Below are positions 1 through 33,715 of a stretch of DNA of 33,715 nt, piece after piece. The stretch spans positions 1-33,715 of the forward strand of contig JALWMP010000167.1 of NCBI GenBank assembly GCA_026996165.1, read 5' to 3'. Numbering within the stretch: position 1 is the first letter of the stretch; each line of letters starts with the position of its first letter. A program made the position numbers and the translations under genes. This DNA comes from Campylobacteraceae bacterium (lineage in GTDB: Bacteria > Campylobacterota > Campylobacteria > Campylobacterales > Sulfurovaceae). The notes below the pieces were generated by a model, which was given only the letters and a program-made list of their open reading frames with translations, did no database searches and was not told where the DNA came from.

Positions 1-1
1 T

Positions 2-703
2 AATAAACCTCAAATAACTTTAGACTCTATTAATCTTATTAAAGGATTAAAAAAAATATCATCAGCTATTGACAATAATAATCCAAAATATGAATTAAAT
101 GGAGCATTATTAGATATAAAAGAGAATGAAACAAAAATAGTAGGTACAGATACAAGAAGACTCTCTATAGTTACTTTAACAAACTCTTCAGAACAATCTT
201 TTTCTCTGATTATCCCTAAAAAAGCTATTTTAGAAATCCAAAAACTTTTTATAGACAATATTAATATTTACTATGATGATACAAATCTTATTATTCAAAA
301 TAATAATTACTACTTTTTTACACGTCTAATCAATGGAAATTTTCCTGATTATGAACGCATTATTCCAAATCAAAGTAAAATAGAAATCACATTACCTAAA
401 AAGGAGATGTTAGAAGCAATAAAAATGATTACAACTATTTCACAAGAGATTAAAATTGTTTTTAATTCTGATAAATTAATTTTTAACTCTCTTACAGGTG
501 ATAATGTTCAAGCAAAAACAGAACTAATTTTACCTACAGGATTGAATGAAAGTTTTGAACTTAATGTAAACAGTAAATACATTTTAGATTTTATTACACA
601 AGTAGATGATGCTACTTTTAAAATATCTCTAAATGAATCAACCCTACCTTTTGTCCTCAAAGACAAAGAGTTTATTACAGTTATTATGCCTATTATTGCA
701 TAA
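2..703 (+). CDS. dnaN: DNA polymerase III beta subunit (sliding clamp), 3' part
   Basis: This is the C-terminal two thirds of a beta clamp, the ring that tethers DNA polymerase III to its template. The frame is open from base 2 to the TAA at 701-703, so the start lies left of the window. Clamp landmarks visible are GTDTRRLS (domain 2, compare ATDGHRLA in E. coli), [12 protein letters not shown] (start of domain 3) and the C-terminal VIMPI (compare VVMPMRL). Domain 1 and the start of domain 2 are missing because of the window edge. Domain 3 looks a few residues shorter than in E. coli and ends IMPIIA instead of MPMRL, so the sequence is fairly divergent. The gene sits 16 bases upstream of pyrG. 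In many bacteria dnaN follows dnaA; here the downstream neighbour is pyrG, which suggests a relocated or second copy. Confidence 0.85.
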
Positions 704-719
704 ACAAGGAAAATTATTG

Positions 720-2345
720 ATGTCAACTAAATATATTTTTGTCACTGGGGGAGTCTTAAGCTCTCTTGGTAAAGGAATTACAGCTGCGAGTATTGGTACT
801 CTTTTAAAACATTCAGGCTTTAGAGTTGGTGTCTTGAAACTTGACCCCTATATTAACGTTGACCCTGGAACAATGTCTCCTCTTGAACATGGAGAGGTCT
901 TTGTAACAAAAGATGGTGCAGAGACAGATTTAGATTTAGGTCACTATGAACGTTTTTTAGATACAGCATTAACTCAAAATAACAACTTTACTACAGGTAG
1001 AGTCTATAAAGCTGTTATTGAAAATGAACGTTTAGGTAAGTATCTTGGAAAGACTATTCAGATTGTACCTCACATTACCAATGAAATAAAAGAGAGAATT
1101 ATAAAGGCTGGAGAGCCTAAAGATATTTTAATTGTTGAATTGGGTGGAACTACTGGTGATATGGAGGGAATGCCTTTTCTTGAAACCATTCGTCAGATGA
1201 AACATGAATTAGGTCGTGAATATGTTATGAATATTCATGTTACATTACTTCCATATATTCGTACAGCAGGTGAAATTAAAACTAAACCGACACAACACTC
1301 TGTTCAAGAGTTAAGAAGAATAGGTATCACTCCTCAAATGCTAATTTTAAGAAGCGAAACACATATTCCGAATGATATTCGCCGTAAGGTAGCATACTCT
1401 TGCGATGTAGATGAAAAATCAGTTATTGAAGCAATAGATGCTCCAACTATCTATGAAGTTCCTCTAAACTTTTTAGCACAAGATATTTTAGAGCCTATTT
1501 CTAAAGAGTTAAATTTGGGTAAATTAAAACCTGATATGCACCTTTGGACTGATTTGGTCTCTAAAATTATTCGACCAACAAATAAAACTACTATAGCCTT
1601 TGTTGGTAAATATTTGGATTTAAAAGAGTCTTATAAATCACTTACTGAAGCACTTATCCATGCTGGTGCTAACCTAGATACTGATGTTCAAATAAAATGG
1701 GTCGATTCTGAAAAAATAGAAAATAATGGTGCTAAAAAATATCTTATTGATTGCGATGGAATTTTAGTTGCAGGTGGATTTGGTGAACGTGGTGTTGAGG
1801 GTAAAATTCAAGCTATTCAGTATGCTAGAGAAGAGAAAATACCATTTTTAGGTATCTGTCTAGGAATGCAACTTGCTATGGTGGAGTTTGCTCGTAATGT
1901 CCTTGATATAAAAGATGCAACATCTATTGAGTTTGATAGCAATGCAAAAAATCCTCTTATATTCTTAATTGATGAGTTTATTGATTCCTCTGGTTCAAGA
2001 CAAGTTCGCACCTCTACCTCTCCAATGGGAGGAACTATGCGTCTAGGTGAGTATGAGTGTAACACTAAAGAGGGTTCAAAGTTAAGAGAAGCGTATGGTG
2101 ATGCTTCAACTATATTTGAACGACATAGACACCGATATGAAGCAAATCCTAAATATCGCAAAGTACTAGAGGAGAAAGGAATGATAATAACAGGTGAATC
2201 TAATGGTCTTATTGAAGCCGTAGAGATTGCAGACCATCCTTGGTTTTTAGGGGTTCAGTTTCACCCTGAATTTACATCAAGATTGCAAAATCCAAATCCA
2301 TCTATTTTGGCATTTGTAAAAAATGCCTTGGGTGAAAATAGATAA
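720..2345 (+). CDS. pyrG: CTP synthase
   Basis: PyrG (541 aa) makes CTP from UTP, ATP and glutamine, the last step of pyrimidine nucleotide synthesis. The N-terminal synthetase domain starts at [16 protein letters not shown], with the nucleotide-binding loop, and continues through [20 protein letters not shown]. The C-terminal class I glutamine amidotransferase domain carries the nucleophile Cys380 in GICLGMQ and the His515/Glu517 pair in GVQFHPEF. These positions almost equal those of the E. coli enzyme. The ATG at 720 is chosen because it follows an AAGGA ribosome site (706-710) and gives the standard N-terminus; the frame is open upstream but overlaps dnaN. It probably forms an operon with dnaN and perhaps recJ. 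Confidence 0.97.
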
Positions 2346-2366
2346 TATTTGATATATCAGAAATGA

Positions 2367-2448
2367 AAGGAGGGGCAGACACGGAGGTCGCCCCTACAAA
2401 TTGAAATATATATACCTGTAGGGGCGACCTCCGTGTCTGCCCCTCCTT
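2367..2448. repeat. REP/BIME-like inverted repeat, family A, copy 1
   Basis: Two 32-base arms (2367-2398 and 2417-2448) are perfect reverse complements separated by 18 AT-rich bases, in the pyrG-recJ gap. Each arm read outward starts TGTAGGGGCGACCTCCG and closes with GCCCC, so each arm is itself an imperfect palindrome (GGGGC ... GCCCC with an inner GAC/GTC) preceded by GTAG. The arms are GC-rich in an AT-rich genome. A diverged second copy lies at 25028-25105. The layout of two facing units with a GTAG foot resembles REP pairs (BIMEs). It could also act as a transcription terminator or mRNA stabiliser between pyrG and recJ. Confidence 0.85.
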
Positions 2449-2476
2449 CCATTCACAAAATAACAAAGGACAAAAT

Positions 2477-4060
2477 ATGCCCTACCCCCAAATAACCCCA
2501 CCCCAAATAGCCCAAAAACTCCAAAGACGCTTTAGCAAAGATGGTCATCTCTCTCTAGTCGATTTACCAAAACCATCAGAGTTTAAAGATATGGACAGAG
2601 CTACAGCTCGTATAGTAAAAGCAATTTACACAGGTGAAAAGATAGCTCTTATAGGTGACTATGATGTTGATGGAGTAGTAGCTACTACACTTATGGTTAT
2701 GTTTTTTGAGGCGATAGGTATAGAGTTAGATTGGATTATTCCTAACCGCTTTCGTGATGGGTATGGACTCTCTAGTAATCTTATTCCTAAAATTGAGGGT
2801 TATGACTTGGTATTTACCGTAGACAATGGTATTTCAGCTGTTGAGGCATCAAAAGAGTGTAAAAAACTTGGAATTGACCTAATTATTACTGACCATCATA
2901 TTGTTCCTACAAATATTCCAGAAGCTTATGCTATTGTTGACCAAAAGCAAGAGGAGTGTACTTTTCCATATGAGGAGGTATGTGGTGCTCAAATTGCATG
3001 GTACCTTATAGCGTCACTTAATAGGGCTTTAAAGGCAAAAATAGACCTAAAGGCATACCTAGGGTTGGTTAGCATAGCAATCATAGCAGATATGATGCCT
3101 CTGCACCATATTAATCGTGCTATGGTAAAGGCAGGTTTACAGATTTTAAATCGTTCGGAATTACCTGCTATTAAAGCTTTTAGGGAGCGTTTAGATAAAG
3201 AATTACTTAATGCCGAAGATATTGGTTTTCAGATTGCTCCTGTATTAAACTCCGCAGGACGAATGGATGATGCTAAGTGGTCAGTAGAATTTCTATTAAG
3301 TTCAAATATCTATGATGCAAGAGTTCGTTTAGAGCGTTTAGTAGAATTTAATGAAAATCGAAAAGCTATGGAGCAGAAGATTACAGATGAGGCAATACAA
3401 CAAGTAGATATAGACGATGAAATATTAGTAGTAGCAGGAGAAGATTGGCATGAGGGTGTTGTAGGTATTGTTGCTGCAAGAATTGGTCGACGTTTTGAAA
3501 AGCCTTGTATTGTTTTAACGAGAAGTGAGAATGGCGATTTTAAAGGGAGTGGGCGTAGTTTTCATGTTTGCAATCTTTTTAAAGTAACAAGTTTTTGTCG
3601 ACCTCTTCTTAAAAAGTTTGGAGGACATGAAGCAGCTATTGGACTTAGTTTAGAAGCCAAAAACCTAGCACAGTTTAGAGAAGAGTTACAACAACACTAT
3701 CAAGCTCAAAACTATCCTAAACAACTTATTGACCCAGATATATTAGGAGAGTTGAGTTTTTCAGATATTGGTTTTGAATTAGTAAACTTGCTTAAAAGTT
3801 TTGAGCCATATGGTCAAGGAAATCCACGTCCAAAGTTTATTAGTAGTAATGTTATTATAGAAGATGTAAACGATATGGGAAAAGCTAAAGAGCATAGACG
3901 TTTTACTTTTTCACAAAATGGAGTAATGCAACAGGCTGTACTTTTTAAGACTAAAGATATTTTTCATATAGGTCAGGTGGTCTCTGTAGTTTATGAAATA
4001 AATGAAAATCACTTTAACAATCGTGTAAATTTACAGCTTATGGTAGAGAAAATTTTTTAG
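2477..4060 (+). CDS. recJ: Single-stranded-DNA-specific 5'-3' exonuclease RecJ
   Basis: RecJ (527 aa) is a DHH-family exonuclease used in recombination and mismatch/base-excision repair. The metal-binding motifs appear in order: GDYDVDGVVATT, VDNGISA, ITDHHIVP (the DHH signature), IADMMPL, then in the DHHA1 domain GSGRSFHVCNLF and FGGHEAAIGLSL. A C-terminal OB-like segment follows. The length is slightly below that of the E. coli enzyme (577 aa). The ATG follows AAAGGA at 2465-2470. The gene lies downstream of pyrG across the REP-like repeat; from memory the pyrG-recJ pair is also found in Campylobacter and Helicobacter. Confidence 0.95.
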   Translation: MPYPQITPPQIAQKLQRRFSKDGHLSLVDLPKPSEFKDMDRATARIVKAIYTGEKIALIGDYDVDGVVATTLMVMFFEAIGIELDWIIPNRFRDGYGLSSNLIPKIEGYDLVFTVDNGISAVEASKECKKLGIDLIITDHHIVPTNIPEAYAIVDQKQEECTFPYEEVCGAQIAWYLIASLNRALKAKIDLKAYLGLVSIAIIADMMPLHHINRAMVKAGLQILNRSELPAIKAFRERLDKELLNAEDIGFQIAPVLNSAGRMDDAKWSVEFLLSSNIYDARVRLERLVEFNENRKAMEQKITDEAIQQVDIDDEILVVAGEDWHEGVVGIVAARIGRRFEKPCIVLTRSENGDFKGSGRSFHVCNLFKVTSFCRPLLKKFGGHEAAIGLSLEAKNLAQFREELQQHYQAQNYPKQLIDPDILGELSFSDIGFELVNLLKSFEPYGQGNPRPKFISSNVIIEDVNDMGKAKEHRRFTFSQNGVMQQAVLFKTKDIFHIGQVVSVVYEINENHFNNRVNLQLMVEKIF

Positions 4061-4089
4061 TTAAGAGGCAGATAATCTTTGATTTTCTA

Positions 4090-4118
4090 TTGACAATATT
4101 AAAAAAATAAAGTAGAAT
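4090..4118 (+). promoter_or_regulatory. Strong sigma-70-type promoter for the small ORF
   Basis: TTGACA at 4090-4095 and TAGAAT at 4113-4118 are separated by exactly 17 bases, so the predicted transcript start is near 4125. It lies just after recJ and before the small ORF at 4152, and gives that ORF its own transcript independent of recJ. Confidence 0.75.
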
Positions 4119-4151
4119 TTTTACTTAAAATATTTTTAATAAAGGAAAGTT

Positions 4152-4241
4152 ATGCTTCGAGAACTATTACGATTTTTATTTACTAAAAAACATCAAAATT
4201 TAAATAAAGTACGAATTACGGTTAAGTGTGTAGAGGATTAA
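4152..4241 (+). CDS. Predicted 29-aa basic small protein or leader peptide
   Basis: The ATG at 4152 is preceded by a strong ribosome site (AAAGGAAAG at 4141-4149) and opens a 29-codon frame ending TAA at 4241. The peptide begins MLRELLRFLFTKKHQ and ends KVRITVKCVED. It is basic and Leu-rich at the start, with no clear membrane segment. The unit has a consensus promoter 34 bases upstream and a terminator hairpin about 40 bases downstream, so an mRNA of roughly 180 nt is predicted. I recognise no family. It could be a small functional protein, a leader peptide acting on the hairpins that follow, or a chance ORF in a small RNA. The ribosome site favours translation. Confidence 0.5.
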   Translation: MLRELLRFLFTKKHQNLNKVRITVKCVED

Positions 4242-4260
4242 ATAAAAATCTTCTTATAAT

Positions 4261-4308
4261 TCTCTTCCAATGATTTGGAAGGAGAGTGAAGTTCACTCTC
4301 CATTTTTA
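4261..4308 (+). terminator. Tandem overlapping hairpins ending in an intrinsic terminator
   Basis: Hairpin 1 pairs TTCCAA (4265-4270) with TTGGAA (4275-4280) around a TGAT loop and can extend through TCTC with GAGA up to 4285. Hairpin 2 pairs GGAGAGTG (4281-4288) with CACTCTCC (4294-4301) and is followed by ATTTTTAAT, a standard Rho-independent terminator. The extended form of hairpin 1 uses bases 4281-4285, which also belong to hairpin 2, so the two may be alternatives. Confidence 0.75.
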
Positions 4309-4384
4309 ATAACCTGAGTTCTAAAATGGGAATGAATTGAAATATTTCTCTATACTTTAAATAAAACTCTCCTATAATTTCAAA

Positions 4385-4729
4385 ATGTACAATAAAAAAA
4401 AAGAACGCCTTTACATTTCTGAACTCTTAGAAGATGAACCTGCCATTTCATACCCCTCTTACTATGTCTTAAGTACCTCCATGATAAGAAATGAGATGTT
4501 GCATTACGCTTTGATTGCCCTACACTCTTTAGATTTGGAAAATTATGAACACCCTAGCTCTTATGAAGATATTTTTGCTATGTTTTCAGGAGGAATGTTT
4601 CCTATTTATAAAGAGATGTATGTAGTTGGGTATTTTGGTGGAAAGATGATGTATCTTGATAGCTCAGGTTGGAGAGCTATGTTATGTACTCAAGATGTGT
4701 TTAAAATGGAGAATTGGTTAGTCTGTTAG
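4385..4729 (+). CDS. Hypothetical protein, 114 aa
   Basis: I do not recognise this protein. It is a 114-aa frame starting MYNKKKERLYISELLEDEP and ending MENWLVC, acidic and Tyr/Met-rich, with no signal peptide or clear membrane segment. The middle (FSGGMFPIYKEMYVVGYFGG) is aromatic and Gly-rich and may form a small alpha/beta fold. No ribosome site precedes the ATG at 4385. A TATAAT at 4373-4378 lies so close that transcription could begin at the start codon and give a leaderless mRNA. An internal ATG at 4472 in the same frame is an alternative start. The gene stands alone between the small-ORF unit and dacB. Confidence 0.6.
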   Translation: MYNKKKERLYISELLEDEPAISYPSYYVLSTSMIRNEMLHYALIALHSLDLENYEHPSSYEDIFAMFSGGMFPIYKEMYVVGYFGGKMMYLDSSGWRAMLCTQDVFKMENWLVC

Positions 4730-4806
4730 AGAAAAGTTCTATTGTTTACTACGCTTTAACCCCTTTTAGATTATCATCATAAAAAAGATTTTTTAAGGTT
4801 ATGTAA

Positions 4807-6219
4807 ATGGGGTCAGTTAAAAAGATATTTTTTACTATTTTTATATTTATAAGCAGTAGTTTTGCTGTTACTATTCCTGATGATTTAGCACAAGAGATTT
4901 CTACTATTCCTATAGATAAACAGAACTATAGTATCTATATTCAGTCTGTAGACTCAAACTATCCTATTGCTTCATGGCAAACTTATGTAGTTCGTAAACC
5001 AGCTTCAGTTATTAAACTTTTGACTACCTACTCTGCTGTTTTAAATTTAGGCTTTGACTACCGTTGGGAGACTAAATTTTACTATACAGGAAAGATAAGA
5101 CAAGGTATTTTAAGAGGTGATTTATATGTAAAAGCATCAGGAGATTCTACTCTCTCTACAAAAGATTTAGATGATATAATTGCACAAGTTAGAGAAAAAG
5201 GTATTCATAAGATTCAGGGAAATATTGTTATTGACCGAACACTGTTTAAAGTATCTTCTCGAAATAATTCAGGGTTTGATAAAAATATATATAGTCCATA
5301 CAATGCTATGCCAGATGCAATTATGTTTAACAAACGAAAAAGTACCTTTTGTATTACTCCTGACTCTAAACGAGCTAAAATAGTAAAAGATGTACCAGAT
5401 GGAAGCTATACGATTGTCAATAAATTACGAATAGTAGGTGGTTCTTGTCGTAGAGGTCGTTCGTGGCCGAGGGTACATATTAAGACAGATTCTTCTTCTC
5501 GTTCAACAGTCTTTTTATCAGGAAAACTCTCTCGACATTGTGGTACAAGAAAAATCTGTAAGGTTATCTCAATGCCTCACCGAGCATTCTACTTTGCACT
5601 AAAAGAGAAGCTTTTAGATAATGGAATCAAAGTAACAGGGACATTGAAGTTAAAAAAAGTACCTATAGGTGCAAAATATCTCTTTTCTCACTACTCTGAA
5701 CCACTAGAGAGTGTTATCTCTACTATTGCTAAAAGGTCTGACAACTTAATGGCTAGACAACTCTTTTTGACACTAGGAGCAACTTGTTTTGCTCCTCCAA
5801 GTACACTTTATAAAAGTAGAAAAGCTGTAGAAAAAACACTTAAAAAGTATCATATTTTAGAAGGTACTACACATATAGAGAATGGTTCAGGACTCTCACG
5901 TTCTGCACGAGTAACAGCTAAAACTTTAGCAAATCTTTTAAATCATGCCTATAAAAACTATGGACAACGTTGGATGAATACACTCTCTATTGCAGGGATT
6001 GATGGAACGATTCATAACCGTTTTAAATACTCAACTGTTTTTGGTAGAGCATGGATGAAAACAGGAACAATTAAAGGAGTCAAAAATATTGCTGGATATG
6101 TTGAGGGAGTCTCTGGACAACGTTATGTTGTTGTTATTCTTGTTAACGATAGACTAGCTCACTCCTACGGTTATAAACTGGCCAATAGAGTTATTGAATG
6201 GGTAGCAAATACACAATGA
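4807..6219 (+). CDS. dacB: D-alanyl-D-alanine carboxypeptidase/endopeptidase (PBP4 type)
   Basis: This 470-aa periplasmic peptidoglycan hydrolase of the S13 (PBP4/DacB) family removes terminal D-Ala from stem peptides or cuts cross-links. A signal peptide is clear: MGSVKK, then a hydrophobic stretch to SSSFA, with cleavage expected after residue 20. The penicillin-binding motifs are S67-V-I-K70 (SxxK), S311-D-N313 (SxN) and K418-T-G (KTG). The long insert between SxxK and SxN is typical of the family. The next gene, mobA, overlaps the stop codon (ATGA), so the two are probably co-transcribed although their functions are unrelated. Confidence 0.93.
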   Translation: MGSVKKIFFTIFIFISSSFAVTIPDDLAQEISTIPIDKQNYSIYIQSVDSNYPIASWQTYVVRKPASVIKLLTTYSAVLNLGFDYRWETKFYYTGKIRQGILRGDLYVKASGDSTLSTKDLDDIIAQVREKGIHKIQGNIVIDRTLFKVSSRNNSGFDKNIYSPYNAMPDAIMFNKRKSTFCITPDSKRAKIVKDVPDGSYTIVNKLRIVGGSCRRGRSWPRVHIKTDSSSRSTVFLSGKLSRHCGTRKICKVISMPHRAFYFALKEKLLDNGIKVTGTLKLKKVPIGAKYLFSHYSEPLESVISTIAKRSDNLMARQLFLTLGATCFAPPSTLYKSRKAVEKTLKKYHILEGTTHIENGSGLSRSARVTAKTLANLLNHAYKNYGQRWMNTLSIAGIDGTIHNRFKYSTVFGRAWMKTGTIKGVKNIAGYVEGVSGQRYVVVILVNDRLAHSYGYKLANRVIEWVANTQ

Positions 6220-6788
6220 AAACTTTATACTCTACAGCAGTTATCTTAGCAGGAGGTAAAAGTTCTCGTATGAAACAAGACAAGGCTCTACTTCCCTTTG
6301 GAGATGCCAACTCTTTAGCTGAATTTCAATATAGACGACTTTCTAAAATTTTCTCTAAAGTTTATATATCTTCTAAAAACAATAAGTTTGACTTTGATGT
6401 AAATATAATAGAAGATAGATATAAAGACTCTTCACCTCTAGTAGCTTTGGTATCTATATTTGAGTTTTTAGAGGAGCTAGAGGAGGTTTTTCTTTTAAGT
6501 GTTGATGCTCCCTTTGTAAGTAAAACCCTTATTGATACGCTATATAAAAATAATTACTCTGTAGATGTAGTTGTTGCTGAATCTAACAATGGTTTAGAGC
6601 CACTCTGTGCTATATATCATAGAAGTTGTCTAGTAGAGGCAAAAAAAGCTTTAAAAGCAAAGAGACATAAACTCTCTTCACTTTTTGAAAACTTAAATAT
6701 AAAAAGAGTAAAAATTGAAAATGAAAATGAACTTATGAACTTAAACTACCCATCTGAGTATAAGATAGCTCAAAAGAAGTTAAGTTAA
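6216..6788 (+). CDS. mobA: Molybdenum cofactor guanylyltransferase
   Basis: MobA transfers GMP to molybdopterin to make the MGD cofactor of enzymes such as nitrate reductase and formate dehydrogenase. The N-terminal signature LAGGKSSRMKQDKALLPFG is the NTP-transferase GTP-binding loop, and LLSVDAPFVS holds the metal-binding Asp region. The total is 190 aa from the ATG at 6216, which overlaps the dacB TGA as ATGA. An in-frame ATG at 6198 would add six residues (MGSKYT) inside dacB and is less likely. The 3' end overlaps the convergent LysR gene by 9 bases. Its presence implies molybdoenzymes elsewhere in the genome. Confidence 0.9.
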   Translation: MKTLYSTAVILAGGKSSRMKQDKALLPFGDANSLAEFQYRRLSKIFSKVYISSKNNKFDFDVNIIEDRYKDSSPLVALVSIFEFLEELEEVFLLSVDAPFVSKTLIDTLYKNNYSVDVVVAESNNGLEPLCAIYHRSCLVEAKKALKAKRHKLSSLFENLNIKRVKIENENELMNLNYPSEYKIAQKKLS

Positions 6789-7697
6789 AATCTTCTCTTG
6801 TATCATTTGCTTTATCATACTTTGAGTAAAAGTTACAAACTTGTTAAATAGTTCACTTTTATATTTGTCTTTATGATAAATCATATAGAAGTTACGTTTA
6901 CACTCAAAGTTACGTAGAGGTACTTGAAAAAGTTTTTTCTCTTCTAATTCACGAATAACAGCTATCTTAGAGATACAAGTAAGACACTGATGATTAATAA
7001 GAAGAGACTTAATAGACTCAGTATGTCCTAGCTCTAAAAAGATATTAATATGGTCTACTTTATCTTTTACATAGTCTAAAAATACCTCTCTAGTTCCTGA
7101 GCCTTCTTCTCTTAATACCCACTTTTTATCTTGTATTGTATCAATAAAACATTCATCTTTTAGTGACTCATCGGTAGTAACAACTACTAACTCATCAACT
7201 CCAATAATAGTTTTAATAATTTCAGAGTCATTTATTACTCCCTCAATAAATCCAACATCAAGCTCACCCTCTTTAATGAGGTCAACAATTTTTTTAGTAT
7301 TTCCCTCTTTTAGTGCAACTTTAACATCAGGATAAGTATTCATATATGAGCATATAATAGGAGGCATTAAGTAATCAACAATAGTTGTACTAGCACCAAC
7401 ACGCACCATACCTTTGTTGATAGTATTTTTAAACTCATACTCAATATCATTGATTTTCTTTAAAATAGGAGCAATCTCTTTTTCAAAAGCTCGACCCATC
7501 TCATTTAATATGAGTTTTTTGTTGATTCTGTCAAAAAGAGGATTACCTAAAATTTTCTCTAGCTCTTTAATTGCCATAGAGATAGCCGATTGACTAAGCC
7601 CCATAGCTTTAGCTACATTGGTAAGGTGACCCTCTCTAACAACGTTTAAAAATATCTCTAGTTGACGTAGGGTTAGTTTATCTCTTTTCTCTTTCAT
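6780..7697 (-). CDS. LysR-family transcriptional regulator
   Basis: This is a 305-aa LysR-type regulator. The N-terminal winged helix-turn-helix (residues about 8-67) reads LTLRQLEIFLNVVREGHLT, then AKAMGLSQSAISMAIKELEK and the GNPLFDR wing. The rest (about 90-295) is a periplasmic-binding-protein-like effector domain. The target is not evident: the gene is flanked by purM on the same strand and mobA on the opposite strand, with no divergent neighbour of the classic LysR layout. A promoter with its -10 box only 7 bases from the ATG suggests a very short or absent leader. Effector unknown. Confidence 0.9.
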   Translation of the reverse strand: MKEKRDKLTLRQLEIFLNVVREGHLTNVAKAMGLSQSAISMAIKELEKILGNPLFDRINKKLILNEMGRAFEKEIAPILKKINDIEYEFKNTINKGMVRVGASTTIVDYLMPPIICSYMNTYPDVKVALKEGNTKKIVDLIKEGELDVGFIEGVINDSEIIKTIIGVDELVVVTTDESLKDECFIDTIQDKKWVLREEGSGTREVFLDYVKDKVDHINIFLELGHTESIKSLLINHQCLTCISKIAVIRELEEKKLFQVPLRNFECKRNFYMIYHKDKYKSELFNKFVTFTQSMIKQMIQEKILT

Positions 7698-7703
7698 ATA
7701 AAT

Positions 7704-7731
7704 ATTATATCAAAAAAATAGTTTATTTCAA
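7704..7731 (-). promoter_or_regulatory. Promoter of the LysR gene
   Basis: On the minus strand, TTGAAA (7731-7726) and TATAAT (7709-7704) are spaced by 16 bases. The expected transcript start, near 7697, coincides with the ATG, so the mRNA may be leaderless. Confidence 0.5.
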
Positions 7732-7760
7732 TAAAAAAGATAAAAAAAATTTAATATAGA

Positions 7761-8756
7761 TTAAATTAAATCTACACCCTTTTCACCTTTGACCATACCA
7801 CCAATAACATAAGCATCTGTCTTAGCACAAATATCCTCTACATCTTCTCCATTAACAACTAATACCATTCCTACACCCATATTGAAAGTTCTAAACATCT
7901 CATTCTCATCAACATAGTCAGACATAAATTTAAATATAGGAAGTACCTTTATGCTATCTTTAGAGATTTGAGCTCTAAGCCCATTTGGAAGTACACGAGG
8001 TAGATTCTCTACAATCCCACCACCTGTAATATGAGCAAGAGCTACAATCTTGTCTCTATTTTCTTTAAACTCTTTTACATAGATACGAGTTGGCTCTAAA
8101 AGTGTCTCAACAAGAGGTTTCCCATTGAACTCTGAATCTAAGCTCATACCTAATTTATCAAAAAATAGTTTTCTAACTAGAGAGTAACCATTTGAGTGAA
8201 CTCCAGAACTTGGAAGTGCTAAAATAACTTGTCCCTCTTTTACATTTGATACTGTATCCATTTCGCTTCTCTCTGCAATACCAACAGCAAAACCTGCTAA
8301 ATCAAAGTCATCGTTTGAGTACATACCAGGCATTTCAGCTGTTTCACCACCTACAAGAGAACACTCAGCTCTTCGACAACCTTCGGCAATTCCTGCTACT
8401 ACATCTTTTGCATTTTGAGGGACTAAACGACCTGTTGCATAATAGTCTAAAAAGAACATTGGTGTTCCAAAATTACAGATAAGGTCATTAACACACATTG
8501 CAACAAGGTCAATTCCTACAGTATCAAACTTGTTACTCTCAATAGCTAGTTTAAGTTTTGTTCCAACTCCATCTGTTGCAGAGAGAATAACAGGCTCTTT
8601 ATATCCTGTTGGAAGTGCATAAGCCCCTGCAAATGAACCAATACCTCCAATAACGTTTGCATCAAATGTTGATTTTACATCAGCTTTAATTGCTTCTACG
8701 AAATTATTTCCTGCGTCAATATCGACACCAGCATCTTTGTATGAAATGTTTGCCAT
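7761..8756 (-). CDS. purM: Phosphoribosylformylglycinamidine cyclo-ligase (AIR synthetase)
   Basis: PurM (331 aa) performs the fifth step of purine synthesis, the ATP-dependent closure of FGAM to AIR. Diagnostic segments are ISYKDAGVDIDAGNNFVE at the N-terminus, LSATDGVGTKLKLA (the ATP/metal-binding DGVGTK), VGGETAEMPGMY, ALPSSGVHSNGYSLVRKL and AHITGGGIVENLPRVLP. The start at 8756 is preferred over an in-frame upstream ATG (8816) because it follows an AGGAC site and gives the family N-terminus. The upstream 20 codons are hydrophobic and read through the promoter region. A hairpin-like AT repeat plus T-run directly after the stop (7740-7775) may end the transcript. Confidence 0.95.
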   Translation of the reverse strand: MANISYKDAGVDIDAGNNFVEAIKADVKSTFDANVIGGIGSFAGAYALPTGYKEPVILSATDGVGTKLKLAIESNKFDTVGIDLVAMCVNDLICNFGTPMFFLDYYATGRLVPQNAKDVVAGIAEGCRRAECSLVGGETAEMPGMYSNDDFDLAGFAVGIAERSEMDTVSNVKEGQVILALPSSGVHSNGYSLVRKLFFDKLGMSLDSEFNGKPLVETLLEPTRIYVKEFKENRDKIVALAHITGGGIVENLPRVLPNGLRAQISKDSIKVLPIFKFMSDYVDENEMFRTFNMGVGMVLVVNGEDVEDICAKTDAYVIGGMVKGEKGVDLI

Positions 8757-8866
8757 AAGTTGTCCTAAAGTTATAATTAAAAAAATTGTGACATTATATC
8801 TAAAGTTAGCATACATAAAAGAGAGTTTAATTATGTTAAAATGGTGAATAAATTAGGAGATGTAAA

Positions 8867-9541
8867 ATGCCATATATAAAACTATTGACAAGTGTTATAC
8901 TAGTTGTATCTCTTAGCTCTTTTTGGGCTTGTTCAGATGATAAAAATAGTACAAAAGAGACTAAAACAACACTCTTAAAGGGAGAACCAAGTGGAAAACA
9001 TGCTGAACTTTCACAAAAATATTTTGAAGAGGGAGAGTTTAAAAAGGCATTAGATGAAGATAAAAAGCAGTTAGTAGAGGATTTAAAATACTATAAAAAA
9101 CAGAGTCCAGAGATAGCTTTAGATTACAATAATATTGGTTTAGATTATGATGAGTTAAAAGAGTATACTAAAGCTATTGAGTATTATAAAAAAACAATGG
9201 AGATAGATGAAAAAACATTAGATAAAAATAGTACAGAACGTTCTATAACCTATTACAACTTTGCCTCTTCTAATGATGCTTTAGGGAACTATGATGAGGC
9301 ATTAGAGTACTATTTAAAAGCACTCAATATAGATAAAGTTGGCTTAGGTGAGTTTAGTAAAGATGTTTTAGATGAGTATGAAAACATTGCAAAAATTTAT
9401 GAAAAGATGGGGAAAATAGATTTATCTATAGAGTACTATCAAAATATTGTAGATATTATAGCTCATAGTTCTAATACTAAAAGCAAAAGAGCTAAACGTA
9501 TAAAATCAAAAATTGAGGCACTTAAAAAGAGATTAAAATAG
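8867..9541 (+). CDS. TPR-repeat lipoprotein-like protein
   Basis: This 224-aa exported protein has tetratricopeptide repeats. The N-terminus is a signal sequence (MPYIKLLTSVILVVSLSSF) followed by WAC, with Cys22 a likely but non-consensus lipid-attachment site. The mature part is highly charged and helical. TPR units are recognisable around ALDYNNIGLDYDELKEYTKA, SITYYNFASSNDALGNYDEA and DEYENIAKIYEKMGKIDLSI. Such proteins usually scaffold other proteins at the membrane; no partner is identified here. A strong TAGGAG site precedes the ATG. The next gene starts on the base after the TAG, so the two are probably translationally coupled. Confidence 0.85.
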   Translation: MPYIKLLTSVILVVSLSSFWACSDDKNSTKETKTTLLKGEPSGKHAELSQKYFEEGEFKKALDEDKKQLVEDLKYYKKQSPEIALDYNNIGLDYDELKEYTKAIEYYKKTMEIDEKTLDKNSTERSITYYNFASSNDALGNYDEALEYYLKALNIDKVGLGEFSKDVLDEYENIAKIYEKMGKIDLSIEYYQNIVDIIAHSSNTKSKRAKRIKSKIEALKKRLK

Positions 9542-10759
9542 ATGAAAGAACTCATTATTATAGGGGCAGGAGCTAGTGGATTAGTTACAGCTATTGTTTC
9601 TGCTCGTAGAGGTAAAAAAGTTCTTATTTTAGAAAAAAATAACAAAATAGGAAAAAAACTTTTAGCTACAGGTAATGGAAAATGTAATATTACAAATCAA
9701 CGTCCTACCTTAGAACATTTTTACTCTAGCAATCCACACTTTATTAAAGAGTTTTTTGAAGGATATAATTATCAGTCTATTAAACAGTTTTTTAAATCTA
9801 TAGGCTTAGAGCTTATAGAGGCAAAAGAGGGTAAAGTTTTTCCTATGTCACTTCAGGCATCTTCTGTAGTTGAACTTTTAGTAGCTGAGTGTGAAGAGCT
9901 TGGTGTTCAGATACTATGTGAAATAGAGGTTCAAAAAATAAAAAAAATAAAAAATTTTTATGAAATTATTCACAATAAAGGTATTGAAAAAACAAAACTC
10001 TTAGTTATAGCTACAGGAAATCTCTCTGCACCACAATTAGGAGGTGTAGATGATGGTATAAATTTTGCAAAAATGCTAGGGCATACTTCTATAAAGTCAT
10101 TTCCTAGTTTAGTACAGTTGACATCATCTATGAAAAAACTTGAACGTATGGCAGGAGTAAAGATAGAAAGTAGAGTAACCCTCGTCACAAAAAGTGGAAA
10201 AATTATCCAAAGACAAGGTGATGTTCTTTTTACTACTTATGGTATTTCAGGATTAGCCATTTTAGATATTAGCCGTTTTGTTATGATAGAGCTTTTAAAA
10301 AAGAGGTCTGTTAAGTTAACCATAGATTTAATACCTAAAATGTCACAAGAACAACTATTTGCACTTATGCGTAAAAGTTTAGTTAAAAAAAGCTCAAAAC
10401 CTTTAACTATATGGTTACAAGGATTTATTAATAAAAAGCTTATATTACCAATTTTAGAGCCACTAAAATTAGAAAATGAGACATTAAATACGCTCTATTC
10501 AAATAGGGAAAAACTAGACTCTATTGTCTATAAAATTAAAAATTTTGAGTTTGAAGTTAATGGAAGTAGGGGTTATAAGGGAGCAGAGATTGCTACAGGT
10601 GGAGTTGATACAAAAGAGATAAATCCTAAAACAATGGAATCTAAAAAACATAAAGGAGTTTATTTTACAGGTGAAGTGTTAGACGTAGATGGAGATAGAG
10701 GAGGTTTTAACCTCCATTTTGCTTGGATTTGTGGGCTTAAGGTAGGTAAGAGTATTTAG
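9542..10759 (+). CDS. NAD(P)/FAD-dependent oxidoreductase (HI0933/BaiN family)
   Basis: This 405-aa flavoprotein has an N-terminal Rossmann FAD-binding motif (IIGAGASGLVTAI), the family signature IGKKLLATGNGKCNITN, and the C-terminal FAD-closing segment GGVDTKEINPKTMESKKHKG with TGEVLDVDGDRGGFNL. Members of the HI0933 (YhiN/BaiN) group are widespread but their physiological substrate is poorly defined; the name aminoacetone oxidase is sometimes applied. The ATG directly abuts the stop of the TPR gene with no separate ribosome site beyond AAAGAG, which fits coupling. The last bases face def in convergent orientation, 10 bases apart. Confidence 0.9.
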   Translation: MKELIIIGAGASGLVTAIVSARRGKKVLILEKNNKIGKKLLATGNGKCNITNQRPTLEHFYSSNPHFIKEFFEGYNYQSIKQFFKSIGLELIEAKEGKVFPMSLQASSVVELLVAECEELGVQILCEIEVQKIKKIKNFYEIIHNKGIEKTKLLVIATGNLSAPQLGGVDDGINFAKMLGHTSIKSFPSLVQLTSSMKKLERMAGVKIESRVTLVTKSGKIIQRQGDVLFTTYGISGLAILDISRFVMIELLKKRSVKLTIDLIPKMSQEQLFALMRKSLVKKSSKPLTIWLQGFINKKLILPILEPLKLENETLNTLYSNREKLDSIVYKIKNFEFEVNGSRGYKGAEIATGGVDTKEINPKTMESKKHKGVYFTGEVLDVDGDRGGFNLHFAWICGLKVGKSI

Positions 10760-10769
10760 ATTTCTTTCC

Positions 10770-11291
10770 TTACTTTGATTTATGCTTTTTTTTCCAATCT
10801 TTTTCAAACTTTTTACGCTTTAAAATAGAAAGCTTTTCTATAAAAACTTTTCCTTCTAAGTGGTCATGTTCATGTTGTAGTGCAACAGCTAAAAACTCAT
10901 CAGTATCAATAATATGTTTTTTACCATATCGGTCATAATATTCAAGAATAACATGTTTAGCTCGTTCTATATCTTCATAAAATCCAGGAATACTTAGACA
11001 CCCCTCTTGATTTTTCCAAGAGCCATTTTTTTCAATAAAAACAGGGTTGATAATTTCTAACGTATCCTCTTTTTTAATCTCATCATCTTCAGAGTTCTCT
11101 TTAGGAAGATTGATAATGAGTACACGTTTAGGTACTCCAATTTGAATGGCAGCTAGACCAACCCCTTTTTTGGTTACCATTGTATCATACATATCTTCTA
11201 AAAGCTCATGAAGTTCTTCATTAAATTCAGTAACTTCTTTTGAGATAAGCTTTAAACGTTTATCTGGGTAAATAACTATATCTTTAACCAT
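10770..11291 (-). CDS. def: Peptide deformylase
   Basis: Def (173 aa) removes the formyl group from the N-terminal Met of nascent proteins at the ribosome exit. All three metal-site motifs are intact: GVGLAAIQ (44-51), EGCLS with the metal ligand Cys98, and HEHDH with His140, the catalytic Glu141 and His144. A Lys-rich C-terminal tail follows. The start follows an AGGA site and lies 8 bases after the clpP stop, so clpP-def are one operon. Together with tig upstream, the segment groups proteins that act on newly made chains. Confidence 0.95.
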   Translation of the reverse strand: MVKDIVIYPDKRLKLISKEVTEFNEELHELLEDMYDTMVTKKGVGLAAIQIGVPKRVLIINLPKENSEDDEIKKEDTLEIINPVFIEKNGSWKNQEGCLSIPGFYEDIERAKHVILEYYDRYGKKHIIDTDEFLAVALQHEHDHLEGKVFIEKLSILKRKKFEKDWKKKHKSK

Positions 11292-11299
11292 TGCTAATC

Positions 11300-11887
11300 C
11301 TAGCTAAAGCTCTTTGTTAAAACTTTATCAATAAGACCATATTCCATCGCTTCTTGAGCTGACATAAAGTTATCTCTCTCTGTATCTTTTTCAAGCTCTT
11401 TTGCTTTTTTACCACAGTTCTCTGCCATAATTTCATTTAGTGTATCTTTTAGACGTTGAATCTCTTCTGCTTGAATCTGAATATCTGTTGATTGACCTTG
11501 AGCTCCACCTGATGGTTGGTGAATCATGATTCTAGCATTTGGAAGGGCATATCGTTTACCTTTTGCTCCAGATGAGAGTAGAAAAGCACCCATAGAAGCT
11601 GCTTGACCAATACAAATAGTTACAATATCTGGCTTAATATAGTTCATAGTATCAAACATTGCTAGTCCAGATGTAATAACTCCACCAGGAGAGTTAATAT
11701 AGAAGTATATATCTTTGTCTGGGTCTTGTGCTTCTAAGAAAAGAAGTTGTGCAACAACAGTTGAGGCTACTTGGTCATTAACTTCACCACTCAACATAAT
11801 AATTCTATCTTTTAATAATCTTGAGTAGATGTCATAGCTTCTCTCACCACGACCTGTTTGCTCTACAACATAAGGAATATAACTCAT
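11300..11887 (-). CDS. clpP: ATP-dependent Clp protease proteolytic subunit
   Basis: ClpP (195 aa) forms the 14-subunit serine protease chamber that works with ClpA or ClpX. The catalytic triad is Ser98 (GQAASMGAF), His123 (MIHQPSGG) and Asp172 ([11 protein letters not shown]). The oligomerisation and substrate motifs [14 protein letters not shown] are present. There is little propeptide. AAAGG lies 8 bases upstream of the ATG. The first gene of a clpP-def operon, it is separated from tig by a 176-base gap that holds a CRP-like palindrome. Confidence 0.97.
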
Positions 11888-11952
11888 AAATGTTACCTTT
11901 TAATATAAAATTTTAGTGGTTAGGAGAATACACTTTTTTTGCTTAGAAGTAG

Positions 11953-11972
11953 GGTGTGATTACTATCACACC
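11953..11972. promoter_or_regulatory. Palindrome with CRP/FNR-family half-sites upstream of clpP
   Basis: GGTGTGAT-TACT-ATCACACC is a perfect 8-bp inverted repeat that contains TGTGA-N6-TCACA, the E. coli CRP consensus. Its centre lies about 75 bases upstream of the clpP start, where an activator site could sit. It could equally be a stem-loop after tig, but no T-run follows on the minus strand. Confidence 0.45.
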
Positions 11973-12063
11973 ACATAATATATATAAAATTTATATGATT
12001 ATTTTTTTTTGATTTGATTGCTACGATATTAATTGCACTCTATCTGAAAATAGGATAAAAGGG

Positions 12064-13356
12064 CTATTGCTCAATTCCAATAATTTTAGCAAAGAGTTTA
12101 TCTTCAATCATTCCCATTTTAACAGCAGGAAAAAGGTTGTTTTCTTGGTAGTATTGAATTACTTGTTGTGGATCTTGTTGACTCATTAGTGCTTCATAGT
12201 AAATAGTTTGAGTAACTTCTTGGTCACTAACTTCTATTCCCTCTTTTCTTGCTAGGTAATCAACAAGGAAAGTTGCTTTTACAGAGTTTTCAGCTGATTC
12301 TCTTAACTCTTCTCTAAGCTCATTAATTTTTTCTTCATTGTCTTTATATTGGGCTAACTCATCTTCACTCATCTCTCTTGCTTTAACATTAATTTGAGCA
12401 TCTATCTCTTGCTCTACAATATTTTGAGGAAGTGCAAAATCATACTTCTCAACTAAAGCTTCAATAAGTTTAGGTTTTAGTTCTTCATTATAGAGTTTTG
12501 CCATTTTTTCAGATTTTATCTGCTCTGAAATTTTCTCTTTTACTGTTTCGGCTGTAGCATTGTCATCATTTGGAATAAGTTTTTTAACCATCTCATCATC
12601 AAGTGTAGCTTCTGCTTTCTCTTTAATATCATTTAGAGTAATTGTAAATACAGCCTCTTTTCCTGCAAGGTCGTCTGATTGATAATCTTCAGGGAAAGTT
12701 ACAGTAATATCTTTTGTTTGTCCAATTTCCATTCCTACCATTTGTTCTTCAAATCCAGGAATAAATTGACTAGAACCAATAACAAGTTCAAATCCTTCTG
12801 CTTTTCCACCATCAAACTCTACACCATCAATTTTACCAACAAAATCAAAGTTTGCTTGGTCACCCTCTTTCAATGCTCTTTTCTCTTTAAGTGGAACATA
12901 TGAAGCATTTGATTCTAAAATATCTTTTAATCTCTCTTCAACCTCTGAGTCATCTACAGTTGGTTCTTCATACTCTGGAGCTAACTCTTTATAATCTTCT
13001 GCCTCAATAGTAGGTCTAAGAGAGATTAGTAACTCAATATCAATCTTATCATCTTGTTTATCATACTTTTTAAAGATAGGGTCAGCAATAATATCAGTAG
13101 AGTTAATCTCTAGCTCTTTTTTTGCTTCTTCAAGAATTTTTTGTACAGCTTCATTTTCAGCATCTTGTTGAAGTTGTTCTTTATACATTTTTTTAACTAC
13201 GGCTACAGGTACTTTACCTTTTCTAAAACCATCTACTTGTGCAGTCTTTGCTACCTGTTTAGCTGCTTTGTTTAGATTCTTCTCAATGTCTGAAGCATCA
13301 ATAGTTGCTACTACAGAAGCATTAGCCTCATCTGTCTTTGTTGCTGTAATATTCAT
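12064..13356 (-). CDS. tig: Trigger factor (ribosome-associated chaperone/prolyl isomerase)
   Basis: Trigger factor (430 aa) binds ribosomal protein L23 and shields nascent chains. The N-terminal ribosome-binding domain contains the signature GFRKGKVPVAVVKK (about 45-58). The middle FKBP-type PPIase domain (about 155-245) includes GDQANFDFVGKIDGVEFDGG and FPEDYQSDDLAGKEAVFTI. The C-terminal part is helical and charged. AAGGA precedes the ATG. It lies downstream of the tRNA operon and upstream of clpP-def on the same strand, the common tig-clpP neighbourhood, though def beside them is more typical of Campylobacterota. Confidence 0.96.
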   Translation of the reverse strand: MNITATKTDEANASVVATIDASDIEKNLNKAAKQVAKTAQVDGFRKGKVPVAVVKKMYKEQLQQDAENEAVQKILEEAKKELEINSTDIIADPIFKKYDKQDDKIDIELLISLRPTIEAEDYKELAPEYEEPTVDDSEVEERLKDILESNASYVPLKEKRALKEGDQANFDFVGKIDGVEFDGGKAEGFELVIGSSQFIPGFEEQMVGMEIGQTKDITVTFPEDYQSDDLAGKEAVFTITLNDIKEKAEATLDDEMVKKLIPNDDNATAETVKEKISEQIKSEKMAKLYNEELKPKLIEALVEKYDFALPQNIVEQEIDAQINVKAREMSEDELAQYKDNEEKINELREELRESAENSVKATFLVDYLARKEGIEVSDQEVTQTIYYEALMSQQDPQQVIQYYQENNLFPAVKMGMIEDKLFAKIIGIEQ

Positions 13357-13516
13357 TACAATCCTTTATTCCAAAATAATTTCAAGATTTTATCAAAATT
13401 AGGCTAAAAGGCTATAGAAAAAGTTACTCTTTATTAATGTTTTTTATGATAAAAAAGTTTTTTTTGTTTTAAAGTGAGTTGTTGAATTATTATAGTATTA
13501 AGTAAGATTAAAAAAG

Positions 13517-13601
13517 TGGTGCGGATGAGAGGACTCGAACCTCCACGCCGTGAAGCACCAGATCCTAAGTCTGGCGTGTATACCAATTTCACCACATCCG
13601 C
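13517..13601 (-). tRNA. tRNA-Leu (anticodon TAG)
   Basis: The acceptor stem pairs GCGGATG with CATCCGC and the discriminator is A. The long variable arm (between the anticodon stem and the T arm) marks a class II tRNA. The anticodon stem-loop CCAGA-CTTAGGA-TCTGG gives UAG. The T loop is GGTTCGAGTCC. CCA is encoded (13519-13517). It is the last gene of the five-tRNA operon. Confidence 0.95.
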
Positions 13602-13606
13602 ATAAG

Positions 13607-13683
13607 TGGTACACCCATTAGGATTCGAACCTAAGACCCTCGCCTTAGAAGGGCGATGCTCTATCCAGCTGAGCTATGAGTGC
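13607..13683 (-). tRNA. tRNA-Arg (anticodon TCT)
   Basis: The acceptor GCACTCA pairs with TGGGTGT, with two wobble pairs. The anticodon arm TCGCC-CTTCTAA-GGCGA gives UCU, which reads AGA/AGG, the main Arg codons of this AT-rich genome. The D arm AGCTCAGCTGGATAGAGC and the T arm are standard. CCA is encoded. It is separated from tRNA-Leu by 5 bases. Confidence 0.95.
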
Positions 13684-13712
13684 AACATAAATATAATACT
13701 TAAATCAATTAA

Positions 13713-13789
13713 TGGTACGCTAGAGAGGACTTGAACCCCTAACCCTCAGATCCGAAGTCTGATGCTCTATCCAGTTGAGCCACTAGCGC
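13713..13789 (-). tRNA. tRNA-Arg (anticodon TCG)
   Basis: The acceptor GCGCTAG pairs with CTAGCGT, with one wobble pair. The anticodon arm TCAGA-CTTCGGA-TCTGA gives UCG. Unmodified UCG would read CGA/CGG codons; in most bacteria CGN is read mainly by ICG, so another Arg tRNA probably exists elsewhere. CCA is encoded. Confidence 0.93.
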
Positions 13790-13826
13790 TTCTTCTTTTG
13801 GGATATTGTTCTTTCAATGCTACCAA

Positions 13827-13902
13827 TGGGGTAGGCGACGGGGCTCGAACCCGCGACACCCTGTGCCACAAACAGGTGCTCTACCAACTGAACTACGCCT
13901 AC
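13827..13902 (-). tRNA. tRNA-His (anticodon GTG)
   Basis: The acceptor GTAGGCG pairs with CGCCTAC. The anticodon arm CCTGT-TTGTGGC-ACAGG gives GUG. Two histidine identity features are visible: the base before the 5' end (13903) encodes G-1 and the discriminator is C73, so they can pair. CCA is encoded. Confidence 0.96.
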
Positions 13903-13955
13903 CATCAATTTACAGTTTCGATTTAACTATTATATTGAAATTTTAAATATCTAAA

Positions 13956-14032
13956 TGGTCGGAGTGAAAGGACTCGAACCTTCGACCCCCTGGTCCCAAA
14001 CCAGGTGCGCTACCAGACTGCGCTACACTCCG
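13956..14032 (-). tRNA. tRNA-Pro (anticodon TGG)
   Basis: The acceptor CGGAGTG pairs with CACTCCG. The anticodon arm CCTGG-TTTGGGA-CCAGG gives UGG. CCA is encoded. It is the first gene of the operon, 38 bases from the predicted transcript start. The set Pro-His-Arg-Leu resembles the argX-hisR-leuT-proM cluster of other Proteobacteria in content, not order. Confidence 0.96.
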
Positions 14033-14076
14033 AAAAAATACTTTAAAAGATATAATCTATCTGAAAAAGGAATGCA

Positions 14077-14105
14077 ATTATAGACAAAAAGTTTTAGAAT
14101 GTCAA
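14077..14105 (-). promoter_or_regulatory. Perfect-consensus promoter of the tRNA operon
   Basis: On the minus strand, TTGACA (14105-14100), a 17-base spacer and TATAAT (14082-14077) match the sigma-70 consensus at all twelve positions. The predicted start near 14070 gives a leader of about 38 nt before tRNA-Pro, as expected for a strongly expressed stable-RNA operon. Confidence 0.85.
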
Positions 14106-14125
14106 GAGATTGTTTGAAATTCTTT

Positions 14126-14164
14126 TAAAAACTTTTTAAAAGAGCTTTTTTTAAAAAGTTTTTA
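14126..14164 (-). terminator. Long AT-only stem-loop after comM
   Basis: A 16-bp perfect inverted repeat (14126-14141 with 14149-14164) is made almost only of A and T, with a 7-base loop. It lies 36 bases past the comM stop and just upstream of the tRNA promoter. It probably ends the comM transcript and insulates the tRNA operon. It is weak as a classical terminator because the stem has few GC pairs. Confidence 0.45.
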
Positions 14165-14199
14165 CTAGTAACGAAGTTAGAGCTTTGGAGCTAGTTAAA

Positions 14200-15771
14200 C
14201 TATCTTCTTCTATAAGAGAGTGCTTCTAATAGATGTCTCTTCTCTATATTAACAGAACCCTCTAAATCTGCAATAGTTCGAGCTACCTTTTTAATAGATG
14301 CAATACTTCTATGAGAAAGAGAGAAACGCTCAATAGCTGAAAAGAGAACTTTTTGACTCTCTTGATTTAGAACACAAAACTCTTCAACTTCATTCTCTTT
14401 TAGTTTTCCATTTAGATTTTTTTGTCCTCTTCTTTTCTGTTGAACAAAAGCTTGGTTTACCATCTTTTTTAGCTCTTTAGAGGAGTAGTCTTTTTTATCA
14501 TTTATACTAATTTCTTGCATAACAACAAAAAGGTCAATTCTATCTAAGAATGGGTCAGAGAGTCGATTTTTATAGCGTTTTATCTCCTGTTCTGAACAGC
14601 GACAGCTTTTAGTTTTAGATAAGGCATTTCCACAAGGGCAGGGATTCATTGCTCCTACAAACATAATGTCTGCTTCATACTCTACTTTTGAGTTAACTCT
14701 TGATATATTAACCTTTTTATCTTGTAGAGGTTCTCTTAGAGCTTCTAAAATATTTTTGTTAAAGTGTGGAAGTTCATCAAAAAACAAAATACCATTGTGA
14801 GCTAAAGCAACCTCTCCAATCTTAGCTTTGTATGAACCTCCACCAAAGATAGATGCAGAAGTAGCTGTATGGTGAGGGGAACGCATAGGGCGTTTTGCTT
14901 TAAAATCAGGCACTGTTCCATCTAAAAATTGGTGTTTAGCAATCGAAAGCATCTCTTGTTCAAGTAGAGGAGGTAAAATATCTTTAAGACGTTTGGCTAT
15001 CATACTTTTACCACAACCTGGGTTTCCCTCCATTAGAAAGTTGTGCATACCTGCTGCTGCAATAAGAGCTGCTCGTTTAGCAATACTCTGCCCTTTTACA
15101 TCGGCAAAGTCAGCAGTTATCTCAATATGGTCATAAAAAGTTTTATTGTTAATCTCTATCTTAGTCGCCTCATACTCAAATTGTGTAGTAGAGGCTTGAA
15201 AATTTTTCTCTTTTAAAAGTTGAATTGCATCACTAAGTGTCTCTACAGCAATAAACTCTACTCCTGCAATGTGACTTAAGTGTTTCATGGCACTTTTAGG
15301 AACAATAGCACGTTGAAGTAAGCCTTGTTCTTTAAGTGAAAGAATAATAGGAAATAGTGTCGAACTTGATTTAACCTTACCATCAAGTCCTAACTCTCCA
15401 AAAACAAATAGGTTATCCTCTTCTATAGACTCTTTGTGTAGAGCATTAAGTAGAGCAATAGAGAGGTCAAAATGTGTACCACTTTTCTTTAGGTCAGAAG
15501 GACTAAGGTTTATGGTAATTTTTAGAGGAGGAAAGGTAAAATCATTGGTTAGCAAGGCTGACTTTACACGCTCTTTTGCTTCTTGAATATCTGAACTTAC
15601 CAATCCCACTACAGAAAAACCAGGAAGCCCTTTAGTAAAAGTTGCTTCTACTTCAATACTTTTTGCAACAAGTCCATCGAGTGTTGCACAGGTTAAATGG
15701 TTAACAATGGCTTTTTTCTTAATATCTTTTACTTTTGGTGGAAGGTTACCACTATGATTACTTTGACTCAT
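14200..15771 (-). CDS. comM: YifB/ComM-family Mg-chelatase-like AAA ATPase
   Basis: This 523-aa protein belongs to the ComM/YifB family. ComM is a hexameric helicase that promotes branch migration during natural transformation. The N-terminal ChlI-like domain contains VEATFTKGLPGFSVVGL and LTINLSPSDLKKSGTHFDL-type signatures. The ATPase has Walker A GNPGCGKSM and Walker B ILFFDELPHF. The characteristic cysteine cluster is NPCPCGN with CRCSEQEI. The C-terminal domain ends RRR. The first 20 residues are polar and longer than in the usual ComM N-terminus, so the true start may be internal. It is divergent from a GspF/PilC-like gene, which fits a competence role, although YifB proteins also occur in non-transformable bacteria. 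Confidence 0.92.
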   Translation of the reverse strand: MSQSNHSGNLPPKVKDIKKKAIVNHLTCATLDGLVAKSIEVEATFTKGLPGFSVVGLVSSDIQEAKERVKSALLTNDFTFPPLKITINLSPSDLKKSGTHFDLSIALLNALHKESIEEDNLFVFGELGLDGKVKSSSTLFPIILSLKEQGLLQRAIVPKSAMKHLSHIAGVEFIAVETLSDAIQLLKEKNFQASTTQFEYEATKIEINNKTFYDHIEITADFADVKGQSIAKRAALIAAAGMHNFLMEGNPGCGKSMIAKRLKDILPPLLEQEMLSIAKHQFLDGTVPDFKAKRPMRSPHHTATSASIFGGGSYKAKIGEVALAHNGILFFDELPHFNKNILEALREPLQDKKVNISRVNSKVEYEADIMFVGAMNPCPCGNALSKTKSCRCSEQEIKRYKNRLSDPFLDRIDLFVVMQEISINDKKDYSSKELKKMVNQAFVQQKRRGQKNLNGKLKENEVEEFCVLNQESQKVLFSAIERFSLSHRSIASIKKVARTIADLEGSVNIEKRHLLEALSYRRR

Positions 15772-15914
15772 TTCTTATTTTAACATAAAAAAATAATTTT
15801 TATTATTAAATAAGACTGAAATCTAATATTTTATTATTATTAGATTTAACTATTAGTCATATAGGTGAAGAGATGTTATAATCTCTTTATTATAATAAAC
15901 TAAGGCAAATTAAT

Positions 15915-17126
15915 ATGTTATTTAAATATAAAGGTATAACTAAACAAGGAAAAAGTGCCAAAGGGAGTATTGAGGCTTCAAGCATAGAAGAAGCAAAACA
16001 GAAGTTAAAGGCACAAGGTATCTTTTATCAAGATATATTTGAAACATCTCAGATTAATCTTAAAAATTTTTCGCAACGTGAGATGCCTGGACCTCTGCTC
16101 TCCTCTTTTGCAAAGGAGTTATCTTCATATCTTAACTCAGGTATGACAGTCTTAACAGCAATTAAGCTCATTGAGGGGCAACATAAAAAAGAGAAGAAAT
16201 ATACATCTTTTTTGGCTTCGCTACGAACCATGATTGAAGAGGGAAAATCTCTATACCATGCTTTAGCTTCTCAGTCAGTTTACTCTATGCCAGATTTCTT
16301 TTTACAGAGTGTTAATGTAGCAGGACAAAGTGGTAAAATGGTACCTGTACTAATTCAGATGGGAACTTTTTTCTCCTCTCAAGCAAAAGTTGCAAAACAG
16401 GTTCGTAATGCTATGGCATATCCTCTTTTTATCTTTATTGTAGCTATTTTAATGACTGGATTTTTGATTGCTTTTGTTGTTCCAAAGATTACAGGTATTT
16501 TTGAAGATACAGGTCAAGAGTTACCAGAGATAACCAAGTTTGTTTTGGGACTTAGTGATTTTTTAACAGCTAACTATATGCTAATAATCTTTGGCTTTTT
16601 AGGAATAATCTTTAGTTTTAAATTAGCCTATAAACACTTTTATGGGTTTAAAAAAGTTTATGATAGTTTGATGTTAAAAATGCCTATTATTGGTGAACTT
16701 ATCCAAAATCATGAACTTGGGCGTTTCTCTTATATTTTATCACTCATGTTGGACTCTGGTGTCTCTTATGCTCATGCTGTAAAATTAGCAACTACTACTT
16801 TTTCTAATGCGTCAATGAAAGATAGTTTTGAGTCAGCGTCTAAGAGAGTTATTGAAGGAAACAAACTCTCTAGCTCTTTACAACGAGGTAAAGGAATGTT
16901 GCCAAAACGTAACTTTATGCAGGCATTAGCTTTAGGTGAAGAGTCTAGTGAGGTAGCAAGTATTTTAAGTAATGTTGCAGCACTTTATCGTGAAGAGAAT
17001 GACGATAGACTAAAGATGTTACTCTCTTTGCTTGAACCATTTATGATGCTCTTTATTGGTTTAGTTGTTGGAGTTATTGTTGCAGCTATGCTTTTACCAA
17101 TCTTCTCAATGAACTTAGGTTCATAA
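15915..17126 (+). CDS. Type II secretion/type IV pilus inner-membrane protein (GspF/PilC family)
   Basis: This 403-aa polytopic protein is the platform of a type II secretion or type IV pilus assembly machine. The N-terminal segment FKYKGITKQGKSAKGSIEA is the typical GspF start. Two T2SSF domains follow (about 65-190 and 265-390), each with family motifs: ELSSYLNSGMTVLTAIKLIE with GQSGKM, and LGRFSYILSLMLDSGVSYAHA with LGEESSEVASIL. Membrane segments are near 170-190, 215-235 and 370-395. No gspE/pilB ATPase or pilin gene is adjacent, so the rest of the machine must be elsewhere. A TATAAT at 15877-15882 sits within a small palindrome (15868-15887), a possible regulated promoter. Confidence 0.9.
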   Translation: MLFKYKGITKQGKSAKGSIEASSIEEAKQKLKAQGIFYQDIFETSQINLKNFSQREMPGPLLSSFAKELSSYLNSGMTVLTAIKLIEGQHKKEKKYTSFLASLRTMIEEGKSLYHALASQSVYSMPDFFLQSVNVAGQSGKMVPVLIQMGTFFSSQAKVAKQVRNAMAYPLFIFIVAILMTGFLIAFVVPKITGIFEDTGQELPEITKFVLGLSDFLTANYMLIIFGFLGIIFSFKLAYKHFYGFKKVYDSLMLKMPIIGELIQNHELGRFSYILSLMLDSGVSYAHAVKLATTTFSNASMKDSFESASKRVIEGNKLSSSLQRGKGMLPKRNFMQALALGEESSEVASILSNVAALYREENDDRLKMLLSLLEPFMMLFIGLVVGVIVAAMLLPIFSMNLGS

Positions 17127-17157
17127 TTATGCTAAAATACTATTTTAGGAGTTACTA

Positions 17158-17685
17158 ATGGCAAAAAAACAGAGATTTAGAGATACCAAAAAAAATAGAG
17201 TTACAAAAGGTAGAGATGATAAGGTAGAAAAGCCTACTATTCCTTATGCAAGTAAAAGCAAAAGAGCAAAAGCATTTTTGACCGATATTTTTATGTTATT
17301 TATGCCTATTATGTATGCTGTTATATATTTGGTAATGGACGGACGAGAAGGAGCTTCTCATGAGAAGCTTTTAGCATGGATTTATGTAATGATTCCATAT
17401 TTAATAATTTTAACAATTTTTATGTATAAAGATGAAGGTAGAACACCTGGGGCTAGGTCACAAGGGTTAAAAGTTATTGAGTTTCATACCTTAGAGAAAC
17501 CATCTTTATTCTCTATTATTTTTAGAAATTTAATGTTGCCATTTAGCCTATTTATCCCCTTTTTTTGGTTTGTTCCTCTATTTCGTAAAGATGGACGTGC
17601 TATTCATGATTTTTTAAGTGCTACTTGTTTGATTGTTGACCCAAATCCTCCTCAAAATATAGCAACCAAGAAAAAATCTAATTGA
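17158..17685 (+). CDS. RDD-family membrane protein
   Basis: This 175-aa protein has an RDD domain (residues about 30-165), named for conserved Arg and Asp residues. RAKAFLTDIFMLF carries the first R and D in the membrane, GRTPGARSQGLKVIEF is the second motif and KDGRAIHDFLSATCLI the third. Four hydrophobic segments are predicted. The first 30 residues are basic and polar (KKQRFRDTKKNRVTKGRD). The function of RDD proteins is largely unknown; some have been proposed as ion antiporters. The gene follows the GspF-like gene with a TAGGAG site and overlaps the MFS gene (TGATG), so the three form a likely operon. Confidence 0.88.
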   Translation: MAKKQRFRDTKKNRVTKGRDDKVEKPTIPYASKSKRAKAFLTDIFMLFMPIMYAVIYLVMDGREGASHEKLLAWIYVMIPYLIILTIFMYKDEGRTPGARSQGLKVIEFHTLEKPSLFSIIFRNLMLPFSLFIPFFWFVPLFRKDGRAIHDFLSATCLIVDPNPPQNIATKKKSN

Positions 17686-18797
17686 TGAAACTACTTCTCT
17701 CTCTCTTTTATTTTGCCTACTTTGCTTTAGTAGGTGTATATATTGTTTTTGTTCCAAAAACACTTTTAGATTTTGAGTATACTAAGTTACAAATAGGAAT
17801 TATTGGCTCTGCTGCACCTTTTATGCGTTTTTTACTTCCATTTGTCTTTAAACACTATATTGAACTAACTCAACATGTTTTTAGGTTGGCACTTATTTTT
17901 ACTTTTATAGGTGCATTGTTACTACTTATTAGCGTAGAAAATTTTTGGATATATTTAATTGCAAATCTACTTTTTGGTGCATCTATGGGGGTTATTTTAC
18001 CTTTTGTTGAGACTATTGCTTTGAGTATTTTAAGTAAAAAGCTTTATGGAAAAATTCGTCTTTGGGGTTCTGTAGGGTTTATTGTTGTAGTACTTGCATT
18101 AGGAGAACTTAATCTCTCTTCTATCTTAATATTTTATTGTTTATCCTTTTTGGCATTTTTTACTTTTCTATTTGGCTATTTTATTGTTCATCAAGATAGT
18201 GTAGCAAAAAAAGAAGAGGAGGAGAAATCTTCAGAATTCTCCTTAACCAAATATTGGGCATTTTGGAGTAGTGTTTTTCTAATGCAGGTTGCTTTTGGTG
18301 GGTTCTATACCTTTTTTACAATCTATGCAGGAGAGCAGGGCTTTTCTTCAGAAGTGGTCTCTTATTTATGGAGTTTTGGAGTAATATGTGAGATTGTTAT
18401 GCTCTATTTTCAAGGACCATTGCTTCAACGAAATCTTTTAACTATTTTAAAGTTTGCAACATTTGTTACAGCTTTTAGATGGTTTCTATTATTTCTCTAC
18501 CCATCTTCATTATATTTAACTTTCTTAGGACAATCTCTACATGCTATAAGCTTTGCACTATATCATACAGCAGCTATTACTTATGTATTCTCTTTATATA
18601 CTCAAAAGCGTTTAGCTCAACAGTTTTTTTTAGGTATTTCTTTTGGTTTAGGGGGGTCTTTAGGGGCATTTATTGCAGGAGTTGTATATGACAATTACCC
18701 TAAACAGCTATTTTTAGTTGAATCAGTAATTGCCTTGATTGCATTTTTAATGTTATTGGTTCATACAAAACGTAAGAATCAATCTAAAACTATTTAG
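17685..18797 (+). CDS. MFS transporter
   Basis: This 370-aa major facilitator permease has about 12 hydrophobic segments. The start is taken as the ATG at 17685, which overlaps the TGA of the RDD gene; a TTG at 17682 would add one residue. Conserved features include the glycine-rich helix 1 region and IRLWGSVGFIVVVLALGE, which resembles the nucleoside/phenylpropionate permease (MFS_1-like, HcaT-type) subgroup. A charged loop between the two halves (KKEEEEKSSEFS) separates the six-helix bundles. The substrate cannot be told. The last 8 bases overlap the convergent gene that follows. Confidence 0.85.
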   Translation: MKLLLSLFYFAYFALVGVYIVFVPKTLLDFEYTKLQIGIIGSAAPFMRFLLPFVFKHYIELTQHVFRLALIFTFIGALLLLISVENFWIYLIANLLFGASMGVILPFVETIALSILSKKLYGKIRLWGSVGFIVVVLALGELNLSSILIFYCLSFLAFFTFLFGYFIVHQDSVAKKEEEEKSSEFSLTKYWAFWSSVFLMQVAFGGFYTFFTIYAGEQGFSSEVVSYLWSFGVICEIVMLYFQGPLLQRNLLTILKFATFVTAFRWFLLFLYPSSLYLTFLGQSLHAISFALYHTAAITYVFSLYTQKRLAQQFFLGISFGLGGSLGAFIAGVVYDNYPKQLFLVESVIALIAFLMLLVHTKRKNQSKTI

Positions 18798-19254
18798 ATT
18801 TTTGAGCTAACTCTTTAGCTTGAGTAACCCAATTTTCACGTTCTATTCTTCCAGGGAAAGCCATAGAGTAGTCTAACCATTTAATCTCATCTTTAGTTAA
18901 ATTAGCAATCTGCTCAAAGTGGTATATACCTATATCATTAAGAAGTTTTTCTAAAACTTTTCCAATACCTTTTATAAGTTGAAGATTATCTTTTTCTCCA
19001 TTTTTAGGTTCTAAGAGTAGGGTTGTAGGTTTTTTCCCAATCTCTTTTGGTTTATTAGTTAAATCATCACTACTTATTGAGTCTTTATCTTTTTGCTCTT
19101 TTATATCAATATGTAACTCATGAGTACCTTCTACTTTTTCATTACAGCTACTCTCTTTTTCACAGCTAGATTTACCAATTAAGTAACCAATAACTCCTCC
19201 AATTAATGCTACCAAAATAAGGTAGATAATAATTTGTGATATAACTTCAGACAT
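18790..19254 (-). CDS. Membrane-anchored helix-hairpin-helix protein
   Basis: This 154-aa protein has one N-terminal transmembrane helix (about 7-27, IIIYLILVALIGGVIGYLIG), a charged linker of about 60 residues, and a C-terminal helix-hairpin-helix domain (about 92-152). That domain reads LQLIKGIGKVLEKLLNDIGI, then YHFEQIANLTKDEIKWLD and FPGRIERENWVTQA. The domain matches the group often labelled flap-endonuclease-1-like 5' DNA nuclease (COG3743), but no catalytic acidic cluster is evident, so nucleic-acid binding or protein interaction is more likely than cleavage. AAAGGAGAA precedes the ATG. Its role is unknown. Confidence 0.8.
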   Translation of the reverse strand: MSEVISQIIIYLILVALIGGVIGYLIGKSSCEKESSCNEKVEGTHELHIDIKEQKDKDSISSDDLTNKPKEIGKKPTTLLLEPKNGEKDNLQLIKGIGKVLEKLLNDIGIYHFEQIANLTKDEIKWLDYSMAFPGRIERENWVTQAKELAQKSK

Positions 19255-19406
19255 ACCATTCTCCTTTTTCTATAAAATAAAGTAGTGAGACTATCTATTT
19301 ATTATATAGGTTTAAGAATAAATTTTACTTAAAATAAGCTTTTTTACAAAATGATTTTTAAAAATACAGTAAAAAATAATATTGTTTTTAGAAGAGTTAG
19401 GCAGAG

Positions 19407-19426
19407 AACCCTACTTTTGTAGGGTT
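19407..19426 (-). terminator. Stem-loop after rnj
   Basis: AACCCTAC-TTTT-GTAGGGTT is a perfect 8-bp hairpin 6 bases beyond the rnj stop. On the minus strand no T-run follows, so it may be a weak terminator or a 3'-end-protecting structure. No plus-strand gene ends nearby. Confidence 0.45.
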
Positions 19427-19432
19427 AAACTT

Positions 19433-21574
19433 TTACACCATAAAGACAACAGTGTTAATAATAGGGTAACGTTTTTTTGTTCTTACAATAAATTTACGAA
19501 CAATACCACTTATCTCTTTTTGAATAGTATTAATAGACGATAGTTGTTTCTCTTCTGCATTAATTAAGAATGTATCAATAATATTTTCAATCTCATGAGT
19601 AAAACGTTTGCTCTCTTTTTCAGGAATCAATCCAGCAGAGTTAATAACGGCTTTACCTATTAGTTTTTTAGTTGACTTATTAAGTTGCATAGCAATATTT
19701 ACAATACCATCTTGTGAAAGTTTTTGTCTATTTTCTACTACATCAGCCTTAATCTCTTTATTGTTTTGGTTATCAATATAGCTTTTACCAGTTTTAACTG
19801 TTTTTACTTTTTTAAGATATTTAGTTGTAATCTCAATTTGGTCACCATCACCCATAAGTAGAATATTTCTTGGATTTACTCCACATTCAATAGCTGTTTT
19901 AGAGTGTTTAAAGATATGGTTGTACTCACCATGAACAGGTAAGAAAAACTTTGGTTGAACTAGTCGTAAAATAAGTTTTTGTTCCTCTTGGGCTGCATGA
20001 CCTGAGACGTGAATATTTTCAAAGTCTTTATAGCGTACAGTTACCCCTGCTTTAACTAATTTATTCATAAGTGAAGAGACAGAACTCTCATTTCCTGGAA
20101 TAGCATGAGCAGAGATAATAATGGTATCACTAGGCTTTAACTTTACATGACGATGTTCATTTGCAGCCATTCGTGAAAGAGCTGCCATCATCTCTCCTTG
20201 TGAACCTGTAGTAACAATAAGGAGTTTATCGTCAGGATATTTAGGTATTTCATGTGACTCAATAAAGTGTCTATCGTCGAGGTCAACATAACCTAAGCGT
20301 CTTGTAGTCTCAATATTTCTCTCCATTGAGCGTCCAATAACACAGATTTTTCGTCCTGCTTCAATTCCTCTCTCCATTGCTTGGAAAACACGGTGGGTAT
20401 TAGAGGAAAAGGTTGACATAATAACTCTACCTGTTGCAAGTGCAAAGAGTCTATCAAATGTCTTTCCTACAACTGCCTCTGATTTTGTAAATCCAGGGTT
20501 ATGTGAGTTGGTACTGTCTGAAAAGAGACATAAAACACCTTTTGAGCCATAGTAAGCATAACGTTGTAAATCCATTGTTTGGTTATCAATAGGTGTATGG
20601 TCTATTTTAAAGTCAGCAGTGTGAATAAATGTTCCTACTTTTGACTCTATTGCTAATGAACAAGCATCTATAATAGAGTGTGTGTTGTGCATCCATTCAA
20701 TCTTAAAACTACCAATATTGTACTGTTTTCTTTTTGTTACAAAGTTAAATAGTTTAACATACTCCATTAGTCCATGTTCTTGAAATTTGTTTTCAATCAT
20801 TGCTAAAGCAAGAGGTGTTCCCCAAATTGGAAATTGTAATTCTTTAAATAAGTATGGTACAGCTCCAATATGGTCTTCATGTGCATGAGTAATAACAATG
20901 GCAACAATTTTATCTTTTATAGCATGTAGATATGAAAAATCAGGTACTAAAATATCAACACCGTGCATTGTTTCATCAGGAAATGACATACCTACATCTA
21001 TAATAAATGCAGTCTCATCATCTTCCATAACAGCTATGTTTCCACCAATCTCACCAAGACCACCTAGAGGTGTAAATCTTATTTTATTGTTGTTGTTTAT
21101 ATTAATCTGTTTCCATGGGTTCATGCGTAAATCATTTACTTCCATATTCTCTAATATAGAAGCTTTCATTGCTTCACTCATTGGCCCGGGAACAAATTTT
21201 TTAGCTCGTCGTCCACCACCATTACGATTTGGTTTTTTATTTTTGTGGTTTGCTTTATTGCTATTTGGTTTAATATTTTTATTTTGCTCATTTTTTTTAT
21301 GTTGAGGTTTTTTATGTTGTGTCTTTCCTTGTAGCTTATGGTTTGTGCTACGCTTAGGCTTTTCTTTGTTTCCATCGACTTCAGGTTTAGCTTTAACAAT
21401 ATTACCACTATTTGTTTGGGTCATTGTTTTAGGTCTTCTATGAGGATTACCTGCTCTTCTTGGTCTGTCTGGTCGGTCTCTTCTTGGTTTTTCTTGAGTG
21501 TTACTTTGAGTGTTGTTGCTTTTCGTTACGTTCTCTTGATTTTGATTTTTTTCTGGTTGTTTGTTCTCTTCCAT
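19433..21574 (-). CDS. rnj: Ribonuclease J with long basic N-terminal extension
   Basis: RNase J (713 aa) is a metallo-beta-lactamase/beta-CASP 5'-3' exo- and endonuclease central to mRNA decay and rRNA processing. The catalytic core starts near residue 165. Metal motifs are THAHEDHIGAVPYL, HTADFKIDHTP, SDSTNSHNPGFT and, late, HVSGHAAQEEQ with PVHGEYNH. The first ~140 residues are a disordered Lys/Asn/Arg-rich tail (RRDRPDRPRRAGNPHRR and KKPNRNGGGRRAKK). From memory, Helicobacter pylori RNase J has a comparable extension. The ATG at 21574 has AAGGA 8 bases upstream; the next in-frame Met is about residue 51. The first 74 bases lie inside rsmA, out of frame. Confidence 0.93.
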   Translation of the reverse strand: MEENKQPEKNQNQENVTKSNNTQSNTQEKPRRDRPDRPRRAGNPHRRPKTMTQTNSGNIVKAKPEVDGNKEKPKRSTNHKLQGKTQHKKPQHKKNEQNKNIKPNSNKANHKNKKPNRNGGGRRAKKFVPGPMSEAMKASILENMEVNDLRMNPWKQININNNNKIRFTPLGGLGEIGGNIAVMEDDETAFIIDVGMSFPDETMHGVDILVPDFSYLHAIKDKIVAIVITHAHEDHIGAVPYLFKELQFPIWGTPLALAMIENKFQEHGLMEYVKLFNFVTKRKQYNIGSFKIEWMHNTHSIIDACSLAIESKVGTFIHTADFKIDHTPIDNQTMDLQRYAYYGSKGVLCLFSDSTNSHNPGFTKSEAVVGKTFDRLFALATGRVIMSTFSSNTHRVFQAMERGIEAGRKICVIGRSMERNIETTRRLGYVDLDDRHFIESHEIPKYPDDKLLIVTTGSQGEMMAALSRMAANEHRHVKLKPSDTIIISAHAIPGNESSVSSLMNKLVKAGVTVRYKDFENIHVSGHAAQEEQKLILRLVQPKFFLPVHGEYNHIFKHSKTAIECGVNPRNILLMGDGDQIEITTKYLKKVKTVKTGKSYIDNQNNKEIKADVVENRQKLSQDGIVNIAMQLNKSTKKLIGKAVINSAGLIPEKESKRFTHEIENIIDTFLINAEEKQLSSINTIQKEISGIVRKFIVRTKKRYPIINTVVFMV

Positions 21575-22373
21575 CTATACTATCCTTGTTTAATTCATTA
21601 TATAAGTGATGATAAATAGATGTCTCAACTTCATGAGGTCTAATAGAAAGAGTTAGCTCTAATGCTTTAAGTAGTGCTTCAATTTTATCTTTAGGGTAGT
21701 GGGTACTTAGATTTTTGACCAATTTTTTTCTAGGTTGTTTAAATGCAACTTTTAAAAAATTTTCAAAACCTTCATCATCTTCACTACGATTTTTACGTAT
21801 TAAAAGAATAGAAGAGGTTACTTTTGGTGGTGGAACAAAGTTCTCTGCTCCTACATCAAAAAGTAGTTCCCCAAACCCTACAGTTTGAGTAAGTACAGAG
21901 AGTCCTGAAAACTCTTTCTCCCCTGTTTGTGCTGAAAACTTCTTCGCAACCTCTTTTTGAACCATAACCAAAATAGATTGGCACTGTTCATCTTTTAATG
22001 CTTTTAAGATAATATTGGTGGCAATATAATAGGGTAAGTTAGCTACAAGATGATAAGGCTCATCAAGTAGTCTGTTCTCTCCCCAATGTTCAAGCACATC
22101 TCCACAGTTAATTGTTAGTGTTGCCGTGTGGAGTGCGTCACTAAATGTTGTCTGGAGATGCTCACATAATCTTTTATCAACCTCAAATGCTGTGACATTT
22201 CGAGTTAAAATTAACTCCTTGGTTAAATCACCTAAGCCAGGCCCAATCTCTGCAACTCGTAAGTTATCATTGGGAATCGATTGGATGATTCGTTTTATTA
22301 TTGCATCATTTTTTAAAAAGTTTTGACCAAAACGTTTGTTGGCAAACTCTGATAGGTTTTCAATTTTATTCAT
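21501..22373 (-). CDS. rsmA: 16S rRNA dimethyladenosine transferase (KsgA/RsmA)
   Basis: RsmA (290 aa) dimethylates two adjacent adenosines near the 3' end of 16S rRNA during 30S maturation. Key segments are [16 protein letters not shown], the SAM-binding motif [15 protein letters not shown] and the catalytic [13 protein letters not shown] (NLPY). The ATG at 22373 is preferred to a TTG three codons earlier. The usual family length is about 270 aa. The extra C-terminal tail after [13 protein letters not shown] is highly charged ([20 protein letters not shown]) and lies over the start of rnj in another frame. Divergent from hisF, with a 69-base gap. From memory, the rsmA-rnj pair is also seen in Helicobacter and Campylobacter. 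Confidence 0.93.
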
Positions 22374-22442
22374 TTTACACAATTCTTACTTAATATTAAC
22401 TATTTGAGTTATAATTCTATCATAATAATTGTAAGGAATACG

Positions 22443-23207
22443 ATGGAATATTTTGCAAAACGCATTATCCCTTGTTTAGATGTAGATAATGGTCGAGTTG
22501 TTAAAGGTGTTAACTTTGTTGGATTAAGAGATGCAGGTGACCCTGTAGAGGTAGCAAAGCGTTATAATGTTGAGGGTGCAGATGAGATTACCTTCTTAGA
22601 TATTGGAGCAACTCATGAAGGACGAGCAACTATTGTAGATGTAGTTAGAGAGGTTGCAAAAGAGGTTTTTATTCCTCTTACTGTTGGAGGAGGAATTAGA
22701 GAGTTAAATGACATCTATAAGCTTTTAAATGTAGGTTGTGATAAAGTAAGTATTAACTCTGCTGCTATTAAGAGACCAGAGTTTATTAACGAAGGAGCTA
22801 AACGTTTTGGTTCTCAATGTATTGTTGTAGCTATAGATGCTAAAAGAGTAGCTCCTAACAAGTGGCATATTTTTACTCATGGTGGAAGAAATGACACAGG
22901 CATTGACGCTTTAGAGTGGGCAAAAGAGTCTTATGAACGAGGGGCAGGGGAGTTGCTTATAACCTCTATGGACGCAGATGGGACAAAAGCAGGGTTTGAC
23001 AATGAGTTAAACTCACGTATTGCAGATTTAGTAAATATTCCAATTATTGCTTCAGGTGGAGCAGGGACAATGGAACATATGAAAGAGGCATTTACAAAAG
23101 GTAATGCAGATGCTGCTTTAGCTGCTTCTATCTTTCACTTTAGAGAGATAGATATTATGGATTTAAAACACTACCTCCGTAATGAAAATATACCTGTAAG
23201 GATTTAA
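22443..23207 (+). CDS. hisF: Imidazole glycerol phosphate synthase cyclase subunit
   Basis: HisF (254 aa) is the (beta/alpha)8-barrel cyclase that, with HisH, makes IGP and AICAR in histidine biosynthesis. The catalytic aspartates are Asp13 in [15 protein letters not shown] and Asp132 in VVAIDAKR. Phosphate-binding segments [10 protein letters not shown] and [12 protein letters not shown] are intact. The ATG at 22443 follows TAAGGA and gives the canonical N-terminus; an in-frame upstream ATG (22404) would add 13 hydrophobic residues and overlap the -10 TATAAT (22410-22415). No other his genes are adjacent, so the pathway is scattered. The following gene begins 3 bases after the stop. Confidence 0.97.
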
Positions 23208-23209
23208 AG

Positions 23210-23773
23210 ATGTTCATCTGTGCAGGAGAGAGTGAGAGTTTTGATTTTGCTAAATCCATGGGTATTGGTATGGTTGATATGGCAATGAATCTGTCACGAT
23301 ACTTAGAAAATGAAAAACCACCATTTTTAATGTTTATTGGTACAGCAGGGTCTTATGGCATACACCATACCTTTGACATAGTCCACTCAAAAACTGCTAC
23401 CAATATTGAAAATAGTTTTTTTAATGCTAAAGCTTACACTCCAATAGATAATATGATTTCAGCCTATGAAGGTATTGTTAACACAACATCATTATTTAAC
23501 ACTTCCAACGTTTCACGTGAAACAATAGTAAACTCATCTAATTATATTACAACAGATAGTAGATTGTCAAAGTACTATTTAGAGAATGGAATAAGTCTTG
23601 AAAATATGGAATTTTTTGCTGTGTTAAGAGTTGCCAAAGAGTTTAACATTCCTGTTTCAGGGGTGTTTATTGTGACAAACTATTGTAATAAAAATGCACA
23701 TAGAGATTTTATAACTAATCATAAAGAGGCAATAGCACGATTGAGTGCTTATATTAAAGAACCTATGAACTAA
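23210..23773 (+). CDS. Nucleoside phosphorylase/nucleosidase-like protein, short form
   Basis: This 187-aa protein resembles the purine nucleoside phosphorylase/MTA-nucleosidase (PNP_UDP_1) fold, but it is shorter than the usual 230-240 aa. The match rests on MFICAGESESF (strand 1), MFIGTAGSYGIH (the Gly-rich base/phosphate loop), NMEFFAVLRVAKEFNIPVSG (the helix that carries the MEG-type Glu) and VFIVTNYCNKNAH, where an Asn stands in place of the usual catalytic Asp. Such an Asn occurs in 6-oxopurine-specific trimeric enzymes, but the inference is weak. It is coupled to hisF (ribosome site AAGG inside hisF) and carries a parS-like site in its codons. From memory, Campylobacter jejuni has a hypothetical gene here, upstream of rlmN. 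The activity is uncertain. Confidence 0.65.
   Translation: MFICAGESESFDFAKSMGIGMVDMAMNLSRYLENEKPPFLMFIGTAGSYGIHHTFDIVHSKTATNIENSFFNAKAYTPIDNMISAYEGIVNTTSLFNTSNVSRETIVNSSNYITTDSRLSKYYLENGISLENMEFFAVLRVAKEFNIPVSGVFIVTNYCNKNAHRDFITNHKEAIARLSAYIKEPMN
23509..23524. promoter_or_regulatory. parS-like site 1 (15 of 16 bases)
   Basis: CGTTTCACGTGAAACA differs from the parS consensus TGTTTCACGTGAAACA only at the first base; the inner 14-bp palindrome is intact. It lies inside the phosphorylase-like gene and encodes VSRET. It would be a ParB/Spo0J loading site. Confidence 0.75.
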
Positions 23774-23794
23774 TATCTTAAATTTTAATATCAC

Positions 23795-23816
23795 GTTCGA
23801 TAAAATCGAACCTACA
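23795..23816 (-). repeat. REP-like repeat, family B, copy 1
   Basis: On the minus strand this reads TGTAGGTTCGATTTTATCGAAC: a GTAG foot followed by a perfect 7-bp hairpin (GTTCGAT-TTT-ATCGAAC). The same 22 bases recur at 26109-26130. It sits between the phosphorylase-like gene and rlmN. Confidence 0.8.
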
Positions 23817-23838
23817 ATTTTTTTAAATGAGAGAGAAT

Positions 23839-24918
23839 ATGAAAACAGAAAAAAAACCAGCCATACAAGACTACACAAGAGAAGAGTTATCTCAGCTTAT
23901 TAAACCAGCTTTTAGAGCTAAGCAAATCTACTCTTGGCTCTATCACAAATATGTAACAAGCTTTGATGAAATGAAAAATCTACCCCAATCTTTAAAAGAG
24001 GAGCTAAAAGAAAAGTATAGAATAAAACCTTTAAAGATGATAAAGAAAGAGAAGAGTAGAGATGGAAGTATTAAGTATCTTTTTGAGTTAGAAGATGGCA
24101 ACACTGTTGAGACAGTTTTACTTTTAATGAAGAAAAAAGAGTTTAATGAAGATGGCTCTGTTAAGCATCAAGAGAGATATACTGTCTGTATCTCTTGTCA
24201 GGTTGGTTGTAAAGTTGGTTGTTCTTTTTGTTTGACAGCAAAGAGTGGGTTTATTGCTAACTTGACAGCAGGGGAGATTGTTGAACAGATACGTTACATA
24301 AAAAGAGACAATAGTATTGATGCAAATAGAAGACTCAATATTGTTTACATGGGAATGGGTGAACCCCTAGATAATCTTAGTGCCGTAAGTCAGTCGTCAC
24401 GAATTTTTGCTGACCCAGATGGCATGGCAATAGCTCCACATCGTCAAACAATTTCAACTTCAGGTCTTAGTACAAAAATTGTCAAACTAGGAGAGATGAA
24501 CTTAGGTGTAAACTTAGCAATCTCTTTACATGCTGTTGATGATGAGTTAAGAGAAAAGTTAATGCCAATTAACAAAGCTTATAATATTCAGTCAATTATT
24601 GATGCTGTAAAAGCTTTTCCGGTTAACGATAGAAAGAGGGTGATGTTTGAGTATCTTGTTATTAAAGATGTAAACGATTCATTAAATGCAGCTAAAAAGC
24701 TCTTGTCACTTTTAAATGGTATTAAGTCAAAAGTAAATCTTATCTACTTTAATCCATATGGAGGAACAGAGTATAAACGACCAAAAGAGAAAGATATGTT
24801 AGCTTTTCAAGAGTATTTAACCAAACATGGTTTACACTGTACTATTCGCGAGTCAAAAGGGCTTGATATATCTGCTGCCTGTGGACAACTTCGTGATAAT
24901 GAATTAGAGGAGAAGTAA
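23839..24918 (+). CDS. rlmN: 23S rRNA (A2503-C2)/tRNA (A37-C2) methyltransferase RlmN
   Basis: RlmN (359 aa) is a radical-SAM methylase that modifies A2503 of 23S rRNA and A37 of some tRNAs. The cluster-binding cysteines are C124xxxC128xxC131 (CKVGCSFC). The SAM-contacting GMGEPLDN follows, and the second catalytic Cys is near the C-terminus (ISAACGQL, Cys348). The N-terminal helical domain [11 protein letters not shown] ... [11 protein letters not shown] is typical. The ATG at 23839 is chosen because GAGAGAA lies just upstream; an in-frame ATG at 23827 is the alternative. The stop overlaps a 31-codon membrane ORF (TAATG). Confidence 0.96.
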
Positions 24919-25013
24919 TGTCAGTAATTGATATTGGATTGATTGTTTTTATTGTGGTAGTTGTGGTTTTTTCTGCTATTGGTGTTTACAAAGCATTAAA
25001 AGAAGATGATTAA
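24918..25013 (+). CDS. 31-aa single-pass membrane protein
   Basis: An ATG overlapping the rlmN stop (TAATG) starts a 31-codon frame preceded by GAGGAGAAG, a strong ribosome site inside rlmN. The peptide starts [18 protein letters not shown] and ends VYKALKEDD: one membrane helix of about 20 residues and a short charged cytoplasmic tail. From memory, Campylobacter jejuni also has a tiny ORF just after its rlmN, so it may be conserved. Function is unknown; it is too small for most automatic gene finders. Confidence 0.75.
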   Translation: MSVIDIGLIVFIVVVVVFSAIGVYKALKEDD

Positions 25014-25027
25014 TATTTTATGCTAAT

Positions 25028-25105
25028 AGGGGCAGACACAGAGGTCGCCCCTACGGGTAGTAATATATTTTTATGATTGTAGGGGCAACCTCCGTATTTG
25101 CCCCT
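25028..25105. repeat. REP/BIME-like inverted repeat, family A, copy 2
   Basis: Facing arms at 25028-25054 and 25079-25105 match the family A unit at 2367-2448. The right arm (GTAGGGGCAACCTCCG ... TTTGCCCC) has changes on both sides of its own hairpin that keep it paired (GGGGCAA with TTGCCCC). The arms differ from each other at four places. It separates the rlmN unit from the convergent pseudouridine synthase gene. Confidence 0.8.
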
Positions 25106-25114
25106 ATGGGTTAA

Positions 25115-26041
25115 TTATTTAAAAAAATTTCTTTTCTCTTTTTCACAAATTTCACCTTTAAATTTCCGAAAATCAACCCTAGATTTTATAAAATATGTAG
25201 CTCCATAAGGAAAGTGTAGGGTGTTAGCATGAAGCATAAGGCGTGTTGCACCAGTCTCAATAAGTCTCTCTTCATCTGTCATCTTCATATCTAAATAGTT
25301 ATTGGTTGCTTTAAATGATGCTCCATAAATTGGGTCTCCTAATATAGGGTGTTTCACGTGAAACAAATGTAAACGTATTTGATGAAGTCTTCCTGTTAAT
25401 GGTTTACATTCTACTAAAGTGGTGTCTAACTCTTTATCATACTCTAGTGGAGTAAATTCTGTTTTTGAATATTTTCCATTTTTATTTATCTCTACTTTAT
25501 GCTTGTTTGTGGAGTAATCATTACGCACACGAATAGGTTCTTCAACATTAAAAGGTTCAGTCAACTTACCTGTAACCCAAGCTAAATACTTTTTTTGGAT
25601 TCTCTTTTGCTCAAATGAACCTTTTAGATAGCGTTCGGCTTCTTTGTGTCTACTTGCTAGGAAAAGTCCAGAGGTTTCCATGTCAATTCTATGTACTCCA
25701 TTGGCATTTTGTCCTGAATGAGTTCGTACTTCATCAAGCATGGAGTAGTCTGTTGTCATAGTTTTTGGGTGAACTAAAATACCTGATGGTTTGTCAAAAA
25801 CTAGAAATTTTTTATCAACAAATATTGGCTTTAGTCCCCTACTCTTTGGTTCAAAATAGACAACTTCTATCTCTCCTTCAACTATTGCTCCTGTGTGGTA
25901 GATAGATTCTCCATTAACCAAAACACGCCCTTTTGCAATAAGACGTTGTGCTTCACCCTGTGTAAAGTTAAACTGCTTCATAATAAATATAAATGCCTTA
26001 GTAGGTTTTTCTACATAAAAGGGACGCTTGACGAATGGCAT
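25115..26041 (-). CDS. RluA-family pseudouridine synthase with S4 domain
   Basis: This 308-aa enzyme isomerises uridines in large-subunit rRNA. An N-terminal S4 RNA-binding domain (about 15-70, FNFTQGEAQRLIAKGRVLVN) is followed by the catalytic domain. The active-site Asp is in GVHRIDMETSGLFL, and further motifs are FLVFDKPSGILVHP, PLTGRLHQIRLHLF and HPILGDPIYG. It belongs to the RluC/RluD group, but the target uridines cannot be told. A perfect parS site (25350-25365) falls in the codons for FHVKH, in the strongly conserved RLHLFHVKHPILGD stretch. Divergent from purB. In C. jejuni (from memory) a pseudouridine synthase also precedes purB-nrdA. Confidence 0.93.
   Translation of the reverse strand: MPFVKRPFYVEKPTKAFIFIMKQFNFTQGEAQRLIAKGRVLVNGESIYHTGAIVEGEIEVVYFEPKSRGLKPIFVDKKFLVFDKPSGILVHPKTMTTDYSMLDEVRTHSGQNANGVHRIDMETSGLFLASRHKEAERYLKGSFEQKRIQKKYLAWVTGKLTEPFNVEEPIRVRNDYSTNKHKVEINKNGKYSKTEFTPLEYDKELDTTLVECKPLTGRLHQIRLHLFHVKHPILGDPIYGASFKATNNYLDMKMTDEERLIETGATRLMLHANTLHFPYGATYFIKSRVDFRKFKGEICEKEKRNFFK
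25350..25365. promoter_or_regulatory. parS site 2 (exact consensus)
   Basis: TGTTTCACGTGAAACA matches the Bacillus-type parS consensus at all 16 positions. It lies inside the pseudouridine synthase gene. It is one of three such sites in about 4.3 kb. Confidence 0.88.
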
Positions 26042-26108
26042 ATTTTTACCTCTTTTTTAGTCGAATTAGATAGAATTCTATCATAAAATTTTATATTTTA
26101 TTGTTCTT

Positions 26109-26130
26109 GTTCGATAAAATCGAACCTACA
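26109..26130 (-). repeat. REP-like repeat, family B, copy 2
   Basis: This is identical over 22 bases, and in the same orientation, to the element at 23795-23816 (GTAG foot plus a 7-bp perfect hairpin). It lies in the rluD-like/purB divergent gap, 34 bases before the purB start, so it would be in the purB leader or overlap its promoter. Confidence 0.8.
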
Positions 26131-26164
26131 GCTAACATATATAATAAATCACCCAAGGACTAAA

Positions 26165-27493
26165 ATGGTAGAACGATATTCAAGAGAAGAGATGGCAAGT
26201 AAATGGACTCAACATGCAAGATATGCTGCATGGTTAGAGGTTGAAAAAGCAGCTGTAAAAGCATGGAATAGAATAGGGCTTATTCCTGATGAAGATTGTA
26301 AAAAGATTGTAGAGAATGCTACTTTTTCAGTTGAACGTATAGAGGAGATAGAAGCAGTTACAAAACATGACCTTATTGCTTTTAATACCTCTGTAAGTGA
26401 GAGTCTTGGTGAAGAGTCAAGATGGTTTCACTATGGAATGACAAGTTCAGATGCAGTTGATACAGGTGTTGCTTTACAGATGAAAGCTTCTCTTGAAATT
26501 ATTATTGATGATGTAAAGATGCTGATGGAGTCAATTAAAAAAAGAGCTTTTGAACATAAGATGACTCTAATGGTTGGGCGTTCACATGGTATACATGGAG
26601 AGCCTATTACTTTTGGTTTAACTTTGGCTGTTTGGTATGATGAGATGGCTCGTCACTTAAAAAATTTAGAGCAGACAATGGAGGTTATAGCTGTAGGTCA
26701 AATAAGTGGAGCAATGGGTAATTTTGCACATGCACCACTTGAACTTGAAGAGTATGCTATGGAAGAGCTAGGACTTAAGCCTGAACCATGCTCTAACCAA
26801 GTTGTTCATAGAGATAGATATGCTAGATTAGCAAGTGCATTGGCACTAATGGCTTCAAGTATTGAAAAGTTTGCTGTGCAAGTTAGACACCTACAGAGAA
26901 CAGAGGTTTATGAAGCTGAGGAGTATTTTGCAAAGGGTCAAAAGGGTTCATCTGCAATGCCACACAAAAGAAACCCTATCTTGACAGAGAATATTACAGG
27001 TCTAGCGAGAGTCATTAGAGCTTATGCTAACCCTGCTATGGAGAATGTAGCACTATGGCATGAGAGAGATATTAGCCACTCTTCTGTTGAGCGTTTTTGG
27101 TTACCTGATGCGTTTATTACTACTGATTTTATGCTTCATAGAATGAATAATGTTATTGCTAACTTAACAGTAATGCCTGAAAACATGATGAAAAACTTAA
27201 ATCTTACAGGTGGGCTTGTTTTCTCTCAAAGAGTTTTACTAGAACTTCCTTTAGCAGGAGTAAGTCGTGAAGATGCTTATAGAATTGTTCAGAGAAATGC
27301 TATGAAAGTTTGGCAAGAGATTCAACAAGGTAAACCAACTACTAATGAAAAAGGAGAGTCTCTTTACCTTCAATATCTTCTTGCTGATGAAGAGTTGAGA
27401 GAGTCATTAAGTGAAGAGCAGATAAGAGAGTGTTTTAACTATGATTACTATACTAAAAATGTAGATGCTATCTTCAGAAGAGTTTTTAAATAA
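26165..27493 (+). CDS. purB: Adenylosuccinate lyase
   Basis: PurB (442 aa) releases fumarate in two purine steps, SAICAR to AICAR and adenylosuccinate to AMP. The superfamily signature with the catalytic Ser is KGSSAMPHKRNP. Other conserved parts are RYSREEMASKWTQHARYAAW at the N-terminus, HYGMTSSDAVDTGVALQ and the general-acid His in VGRSHGIHGEPITFG. AAGGAC precedes the ATG. It is upstream of nrdA with a 369-base gap of structured DNA, so the two are probably separate transcripts. Confidence 0.97.
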   Translation: MVERYSREEMASKWTQHARYAAWLEVEKAAVKAWNRIGLIPDEDCKKIVENATFSVERIEEIEAVTKHDLIAFNTSVSESLGEESRWFHYGMTSSDAVDTGVALQMKASLEIIIDDVKMLMESIKKRAFEHKMTLMVGRSHGIHGEPITFGLTLAVWYDEMARHLKNLEQTMEVIAVGQISGAMGNFAHAPLELEEYAMEELGLKPEPCSNQVVHRDRYARLASALALMASSIEKFAVQVRHLQRTEVYEAEEYFAKGQKGSSAMPHKRNPILTENITGLARVIRAYANPAMENVALWHERDISHSSVERFWLPDAFITTDFMLHRMNNVIANLTVMPENMMKNLNLTGGLVFSQRVLLELPLAGVSREDAYRIVQRNAMKVWQEIQQGKPTTNEKGESLYLQYLLADEELRESLSEEQIRECFNYDYYTKNVDAIFRRVFK

Positions 27494-27512
27494 TTTATAG
27501 TTTATTTATACT

Positions 27513-27538
27513 AGTTACGAAGCACTAGATTCGTAACT
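27513..27538. repeat. Hairpin element after purB
   Basis: AGTTACGAA (27513-27521) pairs with TTCGTAACT (27530-27538) around an 8-base loop. No T-run follows. The motif ACTAGTTACGAAG also occurs with one change at 14164-14176 (ACTAGTAACGAAG), suggesting a third repeat family, now degenerate. It may end the purB transcript. Confidence 0.55.
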
Positions 27539-27599
27539 TAATATTGGAATATAAATTTTTAAAAGAGTTATTATTTCAATATTTATTCCCAACGAGAAT

Positions 27600-27664
27600 G
27601 TTAATGTCAATGAAATAAGGCTTTAATGCTCGGGTTTTGTAGGTTCGATTTCATTGACATTAAC
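27600..27664. repeat. 17-bp inverted repeat in the purB-nrdA gap
   Basis: GTTAATGTCAATGAAAT (27600-27616) and its exact reverse complement (27648-27664) flank 31 bases. The inner edge of the right arm includes TGTAGGTTCGATTT, the first part of the family B REP unit, so the element may be a rearranged copy. A small hairpin GCGAT-AGTA-ATCGC follows at 27707-27720. I see no coding potential in the whole gap 27494-27862. Confidence 0.65.
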
Positions 27665-27750
27665 TAGGACGTTTGAAACTAGGAAATGAAAAAAATAGTT
27701 ATATAGGCGATAGTAATCGCAGCATAGCATTTTTTAGAACATTTATATAT

Positions 27751-27778
27751 AGATATTGTTTCACGTGAAACAATATCT
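27751..27778. promoter_or_regulatory. parS site 3 (exact consensus) in a 28-bp palindrome
   Basis: The exact parS sequence TGTTTCACGTGAAACA lies at 27757-27772. Six further bases on each side are also palindromic, so the whole 28 bases read the same on both strands. It lies 85 bases upstream of the nrdA start, so bound ParB could also affect nrdA transcription. Confidence 0.88.
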
Positions 27779-27862
27779 AATAAATTAAAAAAATGAAATT
27801 AGATTCTTCTTACTAAACAATAAGTAACTTTTTACTAATATAGCTAATAACAAAGGATAAAT

Positions 27863-30800
27863 ATGATTAGAATTGTAAAGCGAAGTGGTCGAATTGAGAC
27901 ATTGGATATTACTAAAATTCAAAAAAATACTTCAGCATCTGTAAAGGGATTAGATGGTGTAAATCAGAGTGAACTAGAGGTTGACGCAAATTTACAATTT
28001 CAAGATATGATGAGTTCTGCTGATATTCAACAGACACTTATTAAAACAGCCGTTGATAAAATTGACATAGACCGACCAAACTGGACTTTTGTTGCAGCAA
28101 GACTCTTTTTATATGACCTCTATCATAAGGTAGGGCGTAATGTTGGTGGTGTAAAGGGTGAACCTTATGCTCATCTAAGAAAATATTTTGAACATGGTGA
28201 GAGAGAAGGACGTATTTTATTAGGGTTAAAAGAGAAGTATGACTTAGATGACCTAAACGATTATATTAAACCTGAACGAGATTTACAATTTAACTACCTT
28301 GGTATTAGAACACTTTATGACCGTTACTTACTAAAAGACAAAGATGGTAAACCTATAGAGCTTCCTCAACAACTCTTTATGGGGGTTGCTATGTTCTTAG
28401 CTCAAAATGAGTTTGATTGTCAAACATGGGCGAAGAAGTTTTACGACATCTTGTCAAAATTTGAAGTAATGGCCGCTACACCAACCTTGTCAAATGCACG
28501 AACACCTAGACATCAGTTGTCATCATGTTACATTGGGTCAAGCCCTGACAATATTGAAGGTATCTTTGATGGCTATAAAGAGATGGCTCTGTTGTCAAAA
28601 TTTGGTGGTGGAATTGGTTGGGACTGGTCACAAGTTCGTGGAATGGGGTCTTACATCGACGGTCACAAACATGCAGCAGGTGGAGTTGTGCCATTTTTAA
28701 AGATTGCCAATGATGTTGCCATTGCAGTTGACCAACTTGGTTGTGTTGCTAAAAATAGTTTTGTTCGAGTTTTAAAAAGTGTAACAACTGATAAGTTTGT
28801 ACATGATTTTAGAAGAGAGTATAAAGAACACTCTTTAAATAAAGATGAGGTGCTAGATATTATTTCTCTTCATGTAAAAAACTTTACCTTTAAATATGGT
28901 AGATTGAGTGAAGATGATATTTATGATTTATTAAAAGATTATATTTCAGGTTTTTCTCTTTTAGAAATTTGTAATAAATTTGATTTGTCTCGAGACCAAT
29001 ATAAAAAAATTATTGGTAAATACAAAAAGATGAATAAAGGTCTACCAGAAGGTTTTCAAATTATTAAAGATGAAAACTATGCTATTCATAAAAGTGGAGT
29101 AGTTATTAATTTGACTTCACTAAAAACATTATCTACAACCATAGATAGAAAGGGTTATGTGCGTGTGGCTTTGGGTAAAAAATCAATACCTCTACATAAA
29201 CTATTAGTAGAAACCTTTTTTGATTTACCAAAAGATGAAAAAATTACAATAGACCATATTGACAATAATAAGCTAAATAACTCACTTGATAACTTTGAAA
29301 TTTTATCGAATGAAAATAATATCTCAAAAGGTTGGATAGAGACAAAAGAGAAAAGAGTTGAGATGTCAAGAATTAGAAAACATCTCTCTCATAATTTTAG
29401 ATTAAAAGGAGATAGACGAAATACAGAAGAGATAAACATTTTGGATATAGAAGTAGAAACTATCCCAATTTCAAAAGTACGAATAGGAGACTTAGTAGAA
29501 AGCTTTAATATCGAATTAGATAAAGTTCAATATAAAAAGGTTCAGGCTGTTCATGAACTTGAAGTCAAAAAAGAGAATCAAATAAAAATCTCATTTAAAG
29601 ATGGGTATATTATTACTTCCAAATGGCATCCAATGGCAATAAAAGGTTCTAATGGGTACTACTATAAAAGAAGTGATGAAGTAAAAGTAGGAGAGTATGG
29701 AGTTAATCATAAAGGCGAAGAGGATAAGATATTATCCATCGATACAAATCCTAATATTTCAGAAGAGTATATGGACTTAACAGTAGAAGGGACAAATAAC
29801 TACTTTGCTTCTACAGATAAATTTAATAATTTTTATTTAACTCACAATACACGTAAAGGAGCTATAGCTGTCTATCTTGAACCTTGGCATATTGATGTGC
29901 GAGATTTCCTTGACCTAAAGAAAAACTCTGGTGAAGAGAGAAGAAGAGCTCATGACCTCTTCCCTGCTCTATGGCTAAATGACCTCTTTATGAAGCGAGT
30001 TCAAGAAGATGAGCGATGGACACTCTTTGACCCTTATGAGGTTCGTGAGTTAACTGACCTATATGGTGAAGAGTTTGAAAAACGTTACATAGAGCTTGAA
30101 GAGGGAGATGATGATATTACACGAGAGGTTGTCTCTGCTAAAGCTTTATGGAAAGAGGTTTTACGCTCCTACTTTGAGACAGGAAATCCATTTTTAACTT
30201 TTAAAGATACAGCAAATAGAGCAAATCCAAATAAGCATAGTGGATTAATTAGAAGTAGTAATTTATGCACAGAAATAATGCAGAACACAGCCCCAAATCA
30301 CTACAAAATTAGATTGACATTTACAGATGGTTCAGTTGCACTCTATGAAGAGGAAGAGCCAATAACCGTTGACAGTGGCATGACAAAACCTGCTAAAAAA
30401 GTGACAGCACTTGACAGCATAAATGGTAAACAGATTTGGATGGCAGACAAAGAGTTGAGCGATGGTGATACAGCTGTTTGTAACCTTGCATCAGTAAATC
30501 TTTCAAAGATTAATACTAAAGAGGATATTGCAAGAGTTGTACCAATAGCCATTAGAATGCTTGACAATGTAATCGACCTTAACTTTTATCCTTTAGCAAA
30601 AGTTAAAAAGACAAACCAAAAGACAAGAGCTATTGGTTTAGGTGTTATGGGTGAAGCTCAAATGTTAGCAGAAGCCAAAATTGAGTGGGGTTCAAATGAA
30701 CATCTATTGAAAGTAGATGAAGTAATGGAATCTGTCTCTTATTATGCTATTAAGTCATCTAGTGACCTTGCTATAGAGAAAGGAAAATATCCAATTTTTG

Positions 30801-31357
30801 AGGGGTCAGACTGGTCAAAGGGTATTTTCCCTATTGACAATGCAAATAAAGAAGCATGCAAATTAGTTGAACGAGGTGGACTTTTTGGTTATACTCATGA
30901 CTGGATAAAGCTAAAAGAAAAAGTAAAAAAAGATGGTATGCGTAATGGTTATCTTATGGCAGTTGCACCTACTTCTTCAATCTCTATACTAACAGGAACA
31001 ACACAAGCGATTGAACCAGTTTATAAACGTAAATGGTTTGAAGAGAATCTATCTGGACTTATTCCTGTTTGTGCTCCTAAGTTATCACCTGAGACTTGGC
31101 TCTACTATACTCCTGCTTATGACCTTGACCAAAATATCTTAGTTAAAGCAGGTGCTATTAGACAAAAATGGATAGACCAAGGGCAGTCACTTAACATATT
31201 TATTACACTTGACAAAGCAAGTGGTAGATACTTAAATGAGATTTACATGAATGCTTGGAAGTTTGGTCTAAAGTCAACCTATTACCTTAGAAGTCAATCT
31301 CCTGAGTCAACGAATGATATTGAAGATAGAAGTATGGAGTGTGTTGGGTGTCAATAG
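27863..31357 (+). CDS. nrdA: Ribonucleoside-diphosphate reductase alpha subunit, interrupted by an intein
   Basis: The 1164-aa precursor becomes a class I reductase large subunit of 795 aa once the intein (residues 294-662) is removed. The enzyme makes dNDPs from NDPs. The N-terminus is an ATP-cone (IVKRSGRIETLDITKIQ). The catalytic barrel includes LSSCYIGSSPDNIEG (Cys222), NLCTEI, CNLASVNLS and the late VAPTSSISILTGTTQAIEP. The C-terminal redox pair is CVGCQ. Removal of the intein rejoins DQLG with TRKGAIAVYLEPWH, a conserved substrate-site stretch, so splicing is probably essential. AAAGGA precedes the ATG. nrdB is not in the window. From memory, purB-nrdA adjacency is shared with Campylobacter. 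Confidence 0.96.
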   Translation: MIRIVKRSGRIETLDITKIQKNTSASVKGLDGVNQSELEVDANLQFQDMMSSADIQQTLIKTAVDKIDIDRPNWTFVAARLFLYDLYHKVGRNVGGVKGEPYAHLRKYFEHGEREGRILLGLKEKYDLDDLNDYIKPERDLQFNYLGIRTLYDRYLLKDKDGKPIELPQQLFMGVAMFLAQNEFDCQTWAKKFYDILSKFEVMAATPTLSNARTPRHQLSSCYIGSSPDNIEGIFDGYKEMALLSKFGGGIGWDWSQVRGMGSYIDGHKHAAGGVVPFLKIANDVAIAVDQLGCVAKNSFVRVLKSVTTDKFVHDFRREYKEHSLNKDEVLDIISLHVKNFTFKYGRLSEDDIYDLLKDYISGFSLLEICNKFDLSRDQYKKIIGKYKKMNKGLPEGFQIIKDENYAIHKSGVVINLTSLKTLSTTIDRKGYVRVALGKKSIPLHKLLVETFFDLPKDEKITIDHIDNNKLNNSLDNFEILSNENNISKGWIETKEKRVEMSRIRKHLSHNFRLKGDRRNTEEINILDIEVETIPISKVRIGDLVESFNIELDKVQYKKVQAVHELEVKKENQIKISFKDGYIITSKWHPMAIKGSNGYYYKRSDEVKVGEYGVNHKGEEDKILSIDTNPNISEEYMDLTVEGTNNYFASTDKFNNFYLTHNTRKGAIAVYLEPWHIDVRDFLDLKKNSGEERRRAHDLFPALWLNDLFMKRVQEDERWTLFDPYEVRELTDLYGEEFEKRYIELEEGDDDITREVVSAKALWKEVLRSYFETGNPFLTFKDTANRANPNKHSGLIRSSNLCTEIMQNTAPNHYKIRLTFTDGSVALYEEEEPITVDSGMTKPAKKVTALDSINGKQIWMADKELSDGDTAVCNLASVNLSKINTKEDIARVVPIAIRMLDNVIDLNFYPLAKVKKTNQKTRAIGLGVMGEAQMLAEAKIEWGSNEHLLKVDEVMESVSYYAIKSSSDLAIEKGKYPIFEGSDWSKGIFPIDNANKEACKLVERGGLFGYTHDWIKLKEKVKKDGMRNGYLMAVAPTSSISILTGTTQAIEPVYKRKWFEENLSGLIPVCAPKLSPETWLYYTPAYDLDQNILVKAGAIRQKWIDQGQSLNIFITLDKASGRYLNEIYMNAWKFGLKSTYYLRSQSPESTNDIEDRSMECVGCQ
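28742..29848 (+). other. Intein in NrdA with HNH homing endonuclease
   Basis: An in-frame 369-residue insert lies between LG and TRKGAIAVYLEP. It begins with Cys1 (CVAKNSFVRV, block A) and ends LTHN (block G), with Thr as the +1 residue, the marks of a self-splicing class 1 intein. Block N2 is VRIGDLVESFN (246-256), block B is IITSKWHPM with His296, and block F is EYMDLTVEGTNNYFAS (342-357). Residues about 14-228 hold a helix-turn-helix-like part (LLEICNKFDLSRDQYKKI), a NUMOD4-like strand region (KGYVRVALG) and an HNH_3 nuclease motif: His152 in PLHKLLVETFF, Asp171-His172 in ITIDHIDNNKLNN and Asn184. No LAGLIDADG motif is present. All splice residues and the nuclease residues look intact, so the element may still be mobile. 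Confidence 0.93.
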
Positions 31358-31413
31358 ATATTTAATAATATATCCTTTTATATCTATTATCAAGTAGATA
31401 TTGAGGATAATAA

Positions 31414-31544
31414 AAATAGCTTTTATTGAGACTTACTAGAGTCAATGGGAAGAAGAGAAGAATATTATATTAAATAAAAGCTATTTATGAGAGTTATCAA
31501 CAAATAAAGGTTGAGAAGGAAAAATGTAAAAAATTAACTCTCAT
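31414..31544. repeat. Paired inverted repeats after nrdA
   Basis: Two inverted repeats follow each other in the nrdA/CAP-gene gap: AAATAGCTTTTATT at 31414-31427 with its complement at 31473-31486, then ATGAGAGTTA at 31487-31496 with its complement at 31535-31544. The arms touch at 31486/31487, so an RNA would form two adjacent stem-loops. No ORF longer than 10 codons with a ribosome site is seen here. It may be the nrdA 3' end, a small RNA or an old transposon remnant. Confidence 0.5.
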
Positions 31545-31586
31545 GTCAAAATTATATACTTTAGTTGTGTTTTAATTGTGAACAGA

Positions 31587-32810
31587 CTACTTCTCATAAA
31601 TTTTTACAAAATGTTTACCTAGTTTAAGTAAGGTCTCTGTTTTTTCATTTGATAGTAGTGTTAATTTAATAGTATTTTTATCTATAAATTCAATATCATA
31701 ATTTGAAGGGTAACCAAGACTACCAAGTAAATCCTCTTTTGAAGTCGGAGGAAAGTATAAGATGCAAGACTCTCCTTTATTTAATGAAAAACTATTATTG
31801 TTTTGAGTTACATGATAAAGAGGTATATTAAATCTTCTAGTTTGAAAGCTCCATTTCTTTTCAATAAGTTTTTTATCGACAATAGCTTTAAATTTTACAT
31901 AATAGTATTGATTCCATGCTAATCTTTTTAGAGGAAAAAGAACAAAATCCATTTTGGTTAAACGTCTATTTGGGTCAGTTTTAGCATCTAATATGGTTGT
32001 GTTGGTTATCTCAATACCATCTTTATCAAATAGTTGAAAACTTAGTAGTTTAACATTTTTATAGATAGCAGAGTTAAAAGATACACTAACAGGATATCCA
32101 CTTACTTTATGGTTTGGTAAAGGGTCTGGTAGTTCATCAAAAAAGGCAGGAGGAACATCTCTCTGTTTGTCGTAAGGGTAGATAACCATTTTATGATTTT
32201 TATTTTTATTACTTTCAATAGCTCTTGTTAGTTGTTTTTGAGTAATAGTATCTTGTTTATATAGTTTTTCTAATGCTTTTGCACTCATATCATAAACAAA
32301 GGCTGTATTGCTTGGGTGAGTTTGGCTTTGACTTACTCCTATGCCAATAATATCTGAACGAAAATCTAAAAATGCCATACGATGGTAAATTGCAGCAAAG
32401 AGACCATCTACTGACTCTTTATAGTTTTTATTGTTTGCAGAGACATTCTCTATGACTTGTGGAGCAGAAAAACCAACCTCTTGAATACGCTCAGAGGCGT
32501 AAATTCCAGTGAAATCTTTAAAATTTTTATCTTCTTTGTGACCATATATTAGATGATTAGTAAGATAGTTAGCATGATTTTTAGCTGCTTTTTTTAAAAT
32601 ATTGTGGGACTTAAATGGAATAAGCCCCACTTTAGTACGAAATTGATTAAGATAATTAAGTGCTTTGTTCTCTTCTTGTTCTATATTTAAAGGGGAAAAC
32701 TCTTTGACTATAATATGTGATGAAGGTAGAGGTTCTGCCGATAAGAAATAGAGATATATAGCAAATAGAGTAAGTATACCCATTATAAAAGTGTGTAAAA
32801 TATTTTTCAT
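31587..32810 (-). CDS. CAP/SCP-domain secreted or membrane-anchored protein
   Basis: This 407-aa protein has an N-terminal hydrophobic segment (about 7-25) that serves as signal peptide or anchor, then a CAP (CRISP/PR-1/SCP) domain at about 50-170. CAP features are KALNYLNQFRTKVGLIPF, KKAAKNHANYLT, GHKED and the later AIYHRMAFLDFRSDIIGIGV (HR motif). The rest (about 200-407) is beta-rich, with a segment like a bacterial Ig-type domain (YPVSVSFNSA ... YYVKFKAIVD), and ends with an unrecognised tail. Bacterial CAP proteins are extracytoplasmic and of mostly unknown activity. AAGGAAGAG precedes the ATG. It is transcribed divergently from the TetR gene. Confidence 0.85.
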   Translation of the reverse strand: MKNILHTFIMGILTLFAIYLYFLSAEPLPSSHIIVKEFSPLNIEQEENKALNYLNQFRTKVGLIPFKSHNILKKAAKNHANYLTNHLIYGHKEDKNFKDFTGIYASERIQEVGFSAPQVIENVSANNKNYKESVDGLFAAIYHRMAFLDFRSDIIGIGVSQSQTHPSNTAFVYDMSAKALEKLYKQDTITQKQLTRAIESNKNKNHKMVIYPYDKQRDVPPAFFDELPDPLPNHKVSGYPVSVSFNSAIYKNVKLLSFQLFDKDGIEITNTTILDAKTDPNRRLTKMDFVLFPLKRLAWNQYYYVKFKAIVDKKLIEKKWSFQTRRFNIPLYHVTQNNNSFSLNKGESCILYFPPTSKEDLLGSLGYPSNYDIEFIDKNTIKLTLLSNEKTETLLKLGKHFVKIYEK

Positions 32811-32931
32811 CTCTCTTCCTTATAAGCAAAATGCAGTATTATTTTTCCCCATCACCATTATAACAATAAAAAATAAAAATTAACCATAAAAAATCATAAA
32901 AAAATAAAATTTTAATTTACTATATAAAATA

Positions 32932-32960
32932 TTGACAAAATAGACTATATATACTATACT
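32932..32960 (+). promoter_or_regulatory. Promoter of the TetR gene
   Basis: TTGACA (32932-32937) and TATACT (32955-32960) are 17 bases apart, in a very AT-rich gap. The expected transcript start is near 32967, 25 bases before the ATG. The spacer holds TATATATACTATACT repeats where an autoregulatory operator could lie. Confidence 0.75.
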
Positions 32961-32991
32961 AAGTTAAATATTTAAAATTATGGAGCTATTT

Positions 32992-33715
32992 ATGAAAGTA
33001 TCACAATCAGCAAAAGAGAAGACAAAAGCAAAAATTCTTGAAGAGGCTGTTAATCTTATTATAGAAAAGGGGTTTAAGTCAGCTTCAATGAGAGAGATGG
33101 CTAAAAATGCAGGGGTATCAAATCCAACTATATATAACTACTTTCCTACTAAAGAGAAGATTGTCTATGCTTATGTAGAGCAAAAACATAAAGAGACGGC
33201 AGAGATTCTACAAAACATAGAAGATTTTCACACCTATACACTTCGTGAACAGCTACAGACACTCATTGAGACAGAGTTAGAGCTATATTTGGAAGATAGA
33301 GAGTTTATTATTCAAATCTCAGATATGGTTTTTCGTTCAGGTGGCTTAAAACTAGACTCTCTCTATGACTCAAATGCTCTCTTTATAGATATGGTTGCCG
33401 ATATATTAAGCATTGCCATAGAGGCAGGAGAGATTCCAAACCCACCTTTTGAGGAGTATCTACCACGTCTTTTTTGGGATTACTATATTATGGTAGTTGC
33501 CTATTGGGTCAAAGATGACTCTGAGATGTTTGCTAACACTACACAGTTTATTGACCACTCTTTAGGGGTTATTGAGGCGTTGTTACATTCAAATATCTTA
33601 AATAAGGCTAATGATTTGGGAATGTTTCTCTTTAAAACACACTTTCTCTCTGCCCTAGAGAGATTTAGTGTAAAAAAGAGAGGCTTTAGTAAGATAAAAC
33701 GAAAGTTTGGGGAGG
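32992..33715 (+). CDS. TetR-family transcriptional regulator, 3' end beyond window
   Basis: The ATG at 32992, with GGAG 6 bases upstream, opens a frame of 241 codons that runs off the window. The N-terminal helix-turn-helix is classic TetR: AKILEEAVNLIIEKGF, then SMREMAKNAGVSNPTIYNYF and PTKEKIVYAYV. A helical ligand/dimer domain follows (about 55-200). The extra C-terminal part is basic (VKKRGFSKIKRKFGE), so the whole protein is longer than the usual ~200 aa. The regulated genes probably lie just beyond the window; the divergent CAP gene is another candidate. Ligand unknown. Confidence 0.88.
   Translation, partial: MKVSQSAKEKTKAKILEEAVNLIIEKGFKSASMREMAKNAGVSNPTIYNYFPTKEKIVYAYVEQKHKETAEILQNIEDFHTYTLREQLQTLIETELELYLEDREFIIQISDMVFRSGGLKLDSLYDSNALFIDMVADILSIAIEAGEIPNPPFEEYLPRLFWDYYIMVVAYWVKDDSEMFANTTQFIDHSLGVIEALLHSNILNKANDLGMFLFKTHFLSALERFSVKKRGFSKIKRKFGE

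What the first reader, a model, noticed from the sequence alone, without database searches (positions are those of the whole stretch)
28742..29848. NrdA intein whose HNH homing endonuclease sits between block A and block N2
Seen: Cys1, His296 (SKWH, block B), LTHN and Thr+1 are intact, but about 215 residues with an HTH-like part, a NUMOD4-like region and an HNH motif (His152, Asp171-His172, Asn184) separate block A (1-13) from N2 (246-256). Known: most endonuclease domains in inteins are LAGLIDADG and lie between blocks B and F. Inference: a free-standing HNH homing endonuclease invaded the loop after the first splicing strand, close to where atypical split inteins are cut. This could be a different route to making mobile inteins.
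Basis: partly seen in the sequence, partly recalled or inferred. Interest (0 to 1): 0.75.

Follow-up and report, generated by a model that had tools for sequence, protein, structure and literature searches.

The report
Intein with endonuclease at new site
A self-splicing protein element in a bacterial ribonucleotide reductase carries its DNA-cutting (mobility) domain in the loop right after its first strand, a place where the literature read here says such domains are never found, and related bacteria and phages suggest that this place has been invaded by endonucleases more than once.

Summary
Confirmed, and broader than reported. The nrdA ORF 27863-31357 holds a 369-aa class 1 intein (28742-29848). 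A NUMOD4/HNH endonuclease of about 225 aa is fused in frame between block A (residues 1-12) and N2; the canonical endonuclease site (between N4 and F) is a short loop. At least eleven complete inteins in Campylobacterales genomes and one IMG/VR contig share this order at the same insertion site. Three same-site relatives lack the endonuclease (148, 149, 174 aa), and 144 family genomes have an uninterrupted site. An AlphaFold model (mean pLDDT 83) matches intein Hint folds and I-HmuI. Synonymous divergence is lower in the intein than in flanking nrdA, so it has moved laterally. In the same Hint lineage, Acinetobacter phage KARL-1 carries an exact 1,308-bp insertion: 12-aa N-intein, stop, homing-endonuclease gene, 130-aa C-intein. 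A second virus has a GIY-YIG-like gene at the equivalent place. So the loop after the first strand (split site S1) looks like a second landing site for endonucleases and a plausible source of natural S1-split inteins. A 2019 paper states that all intein endonucleases sit at one conserved site and asks why. Splicing and DNA cleavage are untested.

The parts
27863..31357 (+). nrdA (class Ia ribonucleotide reductase alpha subunit) ORF, 1164 aa, interrupted by the intein
   Evidence: NF006279 1501 bits
27863..28741 (+). N-extein (293 aa, ends ...AIAVDQLG)
28742..29848 (+). intein, 369 aa, insertion site 'b' (G^C...HN^T)
28742..28777 (+). block A / first splicing strand (CVAKNSFVRVLK, residues 1-12, nucleophile Cys1)
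   Evidence: residues 1-10 pLDDT 92, strand 7-16
28778..29452 (+). inserted segment (residues 13-237) absent from same-site mini-inteins; includes linkers and the endonuclease
28841..29035 (+). helical N-terminal module with HTH-like part (residues 34-98)
   Evidence: helices 34-48, 57-68, 73-80, 84-96; HTH_28 E 0.025
29054..29176 (+). NUMOD4-like region (residues 105-145)
   Evidence: weak; I-HmuI alignment
29180..29341 (+). HNH nuclease core (residues 147-200; H152, D171, H172, N184, N193)
   Evidence: 1u3e E 8.4e-9
29390..29425 (+). flexible linker (residues 217-228, pLDDT < 50)
29453..29848 (+). rest of the Hint splicing domain (residues 238-369)
29477..29509 (+). block N2 (VRIGDLVESFN, residues 246-256)
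29597..29632 (+). block B (..IITSKWHP, T292, S293, H296)
   Evidence: same TSxWHP in PI-PfuI
29705..29725 (+). canonical endonuclease site between N4 and F: only a short loop (residues 322-328)
29765..29848 (+). blocks F and G (EYMDLTVEGTNNYF...FYLTHN)
29849..31354 (+). C-extein (502 aa, Thr+1, TRKGAIAVYLEPWH...)

Best explanation
This is a mobile class 1 intein in NrdA whose homing endonuclease (helical/HTH module + NUMOD4 + HNH) is looped out of the hairpin between the first two strands of the Hint fold (split site S1), not at the usual site between blocks N4 and F. Block A strand 7-16 and the strand at 233-242 probably pair at the base of the loop, so the Hint domain is complete; it excises itself by Cys1, block B His, Asn369 and Thr+1 chemistry, leaving a 795-aa NrdA. 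The excised protein (or precursor) then cuts intein-free nrdA alleles at the conserved DQLG^TRKG codons, and repair copies the intein in. The endonuclease joined this intein lineage before the Campylobacterales copies diverged and has been lost at least twice, leaving mini-inteins. SHOWN: order, conservation, mini and empty alleles, lateral signal, predicted fold. INFERRED: splicing, DNA cleavage, homing, and entry by a free-standing HNH gene.
For: Same order at the same splice site in at least eleven complete inteins (window; G015, G017, G108, G056, G109, G137 = family f1; G080 f21, G320 f15, G248 f23; L202) with Cys1, block B His, the terminal His-Asn and nearly all HNH residues conserved. 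HEN-less inteins at the same site (G006 148 aa, G018 149 aa, G097 174 aa) align end to end with the Hint part only. Phage contig L201 has a 147-aa mini-intein at that site. Uninterrupted site in 144 of 157 family genomes that hold the region. AlphaFold with 31 rows: pLDDT 83.4, residues 1-10 at 92, Hint 84-96; Foldseek hits BIL/gp41-1/DnaB inteins (TMt up to 0.77) and I-HmuI; profile hits I-HmuI at 113-197, and PI-PfuI and BIL2 from 240-245 on. Mobility: window vs G015/G017 synonymous divergence is 0.39/0.41 (HEN) and 0.81/0.75 (Hint) but 1.20/1.36 in the flanking extein; G109 groups with G056 in the intein tree but with G108 in the extein tree. HEN dN/dS 0.11-0.26 within lineages; Hint and HEN trees agree on the main groups. 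The other NrdA inteins here, at sites a and c, look like ordinary inteins with LAGLIDADG-like motifs after block B (read by eye).
Against: No splicing or cleavage data. The window copy scores below the curated Pfam cut-offs for every domain. Inter-domain geometry is unsure (pTM 0.56), and which strand pairs with block A was not printed. G006's N2 region differs from its neighbours more than the rest, so HEN loss there may have come by recombination, and some gain-versus-loss order is open.
Confidence: 0.85

Rival explanations
1. The endonuclease is no longer active; it persists as a relic or as a structural insert, and the intein is inherited mainly vertically.
For: Three same-site relatives have dropped it; the window copy is the weakest HNH_3 match of those scanned.
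Against: H152, D171, H172, N184 and N193 are conserved across copies only ~50% identical and across free-standing phage HNH ORFs (L202 has N-H for D-H); dN/dS of HEN 0.11-0.26; lower dS in intein than in extein and tree conflict imply recent lateral movement.
Confidence: 0.2
2. The mini-intein is the resident form and the HNH segment is a separate mobile cassette gained several times at S1, rather than gained once and lost.
For: HEN dS is lower than Hint dS in window/G015/G017 comparisons, as if the HEN segment moved or was converted on its own; phage relatives (L201, IBB_35, Thanatos-1, VPALA) are all mini-inteins.
Against: HEN and Hint trees agree on the main groups; G006 is nested inside HEN-bearing copies and G097 is sister to HEN-bearing G248; G097 keeps what look like both ends of the insert (SDNYTH|RLNGDRRG).
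Confidence: 0.2
3. Block A was misassigned: the true intein is smaller or placed differently, and the HNH is an ordinary insertion in NrdA or lies between B and F.
For: The first 12 residues alone are too short for a significant family match.
Against: Mini-inteins at the same G^C site carry the same CVAKNSFV start directly joined to N2; removing exactly 28742-29848 restores a sequence contiguous with 144 intein-free NrdAs.
Confidence: 0.03

Closest known systems
Full-length (bifunctional) class 1 inteins with a nested LAGLIDADG or HNH endonuclease (e.g. PI-PfuI, PI-SceI)
   Same: Hint chemistry residues, Hint fold, nested homing endonuclease, intein-free alleles, lateral movement; PI-PfuI is a sequence hit
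   Different: Endonuclease in the S1 hairpin between block A and N2; in the literature read, all nested endonucleases sit at the C35/S0 site (PMC6801210, PMC8966425, PMC13014065)
Natural and engineered S1 split inteins (VidaL, PolB16; Ssp DnaB S1, 11-12 aa N-intein)
   Same: The break or insertion lies after the first strand; PMC13014065 places VidaL and PolB16 at S1, PMC3620165 shows 11-12-aa N-inteins work
   Different: The window intein is one uninterrupted polypeptide with the endonuclease fused in frame
I-HmuI / NUMOD4-HNH phage homing endonucleases
   Same: NUMOD4-HNH sequence and predicted fold
   Different: Here inside an intein, with an extra N-terminal helical/HTH-like module
Fractured genes (Dassa et al. 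2009, cited in PMC11766414; text not held): split intein with an endonuclease gene between the halves
   Same: KARL-1 and L196 have this logic (IntN - endonuclease gene - IntC)
   Different: There the break is after block A (12 or ~46-aa IntN) rather than at the canonical split site, which I recall, not tested, for the published cases; in the window the fusion is in frame

Membership tests
Class 1 intein | Cys/Ser/Thr at position 1, block B His, terminal His-Asn, Cys/Ser/Thr at +1 | tested here: met
   C1, H296, H368-N369, T+1; invariant in all complete relatives
Class 1 intein | Block B T-x-x-H | tested here: inconclusive
   Here T-S-x-W-H, i.e. Ser three before His; PI-PfuI has the same TSPWHP
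Class 1 intein | Hint fold | tested here: met
   Predicted model only: Foldseek TMt up to 0.77 to intein/BIL structures
Class 1 intein | Intein-free homologues with intact, contiguous host sequence | tested here: met
   144 of 157 family genomes
Class 1 intein | Protein splicing activity | not testable with these tools
   Needs expression
Canonical full-length intein | Endonuclease between blocks N4 and F (C35/S0 site) | tested here: not met
   Only a short loop there; HNH lies between A and N2
HNH homing endonuclease (NUMOD4-HNH, I-HmuI-like) | HNH core with catalytic His/Asp/Asn and NUMOD4 | tested here: met
   I-HmuI E 8.4e-9; HNH_3 above cut-off in three of four relatives, window copy below it; NUMOD4 only weak (E 0.06-0.08)
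HNH homing endonuclease (NUMOD4-HNH, I-HmuI-like) | Cuts intein-free allele and drives homing | not testable with these tools
   Only indirect: lower dS in intein than extein, tree conflict
S1 split intein | Two separate polypeptides broken after the first strand | tested here: not met
   Window intein is contiguous; met by KARL-1 and L196 on sequence

The most novel reading that the evidence does not exclude
The S1 hairpin of Hint domains is a second general landing site for homing endonucleases. It has been entered at least three times in the NrdA intein lineage: an in-frame HNH fusion (Campylobacterales), a SEG-like gene with its own start and stop (Acinetobacter phage KARL-1), and a GIY-YIG-like gene (virus L196). 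When the invader keeps its own start and stop the result is a natural split intein with a very short N-part, so natural S1-split inteins may descend from endonuclease invasion at S1.
Probability: 0.55. Interest if true: 0.85.

Novelty: new variant of a known kind. Interest (0 to 1): 0.75.

Why it matters
Beyer et al. [quoted passage not shown] they propose a steric clash with the host protein as the reason none are seen. This family is such a case, with matched HEN-plus, HEN-minus and empty alleles, so the question can be tested directly: does the S1 loop avoid the clash, and do HEN-plus and HEN-minus forms splice equally well? It also offers an origin for natural S1-split inteins, which are used as protein-labelling tools, and KARL-1 supplies a candidate natural split intein with a 12-residue N-part.

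Tried and rejected
Model without deep alignment (8 rows, pLDDT 58.7) was too weak for the HNH half; redone with 31 rows. Looked for other HNH-Hint fusions among viral HNH loci: about 130 ORFs hit by the HEN profile, none with a Hint domain. PHROG 59 appeared to span HNH plus Hint (78-326) but does not match the Hint part alone, so it is not evidence of a phage S1-HNH intein. Phylum-wide Hint search (397 genomes) added no new same-family intein; the G181 and G030 hits are other Hint-containing proteins or inteins without an insert between A and N2, and G302 looks like a chance hit. Phage IBB_35's intein looks inserted three residues downstream of site b, so it is a neighbour, not an allele (read by eye). 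DNA-level search of phages gave only a 60-bp HNH match. Mini-intein against PDB by sequence alone gave nothing significant. Codon rates for unaligned exteins were discarded and redone on an alignment. Paper searches found no report of an intein endonuclease between A and N2, but Dassa 2009 and other papers not under the held licences were not readable.

Full report
WHAT IS THERE. The ORF at 27863-31357 (+) encodes NrdA (NF006279, 1501 bits). Codons 294-662 (28742-29848) are a 369-aa insertion flanked by DQLG and TRKG. Its ends are class 1 intein ends (Cys1 ... His-Asn, then Thr+1). Blocks N2, B, N4 and F lie in residues 238-369. The segment between block A (1-12) and N2 holds a helical module with a weak HTH match, a NUMOD4-like region and an HNH core. 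The site where other inteins carry endonucleases, between N4 and F, is a short loop. Window-copy Pfam scores are below curated cut-offs, but relatives score well (PT-HINT up to 41.1 bits, HNH_3 up to 35.1), and the profile of eight sequences hits I-HmuI (8.4e-9, residues 113-197), PI-PfuI (245-322) and the BIL2 intein-like domain (240-357).

RELATIVES. Genome searches found the same block order at the same codon boundary in G015 and G017 (90 and 86% identical), G108, G056, G109, G137 (same family), G080, G320 and G248 (three other families of the order), plus an IMG/VR contig L202. G027 and G029 are cut by contig ends. Three genomes carry a HEN-less intein at the same site: G006 (148 aa), G018 (149 aa) and G097 (174 aa). 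In G006 and G018 block A runs straight into N2 (CVAKNSFVRVLDNDNTKVVAISDVKEGDLV), which delimits the insert by comparison. G097 keeps SDNYTHRLNGDRRG, resembling the two ends of the insert joined. A phage contig (L201) has a 147-aa mini-intein at the same site. With the two exteins joined as a 90-aa query, 157 of 175 family genomes matched. In 144 the match is uninterrupted; 11 carry the intein and two are cut by contig ends (counted).

STRUCTURE. The AlphaFold model on 31 rows has mean pLDDT 83.4. Residues 1-10 are at 92, Hint blocks at 84-96, most HNH blocks at 74-92, with a disordered linker at 217-228. Strands are 7-16 and 233-242, i.e. the two ends of the insert are both strand, as expected for a hairpin whose turn was replaced. 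Foldseek finds intein and BIL structures (2lwy TMt 0.77, gp41-1 0.74, VidaL 0.65) and I-HmuI (E 2.6e-5). pTM 0.56 means the relative placing of the two domains is not to be trusted, and the strand partner of block A was not printed by the tool; the Foldseek alignments may cover only residues 233-369.

MOBILITY AND SELECTION. Within lineages the HEN part has dN/dS 0.11-0.26. For window against G015 and G017, synonymous divergence is 0.39 and 0.41 in the HEN and 0.81 and 0.75 in the Hint, but 1.20 and 1.36 in the next 124 codons of nrdA; the intein has a more recent common ancestor than the gene around it. The intein tree joins G109 with G056 while the extein tree joins G109 with G108 (modest support). 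The Hint and HEN trees show the same main groups, and the mini forms G006 and G097 sit next to HEN-bearing copies, so one old acquisition and at least two losses is the simplest reading. The HNH half resembles free-standing phage HNH ORFs (about 130 hits, none with a Hint domain).

SAME PLACE, OTHER ENDONUCLEASES. Searching with the Hint part led to two viral loci. In Acinetobacter phage KARL-1 nrdA is in three ORFs: NrdA-N ending in CLTPDTKVEILV-stop, a 299-aa ORF that matches PHROG homing-endonuclease families and a 'SEG-like homing endonuclease', and NrdA-C starting MQTKVIEIKDIKVGDMIKS, which is block N2. Against phage Konradin, whose nrdA is whole, the flanks are 98.3-99.0% identical and the insertion is exactly 1,308 bp between Ser and Cys. 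Shewanella phage Thanatos-1 has the uninterrupted version (CLTPNTLVWTLVDGKEKETQIQYIKVGDK). In viral contig L196, NrdA at another site ends in a 46-aa IntN, followed by an ORF with a GIY-YIG-like start (YFIYEIKD...YIGSHHG) and weak homing-endonuclease family support, then an IntC 39% identical to the Hint of this family. These two are S1-like split inteins with an endonuclease gene in the gap, on sequence evidence only.

HOW IT MOST LIKELY WORKS. Shown: the order, its conservation, the empty and HEN-less alleles, the lateral signal and the predicted fold. Inferred: residues 1-12 and 238-369 fold into a working Hint domain that splices NrdA; the looped-out HNH cuts empty alleles at the insertion codons; repair copies the intein. 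The hairpin turn is a plausible place to tolerate a large insert, since engineered inteins work when cut after 11-12 residues (PMC3620165) and natural inteins are split there (VidaL, PolB16; PMC13014065).

COMPARISON WITH WHAT IS KNOWN. It is an intein with a homing endonuclease, but it fails the feature 'endonuclease at the conserved C35/S0 site'. PMC6801210 says all endonucleases in inteins are at that site and that inteins with other sites should exist if entry were random; PMC8966425 and PMC13014065 repeat the single-site picture. I found no report of an endonuclease between A and N2, within a library that lacks most subscription papers and the intein database itself. I therefore rate it a new variant of a known kind.

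LIMITS. No activity data; metagenome-assembled genomes; the literature search is partial; the claim that S1 is a general second landing site rests on three cases, all in NrdA inteins of one Hint lineage.

Noticed in passing
L204 (NC_049441.1 38720-47121), 2234-5953: Acinetobacter phage KARL-1 nrdA: 1,308-bp insertion = 12-aa N-intein, stop, SEG-like homing endonuclease gene, 130-aa C-intein; relatives with nearly identical flanks are uninterrupted. Candidate natural S1-split intein with a very short N-part.
   Followed up: partly
L196 3000-6146 (IMGVR_UViG_3300043411_000968): Viral NrdA with an intein split between block A and N2 and a GIY-YIG-like ORF between the halves; the same gene has an ordinary LAGLIDADG-like intein upstream.
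   Followed up: partly
L158 (G109), L055 (G018), L052, L053, L054: NrdA of these relatives carries up to three inteins (sites a, b, c); G109 has a 1988-aa ORF with all three. Sites a and c look like ordinary inteins with LAGLIDADG-like motifs after block B.
   Followed up: partly
L057 (G097), intein residues 10-40: HEN-less intein with a loop resembling the fused ends of the HNH insert (SDNYTHRLNGDRRG): either a deletion scar or the pre-invasion loop.
   Followed up: partly
L011/L142 (G019), L012-L014 (G008): Free-standing NUMOD4-HNH-like ORFs (179-208 aa) in genomes of the same genus, one with two stop codons in the extended match; possible source pool for the intein endonuclease.
   Followed up: no
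BFVD A0A8S5V9W7 and A0A1V0SJJ7: A viral large terminase and a Klosneuvirus DNA polymerase align with the model over 329 and 556 columns; possibly other inteins with unusual block spacing. Not readable here.
   Followed up: no
window 31587-32810 (-): CAP-domain (SCP-like) protein next to nrdA; upstream genes are adenylosuccinate lyase, an RNA pseudouridine synthase and an RlmN-like radical SAM protein.
   Followed up: partly
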